Below, piece after piece: positions 1 to 64,000 of a stretch of 64,000 nucleotides of DNA. Both the position numbers and the translations under genes were made by a program. Below the pieces are notes generated by a model, which worked only from the letters and a program-made list of their open reading frames with translations, was not told where the DNA came from and searched no databases. The stretch spans positions 1,984,001-2,048,000 of the forward strand of contig NZ_AP012273.1 in assembly GCF_000828615.1 (NCBI RefSeq), read 5' to 3'. This DNA is from Thiolapillus brandeum (GTDB lineage: Bacteria; Pseudomonadota; Gammaproteobacteria; Chromatiales; Chromatiaceae). Numbering within the stretch: position 1 is the stretch's first letter; the number at the start of each line of letters is the position of its first letter.

Positions 1-1749
1 ATAACGACGTATGGGAGAAGTGAAGTGGGTATAGGCCGGAAAAGCCAGTCCAAAATGACCGATATTCTCGGAAGAATAGATGGCCTGCATCATGGAGCGC
101 AGCAGCACCGTCTGGATCATGTTGGCATCGGGCCTGCCCTTGATCTTTTCAATAAGCTCAGCATAATCCTTGGCTGTGGGCTTGTTGCCGCCGCCCAGAG
201 TCAAACCCAGCTGGGCCAGAAACTGGTGCAGGTCATTGAGCTTGTCCTCACTGGGGGGCTCATGCACCCGGTACAGGGCAGGAATCTTTTTACGCAGTAA
301 CAGGCGCGCCGAGGCGACGTTGGCCACCAACATACACTCTTCGATAATGCGATGGGCATTGTTGCGCGTAGTGGGCACGATGCCACTCAGACGCCCTTCC
401 TCGCTGAACACGAAACGGGTCTCCACCGTATCGAAATCGATGGCGCCGCGTTCCTTGCGTGCATTGTGCAGGGCCTCGTACAGGTTGTTCAGCTCTTCCA
501 GATGAGGCAACAGCCTGGCATGCTTCTTACGCAGCGTCTGATCCCCGTCATAGAGCATGGCCGACACTTCATCGTAGGTGAGGCGTGCATGGGAACGCAT
601 GACTCCCTGAAGGAAGCGCGAACGCATGATGTTGCCCTGGCGGTCGATGAACAGCTCCGCGGTCATGCACAAACGATCCACCTCGGGATTCAGGGAACAC
701 AGGCCGTTGGACAATATCTCCGGCAGCATGGGTACCACACGATCCGGGAAATAGGTGGAATTGCCGCGCTTGTAGCCTTCCTCATCCAGGGCAGTGCCCG
801 GCTCCACATAAGCCGATACGTCCGCGATACACACCAGGAGCTTCCAGCCCTTGGGAGTGCGCTTGCAGTACACGGCGTCATCGAAATCCCGGGCGTCGGC
901 GCCATCGATGGTCACCAGGGGCAATTTACGCAGATCGGTGCGTCCTTCCTTGGCCTCCTCGGGTACTTCCTTGGACAGACCGGCGATTTCCTGCTCCACT
1001 GCTTCCGGCCAGTCCACGGGAATCTCATGGGTGCGAATCGCAACATCGGTTTCCATACCGGGGGCCAGATGATCACCTATAATCTCAACGACCCGGCCAA
1101 TGGGTTGACGCCACTTGGTGGGATGCTCAAGAATCTCGACCACCACCATCTGGCCTTCTTCAACATCGTTGAAATGCTCATCGGGGATAATGATCCGGTG
1201 GGTCATGCGTTTGTTGTCCGGCACAAGGAAACCCACGCCGGCTTCAATGTGTATGCGCCCCACCACCTGGCTGTGAGCGCGTTCCAGAATCTCGACTACG
1301 GAACCTTCGCGGCGCCCGCGTCTGTCCATGCCGGTAACCTGAACCACGACGCGGTCATCATGCCACAGGGGACGCATCTCCCGGGGTGAGATGAACAGGT
1401 CATCCCCGCCTTCATCGGGACGCAGGAAGCCAAATCCGTCCGGATGCGCAATGACACGCCCGGCAATCAGGTCTTTCTTGTTCACCACGCACAGGCCACC
1501 ACGCCGGTTGCGCACCAACTGACCATCACGGATCATGGCCTTGACACGATAACCCAGGGCTTCAACCTGTTTGTCGTCTTTCAGCCCCAGAAGGGCCGGC
1601 AACTCCTCGAACTTGACGGGCACGCCATGAGTTTCCAGGGTTTCCAGTATGAATTCCCGGCTGGGAATGGGATTGTCGTATTTGCGCTCTTCCCGAGCAC
1701 GGTAGGGATCACTTTTGCGTGATTTTTTTTGCTTTCTCGATTTGGCCAC
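1..1749 (-). CDS. rnr: Ribonuclease R, N-terminal 583 codons (runs off left edge)
   Basis: This is a 3'-5' exoribonuclease of the RNB family that degrades structured RNA in the cytoplasm. The minus strand is open from a GTG at 1749 to base 1. The GTG is preceded by AAGGTAATAAGGCCT, which contains plausible Shine-Dalgarno sequences. The protein starts VAKSRKQKKSRKSD, a short basic extension. A winged-helix segment follows (REFILETLETHGVPVKFEEL), then cold-shock/OB domains (HPDGFGFLRPDEGGDDLF near residue 100) and the RNB catalytic core. TIDGADARDFDDAVYC carries the metal-binding aspartates, and the end reads HFTSPIRRYPDL. The C-terminal S1 domain lies outside the window. The GTG start and the missing stop make the gene easy to overlook; the 345-aa reading frame on the opposite strand is its shadow. 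Identity is secure. Confidence 0.95.
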   Translation of the reverse strand, partial: MAKSRKQKKSRKSDPYRAREERKYDNPIPSREFILETLETHGVPVKFEELPALLGLKDDKQVEALGYRVKAMIRDGQLVRNRRGGLCVVNKKDLIAGRVIAHPDGFGFLRPDEGGDDLFISPREMRPLWHDDRVVVQVTGMDRRGRREGSVVEILERAHSQVVGRIHIEAGVGFLVPDNKRMTHRIIIPDEHFNDVEEGQMVVVEILEHPTKWRQPIGRVVEIIGDHLAPGMETDVAIRTHEIPVDWPEAVEQEIAGLSKEVPEEAKEGRTDLRKLPLVTIDGADARDFDDAVYCKRTPKGWKLLVCIADVSAYVEPGTALDEEGYKRGNSTYFPDRVVPMLPEILSNGLCSLNPEVDRLCMTAELFIDRQGNIMRSRFLQGVMRSHARLTYDEVSAMLYDGDQTLRKKHARLLPHLEELNNLYEALHNARKERGAIDFDTVETRFVFSEEGRLSGIVPTTRNNAHRIIEECMLVANVASARLLLRKKIPALYRVHEPPSEDKLNDLHQFLAQLGLTLGGGNKPTAKDYAELIEKIKGRPDANMIQTVLLRSMMQAIYSSENIGHFGLAFPAYTHFTSPIRRY

Positions 1750-1913
1750 AGGCCTTATTACCTTACTGATATTCAAATGTTACAAAGTCGTATTATACGC
1801 ACATGCCAGGCACATGGCGGAAAATGATTGCCGGAAGTCAAGGCCGAAGACATTGAACTTGCTACAATGATGGGATTGAATCTGAAAAACACAAGTCCAA
1901 GGAGCAGTACAGT

Positions 1914-2399
1914 ATGATCAAAAAAGTGGAAGGCGACATCCTCCTCACCAGGGCCCAGGTCATTGCCCATGGTGTATCCGCCAACGACCCCATGAACCAG
2001 GGATTGGCCAAGGCGTTACATGAGAAATATCCTGCCATGCACAAGGATTTCCACCACTGGTGCCACCAGCACCATCCCAAACCCGGTGAGGCTTGGATGT
2101 GGGGTGGCTCCGATGGCGTACGTATCGTGAATCTCATCACCCAGGGCGGAGGTTACGGGCATGGCTCCAAGCCTGAACCAGCTACTTTACCCAACGTAAA
2201 CCATGCGTTGAAATCCCTGCACAAAATGGCTCTCAAGGAAAAATTCGCTTCTATGGCCCTGCCCCGTCTGGCTACAGGTGTCGGTGGCCTGGAGTGGAAA
2301 GAAGTAGAGCCCCTGATTGATAAGCACCTGGGAGACCTGGATATTCCCATCTATGTTTACACCCTGTACCATCCCGGCGTTCAGGCCAGGGAAGATTGA
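1914..2399 (+). CDS. Macro domain (ADP-ribose-binding) protein
   Basis: A 161-aa single-domain cytoplasmic protein. The N-terminus MIKKVEGDILLTRAQVIAHG is the first strand-loop of a macro domain (V.GDI), followed by a glycine-rich turn (VSANDPMNQGLAKALHEKYP). The second signature is LPRLATGVGGLEWKEVEPLI at about 114-133, which corresponds to the phosphate-binding loop of macro domains. Family members bind or hydrolyse ADP-ribose derivatives; the substrate cannot be inferred here. An AAGGAG lies about 11 bases before the ATG. The gene is divergent from rnr and stands alone before the tRNA gene. The fold call is firm and the function is open. Confidence 0.85.
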   Translation: MIKKVEGDILLTRAQVIAHGVSANDPMNQGLAKALHEKYPAMHKDFHHWCHQHHPKPGEAWMWGGSDGVRIVNLITQGGGYGHGSKPEPATLPNVNHALKSLHKMALKEKFASMALPRLATGVGGLEWKEVEPLIDKHLGDLDIPIYVYTLYHPGVQARED

Positions 2400-2469
2400 T
2401 GGTTGACAGAACCCCCTGACACCTTGTACAGTGCGCGCCTCAAGAACGAAGGCCTTGCCTGAAATTCTT

Positions 2470-2556
2470 GCCGAGGTGGTGAAATTGGTAGACACGCTAG
2501 CTTCAGGTGCTAGTGGGGGCAACCCCGTGGAGGTTCAAGTCCTCTCCTCGGCACCA
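2470..2556 (+). tRNA. tRNA-Leu (CAG)
   Basis: An 87-base class II tRNA. The acceptor arm GCCGAGG pairs with CCTCGGC, followed by A and an encoded CCA. The D-loop contains AATTGGTAGAC. The anticodon arm is CTAGC-TTCAGGT-GCTAG with anticodon CAG. The variable arm is GGGG-GCA-CCCC, and the T-arm contains GGTTCAAGTCC. The long variable arm and CAG anticodon assign leucine, decoding CUG. Confidence 0.97.
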
Positions 2557-2565
2557 ATACCCCGA

Positions 2566-2597
2566 AAAGGGCTGTGCATTGGTACAGCCCTTTTTTT
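2566..2597 (+). terminator. Rho-independent terminator after tRNA-Leu
   Basis: The stem AAAGGGCTGT pairs with ACAGCCCTTT around an 8-base loop and runs into a T-rich tract (CCCTTTTTTTATG). It begins 10 bases after the CCA end and would end the tRNA transcript. Confidence 0.88.
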
Positions 2598-2638
2598 ATG
2601 CCTGGAAATTCACCTGAACCCACAGATTCAGGAATCAG

Positions 2639-4258
2639 TCAGGACCCCGCCATGAGCTTGAGATAGGTTTTCGCCTGCAGAATCTTCAATGCCTTGAGGT
2701 GGCCCCGGTAATCTGTCGCATAAACAGTACTGACCAGAGGCAGTCGCTCCTTTACATCATTGATGATGACCAGGTCATTGGGATGTTTCCTGGCCCAGAC
2801 CAGAACAGTTCGGCCATTCAGGTGCTTCACCGGATGCTGCAAACGCCCCAGGAAATTGAACTGCCCGTGATATTTGCCAATATAAGCCAGCTGACGCCCC
2901 TGATCCTGATACTGCCTGACCTGCTGGCTGATCCCGCGCAAATCATAAGCCCTGCCACCGGCGCTCATCATTGCAGACTGAAAACAAAGCACCATCAACA
3001 TTGCAGCAGCGGCAATTCTTGGCACCCCCTGAGGCAAAACATCATTCGGCAACCAAAGAGCAAGAATACCTGCCCCAAGCAGCACTCCTCCCCACAGGGG
3101 AGACAAGCGGGGAATCCACCAGGCGATATCCCCATAGGCGATATAAGGCACTCCCAGCAGCAACACCCCGGATACCAGGAGCATCAGCACCGCCAGATCC
3201 GGCATGCGCCGGCGTATCCCCGGGCCGGATTGCGCGTACAGCCAAGCCAGAACCAGGGCCAGCGCAGGCAAGGTCGGAAGCAGGTATTTGATCTGCTTGC
3301 CACTCACCAGGCTGAACAGCACCAGGGTTGACAGTATCCAACTGGCCAGAAAGCGCAGCCCTTGATCGTCTTTGGCTGCCTTGAGATGCCCCAGAACCTT
3401 CCACAATCTGGGCCACAGGAACCAGGGAAGCAGCAACACGGGAAGCATGGGAAGATACCACCACCAGGGTTCCCGGTGCGCAAAGGAATTGACCACCCGG
3501 TTGGCAGTTTGTCCCCAGAAAATGGCATTCCTGTAGGCCTCTCCTCCCTGTATGCCTGCAGGAATGGCCCAGGCCAGTACCATGACCGCACCACCGAACA
3601 CACACAGAAACAGGCGGCCATACCACCCGCCCCAGCTCCCGGAGTACCCCCTTACCCACAGCGGGCCCAGGAGTCCGGCAGGCAACAGGTGCAGAAGAAT
3701 GACCGGCCCTTTGGCCAACAGCCCCAAACCCATGGCCAGAGCCAACAGCCACCATCCTCCAGCTCTGCCACGGCCAGCATCCACCAGGCCCAACATACCC
3801 AGCAGTGTGCAAAGCACCAGTAGCATGTCGAACTGAACCAGGGTATAGAACAGCAACCATACAAAGCTGCCAAACAGCAGCCAGGGAGCTGCGACCGCGA
3901 CTTGCGGCTGCTGGGGCCATAAACGCCGCGCCAACAGTTGCACCAGGTACAGACAAGCCAGGGACACCAGAGGAGAAATCAGCCGTGGCCAGGTTTCATT
4001 GACACCAAAAAACCACCAGCCCAGGTGCATCAACCAGAACAGCAATGGCGGCTTGTGGGCATAAGTCTCACCATTCAGATGGGGCACCAGAAAATCGCCA
4101 TTGCGCCACATTTCCCAGGCCACACTCAGGTAGCGGGTTTCGTCCACAGGAATCAGTGGGCGCAGCCACAGGGCCGCAAGAAGCAGGATCAACCAGTAGA
4201 AAAACAGCAATCCCCAGCGGGTCTTCAGGTCGTTTTGGGGGCGATTGTCCTGGTTCAC
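2639..4258 (-). CDS. GT39-family (ArnT/PMT-like) membrane glycosyltransferase
   Basis: A 539-aa integral membrane protein with about 11-12 hydrophobic segments. Near the N-terminus it reads LWLRPLIPVDETRYLSVAWE, the acidic periplasmic loop of ArnT-type enzymes (the DE pair is catalytic in the family). It is followed by HKPPLLFWL, also typical of GT39/GT83. Family members transfer a sugar from an undecaprenyl-phosphate donor to lipid A or protein on the periplasmic face. The start is a GTG overlapping the stop of the TVP38-like gene (GTGA), so the two are translationally coupled. With the GT2 enzyme at 5154-5873, it suggests a lipid-linked sugar made in the cytoplasm and transferred outside. 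The sugar and acceptor are unknown. Confidence 0.85.
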   Translation of the reverse strand: MNQDNRPQNDLKTRWGLLFFYWLILLLAALWLRPLIPVDETRYLSVAWEMWRNGDFLVPHLNGETYAHKPPLLFWLMHLGWWFFGVNETWPRLISPLVSLACLYLVQLLARRLWPQQPQVAVAAPWLLFGSFVWLLFYTLVQFDMLLVLCTLLGMLGLVDAGRGRAGGWWLLALAMGLGLLAKGPVILLHLLPAGLLGPLWVRGYSGSWGGWYGRLFLCVFGGAVMVLAWAIPAGIQGGEAYRNAIFWGQTANRVVNSFAHREPWWWYLPMLPVLLLPWFLWPRLWKVLGHLKAAKDDQGLRFLASWILSTLVLFSLVSGKQIKYLLPTLPALALVLAWLYAQSGPGIRRRMPDLAVLMLLVSGVLLLGVPYIAYGDIAWWIPRLSPLWGGVLLGAGILALWLPNDVLPQGVPRIAAAAMLMVLCFQSAMMSAGGRAYDLRGISQQVRQYQDQGRQLAYIGKYHGQFNFLGRLQHPVKHLNGRTVLVWARKHPNDLVIINDVKERLPLVSTVYATDYRGHLKALKILQAKTYLKLMAGS

Positions 4259-4926
4259 GATACGGCTTCTTCCTCATCTGCCAGACTGACCACGATCTTT
4301 TCGTTGCGGTAACGCTGCAACAGGTACATACCCAGGAGGCCGGAGATGACAAACAACAGCGCACCCAGCCCCATGCGCAGTACCGGATCGACACTGATAC
4401 CGCTACCCACCAGGGCAAACACAATGTTCTGCGGCAGGTAGCCGATAGCCGAACCCATGAGGAATGGCAACACCGGAATCCTCGATATGCCCGCCGCCAG
4501 GTTGACCACCAGGTTACTGCCTACGGGAAACAGGCGAATCATCAGGGTCTTGGTGAAGGGGCTGCGCTCGATGAAATCATCGATCCTGCGGATCTTGTCC
4601 GGATAATGCGCGGCAATCATGTCGGCGCTGAACCAGCGGGCATAGTAGAAAGCCACCAGGCAGCCCATGATGCTGGCGATCTCCACCAGCAACACCCCAT
4701 AGGCAAAACCAAATCCATATCCTGCAAGGATGGCGACGAATTGGCGGGACAATCCCACAGCTACAAACAGGCTGCTCAGAGCCAGGAACAACACCTGCCC
4801 CCGGAGGCCATGATTGCGGATGTTGGCATCGATCCAGTCCTTGCCCAGCATGTCCCCCAGCAGCCAGGCAAGCACCAATATTCCAGCAATGAGTAGCAGC
4901 CCCCGAGCAAGAAAATGCAGTTTCAC
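4255..4926 (-). CDS. TVP38/TMEM64 (DedA-superfamily) membrane protein
   Basis: A 223-aa membrane protein with about five hydrophobic segments. The central VALGLSRQFVAILAGYGFGF-like stretch and the later FPVGSNLVVNLAAGISRIPV match the conserved SNARE-associated/VTT domain (F.PG...n..aG). Family members are implicated in lipid transport or scrambling; the role here is unproven. The frame is open further upstream to 5130, but that extension is translated dispersed repeat. The GTG at 4926 has GGAAGG at about 7 bases and begins exactly where the conserved N-terminal membrane segment starts, so I take it as the start. Its stop overlaps the next gene's GTG. A repeat copy separates it from the GT2 gene upstream. 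Confidence 0.82.
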   Translation of the reverse strand: MKLHFLARGLLLIAGILVLAWLLGDMLGKDWIDANIRNHGLRGQVLFLALSSLFVAVGLSRQFVAILAGYGFGFAYGVLLVEIASIMGCLVAFYYARWFSADMIAAHYPDKIRRIDDFIERSPFTKTLMIRLFPVGSNLVVNLAAGISRIPVLPFLMGSAIGYLPQNIVFALVGSGISVDPVLRMGLGALLFVISGLLGMYLLQRYRNEKIVVSLADEEEAVS

Positions 4927-4991
4927 CTTGCCTTCCCGGGAATGCACAAACCAGATCCAGGTATCAGCATAATCCACACGAGCCTGCCTCG

Positions 4992-5157
4992 ACAGGTTGT
5001 TGAAAAACGCCGCTTTTCCATTGGCGGATTGCCGTGCAGGAATGTACGGCCATTTCCAATAACCATAAGGCATTGAAAATCGGGGAAAGACAAAATCCCA
5101 TTTTTGTCTTTCCGGGATGAAAAAGACCACGAAAGGGCTTTTTCAACATCCTGTTAA
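4992..5157 (+). repeat. 165-bp four-hairpin repeat, copy A (most diverged)
   Basis: It runs from ACAGGTTGTTGAAAAACG to GGGCTTTTTCAACATCCTGTTAA. It contains the same ordered inverted repeats as copies B-E: GCCGTGCA/TGTACGGC, CCATTTCCAAT/GCATTGAAAAT, AAAGACAAAA/TTTTGTCTTT and a terminal AAA-rich stem. Relative to the other copies, one C-G pair in the first hairpin has become T-A, a paired change. The TAA stop of the GT2 gene lies inside the right end at 5154-5156. The copy also accounts for the spurious N-terminal extension of the TVP38-like frame. Confidence 0.85.
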
Positions 5158-5873
5158 AGCTCCCTGATGTCAGGACGCTTGCCCCGGCGTTGCAGCCACA
5201 ACACGCCCATCATATCCACAATGCCTGTCCAGAGCCGGTTATGTACGCCGTATTTGCTTTCGCCTTTGTGGCGCGGACGATGGTTCACTTCCACGGACTG
5301 CAGCTTCTTGCCGCTACGCAGAATCAGGGCCGGCAGGAAACGGTGCATGTGGTCGAAATACGGCAGTTCCAGAAAGGCTTCCCGGCTAAACAGCTTGAGA
5401 CCACAGCCCGTATCAGGAGTGTCGTCCTTGAGAATCCGGGCGCGCACACCATTGGCCAGACGGGAAGAAAACTTTTTCAGGGCGCTGTCCTGTCGCTTGC
5501 GACGCCAGCCGGCGATCATACACAGATCAGGATCCCTGTCTTCCTGTTGTACCAGAGAATACATGGCGGGAATGTCCGCCGGATCATTTTGTCCGTCACC
5601 ATCCAGGGTGGCAATCCAGGGCGACCGGGCGGATTTCACCCCGGTGCGCACGGCGGTACTCTGACCACAACTCCTGGCATGACTGAGCACCCGCAAGTGT
5701 TTGTCGTTCCGGCACAGGGTCTCGAGAGTAGCCAGGGTTTCGTCCGTACTGCCATCGTTCACATAGATGATTTCATAGTCCAGGCGGCCTTTCAGGGCAG
5801 CGTGAATCTCATCGATCAGCGGCTTGAGATTATCCTGCTCATTGAAAACAGGTACGACAACTGACAATTCCAT
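5154..5873 (-). CDS. GT2 polyprenyl-phosphate glycosyltransferase (ArnC/DPM1-like)
   Basis: A 239-aa GT-A fold enzyme. The N-terminus MELSVVVPVFNEQDNLKPLI is the nucleotide-sugar-binding motif, then VNDGSTDETL and the metal-binding TLDGDGQNDPADI (DXD-type) around residue 95. HKGESKYG near the C-terminus is typical of dolichol/undecaprenyl-phosphate mannosyl or glucosyl transferases. Unlike ArnC it lacks obvious C-terminal membrane helices. I use ATG 5873 rather than the in-frame TTG at 5885. It is first in the minus-strand group GT2-TVP38-GT39, although a hairpin repeat sits directly at its stop and may end most transcription. Role: to build a lipid-linked sugar donor on the cytoplasmic face. 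Confidence 0.85.
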   Translation of the reverse strand: MELSVVVPVFNEQDNLKPLIDEIHAALKGRLDYEIIYVNDGSTDETLATLETLCRNDKHLRVLSHARSCGQSTAVRTGVKSARSPWIATLDGDGQNDPADIPAMYSLVQQEDRDPDLCMIAGWRRKRQDSALKKFSSRLANGVRARILKDDTPDTGCGLKLFSREAFLELPYFDHMHRFLPALILRSGKKLQSVEVNHRPRHKGESKYGVHNRLWTGIVDMMGVLWLQRRGKRPDIREL

Positions 5874-6172
5874 GAAAACAGGCAATCTCTATATTTTTGG
5901 GTGAATGAAACCATGGCAACAGGATGATTGGATAAATCCGGCGGTGCCACCCACAGGTCCAACCAGGACTTCCCGTTGTTTGTACGCCAAGGAATCCCTG
6001 ATCAGGTCTCGAGGCAGGATACGAGTTTACGGCCCAATCAGAAGTTCCCTGACCATGACTCGCGCATTATACCTCATGAAACCACAAACTTCCGCGCCAG
6101 AGCGTCACACCTCAATGCGGATAAATAGCGCTATACTTCTAAGAACAATCTTTCTACGGGGGAATACTTAAC

Positions 6173-6727
6173 ATGAACATATGGGGAAAACTTCTACTGG
6201 GTAGCCTGCTGGCTGCGAGCACACAGGCCAGCCTGGCCCTGGAAATGCAAAGCCCTGATGTGAGCAATCAGGTGCGCATGAAAAAACAACAGGAATACAA
6301 GGGCTTTGGCTGCGACGGAGGCAACATCTCCCCAACGCTCAGATGGAAAGACATACCCTCTGGAACCAAGAGCTTTGCCCTGACCATCCATGATCCGGAT
6401 GCACCCAGAAGTGGCGGCTGGTGGCACTGGGTGGTATTCAACATCCCCCGGGATACCCGGATACTGCCCGCCAATGCCGGTGACCCGGCTTCGGGGCTTA
6501 TGCCGAAACAGGCAGTACAATCAAAAACGGATTTTGGCGTCGGCGGCTACGGTGGCCCCTGCCCTCCCAAGGGACATGGCATCCATCACTACAACATTAC
6601 CCTGCATGCCCTGGATGTGGAAAAGCTTCCATTGAAAGCGGATACGCCCGCAGCCGAGGTAAAACGCCACATCGACCAACACCGGCTGGCAGACAGCACC
6701 ATAACCGGACTGTATTCCAGGAAATAG
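6173..6727 (+). CDS. Secreted YbhB/YbcL-type PEBP (Raf-kinase-inhibitor-like) protein
   Basis: A 184-aa protein with a Sec signal peptide (basic start, LLLGSLLAASTQASLA, cleavage near residue 23). The mature part has FGCDGGNISPTLRWKDIP, then FALTIHDPDAPRSGGWWHWV, which is the PEBP DPDAP signature with its HW pair. A later segment reads GGYGGPCPPKGHGIHHYN. Bacterial members are small beta-fold proteins of unsettled function, probably binding phosphorylated or other small ligands. GGGGGA lies 9 bases before the ATG. It is a single gene, followed by a short AAAAAGC/GCTTTTT hairpin shared with the convergent gene. Confidence 0.9.
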   Translation: MNIWGKLLLGSLLAASTQASLALEMQSPDVSNQVRMKKQQEYKGFGCDGGNISPTLRWKDIPSGTKSFALTIHDPDAPRSGGWWHWVVFNIPRDTRILPANAGDPASGLMPKQAVQSKTDFGVGGYGGPCPPKGHGIHHYNITLHALDVEKLPLKADTPAAEVKRHIDQHRLADSTITGLYSRK

Positions 6728-6728
6728 A

Positions 6729-6764
6729 GGCTGTCGAAAAAGCTCATGGAAGGGCTTTTTCAAC
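6729..6764. repeat. Solo end-hairpin of the 165-bp repeat family (possible bidirectional terminator)
   Basis: GGCTGTCGAAAAAGC, a short loop, then GGGCTTTTTCAAC. This matches the terminal hairpin of the 165-bp family without the rest of the element. It starts one base after the PEBP stop codon (TAG 6725-6727) and sits between two convergent genes. It could end transcription in both directions. Confidence 0.6.
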
Positions 6765-6778
6765 TTCCGGGCAGTGCC

Positions 6779-7231
6779 TCAGGATGGCGCTTCAGCAGCA
6801 AAGAAACGTCGCGCCACCCTGCGGCCGGCCCAGGCAGTAAGCAGATAGCCGAGATAGATGGCAATCACCTCTCCCAGATCCAGCCAGAAAACATCCAGGG
6901 ACACATTCGTTCCGTTCAGATAGGCCATGGCAATCATGGACAACTGGATGACTACAATGGGAGTGGCATAAATCAGGCTCATGACTGACGGACGATACCC
7001 GCCACTGACCATCTCAAACAGAAACACGCTGAAAAAGCCTGCGATCAATGCCCCTGCAAAAGCCACCAGAGCCAGCACTGCCGCAAGAATCAGCCTGGTG
7101 GGCTCACTCCCCAGGGATTTGATCACCGGCACCAGGTAAATGTTCATATAGGGAGTGGCTGAATAATAGAGCAACACGCCCAGAGTCATGAGCAACAGAC
7201 TTGCCACTACCGGCAACAGTTTTCCTTTCAT
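6779..7231 (-). CDS. Hypothetical four-helix membrane protein
   Basis: A 150-aa protein with four predicted membrane segments, at about 8-28, 48-72, 86-106 and 118-138. It ends in a basic then acidic tail (GRRVARRFFAAEAPS). I do not recognise the family. It begins 3 bases after the stop of the Lys/Ala-rich membrane protein on the same strand, so the two form an operon and perhaps a complex. A shared function cannot be inferred from sequence. Confidence 0.7.
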   Translation of the reverse strand: MKGKLLPVVASLLLMTLGVLLYYSATPYMNIYLVPVIKSLGSEPTRLILAAVLALVAFAGALIAGFFSVFLFEMVSGGYRPSVMSLIYATPIVVIQLSMIAMAYLNGTNVSLDVFWLDLGEVIAIYLGYLLTAWAGRRVARRFFAAEAPS

Positions 7232-7234
7232 GGC

Positions 7235-7909
7235 TCAGGGCTTTTCCGGAGCAAGCAGCAACGCATCCCAGAGCTGACGCACTTGTTCTTCCGGCAGGGG
7301 CTGTGGTTGGGCAGCCGAAGGGCTCGTAACAATGATTTCTTCCTCGATGACGACAACTTTCCCTGCCGGGGCTTCTGCGGGCGCGGCCGGTTGTTCTGCA
7401 ACCGGCGTAGCCGATGAAGGAGAGAAGTACGACCAGATACGATCCATATCCATGCCCTTGAGTTCTCCAAACTGCATCATCACATACATCAGGGCAGCAA
7501 TGGCTGCCAGCACCAGAGCCAGGGCCAGATTCAACCACCAGGTCGCACTGGTATCGGAATCAGTTTTACTGTGTTGTGGAGTGAATTCCTTCCGGTCCGG
7601 GGCCGGGGAAGCCTGTACCTGAGACTCGCCAGGCCTGGTTTCCCTTACAGGCTCGTCCTTTGCCTGAGTTGCTGGCCCGTCTTTGGATTTGTCTGTTTTT
7701 GCCGTCACGGACTTTGCCGGGTCAGTCTTGGGTTGCCCTGCCTTTGCTGAAGGCTTCCTGGCAACCTTCTTCTTCGCCACAGCTGTTTTTTTCACTGCCG
7801 CCTTTTTCTTCGCCGCCTTCTTCTTGACCGATTTTTTGGCTGTCTTTTTCTTCGCAACCTTCTTCTTTGTTTCCTTGGTCGCGGTTTTTTCCTTCTCTTC
7901 ATCTGCCAT
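7235..7909 (-). CDS. Lys/Ala-rich (histone-H1-like tail) single-pass membrane protein
   Basis: A 224-aa protein in three parts. Residues 1-100 are almost only K, A, T, V and E, with KKXAKK-type repeats like those of histone H1 tails and AlgP-like proteins. One membrane helix follows (WWLNLALALVLAAIAALMYV, about 123-142). The C-terminal part is about 80 residues, Pro/Ala/Glu-rich. The start is ATG 7909, with AAAGG 8 bases upstream; a GTG three codons earlier is possible. A lysine tail next to a membrane helix could bind DNA, nucleoid, acidic lipid or polyphosphate at the inner membrane. That is inference. It forms an operon with the membrane gene downstream. Confidence 0.72.
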   Translation of the reverse strand: MADEEKEKTATKETKKKVAKKKTAKKSVKKKAAKKKAAVKKTAVAKKKVARKPSAKAGQPKTDPAKSVTAKTDKSKDGPATQAKDEPVRETRPGESQVQASPAPDRKEFTPQHSKTDSDTSATWWLNLALALVLAAIAALMYVMMQFGELKGMDMDRIWSYFSPSSATPVAEQPAAPAEAPAGKVVVIEEEIIVTSPSAAQPQPLPEEQVRQLWDALLLAPEKP

Positions 7910-7992
7910 GATGGACACCTTCGTTCAGACGGGTAATAGGTTGGTAATGCCAGTAATGGCCTGCAATGTCCGGCCATTGCGGGGTTAATGGA

Positions 7993-8159
7993 TTAACAGG
8001 CTGTTGAAAAACACCATTTTTCGGCAGCCTGATTGCCGCACAAGGATGTGCGGCCATTTTCAATGACCATAAGTCATTGAAAATGGGGGAAAGACAAAAT
8101 CGTGTTTGTCTATTCGAGTTGAAAAAGCCCATGGATGGACTTTTTCAACACCCTGTTAA
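7993..8159 (+). repeat. 165-bp four-hairpin repeat, copy B
   Basis: The ends are inverted: TTAACAGGCTGTTGAAAAA on the left, and TTAACAGGGTGTTGAAAAA as the complement of the right, with one mismatch in 19. Inside are GCCGCACA/TGTGCGGC, a perfect 14-bp CCATTTTCAATGAC stem, AAAGACAAAA against a shorter complement, and the GAAAAAGCCC end hairpin. The right end lies one base beyond the rimI stop (TAG 8161-8163), in the 3' UTR. Confidence 0.9.
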
Positions 8160-8160
8160 G

Positions 8161-8607
8161 CTACAACAAAGGCAGGGCAAATACCAGCGCATCTTCTCTA
8201 CCCTGATCAGCCGGGTAGTAGTCAAAACGCTGGCCTATTTCATTGAATCCGGCAGACTCATACAGGCGTCGGGCACTGTTGTTGGATACCCTGACTTCCA
8301 GAAAAAGCGTATCCGCACCATTCTCCCGGGTACGCGCTATCACCTGATCGAGCACTTCCCGCCCCAGCCCCTGGCCCTGGCGCCCCGGCCGGACACAAAT
8401 ATTCAGCAAATGGGCTTCCCCCGCCGCCGATGAAACAACCGTATAGGCACACAGTTCGCCTTCATCCTCATAGACCCGGCACTCGTAGGCGCTGACCTTC
8501 AGGCAGTCTTCAAAAATCCCCTGGCTCCAAGGGTGGGGGTAAGCCTGCTCTTCGATAGCCATGATCGCGGGCAGGTCAGTCTCCAGCATGGGACGCGCAT
8601 GCAGCAT
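8161..8607 (-). CDS. rimI: Ribosomal protein S18 alanine N-acetyltransferase
   Basis: A 148-aa GNAT-fold enzyme that acetylates the N-terminus of ribosomal protein S18 in the cytoplasm. It reads RPMLETDLPAIMAIEEQAYP at the start, HPWSQGIFEDCL, then the acetyl-CoA loop VRPGRQGQGLGREVLDQVI (Q/RxxGxG/A type). Later come EVRVSNNSARRLYESAGF and FDYYPADQGREDALVF, which are close to RimI. It starts 3 bases after the uracil-DNA glycosylase stop, a pairing I recall from other gammaproteobacteria. A repeat copy follows its stop. Confidence 0.92.
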   Translation of the reverse strand: MLHARPMLETDLPAIMAIEEQAYPHPWSQGIFEDCLKVSAYECRVYEDEGELCAYTVVSSAAGEAHLLNICVRPGRQGQGLGREVLDQVIARTRENGADTLFLEVRVSNNSARRLYESAGFNEIGQRFDYYPADQGREDALVFALPLL

Positions 8608-8610
8608 GTT

Positions 8611-9327
8611 TCAATCCACCTGCAGCAACCCGTGCAGTTTTTGCAGATCCTGCCAGGCCTTGGCCTTTTCTTCAGGCCGCCGCAACAGATAGGCGGGATG
8701 ATAGGTGACCAGCAGGGGAATCTGATCATCACCATAGGCATGGATCCGGCTGCGCAAGCGTCCTACAGCATCATCAGTCTGCAACAGGTTGTGCGCAGCT
8801 ACCCCACCCACGGCCAGAATAACCCGGGGCTGAACCAGGGCCACCTGCCGCTGAAGAAAATGGGCGCAGGCCCTTACCTCATCAGGTTCCGGATTGCGAT
8901 TTCCCGGCGGGCGGCACTTGAGAATATTGGCAATGAACACCTGACTGCGATCCAGGCCAATGGCGCGCAGCAGGGCATTGAGCAACTGTCCGGCCCTGCC
9001 GACGAAGGGCTCACCCTGACGGTCTTCTTCAGCACCAGGCGCTTCGCCGATTATCATCAGCCGGGCATTGTGATCCCCCACGCCGAAAACCGTGTGCTTG
9101 CGTCCATGATGCAGTTCACAGGCGGTGCAACCGGCAACAGCCGCCTCCAGAGCCTCCCAGCCCAAAGAAGAAACCGGCTGCCCCGGCGTTTCCGTTGCCG
9201 GAACAGACTCCGGCGGCCGGGCTTCCACCGCCACCGGTTCAGAATTGCCTGCTACCACCTGGTCACGGCGTACCCAGCTGACAATGCCCAGGGCATCCAG
9301 ATACTGTTGACGGCGGTGGCTATCCAT
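8611..9327 (-). CDS. Uracil-DNA glycosylase, family 4 (Fe-S)
   Basis: A 238-aa base-excision repair enzyme that removes uracil from DNA. Motif I is GEAPGAEEDRQGEPFVGRAG and motif II is the HPAYLLRRPEEK segment. The CTACELH pair and later cysteines (CRPPGNRNP and CAHFLQRQ) are in place to bind the family's 4Fe-4S cluster. The first ~80 residues are a variable Pro/Ala-rich linker, as is common in this family. The start ATG at 9327 lies 4 bases after the leuA stop. An earlier in-frame start at 9366 would overlap leuA and is less likely. Probably co-transcribed with leuA and rimI. Confidence 0.9.
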   Translation of the reverse strand: MDSHRRQQYLDALGIVSWVRRDQVVAGNSEPVAVEARPPESVPATETPGQPVSSLGWEALEAAVAGCTACELHHGRKHTVFGVGDHNARLMIIGEAPGAEEDRQGEPFVGRAGQLLNALLRAIGLDRSQVFIANILKCRPPGNRNPEPDEVRACAHFLQRQVALVQPRVILAVGGVAAHNLLQTDDAVGRLRSRIHAYGDDQIPLLVTYHPAYLLRRPEEKAKAWQDLQKLHGLLQVD

Positions 9328-9331
9328 GGAG

Positions 9332-10879
9332 TCAGACGTCTCCCACCTGGGGATGCTCTCTTTCAACCGGAGTCATCAGACGATTGGCGGCATTGATATA
9401 GGCCTTGGCCGAAGCAATGACGATATCCGTATCCGCACCCTGCCCATTGAACAATTTGTCCTCTTTTTCCAGGCGTACCGTCACTTCTCCCTGAGAATCC
9501 GTGCCACTGGTGATGTTGTTCACCGAATACAGGGTCAGCCTGGCCCCGGTCTTGAGCAGGGATTCAATCGCCTGGAAAGCCGCGTCCACAGGGCCAGCTC
9601 CAGCAGAAGACACGGCCTTTTCTTCTCCATCCACAGAAATCACCACGTCAGCCGTTGGGGTCTCGCCGGTTTCCGTACACACCTTGAGAGACACCAGCTT
9701 GATGCGTGGGTCACGCAACTCATGCACGGATTCAGATACCACTGCCTGAAGATCTTCATCGAAGATCTCATGCTTCTTGTCTGCCAACGCCTTGAAGCGC
9801 TGGAAAGCCGCATTGAGTTTTTCTTCCGAGCTGAATTCTATGCCAAGTTCCTTGAGGCGGGTACGGAAGGCATTGCGGCCCGAGTGCTTGCCCAGAACCA
9901 TACGGTTATGGCTCCAGCCCACATCCTCGGCGCGCATGATCTCATAGGTCTCGCGGTTCTTCAGCACCCCATCCTGGTGGATTCCGGACTCGTGCGCAAA
10001 GGCGTTGGCACCGACAATGGCCTTGTTGGGCTGCACCGGGAAACCGGTGATACTGGATACCAGTTTGGAGCAGGATACGATCTGGGTGGTATCCAGGGTG
10101 GTATCACAGGGAAATATGTCCTGGCGGGTACGCACGGCCATGACCACTTCTTCCAGAGAAGCATTGCCCGCCCGCTCTCCCAGACCATTGATGGTACATT
10201 CCACCTGGCGGGCGCCATTGAGCACCGCAGAAAGGGAATTCGCCACCGCCAAACCCAAATCGTTATGGCAATGCACTGAGAACACGGCCTTGTCCGAGTT
10301 GGGCACCCGATCCATGAGGGTACGAATGGTATCGCCAAACTGGTGCGGCAGATTGTAGCCCACGGTATCGGGAATATTGATGGTACTGGCGCCGGCATCG
10401 ATGGCGGCTTCCACGATACGGCACAGGAAGTCCATTTCGGAGCGCCCCGCATCCTCGGCGGAGAACTCCACATTGTCCGTGTAGTTGCGTGCGCGTTTCA
10501 CCGCCCACACCGCCTGCTCCACCACCTGATCCGGCTGCATGCGCAGTTTCTGCTGCATATGGATAGGCGAAGTGGCGATAAAGGTATGGATGCGCGCCGA
10601 ATTGGCGGGCTTGAGGGCCTCACCGGCACGGTCGATGTCTTTTTCCAGAGCCCGGGCCAAACCACAGATGGTGGAGTCCTTGACGGACTCGGCAACGGCT
10701 TTCACTGCCTCGAAGTCACCCTCACTGGCAATGGGAAAACCCGCCTCGATGACATCCACCCGCATCAACTCCAGTTTCCTGGCAATGCGGATTTTCTCTT
10801 CACGGGTCATGGATGCGCCGGGGCTTTGCTCCCCGTCACGCAAGGTTGTATCAAAAATAATCAATTTGTCACTGCTCAT
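9332..10879 (-). CDS. leuA: 2-isopropylmalate synthase
   Basis: A 515-aa enzyme that condenses acetyl-CoA with 2-ketoisovalerate, the first committed step of leucine synthesis. [16 protein letters not shown] at the N-terminus is the DRE-TIM metallolyase signature. [17 protein letters not shown] supplies the metal-binding histidines. The C-terminal ~130 residues form the regulatory LeuA dimer domain that binds leucine. The length is normal for the long bacterial form. GGAG lies about 10 bases before the ATG, next to a small ATCCC/GGGAT hairpin. A leucine-rich leader ORF lies 103 bases upstream, so control by leucine supply is likely. Confidence 0.97.
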
Positions 10880-10982
10880 CAGGCAACTCCATCCCGTTGG
10901 TCAGGGATCTGTATTCTGGTTTTGTTCGGATTGTCTTGCGTTGCTTTGGCCCTCGCCAGGGCAGGTGTGTCGTCTATGCCCA
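10880..10982 (-). promoter_or_regulatory. leuA leader region between leader ORF and leuA
   Basis: After the leader ORF stop come GCCCTGGCGAGGGC, a short hairpin with no following U-run, and then ATCCC-(8)-GGGAT. The GGGAT arm directly abuts the leuA Shine-Dalgarno GGAG at 10887-10890. The layout fits a leader in which ribosome position changes RNA folding and access to the ribosome-binding site. No clear intrinsic terminator is visible, so classical transcription attenuation is not demonstrated. Confidence 0.45.
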
Positions 10983-11075
10983 TCAGGGCAGTAGCGAACC
11001 AACAGGCAGGAGCAGGCCCCGGTATGAAAATACCGGTTCACGCAGTTTGCAATGAAGCTGGGCTTGCCAAATCAT
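10983..11075 (-). CDS. Putative leucine-rich leader peptide of leuA (30 aa)
   Basis: The minus strand reads ATG ATT TGG from 11075 and stops at TGA 10985-10983. The 30-residue product contains RGLLLPVGSLLP at its end. Seven of 30 residues are leucine: a CTG CTC CTG run and a CTA CTG pair in the last ten codons, just before the stop. A perfect CCGGTAT/ATACCGG hairpin (11019-11036) lies within the coding part before the Leu run. This resembles leader peptides of leu attenuators. The Shine-Dalgarno sequence is weak and a GATAAT -10-like box lies just upstream, so translation is not certain. Confidence 0.55.
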   Translation of the reverse strand: MIWQAQLHCKLREPVFSYRGLLLPVGSLLP

Positions 11076-11116
11076 GATCTGGGTAATTATCGATAGATGT
11101 ATGCGTTGACTATAAC

Positions 11117-13627
11117 CTAAGTGTTTGCCTCATGCCAAGGGGGTTTCTCCGCCCGAGCATATTGTTCGCAGGCCTCTGCTTCCATGGGATACCCCGTATA
11201 GAAGCCCTGTATGAGATGACAACCCTGCCGGCGCAGAAAATCCATTTGCTCCCGGCTTTCCACCCCTTCCGCAACCACCCGCATACCCAACTCTCTGGCC
11301 ATGCCGATGATAGCGGAAACAATGCTCTCCGCACTGTCCCCCTCCCCCAGGCGCAAAACAAAACCACGATCAATCTTCAGCGAATCGACATTCAGGCGTT
11401 GCAGCTGACCAAATGAGGAATAGCCGGTACCAAAATCATCCATGGCCAGGGCATAGCCCTGTTCGGACAATGTGCGTATCACCGGCAAAGTGCGTTCGGG
11501 ATCTTCCATGAGCATGCTCTCGGTAATTTCCAGGATCAGCTGCTCCGCACTCACACCATACTGCCGGGTCAGACGTTCCAGAGTAGCAATCAGCCCAGGA
11601 CGCTCCAGCTGACGCATGGAAAGATTCAGCGCCAGGGTATTGACCGGCAGTCCAATCTGTTTCCATGCCGCCAGCTGCCGGCATACTTCCTCTATCACCC
11701 ACTCACCAATGGAAAGAATCAGCCCGGATTCCTCAGCAAGGGCGATGAAATCCTCAGGCATTACCAGGCCGTGCTCCGGATGCTGCCAACGCAACAGGGC
11801 TTCAAACCACAGGATCCGTCCATTCTCCGCATCCACCACGGGTTGATACCACAATCTGAGCTGGTCCTTGTCCACAGCCACCCGCAATTCGCTTTCCATG
11901 CGACTGCGTTTCTCTGCAATTTCATTCATGCGCGCATGGTAGTACTCATACCGGTTACGCCCTTTGTCCTTGGCATGGTACATGGCGATGTCCGCATTCC
12001 GGATCAGGTAGTCAATATTGCTGCCATCCTGGGGAAAGGCGGTAATACCAATGCTTACGGATACATAGAATTCCATACTCTCGATATGGAAAGGACGGGA
12101 AATCACCCTGACAAACTCATCCGCCATGATACTGGTGGTTTTCAACATCTCCTCTTCGCTGGAGAAATCAGAAAGCAGAACGATAAACTCGTCTCCCCCC
12201 ATGCGGGCTACGGTATCCGACTCGCGCACACAGTCCTGCAGGCGTGTAGCCACCTCTTTCAGCAGTATGTCGCCACCGGCATGTCCGATACTGTCATTGA
12301 CATGTTTGAACCGATCCAGATCCAGAAACAGCAGCGCCACAAGTTGCTTGTTACGATCCGCATGGGCCAGCGCCTGCTCCAGGCGATCATGAAAAAGCAG
12401 GCGGTTGGGCAAACCGGTCAGCGCATCATAGTGTGCCAAACGATAGATATCTTCTTCCGCATGTCGGCGTTCAAGTTCGCCACTGATCCGATCAGCAAAC
12501 ACGTAGAGCACCGAACGGCTTAGCTCCAGAAGCCGCATGGGGCGGGTATCCATGACGGATATGACACCAATAACATCACCACTGGCATCCTGAAGCACGG
12601 TGCCAAAATAACTCTTCACATCACGCTTTTTAAGGAATCCATCCTTGGGATAGCTTTGCTGCAGATTATCTTCAACGACATCCATCTTCCTTGCCAAAAC
12701 ATCCTTGCATGGAGTGCCCTCAAGGTCGTAAACCATACCGGACACCACTTCCTGCCCATTCCACATGGCCAGTATGCGCATGGATTGCCGCTCATCATCC
12801 GCATATACCGCGTAGAAGGCGTATTTGACGCCATAGGCCTTGGCCAGGTGGCGCATGGTGTCTCCCAGGGAACCATCCTCCCCTTCACCGTAGCTTATGG
12901 AAGAAGCCAGGGCATAGATAGCTTCTTCCATAAGCTTTCTGCCAGTCATATCCACACCGATGGAAAGCAACTCCGGCTCACCATTTTGCCCTTCGGTGAT
13001 ATAGGCGTTGCGCCAGGCTATCCAGACATGTTGGCCATCCCGGGTGATATTCTCATTCTCGTTGTGCCGGTAGCTTTCCGGGTTGCGCCGGATATCCTCT
13101 ATCATGGCAGCCAGATCAAAACCCTCCGCATCCTTATCCGCCACAATGGTGCCCACCACCGGCTTGCCCACCAGTTCGTGCCTGCTATAGCCGAACAATT
13201 CCTCTCCATATCTGTTGATGGAAACAATTCTTCCCTGGCTGTCCCATCGCAGAAATATGCTGTTGGCCTCCTCCACCAGCTTGCGATAGAGCCTGGCTTT
13301 TTGTACTCCACTGCGTTGCACTGCAAGAATCAACGGATACCACTGCCGGACTCCATTGAACACCAACAGCATGCACAACACATAGAACAGTGTTTTAAGT
13401 ATCAGATTGGCGTCCGTCGGCCCTGTTACCAGGAATCGGGAAAGCCCCTCATAGTCCCGGGTCAGATTCAACATCAGTCCGATGTTGGCGCAATACATGC
13501 CGGCAATCACGCTACGCCAACTCTTTTGGAATTCTTTCGAAATGTTGCCGCGTTTCCTGATCAGCAACGCAGTACAAACAACGGCCACTACCACCAGCAG
13601 GCCGTCAGCAACCAGACTGGTGGTCAT
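11117..13627 (-). CDS. Membrane PAS-GAF-GGDEF-EAL c-di-GMP signalling protein
   Basis: An 836-aa protein. Residues 1-105 hold about three membrane segments. A PAS domain follows (about 125-240, SRHELVGKPVVGTIVADKDA), then a GAF-like region (about 250-395). The GGDEF domain is at about 400-565 and has the intact signature ARMGGDEFIVLLS plus DLDRFKHVNDSIGHAGGD. The EAL domain (about 575-825) has EALLRWQHPEHGLV, DDFGTGYSSF and KIDRGFV. Both catalytic motifs look intact, so it could make and degrade c-di-GMP; which activity dominates cannot be told. It lies between pssA and leuA on the same strand, 88 bases after pssA. Confidence 0.93.
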   Translation of the reverse strand: MTTSLVADGLLVVVAVVCTALLIRKRGNISKEFQKSWRSVIAGMYCANIGLMLNLTRDYEGLSRFLVTGPTDANLILKTLFYVLCMLLVFNGVRQWYPLILAVQRSGVQKARLYRKLVEEANSIFLRWDSQGRIVSINRYGEELFGYSRHELVGKPVVGTIVADKDAEGFDLAAMIEDIRRNPESYRHNENENITRDGQHVWIAWRNAYITEGQNGEPELLSIGVDMTGRKLMEEAIYALASSISYGEGEDGSLGDTMRHLAKAYGVKYAFYAVYADDERQSMRILAMWNGQEVVSGMVYDLEGTPCKDVLARKMDVVEDNLQQSYPKDGFLKKRDVKSYFGTVLQDASGDVIGVISVMDTRPMRLLELSRSVLYVFADRISGELERRHAEEDIYRLAHYDALTGLPNRLLFHDRLEQALAHADRNKQLVALLFLDLDRFKHVNDSIGHAGGDILLKEVATRLQDCVRESDTVARMGGDEFIVLLSDFSSEEEMLKTTSIMADEFVRVISRPFHIESMEFYVSVSIGITAFPQDGSNIDYLIRNADIAMYHAKDKGRNRYEYYHARMNEIAEKRSRMESELRVAVDKDQLRLWYQPVVDAENGRILWFEALLRWQHPEHGLVMPEDFIALAEESGLILSIGEWVIEEVCRQLAAWKQIGLPVNTLALNLSMRQLERPGLIATLERLTRQYGVSAEQLILEITESMLMEDPERTLPVIRTLSEQGYALAMDDFGTGYSSFGQLQRLNVDSLKIDRGFVLRLGEGDSAESIVSAIIGMARELGMRVVAEGVESREQMDFLRRQGCHLIQGFYTGYPMEAEACEQYARAEKPPWHEANT

Positions 13628-13715
13628 CGCCTCTCACCTGCACGCGGCGTGGAGATTTTCGACCCGGGGTGCAGAAAAGCCTGCCTGCAGACGGGCAGGC
13701 CCTGGAGCAGAAGTG

Positions 13716-14474
13716 TCATTTTTCTTTTTGCTGTATCAGGGAGCGTGCAGCACCGACCGGACCAGACAGGGCATAAATGGCAAAGACCAGAAACAGAATC
13801 AACGGGGGCTCCATCAGAATGATGGCAAACACCAGCGCAATGCCCACCAGAGCAACAAAAGGAACCTTTCCTTTCAGGTCGATATGTTTGAAGCTGTTGT
13901 ACTGGATATTACTTACCATCAGCAACCCGCATACCCCGGTCACAATGCCACCAATCACAGCCATGTGTGGTGCCGTCATGTCATTGTCCACCGCCACCCA
14001 TACGCTGGCCGCCACAATTGCAGCAGCCGAGGGACTGGGAAGCCCCTGGAAATAATTGCTGTCAGCAACGTCGAGCTTGGAATTGAAACGCGCCAGACGC
14101 AGGGCTGCACCAGCCGTGTATATAAATGCCGCCAGCCAACCCGGTTTGCCCAGGGAGTGCAATGCCCACTCGTACATGACCAAAGCCGGCGCAAGTCCAA
14201 ATGCCACCATATCGGAAAGGCTGTCATACTCCGCGCCAAAAGCCGTCTGGGTATTGGTCAACCGCGCCACCCGTCCATCCAGACCATCGAGTATCATGGC
14301 AATAAAAATGGCAATGGCGGCTTTTTCAAACTGTGAATTCATGGCGGCCAGCACAGCATAGAATCCCGAAAACAGGGCAGCTGTGGTAAACAGGTTGGGC
14401 AAAAGGTAGATACCCCTGCCCCGCCTGCCGGTATGGGCATCCAGTTCCACAATATCTTCTTTATGTGCGTTCAT
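13716..14474 (-). CDS. pssA: CDP-diacylglycerol-serine O-phosphatidyltransferase
   Basis: A 252-aa integral inner-membrane enzyme that makes phosphatidylserine from CDP-diacylglycerol and serine. The CDP-alcohol phosphatidyltransferase signature is complete: DGLDGRVAR, eight residues, then GAEYDSLSD. YLLPNLFTTAALFSGFYAV precedes it as the first membrane segment, as in the long-hydrophobic PssA type. ATG 14474 is chosen; the frame stays open to 14543 but that extension is not typical. In related bacteria pssA commonly follows ilvC and precedes leuA. Here the order is kept, but opposing and extra genes intervene. Confidence 0.93.
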   Translation of the reverse strand: MNAHKEDIVELDAHTGRRGRGIYLLPNLFTTAALFSGFYAVLAAMNSQFEKAAIAIFIAMILDGLDGRVARLTNTQTAFGAEYDSLSDMVAFGLAPALVMYEWALHSLGKPGWLAAFIYTAGAALRLARFNSKLDVADSNYFQGLPSPSAAAIVAASVWVAVDNDMTAPHMAVIGGIVTGVCGLLMVSNIQYNSFKHIDLKGKVPFVALVGIALVFAIILMEPPLILFLVFAIYALSGPVGAARSLIQQKEK

Positions 14475-14741
14475 AAGCGCAAGTATAGCTTGTGGATGGA
14501 AGAACCCCAATATCCATGGAACAAATCCCCTGCGCTGCATCATGGCCCCACATGACGAGTACCCTATGTTATGCTTTGCTGCAAAATACCATTACTGTTG
14601 AGCGGTCATATCCACAGCCCCCCACTGGCAACGAATTGATTTTTATATGAAAATCAACTTCCACATGGAACAGCCTCCAACCGGCCACAGCCATGAGCCG
14701 GACACACAAGGAACCGGGACGTACAATCAGGCATTGCTTTC

Positions 14742-17504
14742 ATGAATCGGATTCTCTGCTACTTTTCAGGTCACCCCTTCGTGGGCATCAGTATCATAGT
14801 GCTGTTGTCCGCGCTTGCCGGTTCCCAGATCGGCAAGGTGGAAGTGCGCATCTCTGCCGATGAAATGCTGGTGCAGAACAACGCCGAACAGGAGTTCTAT
14901 CGCCAGGCACAAACCATGTTCGGCGACGAACAGGCCAGCCTCTTGTACCTGGAATCGGAAGATCTGCTGGCAAGGGATAAGCTCGAAGCACTGCAAAAAG
15001 CCCTGCAGGAACTGCAGGCTCTGCCCTTTGTCAGCAAGGTGGAAAGCCTGTTCACCGTTCCCTGGGTCAAAACCGTGGACGGCTATCTGGACAGGAAACC
15101 CTATCTGGCAAAACTGCCGGACACACCCGAAGAATCACAGCAGATCCTGGCCGAAGCGCGCAAGAACCCTTTCCTCCGGAACATACTGGTGTCGCCCGAC
15201 CATAACGTGATGGCCATAGCCATCATGATGAAAAAACCTGACAAGGAGTCGCCACAATGGAATGATGAAAGTGTCACTCATGACCTCGATGCCATCGCAC
15301 AGGAGCTTCGCCCCTGGTACAGAACATCCTTTGCTATCGGGTTCCCCCAGGTACGCACGGAAATCGCCGAACGCATACGCTCTGAGCAGACCAGCCTGTT
15401 CCCCCTGGCTGTTGCCGCCTTGCTCATTGCCCTGTTCCTGCTCCTGCGCCAGGTAATCGATATCCTGCTACCCATAATGACGGCCGGCTTCAGTATTCTG
15501 TGGACCCTGGGTTTCATGGGCGCTGCCGACATCCCCATAAACGTCGTCACTTCCATCATTCCAATTCTGTTGATCATCGTCGGCTCTACCGAAGACATAC
15601 ATCTGTTGGCTGAGTTTCGGCATGGACAAAAGGCAGGGCTGGATACCCGCGAGGCTCTGAAGCACATGTCCCGCCGTATGGGCGGCATCGTACTGCTGAC
15701 TTTCATCACCACCTACCTGGGCTTTCTATCCGTGGGCTTGAGCCGTATCGAAGCCCTGTGGCAGTTCGGCCTGGTGGCATCTACCGGCCTGGCTCTGAAC
15801 TTTCTTGCCACCATCATACTTATTCCCACGGTACTGGCCCTGGCAGGGAAATGGCAACTGGATGGCAAGGCCCGCGTCTACAGCGGCAAGACCCGTCTGT
15901 TGGCCAAACGCTACTGGGAATGGTTATGGCGCCGCCGCCGAGTCATCATATTTTTCTTTCTCGCCTGGATCCTGATAGCCATCATCGGCATTCCCCGCAT
16001 ACATATCAATCACAATGCCATCGACAGTCTGGGCAAAGACTCCGAGGTACGGCAAAAAATTGAACTGGTCAATGAGAACCTGGCGGGACTGGAATCTCTT
16101 TCCATCATCGTGGATTCCGGCATCGAGGATACTTTCCTGAAGGTGCGTTACCTGGAGGAACTGGATCAAATTCAGAAATACATCCGGGAGAAAGGCTGGT
16201 CCGAGTCCACTACATCTTTTGCCGACTACCTGTCCCTGCTTAATGGCGCGTTTCAGGAACTGGATGAACCCATGATGCCGGAATCTGACGACATCGTTAC
16301 CGAACTGATGATATTTCTCAACCACAAGGACGTAGACGCCTATGTATCCGAAGATTTCAGCCGCACCCGGATCCTGGTGCGTCACAGCATCGAGTCCAGT
16401 GAAGAACTACAGGCCACGTTGAAGGATTTACAGGCATTTATCGACCACAACCTGGACTCCGGGCTGCGCGCCCATATTACCGGTGATTCAGTTCTGACCC
16501 TGTCGGCAACCAATGCCATGATCAGAGGGCAGTTACAATCCATTGCTCTCCTGCTGGTAATCATCGTACTTATCATCGGCGTGCTGTTTACAGAACTGAA
16601 AGTTGGCCTGCTGGCTGCACTACCCAACTTTTTCCCGGTAATCGTCATGTTTGGCTTTATGGGTTACGCAGACATCCCCCTGAATATCGGCACTACCATG
16701 GCTGCCGCCATCGCTATCGGTATTGCAGTAGACGATACGCTGCACTTCATGTTGCGTTACAACCGGGAGCTCAAAGCCAGAAAGAGCCACGACAGCGCCA
16801 TGGAATACAGCATCTATGGCGAAGCTCTGCCGGTGGTTTCCACCTCAATGGCATTGATTGCAGGTTTCCTGGTATTCACCCAGGCGAGTTTCGAACCCAT
16901 TGTGCAGTTTGGCGCCTTGGGGGCTCTGGTTATCACCACCGCACTGATTGCTGATTTTATTATCACACCCCTGGCGGTATCCTCCCTGCGCCTGGTAACC
17001 ATCTGGGATGTACTTTCCCTGCGCCTGCGCAAAAAAGTGCTTGAGAAGAGCCCGCTGTTCAAGAATCTCAAACCCTGGCAGATTCGCCAGTTCATTCTGA
17101 CCGGACGCATGGTGGAGTTCAACGAGGGAGACTTGATCTTCCGGCGTGGCGAAGTAAGTACCGAGCTCTATGTACTGTTGACCGGAAAAGTGGAAGTCTG
17201 CCTACCGGGAATGGGCAATGAAAGTTGCAACCTGCTGGAGCGCTTCACACCTGGAGACGTTTTTGGTGACGTGGCCCTGTTTGCCAACATCCCGAGAAAA
17301 ACCGATGCCGTCGTCCGGGAACACAGCACCGTGCTGGTACTGACCCGCGACGGTATCGAGCGCACCATGCGCCATCGCCCATTGATATCCGCCCGCATAT
17401 TTGCCAACCTGACATCAGATCTGAGCCGCCGCATGATCAAACTGATCAGCAAACAGGAGATGAAAGCCCGAAAACAGCATAAGGATACAGGAGGAAAATC
17501 ATGA
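14742..17504 (+). CDS. RND/MMPL-type exporter with C-terminal cyclic-nucleotide-binding domain
   Basis: A 920-aa inner-membrane protein with the duplicated RND layout: one helix, a large periplasmic loop (about 30-210), five helices, a linker, then the same again. It is sterol-sensing/MMPL-like rather than AcrB-like. IPILLIIVGSTEDIHLLAEF and AIAIGIAVDDTLHFMLRYNR carry the acidic membrane residues of the proton relay. After the last helix, residues ~785-900 form a Crp-type cNMP-binding domain (GRMVEFNEGDLIFRRGE, ELYVLLTGKVEV, FTPGDVFGDVALFANI). The canonical phosphate-binding arginine motif (GE.a...) is only partly matched. Its stop overlaps the next gene (ATGA). It is encoded opposite to the flanking pssA and ilvC. 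Confidence 0.88.
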   Translation: MNRILCYFSGHPFVGISIIVLLSALAGSQIGKVEVRISADEMLVQNNAEQEFYRQAQTMFGDEQASLLYLESEDLLARDKLEALQKALQELQALPFVSKVESLFTVPWVKTVDGYLDRKPYLAKLPDTPEESQQILAEARKNPFLRNILVSPDHNVMAIAIMMKKPDKESPQWNDESVTHDLDAIAQELRPWYRTSFAIGFPQVRTEIAERIRSEQTSLFPLAVAALLIALFLLLRQVIDILLPIMTAGFSILWTLGFMGAADIPINVVTSIIPILLIIVGSTEDIHLLAEFRHGQKAGLDTREALKHMSRRMGGIVLLTFITTYLGFLSVGLSRIEALWQFGLVASTGLALNFLATIILIPTVLALAGKWQLDGKARVYSGKTRLLAKRYWEWLWRRRRVIIFFFLAWILIAIIGIPRIHINHNAIDSLGKDSEVRQKIELVNENLAGLESLSIIVDSGIEDTFLKVRYLEELDQIQKYIREKGWSESTTSFADYLSLLNGAFQELDEPMMPESDDIVTELMIFLNHKDVDAYVSEDFSRTRILVRHSIESSEELQATLKDLQAFIDHNLDSGLRAHITGDSVLTLSATNAMIRGQLQSIALLLVIIVLIIGVLFTELKVGLLAALPNFFPVIVMFGFMGYADIPLNIGTTMAAAIAIGIAVDDTLHFMLRYNRELKARKSHDSAMEYSIYGEALPVVSTSMALIAGFLVFTQASFEPIVQFGALGALVITTALIADFIITPLAVSSLRLVTIWDVLSLRLRKKVLEKSPLFKNLKPWQIRQFILTGRMVEFNEGDLIFRRGEVSTELYVLLTGKVEVCLPGMGNESCNLLERFTPGDVFGDVALFANIPRKTDAVVREHSTVLVLTRDGIERTMRHRPLISARIFANLTSDLSRRMIKLISKQEMKARKQHKDTGGKS

Positions 17505-18298
17505 ACCACATTGTTCCTCGCCTTGTCTTATGCCTGTTGCTGTCCATCCAGGCAACAGGCTTTGCATCCGGCCATGCCGCCAGCCCCTATTTCAGCGCAC
17601 CCTATACGGGGGAAAAGGTAAAAGAGTACGAAATCAGCTTGCCGACTTCACGATACGAAAAGGAAACCTTTAAAATTCCTGAAGACTGCAGCCGACTCAA
17701 CAGCCGGCTTCTGGAAGGCAACGGACACTGGGGAAACCGTATTGAAAGGCGTTTGTGGATGAAAGCCGATGATGACTGCCGGTACCTGAACTTCCTGAAC
17801 AAATACTCTGGAAAGGCTTCCCGGGACTACGTCAGCAACTATGATTTCTACAATGCCAACATCAATGATCTGCCTTTACGCCCCGGTTGTGATCTCAACC
17901 TGCTGCTGCGCAATCCCGCTGCCTGCCCCCCCCCCATGCAGGGAATGCCGAATTTCTCGATATTCATGAGTACCATGCCCATGCAGCAGGAACAGGAGCA
18001 GGAAAGCCTCAAGGATTGCCGTTTCGAAGACGGCCTGTTCCGGGGATATATCTACCATACAGGCTTGAGACTGCGTTGTATCCGTGATTCCAAAGCCCCT
18101 GGATACCGTATCCTTTCCGTCGATTTTGCTGATGTCAATGGCGACGACTGCCAGGATGCCATTCTGCGCATGATCCCTGTAGGTCGTGGCGCCCGGCCTT
18201 CCCTGTTGGTTCTGCCCCTCACACGATGCCGCAATGATGAAAAGTTCTCACTGCCCCCCGGCAGTGACTATCCAAGATTCGGCCCCGCCCCGGAATAA
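17501..18298 (+). CDS. Secreted hypothetical protein coupled to the RND-cNBD exporter
   Basis: A 265-aa protein with a Sec signal peptide (LVLCLLLSIQATGFASG, cleavage near 25). The mature part is rich in Tyr, Asn and Asp with several cysteines. A C-terminal DFADVNGDDCQDAILRM resembles a calcium-binding FG-GAP or dockerin-type loop. I do not recognise a family. Its ATG overlaps the exporter stop by 4 bases, so the two are co-translated, and it may be a periplasmic partner or substrate. A strong hairpin terminator follows. Confidence 0.72.
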   Translation: MNHIVPRLVLCLLLSIQATGFASGHAASPYFSAPYTGEKVKEYEISLPTSRYEKETFKIPEDCSRLNSRLLEGNGHWGNRIERRLWMKADDDCRYLNFLNKYSGKASRDYVSNYDFYNANINDLPLRPGCDLNLLLRNPAACPPPMQGMPNFSIFMSTMPMQQEQEQESLKDCRFEDGLFRGYIYHTGLRLRCIRDSKAPGYRILSVDFADVNGDDCQDAILRMIPVGRGARPSLLVLPLTRCRNDEKFSLPPGSDYPRFGPAPE

Positions 18299-18318
18299 CA
18301 GGCGGGTAACCCTGATAC

Positions 18319-18347
18319 GGAAAAGCCGGCATGATGCCGGCTTTTCC
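18319..18347. terminator. Bidirectional hairpin terminator
   Basis: GGAAAAGCCGGC-ATGAT-GCCGGCTTTTCC is a 12-bp perfect stem ending in a T-run on the plus strand (A-run on the left arm). It lies 20 bases after the stop of the secreted gene and ends that transcript. It may also act from the ilvC side. Confidence 0.85.
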
Positions 18348-18365
18348 TTCTTTAACAATCAGTCT

Positions 18366-18535
18366 TTAAGCAGGCTGTTGAAAAACACCGTTTTTTGGCA
18401 GCCTGATTGCCGCACAAGGATGTGCGGCCATTTTCAATGGCGATAAGTCATTGAAAATGGAGGAAAGACAAAATCGCATTTTTGTCTTTCCGAGTTGAAA
18501 AAGCCCAGGGAAGGGCTTTTTCAACATCCTGTTAA
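18366..18535 (+). repeat. 165-bp four-hairpin repeat, copy C
   Basis: It runs from TTAAGCAGGCTGTTGAAAAA to GGGCTTTTTCAACATCCTGTTAA. Hairpins in order: GCCGCACA/TGTGCGGC, CCATTTTCAATG/CATTGAAAATGG, AAAGACAAAA/TTTTGTCTTT and GTTGAAAAAGCCC/GGGCTTTTTCAAC. The right end is 3 bases beyond the ilvC stop (TGA 18541-18539), in its 3' UTR. The space from 18299 to 18538 holds only this element and the terminator. Confidence 0.92.
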
Positions 18536-18538
18536 TAA

Positions 18539-19606
<1,068 letters not shown>

Positions 19607-20098
19607 CTACAATCCCAGTCCCCTGGCGCCACGGGAGATGCCCAGAGGGCCGGAACGCACGACTTCCATGATCAGATCGTCGTTCACGGCCATGAGAAAG
19701 GCATCCAGCTTATCGCCGGTACCGGTGAGTTCGATAGTGTAGCTGCAATCCGTGACATCGATGATGTTGGCACGAAAAATATCTGCCATGCGCTTCATCT
19801 CTTCACGCATGCCTTTTTCCGCCTTGACCTTCACCATCATCAGCTCACGCTCGATATGTGGCCCCTCCGACAGATCCAGCAGCTTCACCACGTCCACCAG
19901 CTTGTTGAGCTGTTTGATGATCTGCTCGATGACCATTTCGTCTCCATGGGTAACGATCGTCATGCGGGACAATGTGGAATCTTCCGTAGGCGCCACAGTC
20001 AGGGATTCGATGTTATAACCCCGAGCGGCAAACAGGCCGGAAACCCGGGCCAGTGCGCCCGCTTCATTCTCAATCAGTACGGAAATAATATGTCTCAT
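19607..20098 (-). CDS. ilvH: Acetolactate synthase small (regulatory) subunit
   Basis: A 163-aa protein with an N-terminal ACT domain ([20 protein letters not shown], then [20 protein letters not shown]) and the ALS_ss C-terminal domain. It binds valine and activates the catalytic subunit IlvB/IlvI. Its ATG overlaps the large-subunit stop (ATGA), so the two are translated at coupled levels. Confidence 0.97.
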
Positions 20099-21831
20099 CA
20101 GGCCAGCTCCCTTTCTGCGGACAAATGGGGGGACATGTGCATCTCATGGTGTCCCTTGCCTGCCTCGATCATGGGGTATACGTTCTCTTCCGGATCGATG
20201 ATCACGTTCATGAACACCAGACGATCCTTCATGCCAAAGGCTTCCTTGTAGGCGGCTTCCAGATCGCCGGGATTCTCGATGGTCATCCCCACATGGCCAT
20301 AGGTTTCCGCCAGCCTGGCAAAATCAGGCAAGGCATCCACATAGGAATGGGAATAGCGCTTGTCATAGAAAAACTCCTGCCATTGACGCACCATGCCCAT
20401 GTAGCCGTTGTTCAAAAGGACAATCTTCAAGGGAAGATCATGCTGGGAACAGGTAGCCAGTTCCTGGATGCACATCTGGATACTGGCCTCGCCAGTAACA
20501 CAGGCCACGGTAGCCTTGGGAAAAGCCTGCTGCACGCCCATGGCGGCCGGCAGGCCAAATCCCATGGTACCCAGGCCACCGGAATTGATCCAGCGGCGCG
20601 GCTTCTCGAAGGGATAGAACTGGGCCGCAAACATCTGGTGCTGGCCTACGTCGGAAGTCAGGTAGAAATTGCGCCGTTTGGTCACCTTGTGCAGGGTCTC
20701 GATGGCGTACTGGGGCTTGATCACCTTGTCGGAGTTGGCATATTTAAGGCAATCCACATCACGCCAGGTCTTGATCCGGGCCCACCACTCCTTGAGCGCA
20801 CCGGCATCCGGCCCGGTCTTTCTCTCTTTGAGAAACTTGAGCATATCCCTGAGCACGGGCTTGACCTGCCCCACGATAGGCACATCCACACGCACATTCT
20901 TGGAAATGGATGCAGGGTCCACATCCACATGAATGATCTTGGCATTGGGGCAAAACTGCGCCAGTTTGCCCGTCACCCGGTCGTCGAAACGCGCACCCAC
21001 TGCAATGATGAGGTCGGCCTCATGCATGGCCATGTTGGCTTCATAGGTGCCATGCATCCCCAGCATGCCGAGAAAATGGTCGTCGGATGCGGCGATGGAG
21101 CCCAGTCCCATGAGGGTATTGGTTACAGGGAAATTGGTATGCGCCACCAACTTGCGCAGATCATCGGATGCGTCACCCAGCACCACACCCCCACCGGTGT
21201 AAACAACCGGCCGACGTGCCTTGACCATCAGCTCCACTGCCTTGCGCACCTGCCGGGTATTACCCTTCTCCACAGGTTTGTAGGAACGCATGCTGACCTT
21301 CTTCGGATACTCGAAAGGAACCCGAACTCCGGGATCGGTGACATCCTTGGGAATATCCACCAGCACCGGACCGGGACGACCGGTACGGGCGATGTAGAAT
21401 GCCTTGGCCATGGTCTCGGCGATATCCTCGACCCGTTTGATCAGGAAGTTGTGCTTGACGCAAGGGCGCGTGATGCCGGTGATATCCACTTCCTGGAAGG
21501 CATCGCTGCCAATAAAAGGCACCGGCACCTGGCCGGTAAGAACCACCATGGGAATGGAATCCATGTAGGCGGTGGCAATACCGGTCACTGCGTTGGTGGC
21601 GCCGGGACCGGAAGTCACCAGGGCCACGCCCACCTTGCCCGTGGCGCGCGCATAGCCATCGGCAGCATGAGTAGCCGCCTGTTCATGACGCACCAGGATA
21701 TGCTCCAGGCTTTTCTCCTGAAACAGCGCATCATAAATGTGTAGCACTGCTCCACCAGGATAACCCCAAACGTACTCAACACCTTCTTCTTTCAGTGCCT
21801 GGACGACAATTTCAGCGCCAGTCAAATCCAC
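20098..21831 (-). CDS. ilvB: Acetolactate synthase large (catalytic) subunit
   Basis: A 577-aa thiamine-diphosphate- and FAD-dependent enzyme that forms acetolactate or acetohydroxybutyrate from pyruvate. The first domain includes [17 protein letters not shown] and [19 protein letters not shown] with the catalytic Glu. The ThDP domain has [16 protein letters not shown] and [17 protein letters not shown]. The start is GTG 21831 with GGAGG at about 9 bases; an upstream in-frame TTG at 21855 would include the ribosome-binding site. A good sigma70-type promoter lies 60-90 bases upstream. Confidence 0.97.
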
Positions 21832-21892
21832 CGCAGTAACCTCCAAATAGCCCAACCCGGACTTGTCTCATGCAACAAAATCCAAACATTGT

Positions 21893-21921
21893 AAAATACT
21901 GATATTGGCCTTGCAGGTCAA
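21893..21921 (-). promoter_or_regulatory. Predicted sigma70 promoter of ilvBHC
   Basis: On the minus strand TTGACC is followed by exactly 17 bases and then TATTTT. The -10 box ends about 62 bases before the ilvB GTG. The short leader shows no branched-chain-rich ORF like the one upstream of leuA. Confidence 0.6.
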
Positions 21922-22026
21922 CGAAAAACTACCCTGTTTGACGTATTGGCATACGCTTCATGATGTAAAACCGCATAAACGTGTAGAATTGTCCCAATAC
22001 TGCAAAATCGCCGGATACACCAGCCA

Positions 22027-22389
22027 ATGAAACGGACAACCCACTTTCTTCTGATTCTGATCCTGAGTGTACTCTCCCTCACCTGCCAGGCCAGCAACTG
22101 GCAATGGCTGCACAATTCCAATCTGGATGATCTCAGTGATGCGGACTGGGCGGTTCTGTCTCAGACCTTGCAGGACGCTTTGAATACCGCCAAAGACGGG
22201 GAAACCCGCCACTGGAGCAACCTGAAATCGGGCCGGCAAGGCGACATCATGATCCTGGACACTCTCCATGACACGGAGATGCCCTGTCGGCGGGTACGCT
22301 TTTCCCCCAACGAGAATGGCAGCCCCCTGACCTTCTGCAAGGGTAGCGGTGAGGCTTGGCTGATCCACAGTCCTTCTGCGGAAAAATAG
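22027..22389 (+). CDS. Secreted surface-antigen-like (RT0821/Lpp0805-type) protein
   Basis: A 120-aa protein with a signal peptide (FLLILILSVLSLTCQA). The mature part holds WSNLKSGRQGDIMILD, MPCRRVRFSP and LTFCKGSGEAWLI. This pattern resembles the small outer-membrane surface antigens that end in a C-R and C-x-G beta module. Function unknown. It is 7 bases before the membrane gene downstream, so the pair is an operon divergent from ilvB. Confidence 0.65.
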   Translation: MKRTTHFLLILILSVLSLTCQASNWQWLHNSNLDDLSDADWAVLSQTLQDALNTAKDGETRHWSNLKSGRQGDIMILDTLHDTEMPCRRVRFSPNENGSPLTFCKGSGEAWLIHSPSAEK

Positions 22390-22396
22390 ACAGGCC

Positions 22397-23164
22397 ATGT
22401 TGGACAAATTATCAAGAATTCTTGGCAAATCCATCGTCTGGGCGTTCTCCGGCGCTCTGTTTGGCGGTTTTTTTGCCGGCATGCTCAATTTTCTGCTCAT
22501 AGAAGATATTGCTCCCTGGCTGGCGCTGATTCTGGCCTCCACGCTTTCCGGAATGGTCATTTCCGCCTTCTTCGGCAGCATGCTCGTCGCTCTGGGGGGC
22601 AGCCTTACCGGCATACTTACCGCCATCTCCTACCAGATACTTTTTGCCGACTTTCACCAGCCTCTGCTACTGCTGGGCATTGCCCTGGTACTGGGCTTCG
22701 TGGCCGGCAGCTTCTTTACCAAACGGGAAATCCGCGACTCCCAGCCCCTGGCACAGACGGGCACCGGTCTGATGGCGGGGCTGGTTTCAGGCCCTATACT
22801 CTATTTTATCGTGAGTAGCAGCTCCCTCCTGGACAACCATTGGCCAGTCAGCGCCATCGCCGTTTCCCTGGTGGGGTTATGCTATGTGTACTTTATCAAG
22901 CACAGTCTGACCCTGCTCAGCAGCCCTATGGCATTGAAACTGGGCGGACCACTGGTATGTGGAGTCATCGCTGTGGCCGTGGCCTCTGTATTCTGGATCA
23001 TCGGGGAAAGCTACCTCACTGTCCCCGAGCTGGGGCAGATCAGCCGCTACCAGGGCGTGCTGGATGCCACCCCCCTGGGACTCCTGGGCGGAGTCATTGG
23101 CGGTGCCTTTGGCGGAGCCATGCTGGAAATACTTGGCATCCGCATGGAACAACATATCAGCTGA
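22397..23164 (+). CDS. Hypothetical polytopic membrane protein with glycine-zipper helices
   Basis: A 255-aa protein with about seven membrane segments. Several are glycine-rich (FSGALFGGFFAGMLN, LGLLGGVIGGAFGGAMLEIL near the end), suggesting close helix packing. I do not recognise the family. It is likely co-transcribed with the surface-antigen-like gene before it, and its end overlaps the 3' end of the histidine kinase on the other strand by 8 bases. Confidence 0.65.
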   Translation: MLDKLSRILGKSIVWAFSGALFGGFFAGMLNFLLIEDIAPWLALILASTLSGMVISAFFGSMLVALGGSLTGILTAISYQILFADFHQPLLLLGIALVLGFVAGSFFTKREIRDSQPLAQTGTGLMAGLVSGPILYFIVSSSSLLDNHWPVSAIAVSLVGLCYVYFIKHSLTLLSSPMALKLGGPLVCGVIAVAVASVFWIIGESYLTVPELGQISRYQGVLDATPLGLLGGVIGGAFGGAMLEILGIRMEQHIS

Positions 23165-24614
23165 TTGGCGCTACCTCAACAGATTCCCAGGAACCTGCCG
23201 GAATAGTCACGCTGACACACAGGCCACCCTCCACAGGGTTGCAGGCAGCCACTGAAAAGCCATGCAATTCCGCCACCCGGCGCACAATGGACAACCCCAG
23301 GCCGCTGCCTTCAGCCTGCTGTTTGGCATCCTGACCACGAAAGAAACGTTCAAACAATTGTGGCAACTCATCTTCATCCACGCCCGGGCCATCATCCAAC
23401 ACTTTGATCACCAGGGACTGATCCCGCACCAGGACATGAACCTCCACCTCTTTGCGACCATACTTGATAGCGTTCCCAAGAATATTCTGGAACATCAGCG
23501 CGAGCAGGCCCTTGTCCGCCAGGACCTGGTATTCCTCCCTGGCCACATAGGAGAGGTTCACACTATGAGAAATGGCACGGGGTAGCACTTCCCCAATCAC
23601 ATCACGCATCAGTCCGCTCAACAACTATGGTTCCAGGCTCTTCATCTTCACCAGGCTGTCCAGGCGGGACAGATGCAGTAACTGGGAAAGCAGATCTGCC
23701 ATTCTCACGGCACTCTTATCGAGTAGTGATGCCGAGGATTGAACTTCCTGCAAGCTGTGGGAGCCTGCGAGTATCCGGGCCAGATTGCGCACCACCGCAA
23801 GCGGACTGCGCAGTTCATGGGCGGCATCCGAAGTGAATCTGCGTTCACTTTCCAGGCTTACCTGCAATCGTTGCAGCAGAGTATTGATGGATTCCACCAG
23901 GGGCATGATCTCTACGGGCACCTGATCGAGCTTTACGGGTTTCAAATTGTCCGGCTTGCGGCTGGCAATCTGCTCGCTCAACCGGGACATGGGGCGCAGG
24001 CCACGCCGGATACCCAGCCAAAGCACGAAAACAATCACGGGAATGGCAATGAGCTGCTTCTCCATCAGCTTCATGCCTATTTCCTTCACCAGATAGACCC
24101 GCAGATCCTCACGCTGGGCAATATGCAGATGCAGTCCGTCTTCATGAACTTCCGCCACCCGCCACTCAGCACCGTCATACTGGATGCTTCTCAACTTCTT
24201 CTTTCTGGAATGCTTGTCATTGTAGCCAGGCAGTACCTGCCCCACGACCACCTTTCCATCCCCGTTGGTCAACCAGATATAAGAGCGCACCCTGTCCTTC
24301 TCCTGATCCCCGTTATCTTCACCAAATGACGCCTTGTCCCCAAGGGCAAACCTGGTCAACCAGGCATTCTCCAGGCCACGCACAGTTTCCAGACTCAGCC
24401 ATATTTCATTCAGGTTTCCCTCTCTGAGCTGCCACCGGGACTGGCGCAAGAGGTTCTCCGCAGTCAGCAACAAGCGGGTGTCCAGGACTTCTTCCGCTTC
24501 CTTGTCCACGTATTCCAAAAGACTGTAGACGGTGACTACCAGGGCTACCAGCATGGCTGCCGCCAGTATCAACAACAAACGCAGACTCAATGATGCGGAA
24601 AGGCGCAAGATCAA
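23157..24614 (-). pseudogene. Sensor histidine kinase interrupted by an in-frame TAG
   Basis: The N-terminal piece (24614-23625, 329 aa) has two membrane helices around a ~130-aa sensor domain, a HAMP-like linker and the H-box FTSDAAHELRSPLAVVRNLA. It ends LVKMKSLEP then TAG at 23627-23625. The frame continues without shift as LLSGLMRDVIG into the ATP-binding domain: N-box NILGNAIKYG, DDGPGVDEDELPQLFERFF and GSGLGLSIV, ending at 23157. So one nonsense codon separates the phosphoacceptor from the catalytic domain. A CAG to TAG change would explain it. A TTG directly after the stop could start the second part as a separate protein. The gene overlaps the response-regulator stop at a TTG start (TTGA). 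Inactivation, readthrough or sequencing error are all possible. Confidence 0.85.
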
Positions 24615-25276
24615 AGCTCCTGTACGAGAATATAGCCCAGGCCGCGTACAGTCTTTATTCTTTCACTGCCCAGTTTCTTGCGCAGATTGTGGATGTGTAC
24701 ATCCAGAAGATTGCTGGCAACATCCTCTGCGCCATCTCCGCGCAGGGCCTGTAACAAACTTTCCCGGGGCTGGATCTTGCCTGCCTGCTGCAGGAAAGCA
24801 CGCAGCAAACGAAACTTCATAGGCGGCAAATCAACGGGTTCATCGGCAATCCGGGTCAACATGGCCAGAGGATCCATGTAGATATCACCACATGTAAGAA
24901 TATTGCTGGCCCGGCCTTTCTGACGGCGCAGTACCGCGCGCAAACGGGCCGCCAGTTCATCCAGGGAATAGGGCTTGGTGAGATAATCGTCCGCCCCGTA
25001 CTCCAGGCCCTTGATCCGTTCTTCCACCTGGTAGCGCGCAGTGATCACTATGACCGGCACATTGCAGCCACTCTGCCGAAGCTCCCGCAGAAACTCCAGG
25101 CCATCACCATCCGGGAGATTGAGATCCAGGAGCAGGCATTCATGACCATTTCCCCACAATATGCGCCTTGCCTGGCGGATCTCCGTTACCCACTCCACTG
25201 AAAAATCCCGCTGCGCCAATCCCACCCTGGCGCATTCTCCCAGCAAGGTATCGTCTTCCAACAACAATATGTTCAT
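24611..25276 (-). CDS. OmpR/PhoB-family response regulator (QseB/PmrA-like)
   Basis: A 221-aa cytoplasmic DNA-binding regulator. The receiver domain has the acidic pair LLLEDDTLLGE, the phospho-Asp in LLLDLNLPDGDGLEF (D51 or so), the conserved Thr in VIVITARYQ and Lys in YLTKPYSLDEL. The C-terminal winged helix ends with SNLLDVHIHNLRKKLGSERI and VRGLGYILV. The start is ATG 25276 (MNILLLEDD). Its cognate kinase follows immediately but carries a stop codon. A MITE-like element lies about 100 bases upstream, and the cytochrome gene precedes that on the same strand. Confidence 0.93.
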   Translation of the reverse strand: MNILLLEDDTLLGECARVGLAQRDFSVEWVTEIRQARRILWGNGHECLLLDLNLPDGDGLEFLRELRQSGCNVPVIVITARYQVEERIKGLEYGADDYLTKPYSLDELAARLRAVLRRQKGRASNILTCGDIYMDPLAMLTRIADEPVDLPPMKFRLLRAFLQQAGKIQPRESLLQALRGDGAEDVASNLLDVHIHNLRKKLGSERIKTVRGLGYILVQEL

Positions 25277-25377
25277 AGTATGACCCCGCTTCAATATCTG
25301 CCAACCATCTCCCCCAGGCCAAAAACACAGTAACAGATTGTTTTAACGGACTATTCCAGCAACAACATCGCTCAACA

Positions 25378-25594
25378 CTAGGAGTCTGTCGGGTTTGACC
25401 GTTTGACCAATTATTGCTCCTGCATAATTGGCATTTCCGCCATCCGTGGCGGTCAAGCGAAAATCATCGGGGGCGAATTAAATCAGTTTATTGAGCGAGG
25501 CGAATAGCAGGGCTATTTAACGAGTTCGATAAGCTGAGTTAATCGCCATCCAGGGATTTGCAGCCAAACAGCGTTAAATCCGACAGACTCCTAG
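25378..25594. repeat. 217-bp MITE-like element
   Basis: Perfect 15-bp inverted ends CTAGGAGTCTGTCGG (25378-25392) and CCGACAGACTCCTAG (25580-25594). Inside are the hairpins CCAATTAT/ATAATTGG and CCGCC/GGCGG. No reading frame of note lies inside, which fits a non-autonomous mobile repeat. A possible CTAG or TA target lies in the ends themselves. Together with the terminator at 25662-25696 it accounts for most of the gene-free stretch 25277-25773. Confidence 0.75.
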
Positions 25595-25661
25595 CAAACC
25601 GGGCTTAATTGAAGCTTAATTCTGATTATTGCCCTGTGCTGAAAAAACTTGTGGTTCACAC

Positions 25662-25696
25662 AAAAAAATGCCCGCACCGAATTCCCGATGCGGGCA
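25662..25696 (-). terminator. Rho-independent terminator of the multiheme cytochrome gene
   Basis: On the minus strand, TGCCCGCA pairs with TGCGGGCA around a 12-base loop and is followed by TTTTTTT. It lies 78 bases after the cytochrome stop codon. Confidence 0.88.
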
Positions 25697-25773
25697 AGCT
25701 AGCGGATACTCCTTCAGCAACGTTGGCAGTCAGGCCACTCCCAATAGACGAGTGTCCCGACCCAATGGCCATG

Positions 25774-28311
25774 CTACCTCAGCTTGTTCTCATGACAGAG
25801 AGTGCATGTTACGAGATCACCTTTGGCAAGGCTGATGGTCTTATTGCCATACTCATCCTTGTCGAGAACCCGGTCTGCGGCTACCCGGGAAAGCACACTG
25901 CCTTCCCCATTCTGACCATGGCAGGTACGGCAGGAGTCCTTGTTGTGTTCCGCCAGATCTTCATGCCCACCTCTTGCAAACCGGGTATTGCCCACGGGAT
26001 GCATACCATGAGGGCCATCCAGGGTAATGCCCATGTCCTGGGTATGGCAGGTCGAACACTCGATAATGGGGCCTGCATGTCCCTGAAGATCCATGGCAGC
26101 CTTGTTGTCATTGGAGAACGGGTTGTTGTTGGGCCAGATGGCATGGGTGCTGCCATGGCAGTTCTCACAGCTGAGATCACCATGTCCCTTGTTGCCGGCA
26201 CCACTCAGCCGGTAAAGGGCTTCGGTGGTGGCAAAACGGGAGTTGGGGAAGTCCAGCAGGGCCAAATCGGTGCTGCCGCCATTCATGATGTGATCAGACT
26301 TGCGGTAGGTCATTTGCAAACGCAGGCCATCCGGATTGCCGAGACTGTCCACGGCATTCACAACCACATCGTTGAGCTGGCCAGTATTGCGCAGTTGCGC
26401 AACCTGCAAGACATCACCCACATGGCAGGACTGACACTTGGGCTCACTGGCCCAGGAAACCCGCTTGTTCAGGTTGGCCCCGGCCGGGAAGGGTACATCG
26501 GCAAAGTTCTCGGTGAAGTCATCACCCACCTGGGTCATCTGGCCATGGCAGTCCTGGCAGACGGTGCCCGCACCACCCATGGCTCCCCGCAGACACTTGG
26601 TGCGCTTGCCGGGATGACAGTTGTAGCAGGTTTCCCCGAGCAGGCTATCCACATCCAGCCCTGCCCTTTGATCAGGCGGCGGCATGATGGGGAACAGGCT
26701 GCCATACAGGTTGGGATCCACACTCGGCAGATTGCCATGAACCGCATGCATGGCGCGTGACATGCTCACATGTTGCGTCTGTTCCTTGCCGTTCTCATCA
26801 GTGGGGCCAAGATGCGCCAGATCCAGTGCCGGTGAATAGTGACAATTCGCACACACGACATTGGGAGTGCTGCCATCTGCATTGGTGCCGTCATCATTCA
26901 ACGGTGCGATGGCAGTGCCATGCTTGCTGTCATGCAGGCGCATGATGTTGATCTTGGCAGTGTTGATCACCTGCTGCTCCGGCGTAGCGCCAATAACCAC
27001 GCTGGCATCGTCGATGAAGTTGACACCGGGATACTTGAAGTTGGCGATGTCGTCACACACCAGGGTGTTGGTAGTGTCATAGTCACAAACATTCTGCGAG
27101 GCATGACAGATGGCACAATCCGCCTCCGAGGCCACCGGGGTCACCGTGTCCAGGGAAGCGAGCATCCTGCCGCTGGAATCCCAGGCCTGGACACGCATCA
27201 GAGGATAGGCATTGGTGCGGCCCTGGTCATCGATGTAGCCCGTGGGAATGCCTTCTGCCGCGAATCTCCTGAAATCCCGGATGGTGTAACCAAAGGGAAA
27301 ATTGATGAAGAAGGGAAAATCCTGGTAGTAGGCATGGAAAGGCTTGGAGTCATTGGCATTGTAGGGGTCAGCCTTGCCCGGCATCTCGGATTGCTCTGCA
27401 GTCAGATGGCCGGGGTTGATCAGGTAGAGCTCTTCGACATTGGGCGCAGGCAGGCCCAGGTCTGCCTCAAAGGGGAACAGTCCCAGGATGCCTGGCGGAT
27501 AGAGCTTCTCATAGGCCAGGAAACCAATGGCCTTGCCCGTCGGTCCTGACGCGATATCCCAGAAGTTGGACTTGTATATACCGCTGATCAGATCATTCTG
27601 ATTGGTAGTGGTAATGGAATTGATCGCAATGGGCGGCAGATTCGGCCGGGTGGGATCAATAAGGTTTCCCTGCACCGCCTTGTAGGTCAACTGGATGCCA
27701 TCAGCAGGTGTCATGAGCTGCGGCTCCTTACCCCTGCGCAACACCTGGGCATTCATCACATTGTAGGGGGGCAGAATACTGAACATGCGATAGTCCTGAT
27801 CCGCACAGTGCATACCCAGGTCATTCGCCGCCAAAACAGTGAAGTCTCCGGCAACGGGAGGTGGCGGCGGAGGGGGCGGTGAACCGCCACCATCATCACA
27901 ATCCTTGGGCGCATGTTTGACATCTCTCTCCACGAAATCACCATTGTCCAGGCGCGCTCTCACACGGCAGGGGACGGTATCATTCAGGTTCACCTTGATC
28001 TTCCACTTGCCGGATCTGATTCGGGTTGCGTCCAGCTCCTTACCGGAAGCCACTGACTCCAGGTGTACGGTTTTCCCGTCAGATCCCTTGCCCTTGGTTT
28101 TCAGGCGTTTCTTTTCCTTGTCCCAACTCGCCTCTTTTATGGACAGTTTGTTTCCGTGGCCCGGATCATTCTCACCATCGTCTTCACTCTTTGACGGCGA
28201 TAAATCTGCCAGGCCTGCGGCAGTATTTTGGCCCGCCACTGTAACGGTGGAAATACAGAATGCCGCCAGCAAGGCTAGCAGCCCAATCTGTCGTTTGGGG
28301 GTGATTTTCAT
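25774..28311 (-). CDS. Secreted nine-heme cytochrome c
   Basis: An 845-aa exported protein. The signal peptide is LLALLAAFCISTVTVAG. An Ig-like module follows (about 55-130) and then a GGGSPPPPPPPP linker. The conserved region has LAANDLGMHCADQDYRMFSI and nine CXXCH sites: CAICH, CANCH, CYNCH, CQDCH, CQSCH, CENCH, CSTCH, CRTCH and CTLCH. It is periplasmic or surface-exposed, and probably an electron carrier or an oxidoreductase. The NDLGMHC region lacks a full CXXCH and is a family mark I cannot tie to a reaction. Monocistronic, with its own terminator. The two-component system lies downstream on the same strand. Confidence 0.88.
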   Translation of the reverse strand: MKITPKRQIGLLALLAAFCISTVTVAGQNTAAGLADLSPSKSEDDGENDPGHGNKLSIKEASWDKEKKRLKTKGKGSDGKTVHLESVASGKELDATRIRSGKWKIKVNLNDTVPCRVRARLDNGDFVERDVKHAPKDCDDGGGSPPPPPPPPVAGDFTVLAANDLGMHCADQDYRMFSILPPYNVMNAQVLRRGKEPQLMTPADGIQLTYKAVQGNLIDPTRPNLPPIAINSITTTNQNDLISGIYKSNFWDIASGPTGKAIGFLAYEKLYPPGILGLFPFEADLGLPAPNVEELYLINPGHLTAEQSEMPGKADPYNANDSKPFHAYYQDFPFFINFPFGYTIRDFRRFAAEGIPTGYIDDQGRTNAYPLMRVQAWDSSGRMLASLDTVTPVASEADCAICHASQNVCDYDTTNTLVCDDIANFKYPGVNFIDDASVVIGATPEQQVINTAKINIMRLHDSKHGTAIAPLNDDGTNADGSTPNVVCANCHYSPALDLAHLGPTDENGKEQTQHVSMSRAMHAVHGNLPSVDPNLYGSLFPIMPPPDQRAGLDVDSLLGETCYNCHPGKRTKCLRGAMGGAGTVCQDCHGQMTQVGDDFTENFADVPFPAGANLNKRVSWASEPKCQSCHVGDVLQVAQLRNTGQLNDVVVNAVDSLGNPDGLRLQMTYRKSDHIMNGGSTDLALLDFPNSRFATTEALYRLSGAGNKGHGDLSCENCHGSTHAIWPNNNPFSNDNKAAMDLQGHAGPIIECSTCHTQDMGITLDGPHGMHPVGNTRFARGGHEDLAEHNKDSCRTCHGQNGEGSVLSRVAADRVLDKDEYGNKTISLAKGDLVTCTLCHENKLR

Positions 28312-28541
28312 GAGGATATTCCTCCGGAGTGCTGGTCATTTCGTACTGGTGATTATGGGCGGGCAAGATTAAATGAAGATTAAGAAGACCGGATTTGTCC
28401 TCGACGGGTTCACAAAACACCATGATCAGTTGAGGGCACCTCTAATAATTCATGTCTGGCATCTCTGCGCTTGAGTTTGTGGCCCTGGTGCAAAGAAGCT
28501 ATGCTCAAGAGCATCTGACAAAGTATCGGAGAAACAGGAAG

Positions 28542-28937
28542 ATGCGTCTGCTACACACCATGCTCCGCGTGGGAAATCTGCAAAAATCCATTGATTTCTA
28601 TACAAATATACTGGGCATGAAGCTGCTCAGGCAGCAGCAATATCCGGAGGGCGAATTCACCCTGGCTTTTCTTGGCTATGCTGACGAGGCCAGCAGCACT
28701 GTACTTGAGCTGACCTATAACTGGGGAGTGCACAGCTACGATATGGGCACGGCATTCGGGCATATCGCCGTTGCCGTTGATGATGTTTACCAGGCTACTC
28801 AAGCAGCTCGGGAAAAAGGCGTGAAAATACTGCGGGACGCCGGTCCCATGAACGCCGGCAGCACCATCATCGCCTTTCTGGAGGACCCCGACGGCTATCA
28901 GATCGAGCTACTCAACGACAAGCGGGTGGATCAGTAA
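28542..28937 (+). CDS. gloA: Lactoylglutathione lyase (glyoxalase I)
   Basis: A 131-aa metalloenzyme that isomerises the methylglyoxal-glutathione hemithioacetal to S-lactoylglutathione. LLHTMLRVGNLQKSIDFYTN carries the first His ligand, VLELTYNWG the Glu, FGHIAVAVDD the second His and FLEDPDGYQIEL the final Glu. The start is ATG 28542 with AGGA 5 bases upstream; a longer frame to 28452 is not conserved. It is followed 6 bases later by the thioredoxin-like gene. Confidence 0.95.
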   Translation: MRLLHTMLRVGNLQKSIDFYTNILGMKLLRQQQYPEGEFTLAFLGYADEASSTVLELTYNWGVHSYDMGTAFGHIAVAVDDVYQATQAAREKGVKILRDAGPMNAGSTIIAFLEDPDGYQIELLNDKRVDQ

Positions 28938-28943
28938 CTGCTC

Positions 28944-29342
28944 ATGGATGACATCACACCCTATATCGTCTTCAGCATCATTGCCCTGGTCATCGGCGCA
29001 CAGTTGTACATCCGCCACAAGGCCATGCAGGTCAGGGGACAGCCTGCCTCTATCCTGCACAGCCTGTTTCCTGACCTCCCATCAAAAGGGAAAGCCCTGG
29101 TCTTCTGTCATAGTCCTGGCTGTGCACCCTGCAGGGCCATGCTACCGCATATCAGGGATCTGGCGGAGAACCATCCCGGGGTTTATACCCTGGACATCAG
29201 TCAACACCTGGATCTGGCAAAAACCGTTGGTATTCGCGCCACCCCAACGACATTGCTTATCCGGGATGGACGAATCAGCCAGGTTCTGGTGGGGCAGAAA
29301 AAGCCCACTGCCCTGCGCCGCTTCCTGGAGGAAAAGGCATGA
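28944..29342 (+). CDS. Membrane-anchored thioredoxin-like protein (CAPC)
   Basis: A 132-aa protein with an N-terminal membrane helix (YIVFSIIALVIGAQLYI) and a thioredoxin domain. Its active site is FCHSPGCAPCRAMLPHI and the cis-proline loop is RATPTTLLIRDG. The CAPC dipeptide differs from the CGPC of thioredoxin, as in several thiol-disulfide exchange proteins. Because the helix is N-terminal, the domain could face the periplasm or the cytoplasm; the topology is not resolved. Its stop overlaps the acyltransferase start (ATGA). Confidence 0.82.
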   Translation: MDDITPYIVFSIIALVIGAQLYIRHKAMQVRGQPASILHSLFPDLPSKGKALVFCHSPGCAPCRAMLPHIRDLAENHPGVYTLDISQHLDLAKTVGIRATPTTLLIRDGRISQVLVGQKKPTALRRFLEEKA

Positions 29343-30088
29343 TACGCCCCCTGCTGCGCTGGCTGTGGATGCTGGTCGGCTGGGTGGAACTGCTGCTGCT
29401 CACCGCCATCCTCTATCCTCTCGCATTCCTTCCACAAAAAACCTTCGGGCGCCCCTGGTACCGCATATTGTTCAGACTGTGGAGCAAAGCCTGGAACGAC
29501 GCCCTGGGCGTGGATCTGCGCCTGCATCAACACAACAACCAGCCACTTCCCCGGCAGTACATCCTGATTGCCAACCATCCATCGGCTTTCGAGGACATCG
29601 GCATTCCCTCCCTGTTTCCAGTGCTCAGCCTGGCCAAGATAGAGGTTCGGAAATGGCCCGTGGTAGGGCGCATCAGCGCCGCAGCCGGTACTCTCTACGT
29701 GCAGCGGGAATCCAGGGACTCCCGCCAACAGGCCAGCCAAAGCATGCTTCAGGCCCTGGATGCCGGACACAATATTGCCCTCTACCCGGAAGGCGGCATC
29801 AAAGGCAAGCGCCTGCATGACCATTTCCGCTATGGTGCTTTTGACATTTCGTTGCGCAGCGGCATTCCCATATTGCCGGTATTCCTGCACTATGAATCCC
29901 AGGATGACTTCCACTGGTCCAGCCAAAGCCTGCCACGCAAGATCCTGGAGTTCATGGCCACCAGTAACAACCGCGTCAACTACCACCTCCATGATGCCTT
30001 TTTCCCGGAGCAGTTCCATGACAAGGAAAGCTATTGCAAACACGTATATGACCGATTTCTGGACTGGCAGCACAGATACCTCGACTGA
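29339..30088 (+). CDS. PlsC-type lysophospholipid acyltransferase
   Basis: A 249-aa inner-membrane acyltransferase with an N-terminal membrane segment (MLVGWVELLLLTAILYPLAF). Motif I reads NHPSAFEDIG; the usual NHxxxxD has Glu at the Asp position with an Asp next to it. Motif III is YPEGGIKG and motif IV is ILPVFLHYES-like. These support transfer of an acyl chain to a glycerophospholipid or related lipid. Whether it is the main PlsC or a paralogue is unclear. It forms an operon with gloA and the thioredoxin-like gene. Confidence 0.83.
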   Translation: MIRPLLRWLWMLVGWVELLLLTAILYPLAFLPQKTFGRPWYRILFRLWSKAWNDALGVDLRLHQHNNQPLPRQYILIANHPSAFEDIGIPSLFPVLSLAKIEVRKWPVVGRISAAAGTLYVQRESRDSRQQASQSMLQALDAGHNIALYPEGGIKGKRLHDHFRYGAFDISLRSGIPILPVFLHYESQDDFHWSSQSLPRKILEFMATSNNRVNYHLHDAFFPEQFHDKESYCKHVYDRFLDWQHRYLD

Positions 30089-30153
30089 CAGCCACCATTC
30101 TGCACCACTGCGCTATCATGATGAAATGATTCTGTTACAAAACGAGGCATCCC

Positions 30154-30627
30154 ATGAAACACACTGTTCCACCCCTGATTCTGGCAATCGCACTGGTGAC
30201 CGGCACAGGCGCCCAGGCACAGGCCCCCATCAAATCCATCGATGAAAAAGGCCATGTCACCTATTCCGACAAACCTGTCGAGAAAGCGGTTTCCAGTACT
30301 GTCGTCCCCGTGGCGCCCGGCCCTGATGAAGCCACTGTAAAAGCCGCTCAGGAACGACTGAAACAGACCCGGGAACAGGCAGAAAAGGCCGAAGCGGAAC
30401 GCAAGGCGCTGGAAGCAAAACGCAGTGCAGAACAAGCCGCTGCCCAAGAGCAAAAAGCCGCAAAACCCGAGGTGGTCATTATCAAGGAAGAAGGCGGCTA
30501 TCCTTTCGTGCGCCCCGCGCCACCCCTGATCACCCCCAATCCACCGGCAGTCAGCCCGGGCAAGCCCGACCATCCTGCCTATAAGCCACGTCCTCCGGTA
30601 ACCAATCCGGTGATACGCCCCCGCTGA
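30154..30627 (+). CDS. Secreted DUF4124-type protein
   Basis: A 157-aa protein with a signal peptide (LILAIALVTGTGAQAQA). It has a short DUF4124-like module (IKSIDEKGHVTYSDKPVEK) that resembles one strand pair of a beta domain. A Glu/Lys/Ala-rich coiled-coil segment (about 55-108) follows, then a Pro-rich tail. Function unknown. Single gene, 65 bases after the acyltransferase. Confidence 0.75.
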   Translation: MKHTVPPLILAIALVTGTGAQAQAPIKSIDEKGHVTYSDKPVEKAVSSTVVPVAPGPDEATVKAAQERLKQTREQAEKAEAERKALEAKRSAEQAAAQEQKAAKPEVVIIKEEGGYPFVRPAPPLITPNPPAVSPGKPDHPAYKPRPPVTNPVIRPR

Positions 30628-30734
30628 AAGCTCAGGCATCTCCGGGAAAAAATCATCCACAAAGCCCGGGAAACTTGATATTTCAGTTTTTACTAATATA
30701 CTAATGATTATTGTTTTTTAGTGAGGCTGCTGCC

Positions 30735-31562
30735 ATGTCTATCTACCGCGCCCTGTTGTTGTCAATTCTTATCCTTGCCGCCCCCCTGGCTGCCCAGGCC
30801 AAGGTTGCCGTGCTGGTACACGGGTATCTGAGCGATGCCAGCACCTGGGAGCGCAGTGGTGTAAACGCCATGTTGCGCCAGGCGGGTTGGCAGCAGGCGG
30901 GATACCTGGGCATGTCCCCCGCCGGACTGGTCGACCAACCCCTTCCCCACAAGGACAGTGACAAACTGTTCTATACCGTAAATCTGCCCTCCCTCGCCCC
31001 TGCCCCTGTCCAGGCAAGCTGGCTCCAGGCATCTCTGGATCGCATTTCCCGGAAGCACCCCGGAGAAGAGATTACCATTGTCGGCCACTCTGCCGGGGGG
31101 GTGGTGGCGCGCCTGATGCTGGTTCAGCATGGTGCTGGCAAGGTGAAGCGTTTGATCACCATCGCCGCGCCCCACCTGGGCACGGACAAGGCTATCCGCG
31201 CCCTGGACGCCGTGGACGATGGCGGCATGTTCGGCATGATCAAGGAATGGATGGTGCGCGAGGAAATCGGCGACCGCATGTACAACACCCTGGAGGTTTC
31301 CCGGGGCATCCTGTTCAACCTGGTGCCGCCGGCACCGGGCACCCTGCTGTACTGGCTCAATATTCAGCCCCACCCGGATATCGAATACATCTCCATTATC
31401 CGCAGTGGTGGCTACGTGATTGCAGGCGATCTGGTGGTGCCGCCCTTCAGCCAGGATATGAACCAGGTGCCGGCCCTACGCGGCAAATCCAAGGTATACA
31501 TCACCGTGCAGGGACACGAACTGACACCCAACGACGGCAGGCTTCTGGCGGAAATACTATGA
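30735..31562 (+). CDS. Secreted alpha/beta hydrolase (PGAP1/lipase-like)
   Basis: A 275-aa protein with a signal peptide (LLLSILILAAPLAAQA). VAVLVHGYLSDASTWE is the oxyanion-hole segment. ITIVGHSAGGVVARLML holds the nucleophile Ser (GHSAGG). The probable acid and His lie later, in the IAGDLVVPPFSQDM region and VQGHELTPNDG. The substrate could be a lipid ester; it is not assignable. GAGG lies 8 bases before ATG 30735. Confidence 0.82.
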   Translation: MSIYRALLLSILILAAPLAAQAKVAVLVHGYLSDASTWERSGVNAMLRQAGWQQAGYLGMSPAGLVDQPLPHKDSDKLFYTVNLPSLAPAPVQASWLQASLDRISRKHPGEEITIVGHSAGGVVARLMLVQHGAGKVKRLITIAAPHLGTDKAIRALDAVDDGGMFGMIKEWMVREEIGDRMYNTLEVSRGILFNLVPPAPGTLLYWLNIQPHPDIEYISIIRSGGYVIAGDLVVPPFSQDMNQVPALRGKSKVYITVQGHELTPNDGRLLAEIL

Positions 31563-31709
31563 TCAGGCCACGGGCGGTGGAGGCGCGTTCTCCACTGCCC
31601 GGATGGCAGGCAACCGAAACAACCTTGTTTTGCAGTAAGGGAGAAGAGGCTGGCACCTGAACCCCCGGGAGATACCCTTACCCCCGGCAGGCCCAAGCTC
31701 CCCACAGGC

Positions 31710-31856
31710 TCAAAGCATTGGCAGGAGTCCCATCAAACCAAACAGTATCAGGTAAAACGCAACAATATAGTTGAGCAGTTTTGGCCAGATCAGGATCGCG
31801 ATTCCCGCCAGCAACGATACCAGTGGCCCGGCGATCAACATAAAGTTCATATCCAT
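31710..31856 (-). CDS. DUF3096-type small membrane protein (48 aa)
   Basis: Minus strand ATG 31856 to TGA 31710. The product starts MDMNFMLIAGPLVSLLAGIA, continues WPKLLNYIVAFYLILFGLMG and ends LLPML. The two short hydrophobic segments around PKLLNYIVA match the DUF3096 family as I remember it. GGGAG lies about 10 bases upstream. It is 53 bases after trkH on the same strand, so may be co-transcribed. Function unknown. Confidence 0.75.
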   Translation of the reverse strand: MDMNFMLIAGPLVSLLAGIAILIWPKLLNYIVAFYLILFGLMGLLPML

Positions 31857-31909
31857 TGTTATTCAACTCCCAAACCAGTAACAGCAGCGGCGGGATTTCA
31901 CCGCGATGA

Positions 31910-33355
31910 TCAATCCTTCCAAAAAGAAGGGGTCAACAAAATCAGTATAGTAAAGATTTCCAGCCGGCCCAACAGCATGGCCAGGATGGAGATCCATTTG
32001 CCCAGATCACTCACATCCTGGAAATTGCTCGCCACCACCCCCAGGCCCGGCCCGAGATTGTTCATACAGGTAGCCACGGCAGAAAAGGCGGACACCTGAT
32101 CCAGACCGGCATGGATCATGAGCAACATGAGCACCACGAAGACCACAGTGTAGGCCGCAAAAAAGCCCCATACTGCATTCATGATGCGTTGATCCACTAC
32201 ATGGTGTCCCAGGCGCACGGGTAAAATGGCATTGGGATGAATGAGCTTTCGGATCTCACGCATACCCTGCTTGAACAGCATCAGCACCCGCATCACTTTC
32301 ATGCCCCCGGCCGTGGATCCCCCGCAGCCACCAATAAAACTGATAAAGATCAGTAACACCGGCAAAAAATCCGGCCACTGGGTGAAATCCACGGTACCAA
32401 AGCCCGTGCTGGTGATCACGGACACCACTTCAAAAGTCGCATCCCGCAAACTTGGAGGCAGTTCATGGTAACCCCCCTCCAGACGCAGCATCAGCCCCAC
32501 CAGAATCACCAGGGCCAGAACCAGTATGAGGAAGCTGCGCGCCTCCACATCTTCCCAGTACTGCCGGGGGGCCTTGTGGTAGATGGCAAGATAGTGCACA
32601 CCAAAATTCAGGGAAGCCAGAAGCATGAAGACCACAGACACAAATTCGATTTGGCTGCTGTGGAACCAGGACAGGCTGGCATCATGGGTGGAAAACCCGC
32701 CCGTGGAAACCGTGGACAGGCTGTGGGCAATGGCATCGAAAGGCTCCATGCCGAAAGCCCAATAGGCGAAAGCACAGGCCGCAGTCAAAGACAGATAGAT
32801 GAGCCACAAGGCGCGGGCCGTACTGGCCAGGCGCGGGGTCATCTTCTCTTCCTTCATGGGACCGGGCGCCTCGGCCCGGTACAACTGCATGCCACCAATG
32901 CCCAGCATGGGCAACACAGCAATGCCCAGAACGATCAAACCCATTCCCCCCATCCACTGGAGTTGCTGGCGGTACAGCAGCACCGAGCGGGGTAAATCAT
33001 CCAGCCCGGTGATCACCGTGGCCCCGGTGGTTGTAATGGCCGAGGCGGACTCGAACAAGGCATCGATGAAGTCCAGGTCCAGAGACAGAAACAGGGGCCA
33101 GGCGCCCATGAAGCTGAGCAGCCCCCAAAACAGGGTGACAATAAGAAAGCCATCCTTTCGGCTGATACGGGATTGTTTTTTCCGCCCCGGCAGCCACAAC
33201 AGCAGACCCGCTCCCAGAGTCACCATCAGTGGCAGCAGAAAATCACGCATCACCGGCTCCCCATACCAGAGCCCCACCAGCACCGGCACTGCCAGAGACA
33301 GGCTGAACATGGAAGCCAGCAGCCCGGAAGTTCTGGAGACTATGAGCAATTGCAT
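31910..33355 (-). CDS. trkH: Trk-type potassium uptake protein, TrkH subunit
   Basis: A 481-aa inner-membrane protein with the four-fold M1-P-M2 repeat of KtrB/TrkH. The filter-region loops are seen as SASAITTTGATVITGLDDLP, LSTVSTGGFSTHD, ITSTGFGTVDFTQWP and ATCMNNLGPGLGVV. They contain the glycines (TTG, STGG, STGFG, NLGPG) that line the pore. It imports K+ and needs a TrkA-type RCK protein for gating; a candidate is encoded at 36052-36777. The start is ATG 33355; the open frame extends upstream to 33475 without conserved sequence. Confidence 0.93.
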   Translation of the reverse strand: MQLLIVSRTSGLLASMFSLSLAVPVLVGLWYGEPVMRDFLLPLMVTLGAGLLLWLPGRKKQSRISRKDGFLIVTLFWGLLSFMGAWPLFLSLDLDFIDALFESASAITTTGATVITGLDDLPRSVLLYRQQLQWMGGMGLIVLGIAVLPMLGIGGMQLYRAEAPGPMKEEKMTPRLASTARALWLIYLSLTAACAFAYWAFGMEPFDAIAHSLSTVSTGGFSTHDASLSWFHSSQIEFVSVVFMLLASLNFGVHYLAIYHKAPRQYWEDVEARSFLILVLALVILVGLMLRLEGGYHELPPSLRDATFEVVSVITSTGFGTVDFTQWPDFLPVLLIFISFIGGCGGSTAGGMKVMRVLMLFKQGMREIRKLIHPNAILPVRLGHHVVDQRIMNAVWGFFAAYTVVFVVLMLLMIHAGLDQVSAFSAVATCMNNLGPGLGVVASNFQDVSDLGKWISILAMLLGRLEIFTILILLTPSFWKD

Positions 33356-33588
33356 TGCACGGATCCAAATGCTTTCATGGCAGCAAAGCATACTCCCGAA
33401 CAACGCATCATTGCCACCAAAAGACCCACATAACCCGGGAAAACACTGATATTTATCAATGCCGCACCGAAGCACTCAAGGCAGAATACCGGATTCTGAT
33501 TGAGCTGCGAAAGATATCCTGCCGAACAGTCAGTCTGACATAACCCTGAACCCCTGGGTTCAGGATATAAATACAGGAGGCAAGAAAC

Positions 33589-34158
33589 ATGAAAACCAGA
33601 TTCATTGTGAGCATTCTGCTCACCGCCAGCATCGCCCTGCCCGCCATAGGAGCAGACAACCAGGAAATGGTCATGGAAGCACGCAAGGTGATCAAGCAAT
33701 TCGCCACTCATCTCAAGGGCGAACTGAAAGCTGCCATGAAGGAAGGTGGTCCTGTCAACGCCATCAGCGTATGCAATGACAGGGCACCCGGGATCACGGA
33801 TGAGGTTAGTGCCAGCAGTGGCTGGAGCGTAGCCCGCACCAGTCTCAAACCCCGCTCCACCGCCAATAGCCCCCTGCCCTGGGAACGCAAGGTCATGGAG
33901 GAATTCGAGGCGAAGAAGGCTGCCGGCGCCGACCCCAGAACCCTGGACTACTCTGATGTCGTTGAGGAAAACGGCAGGAAAGTGTTCCGCTACATGAAAG
34001 CCATCCCCACCGGTAAGGTATGCCTGAATTGCCATGGTGGCGACGAAGTGAAACCTGAAGTGGAGATGCGCCTCAAGTCCCTCTATCCTTCTGACCGCGC
34101 CCGTGGTTTCAAGGAAGGTGATATTCGTGGTGCATTTGTGTTGAAGAGAACCTTCTGA
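33589..34158 (+). CDS. Secreted DUF3365 monoheme cytochrome c-like protein
   Basis: A 189-aa exported protein (signal peptide IVSILLTASIALPAIGA). The body matches the DUF3365/Tll0287-like sensor-cytochrome fold: AISVCNDRAPGITDEV, WERKVMEEFEAKKAAG and VFRYMKAIP. It has one CXXCH heme site (VCLNCHGGDEV, about 141-151) and ends DIRGAFVLKRTF, which is typical. Likely a periplasmic redox carrier or redox sensor. Single gene. Confidence 0.85.
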   Translation: MKTRFIVSILLTASIALPAIGADNQEMVMEARKVIKQFATHLKGELKAAMKEGGPVNAISVCNDRAPGITDEVSASSGWSVARTSLKPRSTANSPLPWERKVMEEFEAKKAAGADPRTLDYSDVVEENGRKVFRYMKAIPTGKVCLNCHGGDEVKPEVEMRLKSLYPSDRARGFKEGDIRGAFVLKRTF

Positions 34159-34226
34159 TCGATCCTGAACAAGGGCAAAGTCAGAGCATCGCAGATTGTG
34201 CCTGGAGTGCGCCAACGGCGTCTCTT

Positions 34227-34298
34227 GACAGGATGTTGAAAAAGCCCTTCCTTGGGCTTTTTCAACTCGGAAAGACAAAAATGCGATTTTGTCTTTTC
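34227..34298 (-). repeat. Truncated copy (F) of the 165-bp repeat: right end only
   Basis: GACAGGATGTTGAAAAAGCCC, a short loop, GGGCTTTTTCAAC, then CGGAAAGACAAAAATGCGATTTTGTCTTTT. These are the last two hairpins of the element in inverted orientation, without the other two. It lies 68 bases after the DUF3365 gene. Nothing else could be identified in the gene-free stretch 34159-34544. Confidence 0.75.
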
Positions 34299-34544
34299 CC
34301 CATTCAGGCACAATAAAACCCTGACAAGGGGTCGAATCAACTGATTTGTGGCTCCTTCCGGCTGGAGAGATTCGGAACCCAATCGGGAGTTTCCAGGTGC
34401 CACGGGTCTCGATGGGAGCCTGAAAACCGGACACAGCCAGCACAACAGCCAAACAATCCCCGGAAAATCCCTTCCAATATGCTACGCTTTCAGCATAGAA
34501 ACCATTATTCCGGGGACCCCTGAAAACCCACGGGAGAGACTGAA

Positions 34545-35252
34545 GTGCAACACAAATTCGATATCTATTTTTCCGGTGAGATTATTGAGGGCAATGACCC
34601 TCAACAGGTCAAGGAAGGCATAGGAAAATTATTCAAGCTCTCCGGCAACAAACTGGATGCCTTGTTCACGGGCAAACCCCGCCGCATCAAGAAAAACCTC
34701 AACGTCGAAAAATCCGGAAAGTTCCGGGAAGTGTTTCGCCAAGTCGGCGCCCTGGTTCATATCGTCCCGGCAGGGAAACTTCCTGAACAGGACAAACCGC
34801 GCAACGTCGAAGAAACCCCGGCTTTGTGGAATCTGATGCCTGCGGGCGCAGATCTCAATCCCCTGCCCCGTAAAGGTGAAAAGGAAATCCCCATAGCTGC
34901 CCATGCCGGGGAGAACCTGGACATGGCGCCCATCAGTCCCATGCCCGCGCAACCCGAACCGGAGTCCGCCGACATCGATACCGGAAGCCTCGATGTCAGT
35001 CCGGCAAAAACCGGTTCCCTGGAAGAATTCGTGGAAGAAAAACCTGCCGTTCCCCTGCCGGATATCAGCGCCCTGGACGTTGTCCAGGACGACAAACCCA
35101 TCCAGGCAGAGACGGCTTCCCCGGAAGACAACCTCCCGGATATCAGCCATCTTCAAGCCGAGCCGGCCAATACGGGCTCTCTGGAGGAATTCGTTCAGGA
35201 AAAAGAACCCGTGCCCATTCCCGGCACTGAGCAGTTGTCACTGGAAGGCTGA
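34545..35252 (+). CDS. Hypothetical protein with internal GSLEEF repeats
   Basis: A 235-aa cytoplasmic protein. The first ~75 residues form a compact domain (DIYFSGEIIEGNDPQQVKEG, then KLFTGKPRRIK-like and EVFRQVGALVHIVPAG). I have seen this as an N-terminal module of otherwise variable gammaproteobacterial proteins, but it has no name I can give. The rest is acidic, Pro-rich and disordered. It includes two copies of TGSLEEFV(E/Q)EK(P/E)PVP separated by about 55 residues. GTG start with GGGAG about 10 bases upstream. The 3' end overlaps the convergent DUF3108 gene by 15 bases. Confidence 0.6.
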   Translation: MQHKFDIYFSGEIIEGNDPQQVKEGIGKLFKLSGNKLDALFTGKPRRIKKNLNVEKSGKFREVFRQVGALVHIVPAGKLPEQDKPRNVEETPALWNLMPAGADLNPLPRKGEKEIPIAAHAGENLDMAPISPMPAQPEPESADIDTGSLDVSPAKTGSLEEFVEEKPAVPLPDISALDVVQDDKPIQAETASPEDNLPDISHLQAEPANTGSLEEFVQEKEPVPIPGTEQLSLEG

Positions 35253-36068
35253 GGCTGTTGCTTCTGAAAGCCTGATGGTAAAACGTCCCAGAGGATGGCG
35301 GCTTTCGAATTGCACGGGCAGATGATTTTCATCATCTGTCAGCCATACAAACACTGGCCGGTGGGCCGGACCGGATTTCCCTTCTTCAGTGGCTTCAAAC
35401 CTCAGCTTCCAGACTGGACGGTTCTTCCCGTCAACTGCCAACAGGTGGCGGTTCTCCACGGTTACCCGGTAGTGATACAGATGTTTGCCATCGGTGACCG
35501 TATAGCGATACTGTCTGCCGTGTTGCAGTTTCCGCCCTCTTACGGCCTGGAGCATGGACAACCAGTCCAGCATACCCCGGGGCACCTCATGGCGGCCATA
35601 CTTGTGGAACTGAAAAGTCTCGTCCGGCGCCAGCCAGCGTTGCAGTGACACGGGAAACACCTGCTCACCGGCCCGTTTTCCCTTGGCACGGAACTTCAGC
35701 ATGCGCCTGTGTTTCCCATCCACCCAGATGATCCGGTGTTTCACCCTGCGGGTTTTCTCATAGGTTTCCATGCCCATTACCGCCAGGGGACGGGACGACC
35801 AGAGGCTGCGATAGCGCACCCGGAAGGGATAGTGTTTCTCCACGAAAGCATACGGCCGTGAGGTTACCTGCATTTCAGACTGGAACAGCGATTCCATCCC
35901 CGGCTGATCCACAGGCGCTGTATCCAGGGATATCGCCCCAATGGCAATGGCTTGCCCCGCACTGAACAGACCCTGGTAGCTGGCTTCGTAGAACAGGGTT
36001 TCAGCCAACAACGCAGGGCTTGTCAGGCAGGCAAGCACCAGCAACAGGCGTTCAGACAGGTTCCTCAA
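35238..36068 (-). CDS. Secreted DUF3108 protein
   Basis: A 276-aa exported protein (signal peptide LLLVLACLTSPALLA). The beta-rich body has YEASYQGLFSAGQAIAIG, DWLSMLQAVRG, YRVTVENRHLLAVDGKN and VWLTDDENHLPVQFESRHPL, all typical of DUF3108. These proteins are periplasmic with a presumed lipid- or polysaccharide-related role that is not established. The ATG overlaps the end of the TrkA-like gene by 17 bases, suggesting co-transcription. Confidence 0.8.
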   Translation of the reverse strand: MRNLSERLLLVLACLTSPALLAETLFYEASYQGLFSAGQAIAIGAISLDTAPVDQPGMESLFQSEMQVTSRPYAFVEKHYPFRVRYRSLWSSRPLAVMGMETYEKTRRVKHRIIWVDGKHRRMLKFRAKGKRAGEQVFPVSLQRWLAPDETFQFHKYGRHEVPRGMLDWLSMLQAVRGRKLQHGRQYRYTVTDGKHLYHYRVTVENRHLLAVDGKNRPVWKLRFEATEEGKSGPAHRPVFVWLTDDENHLPVQFESRHPLGRFTIRLSEATASAFQ

Positions 36069-36777
36069 CAGGTGGCTCCGGTTTCAGATCACTATGGAAA
36101 CGGGCAAATGCATCTTCCGGCCCGATAACGACCAGTACATCGCCATGATCCATGCGATGGCGGCGGGGATCCGTGGCAAAGATGAGATGGTCGCCCAAAT
36201 GCCGATCCACCACCCCAAGGACGATGAGATTATAGCGTTCATCCAGGTACAACTCATCCAGGTACTTGCCGTGCAGAAAACTGCCTTTCTCCACGTAGAT
36301 TTCCGCTATATCCAGATCCACCTTGCCAAATACCGTGCGCTCCATGGTTTCAGCGATCACCGAACGGTGCATGAGCTCGTAGATCTTGTATCCACTGATG
36401 CGGTAGGGGTCGATAACCTTGGTGGCCCCGGCAGCATACAGGCGTTCAATGGTATCCCGGGAGCCGCTGATGGACACGACGGGGAGTTCCGGGGCAATGG
36501 CCTTGGCGGAAATCACCAGAAACACATTGCTGGCATCATCATTGTGCAGGGCAAAAAGAACATCCGCGTCATCACCAATACCCACGCGCCGCAGTTCATC
36601 ATCATCCTGCAGATTGATCTGCTCCACCCTGAACCCCTGGGAGTGGGCCTTGTCCACATCAGCCTTGTGATCATCAACGATGCTCACGGCCTGGCCGCGC
36701 TGGGTCAGCTGGCGGGCCACTTCCAGGCCCACGGGAGTTGCACCGACCACCACGATCCTCTTGCACAGGTTACGCAT
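36052..36777 (-). CDS. TrkA-like single-RCK potassium regulatory protein
   Basis: A 241-aa cytoplasmic protein. Residues 1-130 are a TrkA-N Rossmann domain (IVVVGATPVGLEVARQLTQR; the usual GxGxxG is GATPVG). A TrkA-C domain follows at about 150-235 (YVEKGSFLHGKYLDELYLDE, LIVLGVVDRH, GDVLVVIGPED). It is half the size of E. coli TrkA, which has two such units. It could gate TrkH or pair with the RCK domain of the channel encoded just upstream. ATG 36777 overlaps the channel stop by 8 bases. Confidence 0.85.
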   Translation of the reverse strand: MRNLCKRIVVVGATPVGLEVARQLTQRGQAVSIVDDHKADVDKAHSQGFRVEQINLQDDDELRRVGIGDDADVLFALHNDDASNVFLVISAKAIAPELPVVSISGSRDTIERLYAAGATKVIDPYRISGYKIYELMHRSVIAETMERTVFGKVDLDIAEIYVEKGSFLHGKYLDELYLDERYNLIVLGVVDRHLGDHLIFATDPRRHRMDHGDVLVVIGPEDAFARFHSDLKPEPPVEEPV

Positions 36778-38377
36778 CCTTTCTCCTCCAGCGCCGGGTC
36801 TTGAGTTTTTGCTTGAGGCGCAACACACTGTACTGGTGACCAAAAACCAGCAGCATATCGTCACCCAGCAACACGAAATCAGCCCCCGGATTGAATTGGA
36901 AACGCTGCTCATCCAGGTCGAAGTGGCTGCGCACATGATCGCTGCTGCGATCCAGGGTGGTGATCACACCAAACAGGATCAGACGCATCTCTTTCAGGGG
37001 CACATCGCCAATGGTCTTGCCGTCCAGGGCGCTACCCGGCGGAATGTGTACGGTCTCCAGGCGGATATCGTCTTCTCCCATGACAATGCCATGTATGGCC
37101 TCAAACGCCACGGGCTGTCCCACATATTCTCCGGCGATCAGACCCACGACCTTGAAAGGTTCCAGGGCATGGTTGGCGCCGGCATGCAACAGCTTGTTCA
37201 CACTCTGGTGATGGTTGGCGCGGGAAATGATCTCTATATCTTCATCCAGCTGCCGCGCAGACAGGGTCACAAATACATTCACCACATCGTCCCCGGTGAG
37301 GCACAGAATCTTGCCCGCTGAGCGTCCTACCCCCAGGGTCTGCAATAGCCCAATGCGTTCCGCCTTGCCCTGCACCACCAGATAGCCCTCGCGCCGGGCC
37401 AGCTCCACGGCATCCTCGTCTGCATCGATGATCACGAAGGGCAGCTTGTCCCTGGAAAGATACTCCGCCACCACCTGGCCGACCCGGCCAAAACCGCAGA
37501 TCACCGTATAGCCTTTCTTCTTCTCCAGAAGCAGGGAAACACGCCGGTCGCGCACCTCGCTCATTTTCTCCTGAAAGGCGGACACGATAATGGAGGTAAA
37601 GAATGAGATGACCCCCAGGCCACTGATGATCAACACCATGGTCACCAGGCGGCCCTCCACGGTATGTGGGGTAATATCGCCATATCCCACCGTGGACAGA
37701 GTCACCAGGGCCCAGTAGATACCTTCGAAGAAACCATCGATATCACCCCCGGTCTCCCGGGCTTCGAACAGGTAGATGGCGGAAGAACCCACCAGCAGCA
37801 CGAACATGAGGAAGCTGAACAGAGTGAACAGCTCCAGGCGCTTTTCCCGCAGCACCGAGCTGAATTGCTGGATACTGTGGGCATAGCGGAACAACTTGAA
37901 CAGGCGGAACAGCAAAAACAGGCGCAGAATACGCAGGGGACGGTAGCTGGGCAATATGGCCAGCAGATCGATGATGGCCATGGGTGAGCTCATATAGTTC
38001 CACTTACTGCGAAGTATGGTCCACAGGGCCCGGGAAAATCGGAACTGCTCGTTGATCAGGTCACTCTTTTCATACTCATCGATAATGATGCGATGTACAT
38101 CGTCATACACCCACATACGCCCCAGATATTCGAGTATGAACAGGGCGACCACCATGTCTTCGAAGTAGTCGGACCAGACACCCAGATGGTGCTTGACGCT
38201 GTAGAGCAGGAAGAACACGCTGCTCAACACCAACAACATCATGAAAATATCGAAATAAGGCCGGATACGGGCGTGGGGGTTTTCCAGCAGATCGTATGCA
38301 GCTTTCTTGGCTTTCCGGTAGGCACTGGATTCTTCCAGTCCGTAAGCGAAGCGAATGGCGAGATCCGATAAAGCCAT
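36770..38377 (-). CDS. Six-helix voltage-gated-type potassium channel with C-terminal RCK domain
   Basis: A 535-aa inner-membrane channel. It has S1-S3-like helices (about 45-160) and then an arginine-patterned S4-like segment, RPLRILRLFLLFRLFKLFRY. A pore helix and filter follow: WALVTLSTVGYGDITPHTVE (TVGYGD). After the last helix comes a TrkA-N domain (YTVICGFGRVGQVVAEYL) with the acidic IDADEDAVELA, then a TrkA-C domain (about 430-510). It selectively conducts K+ and is probably gated by voltage and a ligand bound to the RCK unit. An adjoining gene encodes a second, free RCK protein. Confidence 0.9.
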   Translation of the reverse strand: MALSDLAIRFAYGLEESSAYRKAKKAAYDLLENPHARIRPYFDIFMMLLVLSSVFFLLYSVKHHLGVWSDYFEDMVVALFILEYLGRMWVYDDVHRIIIDEYEKSDLINEQFRFSRALWTILRSKWNYMSSPMAIIDLLAILPSYRPLRILRLFLLFRLFKLFRYAHSIQQFSSVLREKRLELFTLFSFLMFVLLVGSSAIYLFEARETGGDIDGFFEGIYWALVTLSTVGYGDITPHTVEGRLVTMVLIISGLGVISFFTSIIVSAFQEKMSEVRDRRVSLLLEKKKGYTVICGFGRVGQVVAEYLSRDKLPFVIIDADEDAVELARREGYLVVQGKAERIGLLQTLGVGRSAGKILCLTGDDVVNVFVTLSARQLDEDIEIISRANHHQSVNKLLHAGANHALEPFKVVGLIAGEYVGQPVAFEAIHGIVMGEDDIRLETVHIPPGSALDGKTIGDVPLKEMRLILFGVITTLDRSSDHVRSHFDLDEQRFQFNPGADFVLLGDDMLLVFGHQYSVLRLKQKLKTRRWRRKDA

Positions 38378-38739
38378 TACTCTGCCGCCACTTCCAGGCG
38401 TTCCGTCTGGGCCAGACGCACCCTGCGGCCATCGAGGGTCTCAAAGCTTCTTTCCTCCAACGACCCTCTGTAAGCCCGGTATTCACTACGATGCCCCGAG
38501 CGGCTATCGATGACCCAGACCTGCATCACCTGGTGCGCATCACGCCAGTACAGCCAAATCCCCAGGGCAGACCCCATGACCATGAGCGTAACCACTCCGA
38601 GAGCCAGCCCCTTCAACCAGGGACTGGCCGCTTTCTTTGGCGGTGCCTTGACGGGCATCCTGGCAGGCCGGCCACGGAAACGGGCCAACAACACCACTAC
38701 CCCTATCACGGCCAGGGTAAAAACTATTTTCGTCAGCAT
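38377..38739 (-). CDS. Small membrane protein upstream of the K+ channel
   Basis: A 120-aa protein with two membrane helices (IVFTLAVIGVVVLLARF and LALGVVTLMVMGSALGIWLY) and a C-terminal ~60-residue soluble tail ending LAQTERLEVAAE. Not recognised. The frame is open further upstream, but that part is the shadow of the ankyrin gene, so I use ATG 38739. Its stop overlaps the channel start by 1 base, which suggests an operon. Confidence 0.7.
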   Translation of the reverse strand: MLTKIVFTLAVIGVVVLLARFRGRPARMPVKAPPKKAASPWLKGLALGVVTLMVMGSALGIWLYWRDAHQVMQVWVIDSRSGHRSEYRAYRGSLEERSFETLDGRRVRLAQTERLEVAAE

Positions 38740-38796
38740 GAACTGCCAGCAGCATCCTTTGTTATCATGAGCCCAAAGTAACACCATTGTGTGGAT

Positions 38797-39429
38797 ATGA
38801 AAACAGTCATCCCCCTTGTTCTGCTCCTGTTTCTGCTGGCTGGCTGCGATAGGCCGGAAAAGCCCACAGTGCCCCTGTACCTGGCCATGCAGCGAGGCGA
38901 CATCGAGCAGATCGAGCGGCACATCGCCTGGGGTTCCGATATGAACCGGCTGAACCGGGATGGTTTCACTCCCCTGCAGGTAGCCGTACGCAATGGCCGC
39001 ACAGCCATCGTCAAGCTGTTGCTGAAGCAGGGTGTGGATGTCGGGGTCAAGGACGCCCAGGGCCATGATGCCCTGTATCACGCCATACTTGGATCACACT
39101 TGCGTATTGCGGATCTGCTGCTCAAGTCGGGTGCCGACATGGATGCCAGCGCCCTGCTCCAGGCAGCAGCGCATCAGGGCATCAGTGAGAGGGAGATCTA
39201 CCGCTACCTCAGTCGCCATGGCGCAGATATGAATCTGCGGGATGAGAACGGCGACACTCCCCTGTTGGTGGCGGTCCGACAGGGTAATCACAAACTGGCC
39301 AAGCATCTGGTGAGCTTCGGCGCCGATGTCACCATCACCGATGCCCGGGGAAAAACACCATTGGCCATTGCAAATTCCCTGGGTTTGCGGGATATTGCCC
39401 AACTTTTACAGCGCAACGGCGCAACCTGA
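38797..39429 (+). CDS. Ankyrin-repeat lipoprotein
   Basis: A 210-aa protein with a lipoprotein signal (VIPLVLLLFLLAGCDRPEK; lipobox LLAGC) that would anchor it to a membrane. About five ankyrin repeats follow, for example DGFTPLQVAVRNGRTAIVKL, NGDTPLLVAVRQGNHKLAKH and RGKTPLAIANSLGLRDIAQL. Ankyrin repeats mediate protein contacts; the partner is unknown. It is divergent from the K+ channel cluster and 13 bases before the next gene. Confidence 0.85.
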   Translation: MKTVIPLVLLLFLLAGCDRPEKPTVPLYLAMQRGDIEQIERHIAWGSDMNRLNRDGFTPLQVAVRNGRTAIVKLLLKQGVDVGVKDAQGHDALYHAILGSHLRIADLLLKSGADMDASALLQAAAHQGISEREIYRYLSRHGADMNLRDENGDTPLLVAVRQGNHKLAKHLVSFGADVTITDARGKTPLAIANSLGLRDIAQLLQRNGAT

Positions 39430-39442
39430 CGAGACATTCAGC

Positions 39443-39727
39443 ATGGCAAGCACACCCGACGAGATCACTATCAGCTACAGCGAAGGCGGCCAGGAACTGG
39501 TCAAGGAACTGGACAAGCAGGTCCTGACCAAGGGCGCCTGGACGACTATCATCTTTCGCTACCAGGACTGGAACAACGCCAAGCAGGAATACGGCCCGGA
39601 CAAGTTCACCATACGCCGTTACCAGAAGCGCAACGGCGAATACATGGCCAAGTCCAAATTCAATATATCCAGCAAGGATCAGGCCAGGAAAATCATCGAT
39701 GCCCTGAATAACTGGATCGACGATTGA
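39443..39727 (+). CDS. Conserved small hypothetical protein (94 aa)
   Basis: A 94-aa cytoplasmic protein. DEITISYSEGGQELVKELDK, FRYQDWNNAKQEYGPDKFTI and ISSKDQARKIIDALNNWIDD suggest a mixed beta/alpha fold. I recognise it as a conserved proteobacterial hypothetical but know no function. Its TGA overlaps the TTG of the Na/Pi cotransporter gene. Confidence 0.72.
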   Translation: MASTPDEITISYSEGGQELVKELDKQVLTKGAWTTIIFRYQDWNNAKQEYGPDKFTIRRYQKRNGEYMAKSKFNISSKDQARKIIDALNNWIDD

Positions 39728-41433
39728 CCCCCAGCGGGCAGTCCCTTGAAATAGGCGCCATACTCATGGGCCTGGCGGGCGGCCTGGCCATCTTCCTGTA
39801 TGGCATGGAACTGCTCACCAACGCTCTCAAGGCGAGCACCGGCAAGCGCCTCAAAAACCTCCTGGCGCGCATGACCACCAACCGTTTCAAGGGCGTGGTG
39901 GCGGGCGCCCTGGTGACCGCCATTATCCAGTCATCCTCTGTGACCACGGTGCTGGTGGTGGGCTTCGTTTCTGCCGGACTGATGCATCTGCAGCAGTCGA
40001 TTCCCATCATTATGGGCGCCAGTATCGGCACCACCATCACTGCGCAGATCATCGCCTTCAAGATCACCCACTTTGCCCTGCTTATCGTTGCCCTGGGCTT
40101 CGCCATGCAGTTTCTCAGCCGCAATGAGGTGATCCAGCGCACGGGTACCATGATCTTTGGTTTCGGCCTGATTTTCTTCGGCATGAGCCTCATGGGCGAT
40201 GCCACTTCCCCCCTGCGGGACTACCCCCCTTTCATCAAATTCCTGCAGGAAATGAAACACCCCCTGTACGGTATCCTGGCCAGCGCCGCTTTTACCGCCG
40301 TGGTGCAAAGTTCCTCTGCCACCACGGGAGTGATCATCGTTCTCGCCACCCAGGGCCTGATCTCCCTGGATCAGGGCATCGCCCTGGTGTTCGGCGCCAA
40401 TATCGGAACCTGCGTAACCGCCCTGCTGGCGTCTATCGGCAAATCCCGGGAGGCTCTGCGCACCGCCCTGGTGCATATCCTGTTCAACACCCTGGGGGTT
40501 ATCGTCTGGTTCTGGTTCATTCCTGAGTTTGCCACCTTTATCCGGGATATCTCGCCTCAACACCCCGAACTTCAGGGAATAAAACGCCTGGCGGCAGAAA
40601 CCCCCCGGCAGATCGCCAATGCCCATACCATGTTCAACGTGGGCAATACCATCCTGTTCATTGGATTCACCGCCTGGTTCGCCCGCCTCGTAACCTGGCT
40701 GGTGCCGGTCACCGAGGAGGAAAAGGCACACAAGGTCATGCCAAAATACCTGGACAAGACGCTCCTGGATACCCCATCCCTGGCCCTGGACCGGGTGCGC
40801 ATGGAAATTGGCCGCATGGCGGAACACCTGCTGCCCATGCTGCGCAAAGGGGTGCAACTGGCCATGGATGGAAATGCCCGGGAACTGTCGGAACTGAACC
40901 ATATGGATAGTGAAGTGGGCATGTTGCATGGTCCCATCCTCGACTATCTTCAGGAACTGTCCAAGGGAAACCTCAGTTCCCGGGAGGCGGAACTCGCCCA
41001 TCACTACCTGGCTATCGCTTCCTATTATGAGAATATCGGCGACAGTCTCAAGCTGCACCTGATTCATGTAGGACGCAAACGACTGGCGGAAGGCCTGGTG
41101 GTGGGAGAGGAGACCCGCAAGCTTATCGAGGAAATGGTGGATACCCTCATACAGCTCCTGGAAAAGGCCACCCAGGCAGTGACCCGCATGAACAGAAAGC
41201 CGGCACGAAAGGTGGTGAAGGCAAAGACCGAGATCAACCGCCTGGCCGCAGACATCGAACGCCATGTGGTGCGCCGCATGACCGCTGATGCTCCCCGGCG
41301 TCGTCTCACCTACCAGACGGAAACTGAGCTACTGGAAGCCCTGAAACGGGTTTATTACTTTACCAAACGCATCGCCAAGGAAGTGCTGAATATGGATACG
41401 ATTAAGAAGAAGGAGAAACAGGAAACCCCTTAA
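39724..41433 (+). CDS. Na+/phosphate cotransporter with PhoU-like C-terminal domain
   Basis: A 569-aa protein. The membrane domain (about 15-330) has two inverted repeats with the duplicated motif QSSSVTTVLVV and QSSSATTGVIIV, plus GASIGTTITAQ and GANIGTCVTALL, as in NptA. The C-terminal ~200 residues are charged helices (ALDRVRMEIGRMAEHLLPML and similar) like PhoU. It takes up or exports phosphate with sodium. The TTG at 39724 is the probable start, coupled to the gene before (TTGA); an ATG at 39766 is possible. A repeat copy begins at its TAA stop. Confidence 0.9.
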   Translation: MTPSGQSLEIGAILMGLAGGLAIFLYGMELLTNALKASTGKRLKNLLARMTTNRFKGVVAGALVTAIIQSSSVTTVLVVGFVSAGLMHLQQSIPIIMGASIGTTITAQIIAFKITHFALLIVALGFAMQFLSRNEVIQRTGTMIFGFGLIFFGMSLMGDATSPLRDYPPFIKFLQEMKHPLYGILASAAFTAVVQSSSATTGVIIVLATQGLISLDQGIALVFGANIGTCVTALLASIGKSREALRTALVHILFNTLGVIVWFWFIPEFATFIRDISPQHPELQGIKRLAAETPRQIANAHTMFNVGNTILFIGFTAWFARLVTWLVPVTEEEKAHKVMPKYLDKTLLDTPSLALDRVRMEIGRMAEHLLPMLRKGVQLAMDGNARELSELNHMDSEVGMLHGPILDYLQELSKGNLSSREAELAHHYLAIASYYENIGDSLKLHLIHVGRKRLAEGLVVGEETRKLIEEMVDTLIQLLEKATQAVTRMNRKPARKVVKAKTEINRLAADIERHVVRRMTADAPRRRLTYQTETELLEALKRVYYFTKRIAKEVLNMDTIKKKEKQETP

Positions 41434-41598
41434 CAGGATGTTGAAAAAGCCCTTCCCTGGGCTTTTTCAACTCGGAAAGACAAAAATGCGATTTTGTCTT
41501 TCCTCCATTTTCAATGACTTATCGCCATTGAAAATGGCCGCACATCCTTGTGCGGCAATCAGGCTGCCGAAAAACGGTGTTTTTCAACAGCCTGTTAA
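41430..41598 (-). repeat. 165-bp four-hairpin repeat, copy D (inverted)
   Basis: It runs from TTAACAGGATGTTGAAAAAGC to TTTTTCAACAGCCTGTTAA and matches the complement of copies A-C and E. The first hairpin met is a perfect 13-bp stem, GTTGAAAAAGCCC with GGGCTTTTTCAAC. Its first TAA (41431-41433) is the stop codon of the Na/Pi cotransporter. Confidence 0.92.
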
Positions 41599-41619
41599 GC
41601 CCGGACACGGAGCCTTCCT

Positions 41620-43053
41620 TTATTGAACACCGATCTCGTCAGGCCAGTCCAGAAGAGCATTCACCACTTCCCGCTGCCTGGATGTCAGTTCAGGATCCAC
41701 CACCAGGCGTGACAACTCCCGGCGATAGTCCTGCAAAACGATGCTGCCTCCACCTTCGTAATCCGTCAAACGCCGGAGACGATATTCCTCCCAGCGCTGC
41801 CGCTCTTCCGCTTCCAGGCTATCCGGCCAGTTGCGCGCCCGGTAGCGGAACAGCAGTTCCGCAAGCTTGCGGTCTTCGAAAACAGGATGAAAGTCCCGCA
41901 GTTGCCCGGGATCCTGGCGCAACACCTGTTCGCAAATCCGCCGGTCGTGGTTGGAGATGAAACTGCCATAGAGCGCCTGATCCGGATCACTCACGGGACT
42001 GAAGGGCTGTTCGCGGTACACTTGGCGAATCTTGTCCTCCAGATCCGGTTCTGCCAGGATCTGCTGTAAATGACGCTGTTCCCGCTGCGGATCCAGATCC
42101 CACTTCTCACGGGCCTCGCCTCCAAGGGTATTCACAGGCACCACTACGGGAGAATGATTGAGGCTGATCATCTTCAAGGGAATTCGCACTTCGTCCGGTT
42201 CCAGATCTTCCGTACGGGTATAGAGTTTTTCCCGTATCTGTTCCGCATTCAGTTCAAACAGGGGCCGGGGATCCACCCGCAAGTCATAGACAATGACCCC
42301 GTTTTTGTTGGCCGGATGCATGGCCAGGGGCACTACTACGGCAATACAGCCCAGGCGGGCCGGGTATTTGGCGGATACATGCACCACAGGACGCTTGTCG
42401 CGTATATTCAGCTGCTGTCCCAGTTTGCGTTTGTCACGGTTGTTGAACACATAGTCGAACAGGCGCGGCTGCTTTTCCTTTATCAGCCGGGCCATGGCGA
42501 TGGTGGCACGCACATCCACCAGGGCGTCGTGAGCGCCTTCATGCTCGATACCATTGGCAGCGGTAAGTTTTTCCAGACGGAAGCTGGTGACACCATTTTC
42601 GTCCAACGGCCATTCAATGCCCTCCGGTCGCAGGGCATGAGCAAGACGCACCACATCGATGATGTCCCAGCGGGAATTGCCATTCTGCCACTCCCGGGCA
42701 TAGGGATCATAGAAATTTCGGTACAGGCCGTAACGGGTGAACTCATCATCAAAGCGAATGCTGTTGTACCCCAGGGCACAGGTGCCCGGACGGGAGAGTT
42801 CATCGTTGATGGCCTTGAAGAAATCCGCCTCGCACACCCCTTCCGCCCTCGCCAGTTGCGGGGTGATGCCTGTGACCAGACAGGCACCCGGCTGCGGCAG
42901 CATGTCATCCGCCGGGCTTGCATAGACCATCAGGGGACGACCGATGGGATTGAAGTCCAGATCCGTACGCAAACCGGCAAACTGCACCGCCCGGTCCCGG
43001 CGCGGGTCTGTTCCCCAGGTTTCGTAATCATGCCAGTAGAAGCTCCTGGTCAT
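41620..43053 (-). CDS. sbcB: Exodeoxyribonuclease I
   Basis: A 477-aa single-strand-specific 3'-5' exonuclease of DNA repair and recombination. The N-terminus FYWHDYETWGTDPRRDRAVQ holds the DEDD-type D-x-E pair. GYNSIRFDDEFTRYGLYRNF and IEHEGAHDALVDVRATIAMA carry the other metal ligands. The C-terminal SH3-like and helical domains follow, and the length matches E. coli ExoI. ATG 43053 is used; the upstream open frame is not conserved. The downstream end is convergent with the Na/Pi gene across repeat copy D. Confidence 0.95.
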   Translation of the reverse strand: MTRSFYWHDYETWGTDPRRDRAVQFAGLRTDLDFNPIGRPLMVYASPADDMLPQPGACLVTGITPQLARAEGVCEADFFKAINDELSRPGTCALGYNSIRFDDEFTRYGLYRNFYDPYAREWQNGNSRWDIIDVVRLAHALRPEGIEWPLDENGVTSFRLEKLTAANGIEHEGAHDALVDVRATIAMARLIKEKQPRLFDYVFNNRDKRKLGQQLNIRDKRPVVHVSAKYPARLGCIAVVVPLAMHPANKNGVIVYDLRVDPRPLFELNAEQIREKLYTRTEDLEPDEVRIPLKMISLNHSPVVVPVNTLGGEAREKWDLDPQREQRHLQQILAEPDLEDKIRQVYREQPFSPVSDPDQALYGSFISNHDRRICEQVLRQDPGQLRDFHPVFEDRKLAELLFRYRARNWPDSLEAEERQRWEEYRLRRLTDYEGGGSIVLQDYRRELSRLVVDPELTSRQREVVNALLDWPDEIGVQ

Positions 43054-43055
43054 AC

Positions 43056-43280
43056 CTAACCTCTGAACAGGCGGGCGGCAAGGATTCCAGTCACCAGCAC
43101 CCCCAGCCAAAACACGAATCCCGTCAGAGCATACAACCAACGTCGGCTCCAGCTCTCTTCGCGGTCTGCCGGGTGACCGAAGAAGCGGCAATGTATCCAG
43201 CGCCCGGTGTGCCGGGACAGCCAGCCAAAGACAGCGTCCATGCCAACAACGATAGCTACGAAAACCAGCAGATTGTGCAT
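43056..43280 (-). CDS. Small two-helix membrane protein (74 aa)
   Basis: MHNLLVFVAIVVGMDAVFGW, then a basic loop with GRWIHCRFFGHP and a second helix (LTGFVFWLGVLVTGILA). The open frame reaches 43472, but its N-terminal part is translated repeat copy E, so I start at ATG 43280 with GGA about 9 bases upstream. Not recognised. It ends 2 bases before the sbcB ATG, so likely an operon. Confidence 0.6.
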   Translation of the reverse strand: MHNLLVFVAIVVGMDAVFGWLSRHTGRWIHCRFFGHPADREESWSRRWLYALTGFVFWLGVLVTGILAARLFRG

Positions 43281-43404
43281 GCGAAATCCGTGGGTAAACC
43301 TGAATGTCTGGTTCCGATCATACCAGTATTCGTCCCGCCACAAGAAAGCCGCCGCGCCCGTGAGGACACGGCGGCTCGCAACAGGCCGGCAAAAAATGCC
43401 GGGG

Positions 43405-43568
43405 TTAGGCTGTTGAAAAATACCATTTTTCGGCAGCCTGATTACCGCACAAGGATGTGCGGCCATTTTCAATGGCCATCAGTCATTAAAAATGGAGGAA
43501 AGACAAAATCGTGTTTGTCTTTCCGAGTTGAAAAAGCCCAGGGAAGGGCTTTTTCAACATCCTTGTTA
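43405..43568 (+). repeat. 165-bp four-hairpin repeat, copy E
   Basis: It runs from TTAGGCTGTTGAAAAA to GGGCTTTTTCAACATCCTTGTTA. Hairpins: ACCGCACA/TGTGCGGC, CCATTTTCAATG against CATTAAAAATGG, AAAGACAAAA against a shorter complement, and GTTGAAAAAGCCC/GGGCTTTTTCAAC. The rplS stop TAA (43568-43566) lies in the right end. It therefore sits between the rplS and sbcB transcription units. Confidence 0.92.
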
Positions 43569-43913
43569 GTTGAGCTTTTCGCGGATACGTGCCGCTTTTC
43601 CGGTGCGACCACGCAGGTAGTACAGTTTGGCACGGCGCACATCACCACGGCGCTTGACCTCGATACTGTCGATAATCGGGCTGTGGGTCTGGAAAGCACG
43701 TTCCACGCCTTCCCCATGGGAGATCTTGCGCACAGTGAATGCGGAATTCAGACCACGGTTACGCTTGGCGATAACCACGCCTTCGAAAGCCTGCAGACGC
43801 TCACGGTTACCTTCCTTTACCTTGACCCTGACAACAACGGTATCACCGGGACCAAAGTCCGGGATGTTCTTGTTCATCTGTTCAGCTTCGAGTTCCTGGA
43901 TGATGTTGCTCAT
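43566..43913 (-). CDS. rplS: Ribosomal protein L19
   Basis: A 115-aa large-subunit ribosomal protein. [40 protein letters not shown] and [20 protein letters not shown] match the family throughout. It is the last gene of the rpsP-rimM-trmD-rplS operon, 73 bases after trmD. Confidence 0.98.
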
Positions 43914-43986
43914 CGTTGTTGCTCCTCTTACCAGTTATGGCGCCTCACGGCGCGAAAGTTCAATAGTCGAATGTATCAAAGCGCCT

Positions 43987-44736
43987 TCATGAAGACGCCG
44001 ACGCCCCCTGGTGGGTGCGTATGAATTCTTCCAGCAGGCGTTGTTCCTCTTCGGACAACTCCCGCTGCTCCAGCAAATCCGGGCGGCGCAGCCAGGTGCG
44101 CCCCAGAGCCTGCTTCAGCCGCCATTTCCCGATAGCGGCATGATTGCCGGACAAAAGCACATCCGGCACTTCCCTGCCCTCCAGTGCGTCGGGACGGGTG
44201 TACTGGGGAAAATCCAGCAATCCGTTCATGTAGGAATCCTGCTGTGCAGAATCCTCATGGCCCAGCACGCCAGGCAGTAATCTCGTGACGGCATCCATGA
44301 TCACCATGGCCGCCAGTTCTCCGCCGGAGAGGACATAATCGCCAATGGACCATTCCTCGTCCACACAGCAGTCCACCAGGCGTTCATCGATGCCTTCATA
44401 ACGACCGGCCAGCAGGATCATACCGTCTCTGGCTGCCATTTCCCGGGCCGCCATCTGATCGAAGCGCTGCCCCTGGGGAGTGAGATAAATCACCCGGCTG
44501 CCCGGAGCAGCGGCTTTCGCCTCCTGCAATGCGGCCTTCAGGGGCTCGACCATCATCACCATTCCGGGACCACCGCCGTAGGGTCTGTCATCTACGGTAC
44601 GGTGAGTATCATCCGTATAATCCCTGGGATTCCAAAGCTTCAGACTGGCCTTGCCGGTGTCCAGGGCCTTGCCTGTGACGCCAAGACGGGCCGCCTCAAA
44701 CATCTCCGGGAACAGGGTGACGACATCAAAGCGCAT
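43987..44736 (-). CDS. trmD: tRNA (guanine-N1)-methyltransferase
   Basis: A 249-aa SPOUT methyltransferase that modifies G37 of tRNAs. [49 protein letters not shown] and [19 protein letters not shown] form the trefoil-knot SAM site. The ATG overlaps the rimM stop (ATGA). Confidence 0.97.
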
Positions 44737-45284
44737 CAAAACTCCGGATCCCAGTCCACCAGGATGCGGCCTGCCTCCAGATCCACCTCCCGAATCACCT
44801 GCTCCCAAATCCAGGGCAACAGTCGTTCCCGCTCACCCCTTACCACCAGCACATCATTGGCGCCGGTTTCCATGAGATGACTGACCCTGCCCAGTTCCGC
44901 GCCTTCCAGGGTCAGGACCTGCAATCCTTCCAGGTCTGTCCAGTAAAATTCATCTTCCGCCAGGTTATCCTGCAACTGGGAACGGCGCACCGCAATATCA
45001 GCTCCCAGCAATTCCCGGGCCGTTTCCCGATCCCGGCAGCCCTGCAATTTGGCGAGCACCAGCTTGCCCTGGCGTCGGCCATGCTCCAGGGACACGGCTT
45101 CCCAGTCCTGGCCCTGCCGCAGATACCAGGGAGAATAGTTCAGAATATTTTCCCGCGGGCGGGTATCGGAATACACCTTCAACCACCCCTGCACACCATG
45201 CAGCCCGGAAACACGACCGAGGGTGACCAGCCTTTCCGGCCCGTCACCCTCGAATTCAGCTTTTTTCACCCGGCTATCAGCCAC
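44736..45284 (-). CDS. rimM: 16S rRNA processing protein RimM
   Basis: A 182-aa 30S assembly factor. It has an N-terminal RimM domain ([20 protein letters not shown]) and a C-terminal PRC-barrel domain ([20 protein letters not shown], then [18 protein letters not shown]). It is in the usual position between rpsP and trmD. Confidence 0.95.
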
Positions 45285-45314
45285 AGCTCAGGCCGCAGAC
45301 GCGAAAACGCCTTC

Positions 45315-45578
45315 TCAGGCTGCTTCGCTCTGTCCCTGCTTGCGATACTGCTTGATCAGTGCCGCAGCACGATCACTCATCTGGGCACCCTTGGCCACCC
45401 AGCTGTCAACAAGTTCCAGATCGATGCGCAATTCCTCTTCACCACCCTTGGCGACAGGATTGAAGAATCCCAACCGCTCAATGTAGCGGCCATCGCGGGG
45501 GCTGCGGGAATCGGTGGCAACGATGTGGTAGAAAGGACGCTTCTTGGCGCCGGTTCTGGAAAGACGAATTGTAACCAT
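45315..45578 (-). CDS. rpsP: Ribosomal protein S16
   Basis: An 87-aa small-subunit ribosomal protein. [20 protein letters not shown] and [20 protein letters not shown] are diagnostic. It is the first gene of the rpsP operon; the ~190 bases upstream are shared with a divergent YHS-domain gene and should hold the operon promoter, which I could not place confidently. Confidence 0.98.
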
Positions 45579-45766
45579 AATTGACTAAAAGCCTTAAATA
45601 ATCAGTGTAATCCTGGAAACCCGGCAACAGGCCGGACCAAGGTAAACGCGGCATTTTACTCGAATTTTGCCGAAAGTGAAGCACTGAGAGCACTTTTTTT
45701 GTTCCCGGGAGAAAAGAACCTGGGCTGACACCGGGTCTCTATCAGCAGAAATAACGGGAAACCACG

Positions 45767-46210
45767 ATGAAGAAGATCGAAGTATCATTGTTTTTCAGCA
45801 TGTTACTATGGTTATCTACAGGGATATCTGAAGATGCCATATATACGGCATTGTTCAGCAATGCCGCTGTAGGGGGCTATGATCCCGTGACCTATTTTAC
45901 CCAAGACAGCCCGGCAAAGGGAAACCAGGCCTACGCCCTCGAGCATGAAGGTGCCACCTGGTATTTCATCAGCAAGGAAAACCGCCGCCTGTTTCAGAGC
46001 AACCCGGAGAAATATGCGCCTCAATACGGTGGTTACTGCGCCTGGGCCATAGCCCACGACACCACTGCCAGGGGCGATCCAAAACAATGGACCCTGTACC
46101 AGGGCAAGCTCTACCTGAACTACGATGCTGCCATCAAAAAGGATTGGGAGCAGGACAAACCCCGCTGGATCCGGGAAGCGGACAGAAACTGGCCAAAGGT
46201 ATTGCAGTAA
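45767..46210 (+). CDS. Secreted YHS-domain protein
   Basis: A 147-aa exported protein (signal peptide SLFFSMLLWLSTGISE). The YHS-like region is VGGYDPVTYFTQDSPAKGN, then WYFISKENRRLFQSNPEKYA and PQYGGYCAWAIAHD. Such domains are thought to bind metal. It lies 61 bases before the DoxX-like gene on the same strand and may be the first gene of the operon that leads into the decarboxylase cluster. Confidence 0.82.
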   Translation: MKKIEVSLFFSMLLWLSTGISEDAIYTALFSNAAVGGYDPVTYFTQDSPAKGNQAYALEHEGATWYFISKENRRLFQSNPEKYAPQYGGYCAWAIAHDTTARGDPKQWTLYQGKLYLNYDAAIKKDWEQDKPRWIREADRNWPKVLQ

Positions 46211-46271
46211 CCAGCCTGAGTTATCCAGGGCAAACACTCATCAGAACATTCCCAACCGACAAGGACAAGCC

Positions 46272-46772
46272 ATGAAAAAAAACATTATTCCCGTAATCAG
46301 CTGGATACTGGCCCTATGGGCCTGCAACATCTTTCTCAGCTCGCTTCCCTACAAATTCAGCAACCATCCGGATACTGTCCACATATTCAGTACCATTGGT
46401 TCCTGGCTGCAGGGTTTTCTCGGCGACAACCTGGGAGGGCTTTTTGCCCGATACGGCGCCTACGGTGTGGGCAGCTTCGAGCTGCTCACCTCCCTGACCC
46501 TGCTTTCACCGGCCCTGTTCTGGCTGCTGGGCAGGATGGCGCCGGATCTGAAACTGCCCTCCCGCCGCCTGATGCACCGTATCGGTGGCGCCATGGCCAG
46601 CATGGTCATGGGTGGCGCAGTATTCTTTCACCTGGCTTCTCCTCTGGGCGTGGAAGTGCTGCATGAAGGCAAGGGCGACGGCGGATCCCTGTTTTATGCT
46701 GCCGTTTCCATCCTCGTCTCTGGTATCATTCTGTTTTTGATCAACCGCAAACCAGGCGCCGCAGCAGAATAG
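46272..46772 (+). CDS. DoxX-like membrane protein
   Basis: A 166-aa inner-membrane protein with about four helices. SSLPYKFSNHP, GVGSFELLTSLTLLSPALFW and GAMASMVMGGAVFFHLASPL match the DoxX-type layout (small four-helix proteins linked to quinone or thiosulfate metabolism in some members), though the assignment is soft. It ends 4 bases before the PLP decarboxylase, so is probably co-transcribed with it. Confidence 0.68.
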   Translation: MKKNIIPVISWILALWACNIFLSSLPYKFSNHPDTVHIFSTIGSWLQGFLGDNLGGLFARYGAYGVGSFELLTSLTLLSPALFWLLGRMAPDLKLPSRRLMHRIGGAMASMVMGGAVFFHLASPLGVEVLHEGKGDGGSLFYAAVSILVSGIILFLINRKPGAAAE

Positions 46773-46776
46773 CCCC

Positions 46777-48183
46777 ATGAACGACCAAGCCATATTCCAG
46801 CGCCTGCTGGCCCTGGTGGAGCAGTATTACGCCCGGCGCAAGGAAGGGAAATTCCTGGAATACATGGAACCCCAGGCCCTGGCGGAGGTTCTGGATCTGG
46901 AACGCCAGGCCCCCGGGGACTGGCAACAGCTTTTCGACTGGATGGAAAAGTACCTGACCCATTCCGTCAAAACCGGCAATTCCGGCTTTCTCAACCGCAT
47001 GTGGTCCGGGGCCAATCTGCCCTCCATTATGGGCGAGATCATCACTGCAGTGACCAATACCTCGGCCTGCACCTATGAGGCAGCCCCCGTATCCACCCTC
47101 ATGGAACACTATATGCTCAACAGCATGCTGGAGCTGGTGGGGTTCGAACAGGGTGAGGGCCAGATGACCACGGGATCGAGCAATGGCAACATGATCGCCA
47201 TGCTTGCTGCCCGTAACCAGGTGGCTGAAAACATCAAGGAAAAAGGCCTGGTGAACCACCCGCCCCTGGTGGCTTTCGTATCCGCTGATGCCCACTATTC
47301 CCTGGACAAGGCCGCCAATATTCTCGGCCTGGGCACGGACAACCTGATCAAGGTGCCGGTGGATGAACGCGGTCGCATGCGACCAGACAGCCTGGAACAA
47401 CTGCTGCAGGAGCAGCAGGAACTGGAACGGCAGCCGTTCTTCGTCTGCGCCACCCTGGGCACCACCGTGCGTGGCGCCTATGACCCCCTGCCGGCGTTGT
47501 TGGAACTGCGGAACAAATACGGTTTCTGGCTGCATGGCGATGGCGCCTGGGGCGGAGCGGCTCTGCTGGACGATGAACTGCGCCAGCGCTATCTTCCCGG
47601 CGTGGAGCAACTGGACTCCTTCACCTGGGACTTCCACAAGATGCCCGGCAGCAATCTGATGTGCAACCTGCTGTTGTTCAACCATCACAAGGGCACCCTG
47701 CGCTGCGCCTGCTCTGCCGGAGAGCACAGCTATTTGTTCCGCGAAGAACACGAGGATGCAGAACTGGACACGGGCACCGCCTCCCTGCAGTGTGGTCGCC
47801 GGGTGGACAGCCTGAAATGGTTCCTGGACTGGAAATACTTTGGAAAGGAGGGACTGGGAAAGCGCGTGCGCCATTACCTCGAACTGTGCGAATACGCGGA
47901 ATCCCGCATCCAGTCGCTGCCCCGGCTGGAAATGACAGCCTTCCGGGAATCCTTCAATGTCTGCTTCCGTTTCCTCCCCCCCCCGAACCACAATGCCAAC
48001 GACTTCAACCTGAAGCTGCGCCACCGCCTGTTCGAGGAAGGCGTGACCCTGGTGGGGGTGGCCTTTATCGGAGAGATCCTGACGCTGCGTCTGCTCATTA
48101 CCCACCCGGACTTCAGCCAGAAGGACGTGGACAGCTTTCTGCAATCTGTCATCGACATGGGAGAACGCTTGTTGAATGAATGA
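46777..48183 (+). CDS. Group II PLP-dependent decarboxylase (GAD/CSAD-like)
   Basis: A 468-aa aminotransferase-fold enzyme that removes the alpha-carboxyl of an amino acid. TTGSSNGNMIAMLAARNQ is the PLP-phosphate loop. ADAHYSLDKAANILGLG holds the ring-stacking His. WLHGDGAWGGAALLDD has the cofactor-binding Asp; HVDAAWGG is usual, so two small changes surround the Asp. DFHKMPGSNLMCNLLLF has the PLP Lys. The HK, then eight residues, then C pattern matches glutamate and cysteine-sulfinate decarboxylases rather than the aromatic class. The next gene is cysteine-dioxygenase-like, so cysteine sulfinate to hypotaurine is a good guess. The 8-base overlap with that gene implies coupling. Confidence 0.88.
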   Translation: MNDQAIFQRLLALVEQYYARRKEGKFLEYMEPQALAEVLDLERQAPGDWQQLFDWMEKYLTHSVKTGNSGFLNRMWSGANLPSIMGEIITAVTNTSACTYEAAPVSTLMEHYMLNSMLELVGFEQGEGQMTTGSSNGNMIAMLAARNQVAENIKEKGLVNHPPLVAFVSADAHYSLDKAANILGLGTDNLIKVPVDERGRMRPDSLEQLLQEQQELERQPFFVCATLGTTVRGAYDPLPALLELRNKYGFWLHGDGAWGGAALLDDELRQRYLPGVEQLDSFTWDFHKMPGSNLMCNLLLFNHHKGTLRCACSAGEHSYLFREEHEDAELDTGTASLQCGRRVDSLKWFLDWKYFGKEGLGKRVRHYLELCEYAESRIQSLPRLEMTAFRESFNVCFRFLPPPNHNANDFNLKLRHRLFEEGVTLVGVAFIGEILTLRLLITHPDFSQKDVDSFLQSVIDMGERLLNE

Positions 48184-48667
48184 CTGCAAAGCAAAAACCT
48201 GGCCGGCTCCAGCACTCTCCCCGGGGCAACAACAACTGCTGGAGGCCCTGGCCTGTCATCTTGACGATGAAGCCGGTCTCGTGGAACTGGCGGCGGATTT
48301 TCAGGCAGAGGGGCACTATCCCCTTGCCCCGCACTGCTACTCCCGATCCGTGCTCTATCGCCACCCCCAGGGCGCGGAGATCATGGTGGCACGTTGGGAC
48401 GCGGGTGCCTGCACGCCCACCCATGGCCATCCCCAATATGCCTTCGTCCTGGTTCTCCAGGGCCGCCTGCAGATGGAACACTTCGTGGCCACCCCAAAGG
48501 GATTGCAACTCACAGGAACCCGGATAAAGAACGCTGGCGAGCATATCTACGCCTCCGGACGGGAAGGCCGTTATGACAATGCCATCCACCGGGTCACTGC
48601 CCTGGAACCCAGCCTCAGCCTGCACATCTACTCCGACGACGCCCTCAAGGGAATCTGTTTCGACTGA
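48176..48667 (+). CDS. Cysteine-dioxygenase-family protein (cupin)
   Basis: A 163-aa protein of the CDO type. THGHPQYAFVLVLQGRL corresponds to the first cupin motif with two iron-ligand His residues. NAIHRVTALEP contains the third (LHRVEN in known CDOs) and SLSLHIYSDDAL matches SLHLYSPP with the conserved His and Tyr. The Cys that forms the thioether link in mammalian CDO is not present, as in bacterial homologues. It is shorter than rat CDO (200 aa). It would oxidise cysteine, or a related thiol, to the sulfinate. Its ATG lies within the decarboxylase end. Confidence 0.82.
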   Translation: MNDCKAKTWPAPALSPGQQQLLEALACHLDDEAGLVELAADFQAEGHYPLAPHCYSRSVLYRHPQGAEIMVARWDAGACTPTHGHPQYAFVLVLQGRLQMEHFVATPKGLQLTGTRIKNAGEHIYASGREGRYDNAIHRVTALEPSLSLHIYSDDALKGICFD

Positions 48668-49473
48668 TGCTGCGCGTTCGCCTGGTACTCAGCTACATGG
48701 GCTGGTGTCTGCGCCTGGGCGTGGGATCCTGGAAATACTTCCAGCTCAACGCCCCCTGGTTCAACGGGCAGCGCCGTCTGTTCTCCAAACTCGACACGGA
48801 TCAGCTCATACCGAAGCCCTGGCGCCTGCACCAGACTCCCCTGGCCAATACCATCATGCCCCGGAACTGGCCCGTATTCCTCAAGCCCGAATGGGGACAG
48901 AATGCCAGAGGCATCGCCGTGGCGCGAAACCCGGAGGATTGGCAGCGCCTGCGCGAACCCCTGTTGCAGCAGCCAGTGCCCTACCTGGTGCAGGAAGCGG
49001 CCCCCGGCAAGCACGAGTTCGAGGTTTTTTTCATCCGCAGGGCAGCGGACCAACGGCAGGCCGCCATTCTCTCCATCACCGAAACCCTCAATCAGGGAGG
49101 AGACGACTGGCCAGTGAACAGCATCCTCAATCCGGACACCCGGCATGCCACCTTGTCCCTGTCCCGGGAACAAATGCAACGACTATGGCAGCAAATAAGC
49201 CAGCTGCCACCATTTCGCATCGCCCGGGTGGGATTGCGCAGCAATTCCATCGAAGCCATGCTGGACGGCAACTTCCACATCATCGAAATCAATCTGTTCG
49301 TGCCCATGCCTTTAACCCTGCTGGATGAAGGCATCCCCCTGAAACAACGCCATGCTTTCATCAGCCCGGCCATGAAAGCCCTGGCTGAACTGACCCTGGC
49401 CCTGCCCGGCTCCCAGGAGAAAAAAAGCATCTTCTGGCCCATGTTCTTTCTCAACTACCGGATCAAGCCATGA
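48667..49473 (+). CDS. ATP-grasp-like ligase, first of two
   Basis: A 268-aa protein. WPVFLKPEWGQNARGIAVAR fits the ATP-grasp Lys/Gly loop. PYLVQEAAPGKHEFEVFFIR fits the adenine-binding strand, and IEINLFVPMPLTLLDE has the E-I-N metal-binding motif. The N-terminal ~60 residues are specific and carry a hydrophobic stretch. It is distant from named families; the closest feel is amide- or peptide-bond forming ligases. It could be catalytic or a non-processive partner. Its ATG shares a base with the CDO stop (TGATG). Confidence 0.72.
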   Translation: MLRVRLVLSYMGWCLRLGVGSWKYFQLNAPWFNGQRRLFSKLDTDQLIPKPWRLHQTPLANTIMPRNWPVFLKPEWGQNARGIAVARNPEDWQRLREPLLQQPVPYLVQEAAPGKHEFEVFFIRRAADQRQAAILSITETLNQGGDDWPVNSILNPDTRHATLSLSREQMQRLWQQISQLPPFRIARVGLRSNSIEAMLDGNFHIIEINLFVPMPLTLLDEGIPLKQRHAFISPAMKALAELTLALPGSQEKKSIFWPMFFLNYRIKP

Positions 49474-50378
49474 AGGCACTGAAAAAACTCATCTACACAT
49501 GGATCGACAAGCTGTTCCTGCGTGGTTGCAGCAGCTACAACCCCCTGGAGGTACGCAAGAGTTGCCGTTCCAAAGAGCAGGCCCGGGCGGTATTCGCCGC
49601 CAACGGCATTCCCCACGCCCGGGGAGAGATTTTCTTCAGCCCGCTACGCGCTTACCGTTTCGCCAGGACCCACGGTTTTCCCCTGGTGATCAAGCCCAAT
49701 GTCTCCGGATTTTCCCGGGGCAGTCATTTCCCCATCAATAGTTTCAGAGAACTGTGGAAAGCCTCCCTGATGGTCAAGATCTGGTGGCCCTGGTCCGTGG
49801 TGGAGGAATATCTGCAGGGACGCAACTACCGGGTGCTCGTGGGCAATGGTGAAATCATCTCCGTGATCCGCCGCTACCCGCCTTTCGTCACCGGTGATGG
49901 CCAGTCCAGTATCAGCCAGCTCATCGACAGGGAAAACCAGGTGCGCGAAAAAATGGGACTCTACCCCGTCATCCATCCAATACCCAAGAACCGCGCCATC
50001 CGCCGCTACCTGGGCAAACAGGGGCTGAACCTGAACAGCATTCCCGGGGCTGACGAGGAAGTCATCCTGTTCAACCGCATCTCCCTGGCCCCCGGCGGTG
50101 TGGTGGAAACCATCGACACCCGGAACATTCCGGAAATCAATCAACGCCTGTTCAAACGAATACTGGAGCTGTTCAACGCCAATATCCTGGGCATAGACGT
50201 GATCATGGAACAAGGCATCGAAATCCCCTGGAACGAACAGAAGTGCATCTTCCTGGAGGTCAATTCCCGACCCTTTACCGCCATGCACACCGTGCCCCGT
50301 TTCGGCCCTCAGCAGGATCTGAGTCAGGCTTTCGAGAACCTGGACGCCCTCAACATCGACAACCGGGACATCTTCTGA
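49470..50378 (+). CDS. ATP-grasp ligase resembling cyanophycin synthetase
   Basis: A 302-aa ligase. RSKEQARAVFAANGIPHARG is the pre-grasp start, GFPLVIKPNVSGFSRGSHF the Lys/Gly loop and VVEEYLQGRNYRVLVGNGEI the adenine-site strand. PPFVTGDGQSSISQLIDREN is very close to a segment of CphA and GshF. LEVNSRPFTAMHT at the end holds the E-x-N magnesium motif. It should form an amide between an activated carboxylate and an amine. It lacks the Mur-ligase domain of CphA and is a stand-alone unit. It overlaps the previous gene (ATGA). Confidence 0.83.
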   Translation: MKALKKLIYTWIDKLFLRGCSSYNPLEVRKSCRSKEQARAVFAANGIPHARGEIFFSPLRAYRFARTHGFPLVIKPNVSGFSRGSHFPINSFRELWKASLMVKIWWPWSVVEEYLQGRNYRVLVGNGEIISVIRRYPPFVTGDGQSSISQLIDRENQVREKMGLYPVIHPIPKNRAIRRYLGKQGLNLNSIPGADEEVILFNRISLAPGGVVETIDTRNIPEINQRLFKRILELFNANILGIDVIMEQGIEIPWNEQKCIFLEVNSRPFTAMHTVPRFGPQQDLSQAFENLDALNIDNRDIF

Positions 50379-51547
50379 TGGCCCTGCCCCACTCCACACG
50401 GCTGTTCTACCGTTTCCTCGGCCTGCATTCCTTTCTCATTGGCCTGTTTCCCTTCTTCATTCCCGTATTCCTGTGGAAACACGACTATAGCCTGGCGCAG
50501 ATCAGCAGTTTCATCGCCATCACTGGCGTTGGCTTCGTACTAACCTTGTGGATCTGGGACCGGATGCACAAGACCCTGCCCCTGAACACCCTCATCGCCA
50601 CTTCCTTCCTCGTGGAAAGCGCCCTGTTGGCCATGATCTTCATCGAAGGAAGCCCCGGCTTTCTGCCCCTCCTGGCTCTGCTCAATGGCGCCTATAACTG
50701 CTTCTTCTGGATCACCCAACGAGCCTTGTTCTTCGAGACCCTGGGCGAAACAGACACAGGCCGGCGCTTTGGCAATTTCCAGGTCGTGGTGGTCATCATC
50801 ATCAAGATGGGAGTGTTGTTTGGCGGCCTGCTTCTGGACAAGGCGGGATATTGGTCTGTTTTCCTGCTCTCATCCTTCATTGGCGTCCTTGGCATGACCT
50901 CTTTCTTCCTTCTGAAAGAACCCATGGAACTACCCCGGACATTGCGTGAAGAAGCTCCTCTGAGTTTGAAAATGATCCTGGAATTCAAGGATTCTCACCA
51001 CTCCCGCTCGATATTTCTTTTGGATGGCCCTTTCCTGTTCCTGGAAAGCTACTTCTGGATGATTTCCCTGTTCCTTCTGGCCCATGAAAGTTTCTGGAAG
51101 CTGGGCGCCCTGGTGATCCTACTGGGAGCTGGCTTCAGCGCCCTTTTCTACCTCATCAAGAACCGCATTGACCATATGCCGGTACAACGCATCTACATCA
51201 TTGCCGCAACGGGCTACAGCCTGTCCTGGTTCATGCGCGCCACAGTGGATGAGAACCTGCCCCTGGGATGGCTGTTCGCCATCCTGCTGATCATCACCTT
51301 CTGCACTTCCTTCTTCCGCCTGGCCTTCAACAAGCGTTTTTTCGATCTGGCGCAGCATACCTCCGCCCACCGTTATCTGTTTCTGAAAAGCTATTATTCC
51401 CAATTCAGCATCGCCCTGGGATTTTCCCTGGCCGCCATCGCCTTCACCCTGAGCCAGGGACATTCCGAGACACTGTTGCGCTTCAGCTATCTGGCGGCGG
51501 GCCTTTTTGCCCCCCTGTTCCTGCTTTATCGTTCCCGCCCCGGCTGA
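50378..51547 (+). CDS. MFS-type transporter of the five-gene cluster
   Basis: A 389-aa membrane protein with about 12 helices. Segments include FLIGLFPFFIPVFLWKH, ISSFIAITGVGFVLTLWIWD, KMGVLFGGLLLDKAGYWSVF and FSYLAAGLFAPLFLLYRS. The layout fits the major facilitator superfamily, with no strong motif A. It starts on the stop of the CphA-like gene (TGATG) and is the last gene of the cluster, so it probably exports, or imports, the product. Its 3' end overlaps the convergent membrane-protein gene by 65 bases. Confidence 0.8.
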   Translation: MALPHSTRLFYRFLGLHSFLIGLFPFFIPVFLWKHDYSLAQISSFIAITGVGFVLTLWIWDRMHKTLPLNTLIATSFLVESALLAMIFIEGSPGFLPLLALLNGAYNCFFWITQRALFFETLGETDTGRRFGNFQVVVVIIIKMGVLFGGLLLDKAGYWSVFLLSSFIGVLGMTSFFLLKEPMELPRTLREEAPLSLKMILEFKDSHHSRSIFLLDGPFLFLESYFWMISLFLLAHESFWKLGALVILLGAGFSALFYLIKNRIDHMPVQRIYIIAATGYSLSWFMRATVDENLPLGWLFAILLIITFCTSFFRLAFNKRFFDLAQHTSAHRYLFLKSYYSQFSIALGFSLAAIAFTLSQGHSETLLRFSYLAAGLFAPLFLLYRSRPG

Positions 51548-52121
51548 TACGGTGCTGTAACTTGCGCCGAATGCCTTCCTTGATCTTTTGCTCTGCAACC
51601 ACCAGCTTGTCCCTGACACCGAACTGAGCGGCCTTCTTCAACACGGCAGCGCTGGAATGCTCTTTGAGTTTGCTGCCAAGAAAACCAAACAAGGTCCGGG
51701 GAAGCACAAATACCACAGTAAGCACGGAAAGAATCACCACCAAAGGCAGGGCAGCCACGGTGGCCAATACCTGTTCCGCCCCACTCAACTCCTGCCAGTG
51801 ATACTTGAGCCGCCGCTTCACCAACCAGGCCCTGACCCGCAAATAGCGCAACATACGCTGCAACCGCCGGAATCGAAGATGGGCAGTAAACAGCAGAAAA
51901 TGGCTGGTAACCTTGATGATGAGCCGCTTCAACCCCAACAGGAGCAGAAATGGCAGCTTCTTGAGAAGAACCAGCAGGGCTTTCAGAGTGAGAAGCTTTT
52001 TTGCCCACAACAGAGCCGCCAGCAGCCCCACCGCCATGGCATCCCAGTAATACAGCCCCGCAGCCGTGGCAATCACCACCGAAGCCGTGGCAGCCATGAT
52101 CAACAACTGCTTTTTGCTCAT
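51483..52121 (-). CDS. Hypothetical basic membrane protein
   Basis: A 212-aa protein. Two N-terminal hydrophobic segments (LLIMAATASVVIATAAGLYY and a later VGLLAALLW) are followed by a very basic helical part (RFRRLQRMLRYLRVRAWLVK). Another helix follows (VLATVAALPLVVILSVLTVV), then a basic tail ending GGQKGPPPDS. Not recognised. It overlaps the MFS gene on the other strand, so the last residues may be exaggerated, but the membrane pattern supports a real protein. Confidence 0.62.
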   Translation of the reverse strand: MSKKQLLIMAATASVVIATAAGLYYWDAMAVGLLAALLWAKKLLTLKALLVLLKKLPFLLLLGLKRLIIKVTSHFLLFTAHLRFRRLQRMLRYLRVRAWLVKRRLKYHWQELSGAEQVLATVAALPLVVILSVLTVVFVLPRTLFGFLGSKLKEHSSAAVLKKAAQFGVRDKLVVAEQKIKEGIRRKLQHRISRGGNDKAGTGGQKGPPPDS

Positions 52122-52232
52122 GGGACTCTACAATACACGAGCAGGCCATTCGTGGTGAAATCGTCTTGCAAAGCACATGAATTGGTGACAAGGTTCAAAT
52201 CAGGCAACCAATCTTTCGGGGAGCGCCCAGCC

Positions 52233-52448
52233 ATGACCAGACTGATTGAACTATTAAAGCGCCTGGGTGCTGACGCCAAGCTTGCCGAAGTCTATAAGAG
52301 GAACCCCCAGAAGGTGATGGAAGAAACCGGCCTGAACAAGGAAGAGATGATGTTACTCAAGGAAGGTGATACAAAAAAACTGAAAGACGCTACCGGTCTT
52401 GGCAGCCTGAAAAAAACCAATATCATAGTAAAAGCTTACGACCAGTAG
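52233..52448 (+). CDS. Small helical (LigA-like) protein, 71 aa
   Basis: A 71-aa protein, MTRLIELLKRLGADAKLAEV then YKRNPQKVMEETGLNKEEMM and LLKEGDTKKLKDATGLG. The pattern resembles the all-alpha LigA-like small subunit (…dP...l...gLt.ee...l..gD...L). A stand-alone copy is not expected to be a dioxygenase. GGGGAG lies about 9 bases upstream. The next gene on the strand is a TPR-GGDEF protein 40 bases away. Function unknown. Confidence 0.65.
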   Translation: MTRLIELLKRLGADAKLAEVYKRNPQKVMEETGLNKEEMMLLKEGDTKKLKDATGLGSLKKTNIIVKAYDQ

Positions 52449-52488
52449 TTTTTCAATGCCACTTGGTGGCCGAGAAGTTGATCCAGGC

Positions 52489-54228
52489 ATGAACAAATAT
52501 CTGGCTACTCTGCTGGCAATAGTCATTTTCCTGACAGGGAGTCAGGCACTTGCCCAATCTCTAGACGAACTGCTGGCCAGCGCTGATCCCTTTGGCTCCC
52601 TCCCCACCCTGAAGCTGAAAAAGCTTGTGGAGGATCTGGAGCCACTGGAGAGTGGTGCTTCTGTGAAACAACAACAGGTGATCGACCTGTTCAAGATGCG
52701 CCATCTTGCCATTCAAGGCGAATATGAGGCGGCACTGGCGCTTCTGCAAAAGCTTGATACCGCTTCCGCACCACCGGATATCCGGGTACGGGCCTACACC
52801 ATCGCGTCCAGTATTTATCACATCACCGGCGATTACCTACTGGCTTTCCAGACACTCAACAAGATACAGCAGCTGCTGCCCTGGATAAAGAACGACACCC
52901 TGAGATACATCGCCTCGTCAATGGCTGCCGAACTTTACATGGATACCGGTGATCTGGACAAAGCCCTGAAGTACGCCCTGCTGGAAAAAACAGCTGCCCT
53001 GGGAACAGGAAAACCCATAAATATTTGTTCATCGTATGACGGTGTCGGCGGCGTGTATTACAAGCGTAACGAACTGGTTCAATCGGCACGGGAATACACC
53101 GAAATGATTGTTGCCTGCAAATCCATCCCGGCACCCTTGTTCACTGCCGCCGGCTACAACGGCCGCGGAATGGCGCTGGAGAAACAAGGTCGGTTTGAGG
53201 AAGCCATAAAGAACTTCAAGACTGCCCAGAAGCTGTACCTGGAAACCGGTTACCAATACGGGCTGGGCTCCAGCCTGCTCAACCAGGCATCCAGCTACTT
53301 TGCACTGGGAAAGACAAAAGAAGCCGAAGCGTACTTGAAACAAGCCCTGCCATTGATCGAGTCTTCAGGTTTGCAGGATATGCTGAAAGAAGCTTATGGT
53401 TTAAAAAGCAAATTGACTGAAGCCCAGCAGGATTACAAGGCGGCCCTGACTTGGTACAAAAGAAAGGCCAGTGTGGAAAAACAAATCATAGACAATAGAA
53501 AAGCCCTGCGTATCGCCCAATTACAGGTTGAATTCGAAGTCGGGAACAAGGAACAGCATATTGAACAGTTGAAACAGCAGAATCAGCTCCTGGCCCTGCA
53601 GAAGCAAACCAGCCATCAACGTTATCTGATCACTATCCTGGGATTGCTCATCCTTGCTCTGATCGCAGTCCTGTTCTGGATCAAGGCACAGCGTGAGCGC
53701 AGTCATTTCAAACATATGTCCCAGGTGGATCCTCTTACGGGACTATATAACCACGCCTACTGCTACGCTTTGGCGGAAAAGGGATTCCACGAATGTCTTG
53801 CCAGGAAGCGGCCATTCACTGTGGTCGTGGCGGACATCGACTGGTTCAAGTATGTGAACGACACCTATGGTCATGCCGCCGGAGACAAAGTCTTGAAACA
53901 TATCGCTGCGGTACTGAAGAATTGCCTTGGCAAAAACGGCGTCGTGGGACGCACCGGTGGCGAGGAATTCACCTGTTTTCTTCCCGAAATGGATCTCGGA
54001 CAGGCCCGGCTTCTGGTGGAAAACTGCCGACGCCAGATTCAACCGGTGGTGGACTACGGCAAGAGTATAGAAGTCACCCTGAGCTACGGACTCGCCCAGT
54101 CCCTGGGCGGATACCAGACCCTGGATACCCTGGTGCGTGACGCCGACGAAGCCTTGTACAAAGCCAAACGCAATGGCAGGAATCAGGTATTGACCTACAC
54201 CCCTGTTGACAGATCAGGAGCATCCTGA
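52489..54228 (+). CDS. TPR-GGDEF diguanylate cyclase
   Basis: A 579-aa protein with a Sec signal (LATLLAIVIFLTGSQALAQS). A periplasmic stretch of about six TPR-like repeats follows (residues 60-330; NGRGMALEKQGRFEEAIKNF and LNQASSYFALGKTKEAEAYL). Then come a coiled segment, one membrane helix (YLITILGLLILALIAVLFWI) and a cytoplasmic GGDEF domain. It has the active motif GRTGGEEFTCFLPE and ADIDWFKYVNDTYGHAAGD. It should make c-di-GMP when the periplasmic repeats bind a signal. Start ATG 52489. Confidence 0.92.
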   Translation: MNKYLATLLAIVIFLTGSQALAQSLDELLASADPFGSLPTLKLKKLVEDLEPLESGASVKQQQVIDLFKMRHLAIQGEYEAALALLQKLDTASAPPDIRVRAYTIASSIYHITGDYLLAFQTLNKIQQLLPWIKNDTLRYIASSMAAELYMDTGDLDKALKYALLEKTAALGTGKPINICSSYDGVGGVYYKRNELVQSAREYTEMIVACKSIPAPLFTAAGYNGRGMALEKQGRFEEAIKNFKTAQKLYLETGYQYGLGSSLLNQASSYFALGKTKEAEAYLKQALPLIESSGLQDMLKEAYGLKSKLTEAQQDYKAALTWYKRKASVEKQIIDNRKALRIAQLQVEFEVGNKEQHIEQLKQQNQLLALQKQTSHQRYLITILGLLILALIAVLFWIKAQRERSHFKHMSQVDPLTGLYNHAYCYALAEKGFHECLARKRPFTVVVADIDWFKYVNDTYGHAAGDKVLKHIAAVLKNCLGKNGVVGRTGGEEFTCFLPEMDLGQARLLVENCRRQIQPVVDYGKSIEVTLSYGLAQSLGGYQTLDTLVRDADEALYKAKRNGRNQVLTYTPVDRSGAS

Positions 54229-54289
54229 ATGGTGCAGGGATCATTGATTGTCGTGGGCACGGGTATTCAGTTGGGTCGCCACGTATCTG

Positions 54290-54331
54290 ATGAAAAAGAC
54301 CATGGAAGGCCTCTTTCAACAAGCTGTCAAT
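54290..54331. repeat. Degenerate solo end-hairpin of the 165-bp repeat
   Basis: ATGAAAAAGACCATGGAAGG then CCTCTTTCAACAAGCTGTCAA. The layout matches the terminal hairpin of the family with several substitutions. It lies 62 bases after the TPR-GGDEF stop and before the convergent START-domain gene. Confidence 0.5.
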
Positions 54332-54340
54332 AAAAATCGA

Positions 54341-55048
54341 TTACCAGGTGACCTTCTCAAACCCGCCCAGCAAAACCCCCGAGGCATCCCGCTTCAGCCG
54401 GGCTTCCCGGTAGCGGGGCTGATCCACATAGGCACGCAATCCCTTGAAAGTTTCCCAGGGGCCATCCACCAGCAAGGCGTTCACCAGCCAGTCAGGCAGG
54501 GAACCACCAGGTTCCGCATGCTGGATCCAGGTGATACGGGTGGAGCCATTTGCCAACTGCTCCAGTTCATGCCGTCCCTGGGCTTCCTGCACCAGCAGAC
54601 CATCAAAACGGTTGATGGCCGCGCAGATCTTCTGTTGGCGCTTCCTGCAATATTCGGGCGTTGCCCGGGTTTCGATGACCACTTTGTTCCGCCCTTGAGG
54701 CAGTAGCCGGGAGCGCATGACGAACATCCTGTCCTCCAGGGGAAAGGGCATGGACAGATCCTGGTAGTGATACCAGGAGCTTTCATCAGGCTGGGCCAGT
54801 ACGCCAGAGCGGTTTACCTTGAACTTCCATTCAGGATAGCGTTTGAAATCGTCGAATACCGCCAGTACCCGGTCCAGGGTAACGGGCAGAGTCATCTCCA
54901 CCTTGAAGCGGCGTATCGCGGAAGTCTTCACCGCCTGGGTATAAACACGAATACCATCCTTGTCCTTCTCCAAATCCCAGTCCGCGGCGGCCATCAGGGG
55001 CAGGAGGCACAGTAACAGGCCGTACCATGTTTTCTTCAATTCAACCAT
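54341..55048 (-). CDS. Secreted START-domain protein
   Basis: A 235-aa protein with a signal peptide (YGLLLCLLPLMAAA). The body WDLEKDKDGIRVYTQAVKTS, then VFDDFKRYPEWKFKVN, STRITWIQHAEPGGSLPDWL and LVDGPWETFKGLRAYV is a START/Bet-v-1 lipid-binding fold. It may bind a lipid in the periplasm. It is the last gene of the MoxR/Bat series, and its ATG overlaps the batD stop by 8 bases. Confidence 0.85.
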   Translation of the reverse strand: MVELKKTWYGLLLCLLPLMAAADWDLEKDKDGIRVYTQAVKTSAIRRFKVEMTLPVTLDRVLAVFDDFKRYPEWKFKVNRSGVLAQPDESSWYHYQDLSMPFPLEDRMFVMRSRLLPQGRNKVVIETRATPEYCRKRQQKICAAINRFDGLLVQEAQGRHELEQLANGSTRITWIQHAEPGGSLPDWLVNALLVDGPWETFKGLRAYVDQPRYREARLKRDASGVLLGGFEKVTW

Positions 55049-56858
55049 GCACTTGAGGATACAAGGGTTTGAGCGCCGTTGCATCCGTATCGCCCCTGTC
55101 CATGGGATCGGGCCGGAGGGTCTTCAGTCCGGACTCGATGGCAATACCATCCCAGGCCACACTCTCATCCGCATACAGATGACGACTCAGATTGAGCAAT
55201 TCCCCAGCCAGGGGAGAACCGACCCGGTCAGCCATGGCCTCCAGACTGTGGGGCGCATGATCCGGCCAGAAACCTTCCGCCAGGGAGAGCAAGGCCGCCT
55301 TGGTCGCAGCGGCATTCCCGGCTTTCACCGCTTCATGCAGGGCCGACCATGCCTTTTTCATATCCACTTCCGCCTTCCCGGGCATGCTCTCCTCCGGTTT
55401 ATCCGAAGCAGGCCGCTGTTTGCGGCTCCGCCAAAAGAGTACCAGGGTCGTCAGCCATAAGACCAGCAGCACCAGATTCCCTGCAGCCAGCCACAGGTTG
55501 ATGCCCGACAGCCTCTTGTCGCCGGCAATCACCTTGAGTGGCGCCGGCGTGCCGGCACCCTGGGTTGCAGCGGCTGCCGGAATTTCCGCCGGAGCTGTGG
55601 CAGGCTGGTTGGTGGATGGCACCCCGGGCACCACGCCACCGGTGACACTCATCTTCACTTCAGGCAGACGGGCGGTTTCCTCGCGTCCGGCCTGGCTGTT
55701 CCACCACTTGATCTCCACTGCCGGCAAAGTGTAGCTGCCCGGATGGGTGGGAATAATGGCAAACTTGCGGGAACTGGTGCTGCGCAGACCCTTGTCCGTG
55801 ACCTGCTCTTTGTTCTCAGGTTCATCCGGATAGATACGCAAGCCCCGGGCCGGTGGCAGATCCAGTTCGGGCAATTGCCCCAGGGTAACGCCATCCGCAA
55901 CAATACTCAGGGTACGGGTAACGGGTTCTCCGGTCTTCAGGGCCGTCGGGGCCTGGGACCAGCGCTCCTTGAGCTGCACATCTCCGGCTACCAGCCAATG
56001 CCGGCCGCTGAACTGTGGGGGTACGGGTTGCACATCCAGAGTCAGGGATTTGCTGCGAACCACCTTGGTCCGGTAGCTTCGGGAAGAAAAAAAGTCATCA
56101 AAAAAGGGATCATTGAAGCTGCCAAAAGGCGAACGCTGCTGCTTCCGGCCTGAAGACACACGCAAATTCAGACGCAGAGCATCCATCTGCAGCTTGCCGC
56201 TCTTCTGGGGAAACAGGGCATAGCGACGCTCGATGACCTGCCAGGCGTTGCCGTTGCGCCGGGTCTGATAACTGCGATCCTCACCGAGTTTTTGCATCAG
56301 CACTTCCCCGCCACGGAACTGGGGATCCGAAAGGCTGGCTTCACGCCACTGGAGCCGGCTGTAGATACGCACGGTCAAAATCACCTGTTGCTGTACCCAG
56401 GGCTTTGGCTTGTCTACACTGACCTCCATGAATACCGATTGATCCCCGGCATCTGCGCTGTTCTTTGCCCCGGCTCCTGCTGCCTGCACGGGAACGATCA
56501 GCTGCGGACTCATATCCCTGCCAAAGGCAACCGGGGGCACCCGGAGTTCTCCGGCACGCCGGGGCAGTACAGTGACCAGGAAACGGGTTGTACGGGAGCT
56601 CTTGCCATTGACAATGCTGATGTTGCGCGACTGGCTGCTGCCCAGCACCTCGAAATCCTTGTTCAGCACGGAGAAATCCGGCTGTCCATCGGGCTCACCA
56701 TCTACGGTGAAAACCAGTTGGAAGGTTTCATCCATGGCCACGGGGCTGCGGTCCGTCTGCACACTGATCTGTGCAGCCTGAACGCTGCTGGTAATCAGCA
56801 GCAGAATCGCGGCAATGGCAAACAGGTATTTACCAGGGTTGCTGTTTTGGAACGTCAT
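55041..56858 (-). CDS. batD: BatD-like protein
   Basis: A 605-aa protein with a signal peptide (FAIAAILLLITSSVQAAQ). A long beta-sandwich part follows (about 25-440; PRRAGELRVPPVAFG and TRRNGNAWQVIERRYALFP are typical), then a linker and one membrane helix (WLAAGNLVLLVLWLTTLVLF). The cytoplasmic tail of about 100 residues is helical. BatD proteins work with BatA-C and MoxR in envelope or stress functions that are not clear in detail. ATG 56858 overlaps the BatB/C gene by 29 bases. Confidence 0.88.
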   Translation of the reverse strand: MTFQNSNPGKYLFAIAAILLLITSSVQAAQISVQTDRSPVAMDETFQLVFTVDGEPDGQPDFSVLNKDFEVLGSSQSRNISIVNGKSSRTTRFLVTVLPRRAGELRVPPVAFGRDMSPQLIVPVQAAGAGAKNSADAGDQSVFMEVSVDKPKPWVQQQVILTVRIYSRLQWREASLSDPQFRGGEVLMQKLGEDRSYQTRRNGNAWQVIERRYALFPQKSGKLQMDALRLNLRVSSGRKQQRSPFGSFNDPFFDDFFSSRSYRTKVVRSKSLTLDVQPVPPQFSGRHWLVAGDVQLKERWSQAPTALKTGEPVTRTLSIVADGVTLGQLPELDLPPARGLRIYPDEPENKEQVTDKGLRSTSSRKFAIIPTHPGSYTLPAVEIKWWNSQAGREETARLPEVKMSVTGGVVPGVPSTNQPATAPAEIPAAAATQGAGTPAPLKVIAGDKRLSGINLWLAAGNLVLLVLWLTTLVLFWRSRKQRPASDKPEESMPGKAEVDMKKAWSALHEAVKAGNAAATKAALLSLAEGFWPDHAPHSLEAMADRVGSPLAGELLNLSRHLYADESVAWDGIAIESGLKTLRPDPMDRGDTDATALKPLYPQVHG

Positions 56859-58932
56859 AATGCTTTCTCTGATAGTAGTATCTGAACTTGCGGCGCAGCA
56901 GACCACCGGGATCATCGGGAATGCGTTTCAGCCATTGATCCCGGGACAGCGCCTGCTCATCCAGAGGCTTTTCTTGGGAACCCTGAGATGCCTGGCCCAT
57001 TTCCGGGGGCTGCTTTGACGGCTTCTTCTGCTCCTCTTCCCGGGACGCCTTTCTGGCCTCCTCGGCCTTGCGCTCTTCCTCTTTGCGCGCGGCTTCAGCC
57101 CTGGCCCGGGCGCGGGCTTTCTCATCCTTGTCCTTTTCCTGCTGTTGTTCTGATCCTGCAGACTGCTGATCCTGCTGATCCTGCTGATCCTGCTGGTTCT
57201 GCTGATTCTGCTGATTCTGCTGGTTCTGCTGGTTCTGCTGGTTCTGCTGGTTCTGCTGGTTCTGCTGGTTCTGCTGGTTCTGCTGGTTCTGCTGGTTCTG
57301 CTGGTTCTGCTGGTTCTGCTGATTCTGCTGATTCTGCTGATTCTGCTGATTCTGCTGATTCTGCTGATTCTGCTGATTCTGCTGATTCTGCTGATTCTGC
57401 TGATTCTGCTGATTCTGCTGATTCTGCTGATTCTGCTGATTCTGCTGATTCTGCTGATTCTGCTGGTTCTGCTGGTTCTGCTGGTTCTGCTGGTTCTTCT
57501 GATCCTTCTGATCCTTCTGATCCTTCTGATCCTTCTGATCCTTCTGGTTCTTCTGCTGTTGCTTCTGTTGCTCCAGCAGCTTTTTCACCAGCTCCAGGTT
57601 GGTTCTGGCATCCTTGTATCCAGGGTCTTTCTTCAGAGCATCTTCATAAGCAGCAATGGCTGCCTTGAACTTGCCTTCATGGGCCAGAGCATTGCCAAGG
57701 TTATAGCGCGCTTCTGCGCTGTCTTCCTGCTTCCAGAGTTTTGCCGCTTCCGGGTACTTCCCCGCCCGGTACAGGGCGCTGGCTTTCCAGTCCGGATCGC
57801 GGAACACTTCAGCTGCTCGTGCCGCCTGTTTCTGATTCATGAGCAGTTCCTGGCCCTGCTGGTCAGGACGCTGCCACAGATCAGACCACCAACCGGCCTG
57901 GGCACCATCGGGCCAGGGAAGAACCATGACAAATGCCAGAATCATTACTCCACGGCGGAAGGCCAAAGCGGCCAGAGGCAACACCGCCAGCAACAGCCAG
58001 GGCCCCATATCCTTCCAGCGCACCACTTCCTTGTCCGATATCCGGGAAGCGGATTCCATATCCCGGGCATCATCGGTCAATTTCAGGGCGGCAATATCCG
58101 AGGCGTCCAGCGCCAGACGGACAAAACGGCCCTGCCCGGCCCGGGCGACTTCCTCCAGGGCAGCCGGATCCAGTTTTGCAATAACGATATTTCCCTGAGC
58201 ATCCTTGATGACTCCCTGCCGGGTGGGAATGGGAGCACCCTGCTCCGTGCCCACGCCCAGTACCGACACCGAATATCCCAGCTGCGCGGCCTTGCGTGCC
58301 GCTTCCACGCTGGCGGCGGTGTTCACACCATCCGTGACCAGGAGAATACGCCCTTGTCTCTGCTCTGCCTGTTGCAGCAACTCCACGCCCAGGTCGATGG
58401 CGCCTGCCGTATTGCTGCCCTGCACAGGCATGATGTCCGGGGTCAGGGCGGGCAACTGGGCAATGATGGTACGGGCATCATCCGTGAGAGGCGACACCGT
58501 GAAAGGCGCCCCGGCAAAGGCAATCAAGGCAGTTTGTCCCTCCTTGCGCTCCTTGAGGATGTCTTCCACCTTGAAACGCGCCTGTTGCAACCGCGAGGGT
58601 TTGAGATCCCGGGCATTCATGGAAGTAGAAAGATCCAGGGCAATCACCAGGGAAGAGGTCTTGCTGAACACCGGCTGTGGCAGGCGTTCCCAGGCAGGCC
58701 CGGCCACCGCCAGCACCGCCAGGGTGAACCCCAGTCCGGCAAGTACCAACGGCCAACGCGCCAGACGGCCCTGCTCTTCCATGAGCAGATAAGGCAACAG
58801 CTCGGGCGATACCACCTTGCGCCAGGCTGAGTCTCCACCCTGGCGGTGCCACAGACGCAGCAGGCCGAAAGTCAGGGGCAACAGCATCAGCAGCCACCAG
58901 GGACGAATGAAATGAAAATCATGCCAGTTCAC
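56830..58932 (-). CDS. BatB/BatC fusion: VWA and TPR protein with Gln/Asn repeat tract
   Basis: A 700-aa membrane protein. Residues 1-70 contain two helices, with a third near 300. The VWA domain between has the MIDAS sequence IALDLSTSMNARDL and the conserved VTDGVNTAAS. Two TPR units follow (SALYRAGKYPEAAKLWKQED and YNLGNALAHEGKFKAAIAAY). A tract of 43 tripeptide units (QNQ/QDQ/KDQ type) comes next, then a charged Glu/Lys/Arg/Ala region and a conserved end (LLRRKFRYYYQRKHYD). GTG 58932 with AGGAGG 6 bases upstream overlaps the BatA stop (GTGA). BatB and BatC are separate in some bacteria. Confidence 0.9.
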   Translation of the reverse strand: MNWHDFHFIRPWWLLMLLPLTFGLLRLWHRQGGDSAWRKVVSPELLPYLLMEEQGRLARWPLVLAGLGFTLAVLAVAGPAWERLPQPVFSKTSSLVIALDLSTSMNARDLKPSRLQQARFKVEDILKERKEGQTALIAFAGAPFTVSPLTDDARTIIAQLPALTPDIMPVQGSNTAGAIDLGVELLQQAEQRQGRILLVTDGVNTAASVEAARKAAQLGYSVSVLGVGTEQGAPIPTRQGVIKDAQGNIVIAKLDPAALEEVARAGQGRFVRLALDASDIAALKLTDDARDMESASRISDKEVVRWKDMGPWLLLAVLPLAALAFRRGVMILAFVMVLPWPDGAQAGWWSDLWQRPDQQGQELLMNQKQAARAAEVFRDPDWKASALYRAGKYPEAAKLWKQEDSAEARYNLGNALAHEGKFKAAIAAYEDALKKDPGYKDARTNLELVKKLLEQQKQQQKNQKDQKDQKDQKDQKDQKNQQNQQNQQNQQNQQNQQNQQNQQNQQNQQNQQNQQNQQNQQNQQNQQNQQNQQNQQNQQNQQNQQNQQNQQNQQNQQNQQNQQNQQNQQNQQNQQNQQNQQDQQDQQDQQSAGSEQQQEKDKDEKARARARAEAARKEEERKAEEARKASREEEQKKPSKQPPEMGQASQGSQEKPLDEQALSRDQWLKRIPDDPGGLLRRKFRYYYQRKHYDVPKQQPW
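57168..57554. repeat. 9-bp minisatellite, 43 units, in the BatB/C gene
   Basis: Plus-strand unit (GRT)TCTGCT. Runs in order: GATCCTGCT x3, GGTTCTGCT x1, GATTCTGCT x2, GGTTCTGCT x11, GATTCTGCT x16, GGTTCTGCT x3, GGTTCTTCT x1, GATCCTTCT x5, GGTTCTTCT x1 (387 bp). On the coding strand these give Gln-Asn-Gln, Gln-Asp-Gln and Lys-Asp-Gln. The GGT/GAT switch is a synonymous AAC/AAT change, so the block pattern records past slippage or unequal exchange. Confidence 0.92.
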
Positions 58933-59888
58933 GGGCGCCTCCTGAGAAGCAGGCCCAGTGACAGCACCAGAGCTGCTCCGGCGGGCCATTGGAAAAGTTC
59001 ATCCACGGGGCGGAAAAAGCGCTTTTCATTCTCCACCGGCTCCATGGCATCGATAGCGTCATAGATAGCTACCAGTTCTGCCGTATCCCGGGCACGAAAA
59101 TAGCGGCCACCAGTGATTTGGGCAATACGCCGCAGGGTCTTCTCATCCAGGGCGCTGCGGGTAGTCACCATGCCAAAAAAATCTGCTTCAGGATCTGCAC
59201 CAATACCAATGGTGTAGACCTTCAGCCCCTCCTGGGCCGCCAGTTCCGCAGCCTTCAGGGGATCCATCTGCCCCGCCGTGTTTTCCCCATCACTCATGAG
59301 TATCAGTACTTTCTCTCCTTTTTTATCGCGCAGGCGCTTGATAGCCAGGCCAATAGCATCGCCAATGGCAGTCTTCTGACCGGCCATGTTGATGAAAGCC
59401 TCTTCCAACAGGGTCTTCACGGTTTTCAGGTCATAGGTCAGGGGCGCCTGCAAATAGGCCTGCTCACCGAACAGGATCAGGCCCAGGCGGTCTCCCTTGC
59501 GTTTCTCAATGAAATTCCCGGCCACGATCTTGGTGGCTGTGAGACGATCTACCCGCTGCCGGCCAATCATGAAATCCTCTTCGGCCATGGAGCCGGACAG
59601 ATCCACTGCCAGCATCAGATCACGGCCTTCCAGCGGCAAGGGCATGGGCTGCCCCTGCCACTGGGGGCGCGCAGCAGCGGCTACCAGCAACAACCAGGCC
59701 AGGGCAGCCAACCACAAGGCGGCGCTGCGTCCACCAGATCGGCGGCGCAGCCTGGACTGAAGTTGCTCGAAGTCTTTCAGGAAAGGCACCTTCAGGGCTG
59801 CCTGTGGCCGGGATACCGGTGGCAGCAGGCGCACCAGCAAGGGCAGGGGCAGGAGCAGGAACAACCAGGGCCAGGCAAACTCAAGCAT
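58929..59888 (-). CDS. batA: BatA-like VWA-domain membrane protein
   Basis: A 319-aa protein with N-terminal helices (EFAWPWLFLLLPLPLLVRLL, AALWLAALAWLLLVAAAA), a VWA domain (about 85-270) and a C-terminal helix. The MIDAS motif is LAVDLSGSMAEEDF, with LILMSDGENTAGQMDPL as the conserved Asp-Gly loop. It binds divalent metal and probably partner proteins on the periplasmic side. ATG 59888 has GGAGG 7 bases upstream and overlaps the DUF4381 stop by 8 bases. Confidence 0.93.
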   Translation of the reverse strand: MLEFAWPWLFLLLPLPLLVRLLPPVSRPQAALKVPFLKDFEQLQSRLRRRSGGRSAALWLAALAWLLLVAAAARPQWQGQPMPLPLEGRDLMLAVDLSGSMAEEDFMIGRQRVDRLTATKIVAGNFIEKRKGDRLGLILFGEQAYLQAPLTYDLKTVKTLLEEAFINMAGQKTAIGDAIGLAIKRLRDKKGEKVLILMSDGENTAGQMDPLKAAELAAQEGLKVYTIGIGADPEADFFGMVTTRSALDEKTLRRIAQITGGRYFRARDTAELVAIYDAIDAMEPVENEKRFFRPVDELFQWPAGAALVLSLGLLLRRRP

Positions 59889-60369
59889 GATTTGCCTCCC
59901 GGACAGCCTTTTCCACCCAGCGCCGCACCAGGGCAATCAGTGCTTCGGGATCGTCCAGGGACGCATCCGGGCGGTAAGCATTCTCCAAAAGGGCACGTCC
60001 TTCACCCTTCTCGAAAATATCTTCCCCATAATGTGCATCCAGCCACTGCAGCCAGGTTTCCCCCGTCATACCGGCAACATCGGCCTGGGGGTACAGACTG
60101 ATGGCCATGCGGCGCAACAGTGCTGACAACTCTGCCGCCAGGCGGGCATCATCCCTGTGTTCCCGCCAGGCTGTTTCGATCTTGTTCAATTCCGCTTCCA
60201 CTTCCCTGCCCAAATGCGGGCGGGCTGCATGACGGCGCAGATAGCGCACCAGCCAGACGGCAGCCCCCAGCACCAGCAGGGCCAGCAACCACCAGCCCGG
60301 CGCAGGCGGCCACCAGCTCACCGTCGGAGGCAGATGAATGTCTTTCAGCTGAGCCAGTGGATCGTTCAT
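59881..60369 (-). CDS. DUF4381 membrane protein of the Bat operon
   Basis: A 162-aa protein with DPLAQLKDIHLPPTVSWWPP at the start and one helix (PGWWLLALLVLGAAVWLVRY). A cytoplasmic helical region follows (ELSALLRRMAISLYPQADVA, GETWLQWLDAHYG). The PPPVSWWPPAPGWW-like block is the family mark. It is found between DUF58 and BatA in such operons. Its ATG overlaps the DUF58 stop (ATGA). Confidence 0.9.
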   Translation of the reverse strand: MNDPLAQLKDIHLPPTVSWWPPAPGWWLLALLVLGAAVWLVRYLRRHAARPHLGREVEAELNKIETAWREHRDDARLAAELSALLRRMAISLYPQADVAGMTGETWLQWLDAHYGEDIFEKGEGRALLENAYRPDASLDDPEALIALVRRWVEKAVREANHA

Positions 60370-61283
60370 TTCTGCCTGCCGAAAATACTGCGCAACACGT
60401 CCACGGGATCCTCATCCGTGGCGCATTCCAGCCAGGTCATACGCAATTGGCGGCACAACTTGCGCAGCTGCGCGACCCGCTGTTCATAGTGACCATGATA
60501 GCGTTGTTGCAAGTCTGCCTTGCGTGTATCCAACTCGATAATCTGCTCGCCATCCCCCAGACGATAATGCCCATTGGCGGGCAGCCGGGATTCCAGCCAG
60601 TCATACACATGCACCAACAACACATCATTGTGCCGGGCGATCCTCGCCAGCTGTTTTTCGCTGGCCTCATCAAAGCCACGAAAATCGCTGATGAATACCA
60701 CCAGGCTGCCAGGATGGGCCGTACGGCGCATGCGCCGAAACACCTTTTCCATGGACATCGGCTGTGGCGCGTTCGCTGCGGCATGGGTTACCAGGGATTT
60801 GAGCAGGCGCAGTACGGATTTTCTGCCTCGTCGCGGACGGAATTCATCGAATCCCTCCTCCCAATGAATCTCTCCTCCAACCCGGTCTCCGGCCTGGGTG
60901 GCCGTCCAGGCCACCAGAGCCGCAAGGCGGCTGGCCTGAACCCACTTGAAACGCCCCCGGGTGGCAAAGAACATGCTGCGCCTGCCATCCACACTGATGA
61001 GTACAGGACGCTCACGCTCCTCCCGGAACACCTTGGAATGTGTTTTGCCGGTACGGGCGGTTACCCGCCAGTCGATATTGCGCACATCGTCTCCCGGCTG
61101 ATAAGGACGGGACTCATCGAATTCCATCCCCCGACCACGCATACGTGAAATATACTGCCCTCCCTGGCGGGCACGTATCACTCGCGGCCGCAGTTGCAGC
61201 TGCCGGGCATTGTTGCTCAGGGCCGCCAGTTCGCCCAAACCTGCGGCAACCGGCGAGACCTGTGTGTTCATTGCTGCGCTCAT
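60366..61283 (-). CDS. DUF58-domain protein
   Basis: A 305-aa cytoplasmic protein with a VWA-like fold. SRMRGRGMEFDESRPYQPGD then VRNIDWRVTARTGKTHSKVF is the DUF58 signature. Conserved residues follow in REERERPVLISVDGRRSMFF and LVVFISDFRGFDEASEK. It pairs with MoxR as a probable substrate adaptor. It starts on the MoxR stop codon. Confidence 0.93.
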   Translation of the reverse strand: MSAAMNTQVSPVAAGLGELAALSNNARQLQLRPRVIRARQGGQYISRMRGRGMEFDESRPYQPGDDVRNIDWRVTARTGKTHSKVFREERERPVLISVDGRRSMFFATRGRFKWVQASRLAALVAWTATQAGDRVGGEIHWEEGFDEFRPRRGRKSVLRLLKSLVTHAAANAPQPMSMEKVFRRMRRTAHPGSLVVFISDFRGFDEASEKQLARIARHNDVLLVHVYDWLESRLPANGHYRLGDGEQIIELDTRKADLQQRYHGHYEQRVAQLRKLCRQLRMTWLECATDEDPVDVLRSIFGRQK

Positions 61284-62269
61284 CAGGGTACGGGAACCAG
61301 GGCTACCAGTTCAGAGATAAAGCGATCGGGAGTAACCCCTTCGGCTTCCGCCTCATAGTTAAGGATCAGGCGGTGGCGCATCACATCGAAAGCCATGGCC
61401 TGCACATCCTCGGGGGAAACGAAGTCCCGGCCCGCCAGCCAGGCATGGGCGCGGGCGCTGCGATCCAAGCCAATGGATGCCCTGGGACTGGCACCGTACT
61501 CGATCCAACCTGCCAGCTGTTCACTGTAGGCGGAAGGATTGCGCGTGGCCAACACCAGTTGCAGGAGATACTCCTCCACCCCAGGGGCCATATGAATATC
61601 CAGCACCTGGCGCCGGGCCTCAAACAGATCCTCCTGGCTGAGAAGCTCAGGTACCTGGACATCGCCGCCATTCAGTTCACCCCGGGCCTCTGCGCGGGCC
61701 AGATGCAGAATGCGCTGTTCATAGTTCATTTCCGGATAGTCGATGAATACATGCAACAGGAAGCGGTCCAGCTGGGCTTCCGGCAGGGGATAAGTGCCTT
61801 CCTGCTCAATGGGGTTCTGAGTGGCCATGACCAGAAACAGTGGCGGCAGGGGATAGGAAGTGTTGCCCACGGTGATCTGTCGTTCAGCCATGGCTTCGAG
61901 AAGCGCCGACTGAACCTTGGCCGGGGCGCGGTTGATCTCATCCGCAAGCACCAGATTGTTGAACAAAGGCCCCTGCTGGAACACGAAACTGCCATCCTGA
62001 GGACGGTAGATATCCGTGCCTGTGAGATCGGCGGGCAACAGATCGGGGGTGAACTGGATGCGATGGAAGCTGCCCTCCACTCCATCACTAAGGGTTTTGA
62101 CCGCCTTGGTTTTGGCCAGGCCGGGCGCACCCTCTACCAGCAAGTGCCCATCCGCCAACAGTGCTACCAGTAGCCTGTTTACCAGGGTCTCCTGGCCAAG
62201 AATACAGGAACTCATGTAGTCCTGCAGTTTCATGAATGCCTGCTGTTCTTTGCTGGGCGATGCGGTCAT
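61283..62269 (-). CDS. MoxR-family AAA+ ATPase
   Basis: A 328-aa AAA+ protein. The Walker A-like motif is VEGAPGLAKTKAVKTL (the usual GK is AK-T shifted to LAKTKAV). Walker B is LVLADEINRAPAKVQSALLE, sensor 1 is VMATQNPIEQEGTYPLPEAQ and the C-terminal part has a lid (AGWIEYGASPRASIGLDRSA). MoxR proteins act as chaperones for VWA partners, here probably DUF58, BatA and BatB/C. First gene of the operon. Confidence 0.94.
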   Translation of the reverse strand: MTASPSKEQQAFMKLQDYMSSCILGQETLVNRLLVALLADGHLLVEGAPGLAKTKAVKTLSDGVEGSFHRIQFTPDLLPADLTGTDIYRPQDGSFVFQQGPLFNNLVLADEINRAPAKVQSALLEAMAERQITVGNTSYPLPPLFLVMATQNPIEQEGTYPLPEAQLDRFLLHVFIDYPEMNYEQRILHLARAEARGELNGGDVQVPELLSQEDLFEARRQVLDIHMAPGVEEYLLQLVLATRNPSAYSEQLAGWIEYGASPRASIGLDRSARAHAWLAGRDFVSPEDVQAMAFDVMRHRLILNYEAEAEGVTPDRFISELVALVPVP

Positions 62270-62517
62270 GTATTTTCTCCAGTTGTTTTGGCTGGTTAGA
62301 GAACAAGGTACGTGATTAGTTCCCTCACATGGGGGCAGATATCAGGGTTTGCAAGACAGAAGCTGCATAGCCGTACACCAATGCAGAAATCCGCTCCTAT
62401 TCTACATCCACCTTCATTACATGCTCTTATTGCCCACTCTATCGTTTTTCACATAAATATATATACTTCCGTCACCAGGTAATGATGCTATGCTGTCGCT
62501 CGTATGACATATAATTA

Positions 62518-62803
62518 TTATTAACCCGGCAACCAAATATGTCGCCCTCAGTGCTTCAAACAGGGCGCGTATCAAGGCGCGGCTTGCAGGCAATGGCAAG
62601 CCCTTGTCAAAAGCCGCAACACCGATACGTGCTCTGTTTGAAGCACCTAACAAATTGAAAATAAAAAGGAAGGCTGCCCTGTCTGCGCGGGTGGACTGCG
62701 TTATCAACACTTGCTGTAGAGTGGCTACAGCGGCGCGTTGATGCCTTGCCACCCGCGCAGACAGGGCGGCTGAGGACGATATATTTGGTTGCCGGGTTAA
62801 TAA
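62518..62803. repeat. 286-bp MITE-like element with two large hairpins
   Basis: Inverted ends: TTATTAACCCGGCAACCAAA on the left, and its exact complement ending at 62803 on the right. With two mismatches the match runs on for about 13 bases, to CCCTCAG against its partner. Inside are GTGCTTCAAACAG (62551-62563) with CTGTTTGAAGCAC (62634-62646) and GCCCTGTCTGCGCGGGTGG (62676-62694) with its complement (62749-62767). There is no credible ORF. It sits in the 578-bp gap between moxR and the HD-GYP gene, where nothing else was identified. Confidence 0.85.
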
Positions 62804-62847
62804 CAGAAGCGTTATAGAAAATCAGACCCTGCGAATCAGCATATCCG

Positions 62848-64000
62848 ATGGCATCAGACGACTCCAAACCATTGGCCTTTGAGCAAATAGAAAAGGTCCA
62901 AATAGACGCCGACAAACTACAGGAAGGCATGTTTGTCTGCGAACTGGATCGACCCTGGACTGAATCTCCCTTTGTTTTCCAGGGATTCATGCTCACCAGC
63001 CAGAAAGATGTCATGCGTGTGCGGGAATGCTGCGAATGGGTCTACATCGATGTTAAAAAGTCTGTGCGCTTCAAGCCCGGCCAACCCGGGAATCCCGTTA
63101 CCCCGACATCCGGGGAAAAACCTCTGTTCAAGCCCAGTTTCAGCGCCATAGCCGTTGACAGTCCGGAAACGCCAGGGAAGCAACACGGATTCCTGGGGAA
63201 AGTCAGCCAAATACTGAAAAAGGGAGCTGCATCCCACCGCGACAAGGATTTTCCCCTGGCCCTCAAGAGCTCTGTGGAAACCAGAGTTCACACCAACAAA
63301 CTGGTGAAATCCATCATGGGTGAAATCCGTCTGGGCAAAAGTATCGATACCCCCGCTGCCAAGGAAGCCGTGGCTGCCTGTGTAGACAATGTCATGATGA
63401 ATCAGGATGCCGGCCTGTTGCTCACCCGCCTGCGCAACAAGGACGAATATACATCGGAACACAGCCTCAACGTCGCCATTATCTCTATTGCCTTTGGCCG
63501 CCATCTTGGCATGAATCGCAAGGAACTCAACGTGGTGGGGCTATGTGGGTTGCTGCACGACATGGGCAAGATGCTCACTCCTCTCGACATTCTCAACAAG
63601 CCCGGCAGACTGAACGATGAAGAGATGGAAATCATGAAGCGCCATCCCGCCGATGGAAGGGAAATCCTACTGGACACACGGGAGGTCATGGATACGGTTA
63701 TCGACACGGCCTTCGGCCACCACGAACGGCTCAATGGCAAGGGTTATCCCCGCGGCATTGGCGGCAGTGAAATTCCCCTGTATACCCGCATCGTGAGCAT
63801 TGCCGATGTATATGATGCGATTACCGGGGATCGCATCTACCGGCAGGGGGAAACTGCTGAAACGGCTCTGGGCATCCTGCACCGAAGCGCAGGTAACGCC
63901 TTCGATGAATCACTGGTGATCAAGTTCATCCAGACCATCGGCACCTATCCACTCGGCACTGTGGTGGAAATGACCAATGGCGAAGTAGGTATCGTTGTAG
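62848..64000 (+). CDS. HD-GYP c-di-GMP phosphodiesterase, DUF3391-type (partial, right edge)
   Basis: At least 384 codons, no stop in the window. The N-terminal part is a DUF3391-like domain (VQIDADKLQEGMFVCELDRP, WVYIDVKKSVRFKPG). The HD-GYP domain starts near residue 190 with HSLNVAIISIAFGRHLGM, followed by VGLCGLLHDMGKMLTPLDIL, MKRHPADGREILL and GHHERLNGKGYPRGIGG. Both HD and GYP motifs are intact, so it should hydrolyse c-di-GMP to GMP or pGpG. The start ATG 62848 has a weak Shine-Dalgarno. Confidence 0.92.
   Translation, partial: MASDDSKPLAFEQIEKVQIDADKLQEGMFVCELDRPWTESPFVFQGFMLTSQKDVMRVRECCEWVYIDVKKSVRFKPGQPGNPVTPTSGEKPLFKPSFSAIAVDSPETPGKQHGFLGKVSQILKKGAASHRDKDFPLALKSSVETRVHTNKLVKSIMGEIRLGKSIDTPAAKEAVAACVDNVMMNQDAGLLLTRLRNKDEYTSEHSLNVAIISIAFGRHLGMNRKELNVVGLCGLLHDMGKMLTPLDILNKPGRLNDEEMEIMKRHPADGREILLDTREVMDTVIDTAFGHHERLNGKGYPRGIGGSEIPLYTRIVSIADVYDAITGDRIYRQGETAETALGILHRSAGNAFDESLVIKFIQTIGTYPLGTVVEMTNGEVGIVV

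Follow-up and report, generated by a model that had tools for sequence, protein, structure and literature searches.

Five overlapping genes of Thiolapillus brandeum, a sulfur-oxidising bacterium of marine origin, code for a decarboxylase, a cupin, two ATP-grasp proteins and a transporter. The question raised by this arrangement is which compound such a set would produce, and from which precursors. The genes are contained in the stretch of 64,000 nucleotides analysed here, referred to as the window. A literature search for such a gene set found no published description, and the genes of the cluster are not mentioned in the Hiromi 1 genome paper.

Organization of the locus

The window genome is 3.15 Mb long and 100% complete. 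All five open reading frames are intact and lie on the plus strand; a previous sequence-only reading had described overlaps of 1-8 bases, and the successive overlaps were measured as 8, 1, 4 and 1 nt, the start codon of the transporter gene (ATG 50378) sitting within a TGATG which also holds the stop codon of ATP-grasp 2. Two further genes are found upstream, one for a YHS-domain protein and, 61 nt after it, one for a DoxX-like protein, which ends 4 nt before the decarboxylase start. The family assignments of the sequence-only reading (Pyridoxal_deC, CDO-like, ATP-grasp, MFS) were supported by profile scores and by matches of the structure models. Promoter, terminator and repeat scans of the locus gave no useful signal.

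Table 1. Features of the locus, in window coordinates, with the residues or matches on which each assignment is based
Feature	Position	Strand	Evidence
YHS-domain protein, signal-like N-terminus, 147 aa	45767..46210	+	YHS E 9.7e-8; NF041384 E 3e-46
DoxX-like membrane protein, 166 aa from ATG 46272	46272..46772	+	DoxX likeness by eye
Group II PLP decarboxylase, 468 aa	46777..48183	+	Pyridoxal_deC E 8e-76; K288, H173, D255, R438; pocket W76, S96, C98
CDO-type thiol dioxygenase (cupin), 163 aa	48176..48667	+	R57, H83, H85, H138, S148-H150-Y152
ATP-grasp 1, 268 aa	48667..49473	+	D-Ala-D-Ala-ligase-like fold; K73, E117, R187, E207, N209 kept
ATP-grasp 2, 302 aa	49470..50378	+	Cyanophycin synthetase ATP-grasp domain likeness; K75, E263, N265
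MFS transporter, presumed exporter, 389 aa	50378..51547	+	MFS_1 E 9.4e-11

The ligase core and its association with the decarboxylase

ATP-grasp 1 falls into no Pfam family and gave no meaningful sequence match in the PDB. Its structure model (pLDDT 93.7) matches D-Ala-D-Ala ligases (Ddl E 1.4e-7, TM 0.5), and K73, E207 and N209 are invariant in an alignment of 45 sequences. ATP-grasp 2 matches TIGR02068 with an E value of 2.8e-42, within the ATP-grasp part only (positions 212-465 of 862); with 302 aa, 144.8 bits against a cut-off of 850 and no Mur-ligase-like C-terminal domain, it is not a full-length cyanophycin synthetase. The pair is predicted to share the amide-bond chemistry of the cyanophycin synthetase ATP-grasp domain and of the D-Ala-D-Ala ligases, and differs from them in being made of two minimal ATP-grasps, one of them outside every Pfam family. 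In a Gracilibacteria contig (L086) the two are fused into a single product of 578 aa, when translated by code 25, with seven in-frame TGA codons read as Gly. This fusion is strong evidence that the two predicted ligases act together. The bacilysin-type ligase BacD is paired with the MFS protein BacE, and the present locus resembles that system in having a ligase gene which adjoins the gene of a presumed MFS exporter.

A scan of 84,980 species for ATP-grasp 1 identified 70 loci; many of the genomes covered by the analysis are MAGs. ATP-grasp 1, ATP-grasp 2 and the MFS gene occur together at about 65 loci, nearly all of those found, among others in Psychromonas, Granulosicoccaceae and Endozoicomonas. 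Within the order to which the window belongs, ATP-grasp 1 was found only in the window genus, whose named relatives are MAGs labelled Sedimenticola sp. and Thiolapillus brandeum. In nearly all loci the MFS gene comes after ATP-grasp 2; in L130 and in the Arcobacteraceae locus L077 it is replaced by a gene for a VTT-domain membrane protein. YHS and/or DoxX genes are located immediately upstream of the core in Psychromonas, Endozoicomonas, Arenicellales and others. The DoxX-like protein gave no Pfam match, with a query that began at 46125 and not at 46272; 29 close homologues are encoded beside the two ATP-grasps, and many residues are invariant among them. The earlier suggestion that the two upstream genes may belong to the cluster was thus borne out by their recurrence upstream of the core. 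Other neighbours, an aspartic protease and an AMP nucleosidase-like protein in Granulosicoccus and a PutP-like protein in Psychromonas, were taken as local context.

The order decarboxylase-cupin-ATP-grasp 1-ATP-grasp 2 is found in the window genus, in Desulforhopalus (L058) and in the small genome G556, whose cluster (L130) was found after the 70-locus set, at 38-56% identity; such a recurrence of gene order is far beyond chance. Within the 70-locus set, decarboxylase and cupin are part of the cluster only in the window genus, in Desulforhopalus and in the Deltaproteobacterium locus L088, where ATP-grasp 1 is reduced to a remnant, a full copy being located on another contig (L042). A decarboxylase is followed by the two ATP-grasps and the MFS gene, with no cupin, in G476 (L129). 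Most core loci, including those of Psychromonas and of most Granulosicoccaceae, have neither a decarboxylase nor a CDO gene adjoining, so that these two genes are to be regarded as optional; their presence in every cluster was ruled out by the neighbourhood survey. Even within the window genus they were lost or gained around conserved synteny. The search across genomes for the complete ordered set, proposed in the sequence-only reading, was answered in part: the order of the first four genes recurs, and the majority of core loci lack the first two.

The association was also evaluated in 369 class genomes, sampled irrespective of the presence of the two genes, by accepting decarboxylases with E at most 1e-60. 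ATP-grasp 1 was present in 11 genomes, the decarboxylase in 7 and both in 6, each of the six belonging to a different family (Fisher p 9.5e-10; 2.7e-8 once the window genome is left out; phylogeny being ignored in the test). The one decarboxylase genome without ATP-grasp 1, G571, is a MAG of 71% completeness in which the decarboxylase gene sits at the end of a contig. The two genes are on separate contigs in G280, G422 and G489, and linkage drag cannot therefore explain their co-occurrence. In the tree of ATP-grasp 1, one clade holds most of the loci with an adjoining decarboxylase, a Desulfocapsaceae case being separate.

These data bear on the possibility that the ligase pair and the exporter handle a product unrelated to any amine made at the locus, decarboxylase and cupin being hitchhikers in a mobile neighbourhood. 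The many core loci without the two genes, and their gain and loss amid conserved synteny, are what such a history would leave; co-occurrence over six families, in three cases in trans, and conservation of the gene order into a second phylum make it quite improbable. The proposal that the decarboxylase works as a unit with the ligases agrees with their clustering in five or more lineages, which represent two or more phyla, as well as with the 6 out of 7 class genomes. On this genomic evidence, the decarboxylase and CDO-like genes are read as an optional feeder, truly linked to the ligases.

Probable substrates of the decarboxylase and of the cupin

In a Pfam profile search the decarboxylase scored 255.6 bits against Pyridoxal_deC (cut-off 27), and the nearest solved structures are those of CSAD, GADL1 and GAD (6zek, E 6e-89; 6enz, E 3e-86). 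K288 (the PLP lysine), H173 (the stacking His) and D255 are invariant among the cluster-type homologues covering those positions. The catalytic Lys, His and Asp, the carboxylate Arg and a bulky specificity residue are shared with animal CSAD, GADL1 and GAD; unlike these, the enzyme has Trp for Phe/Tyr and Ser-x-Cys for Ser-x-Tyr, and it forms a clade apart from them in the tree. The CSAD signature, which we take to be Phe plus Ser-x-Tyr, at positions derived from the CSAD alignment, corresponds here to Trp76, Ser96 and Cys98, with Ser alone in common. The catalytic-loop Tyr of mammalian GAD and CSAD is also not kept in the alignment; a reading as aldehyde synthase, prompted by its absence, was dropped because related bacterial decarboxylases in the alignment lack it as well.

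At the specificity position GAD has Ser, GADL1 Tyr and CSAD Phe, and GADL1 is reported to act on both aspartate and cysteine sulfinate (PMC7367687). With Trp at this position, glutamate should be excluded, and either aspartate or cysteine sulfinate should fit. Production of GABA by glutamate decarboxylation was rejected as the main role, since Trp replaces the glutamate-specific Ser and the Asn-Met-Phe motif is missing.

The distribution of the pantothenate genes points to aspartate. PanD is present in none of 15 genomes of the window genus, and in 17 of 23 other relatives; PanC was found in 10 of 12 genus genomes and the decarboxylase in 13 of 15, the two misses being MAGs 84% and 89% complete. 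No second group II decarboxylase was found in the window genome. In the class sample, PanD accompanies the decarboxylase in 1 of 7 genomes, against 239 of 362 for the others (p 0.008). Four genomes of the genus (G195, G093, G110 and G184) contain the decarboxylase without adjoining cupin, ligases or MFS gene, and no CDO was detectable anywhere in them; pocket residues Trp76, Ser96 and Cys98 are identical in solitary and clustered enzymes. One of the four, G195, with 8% estimated contamination and outside the ATP-grasp 1 sample, is nested in the tree among cluster-bearing relatives, which suggests that the rest of the cluster was lost and the decarboxylase retained. Because PanD is missing throughout the genus, PanC is kept in nearly all genomes and the enzyme stands alone in genomes without detectable CDO, the most likely role of the decarboxylase is to provide pantothenate synthesis with beta-alanine, formed from aspartate. 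Beta-alanine of the genus may also derive from uracil or polyamine breakdown.

A precedent is DVU0867, a distant PLP decarboxylase which complements E. coli panD (PMC10102598). The window enzyme has in common with PanP, DVU0867 and MfnA the superfamily and the inferred job in PanD-less genomes (PMC10102598); it is unlike them in its low model scores (108.9 bits against a cut-off of 606.1 for the PanP equivalog TIGR03799, 78.5 against 299 for MfnA) and in having ligase genes and a CDO-like gene for neighbours.

All this would also fit an enzyme acting as aspartate 1-decarboxylase only, with beta-alanine as the sole amine of the ligases and the cupin working elsewhere, for example in oxidising a thiol of the product. 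The Psychromonas genomes, which carry the ligase core and PanD and lack both CDO and this decarboxylase, add to the case, since beta-alanine is thereby the only candidate amine predicted to be made in both groups. We consider this reading rather unlikely, as the CDO-like gene adjoins the decarboxylase in most other lineages. Moreover, both PanD and the clustered decarboxylase are present in G556: replacement of PanD is thus not universal, and retention of decarboxylase, cupin and ligases there suggests a job other than pantothenate.

The cupin scored 21.6 bits against CDO_I in the window, under the cut-off of 23, which is passed by five relatives of the genus (23.9-30.8 bits) and by L130 (36.8 bits). 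Arg57, His83, His85, His138 and Ser148-His150-Tyr152 align with Arg60, His86, His88, His140 and Ser153-His155-Tyr157 of CDO, among which are the three His of the iron site and the Ser-His-Tyr triad. The top match of the structure model was the Cys-bound CDO of B. subtilis (4qm9, E 1e-9). Fold, three His, Ser-His-Tyr triad and Arg are therefore as in B. subtilis YubC/4qm9 and mammalian CDO1; the protein differs from them in sequence (about 20% identity), in staying just under the Pfam cut-off and in being encoded in an operon with ligases. The triad Tyr is absent in the Desulforhopalus cupin and is Phe in L110 and L111. Identity as a 3-mercaptopropionate dioxygenase is disfavoured, the substrate-carboxylate position being occupied by Arg, whereas 6xb9 has Gln. 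The CDO-like cupin of the sequence-only reading may accordingly be described as a predicted CDO-type thiol dioxygenase, with cysteine-type residues and the modelled fold.

A CDO-like gene adjoins the decarboxylase in 5 of 6 informative class genomes. Pairs of the two genes far from the ligases were found in L110, L111, L132 and L133, the first three being Granulosicoccaceae-like, and in G280 the decarboxylase lies beside a bona fide CDO_I protein (70.9 bits). CDO-CSAD pairs reportedly occur in prokaryotes as a taurine pathway (Agnello et al. 2013, cited in PMC10356861). Adjoining CDO-like and CSAD-like genes are common to both systems, and the window adds two ATP-grasps, an exporter, DoxX and YHS, with a decarboxylase which probably serves pantothenate too.

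In the model that follows from the sequence-only reading, the pair would be dedicated to hypotaurine, to be converted by the ligases into an amide which the MFS protein exports. The CDO-type catalytic residues, with Arg and not Gln at the carboxylate position, the recurring gene pairing, the proximity to CSAD and GADL1 structures and the prokaryotic pairs reported by Agnello et al. 2013 argue for it. It nevertheless appears improbable, since PanD is lost throughout the genus and no further group II decarboxylase was found in the window genome, and since solitary decarboxylases with the same pocket occur where no CDO was detected. What stands of the proposal that the first two genes supply a sulfur-containing amine is their link to the ligases and the CDO-type cupin; the picture of a CSAD simply fed by CDO is not supported, and a CSAD-only reading is probably too narrow. 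Preference for an acid unrelated to CDO, an outcome named beforehand as contrary to that proposal, probably holds by half, to judge from the genomes, the acid being aspartate. Furthermore, of the 34 ligase genomes only 2 gave a CDO_I match, which, together with the core loci without feeder genes, indicates that hypotaurine is not a general substrate unless imported; import of taurine or hypotaurine may occur.

Proposed pathway and its implications

We favour, with a probability of about one half, a pathway in which a dual decarboxylase supplies an amide ligase made up of the two ATP-grasps, followed by an exporter. The decarboxylase would act on acidic amino acids as GADL1 does. It would strip the alpha-carboxylate of aspartate to give beta-alanine, standing in for PanD and feeding pantothenate; where a CDO-type enzyme is present, cysteine and O2 would yield cysteine sulfinate, from which the decarboxylase probably also makes hypotaurine. 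A dual enzyme accounts for both the PanD-linked and the CDO-linked facts. The two ATP-grasps, as a complex, would convert a carboxylate into an acyl phosphate to be captured by the amine, the output being an amide or short peptide with beta-alanine or hypotaurine. The MFS protein, or the VTT membrane protein in some relatives, would move the product across the inner membrane, and DoxX and YHS may have an accessory role at the membrane or in the periplasm. The aspartate role by itself is more likely than this model as a whole, and the prediction that it provides for beta-alanine supply in a PanD-less genus stands independently of the ligase product.

More tentatively, the core may represent a widespread and previously undescribed marine system, which exports a beta-alanine- or hypotaurine-containing amide, and for which sulfur bacteria captured the beta-alanine supplier of CoA, joined to a cysteine dioxygenase. 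Should this hold, a small amide that has so far gone unrecognised is produced and exported by a common marine group, which includes Psychromonas, Granulosicoccaceae, vent sulfur oxidisers, sulfate reducers, Arcobacteraceae and even one member of the Gracilibacteria; the amide would then be a new component of the dissolved organic nitrogen or sulfur of the sea. In vent animals, sulfide detoxification is believed to involve hypotaurine and similar compounds (PMC10548688), and gastropod symbionts are relatives of the window genus (PMC4136832). The presence of a hypotaurine derivative of bacterial origin in such a genus would thus be directly testable.

Forms of the ATP-grasp pair and its transporter

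The two adjoining ligases, ATP-grasp 1 and ATP-grasp 2, are fused into a single protein of 578 aa in a Gracilibacteria contig using genetic code 25, where seven in-frame TGA codons are read as Gly, and a DoxX-like gene precedes the fused gene. One Deltaproteobacterium MAG retains only a remnant of ATP-grasp 1 in the cluster, flanked by the cupin gene and ATP-grasp 2, and carries an intact copy on a separate contig. A VTT-domain membrane protein replaces the MFS transporter 3' of ATP-grasp 2 in two loci, one of them from Arcobacteraceae. In the window, the conserved start of the DoxX-like gene is an ATG inside its longest ORF, and that ORF at full length overlaps the YHS gene.

Coordinates of the features described
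Feature	Locus	Position
Fused ATP-grasp 1 and 2	L086	3086-4822
ATP-grasp 1 remnant	L088	4738-4845
Intact ATP-grasp 1	L042	4731-5537
VTT-domain protein (genome G556)	L130	10657-11223
VTT-domain protein (Arcobacteraceae)	L077	11712-12269
DoxX-like gene, longest ORF	window	46125-46772
DoxX-like gene, conserved ATG	window	46272

Other recurrent neighbours

Two further genes repeatedly adjoin the ATP-grasp pair in unrelated bacteria, one coding for a protein of about 170-200 aa that resembles the DinB superfamily and the other for a TANGO2/NRDE protein; loci have either both (L034, L036, L077 and L027) or the DinB-like gene only (L035 and L041). Thiol-dependent enzymes are found among DinB-like folds. 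In Granulosicoccaceae (L045-L076), ATP-grasp 1, ATP-grasp 2 and MFS genes are often flanked by retroviral-type aspartic protease and AMP nucleosidase-like genes.

PanD and PanC

The aspartate 1-decarboxylase PanD is absent throughout the genus, a PanD-less clade among relatives which mostly carry it, and PanC, of the pantothenate pathway, is kept by nearly all members.
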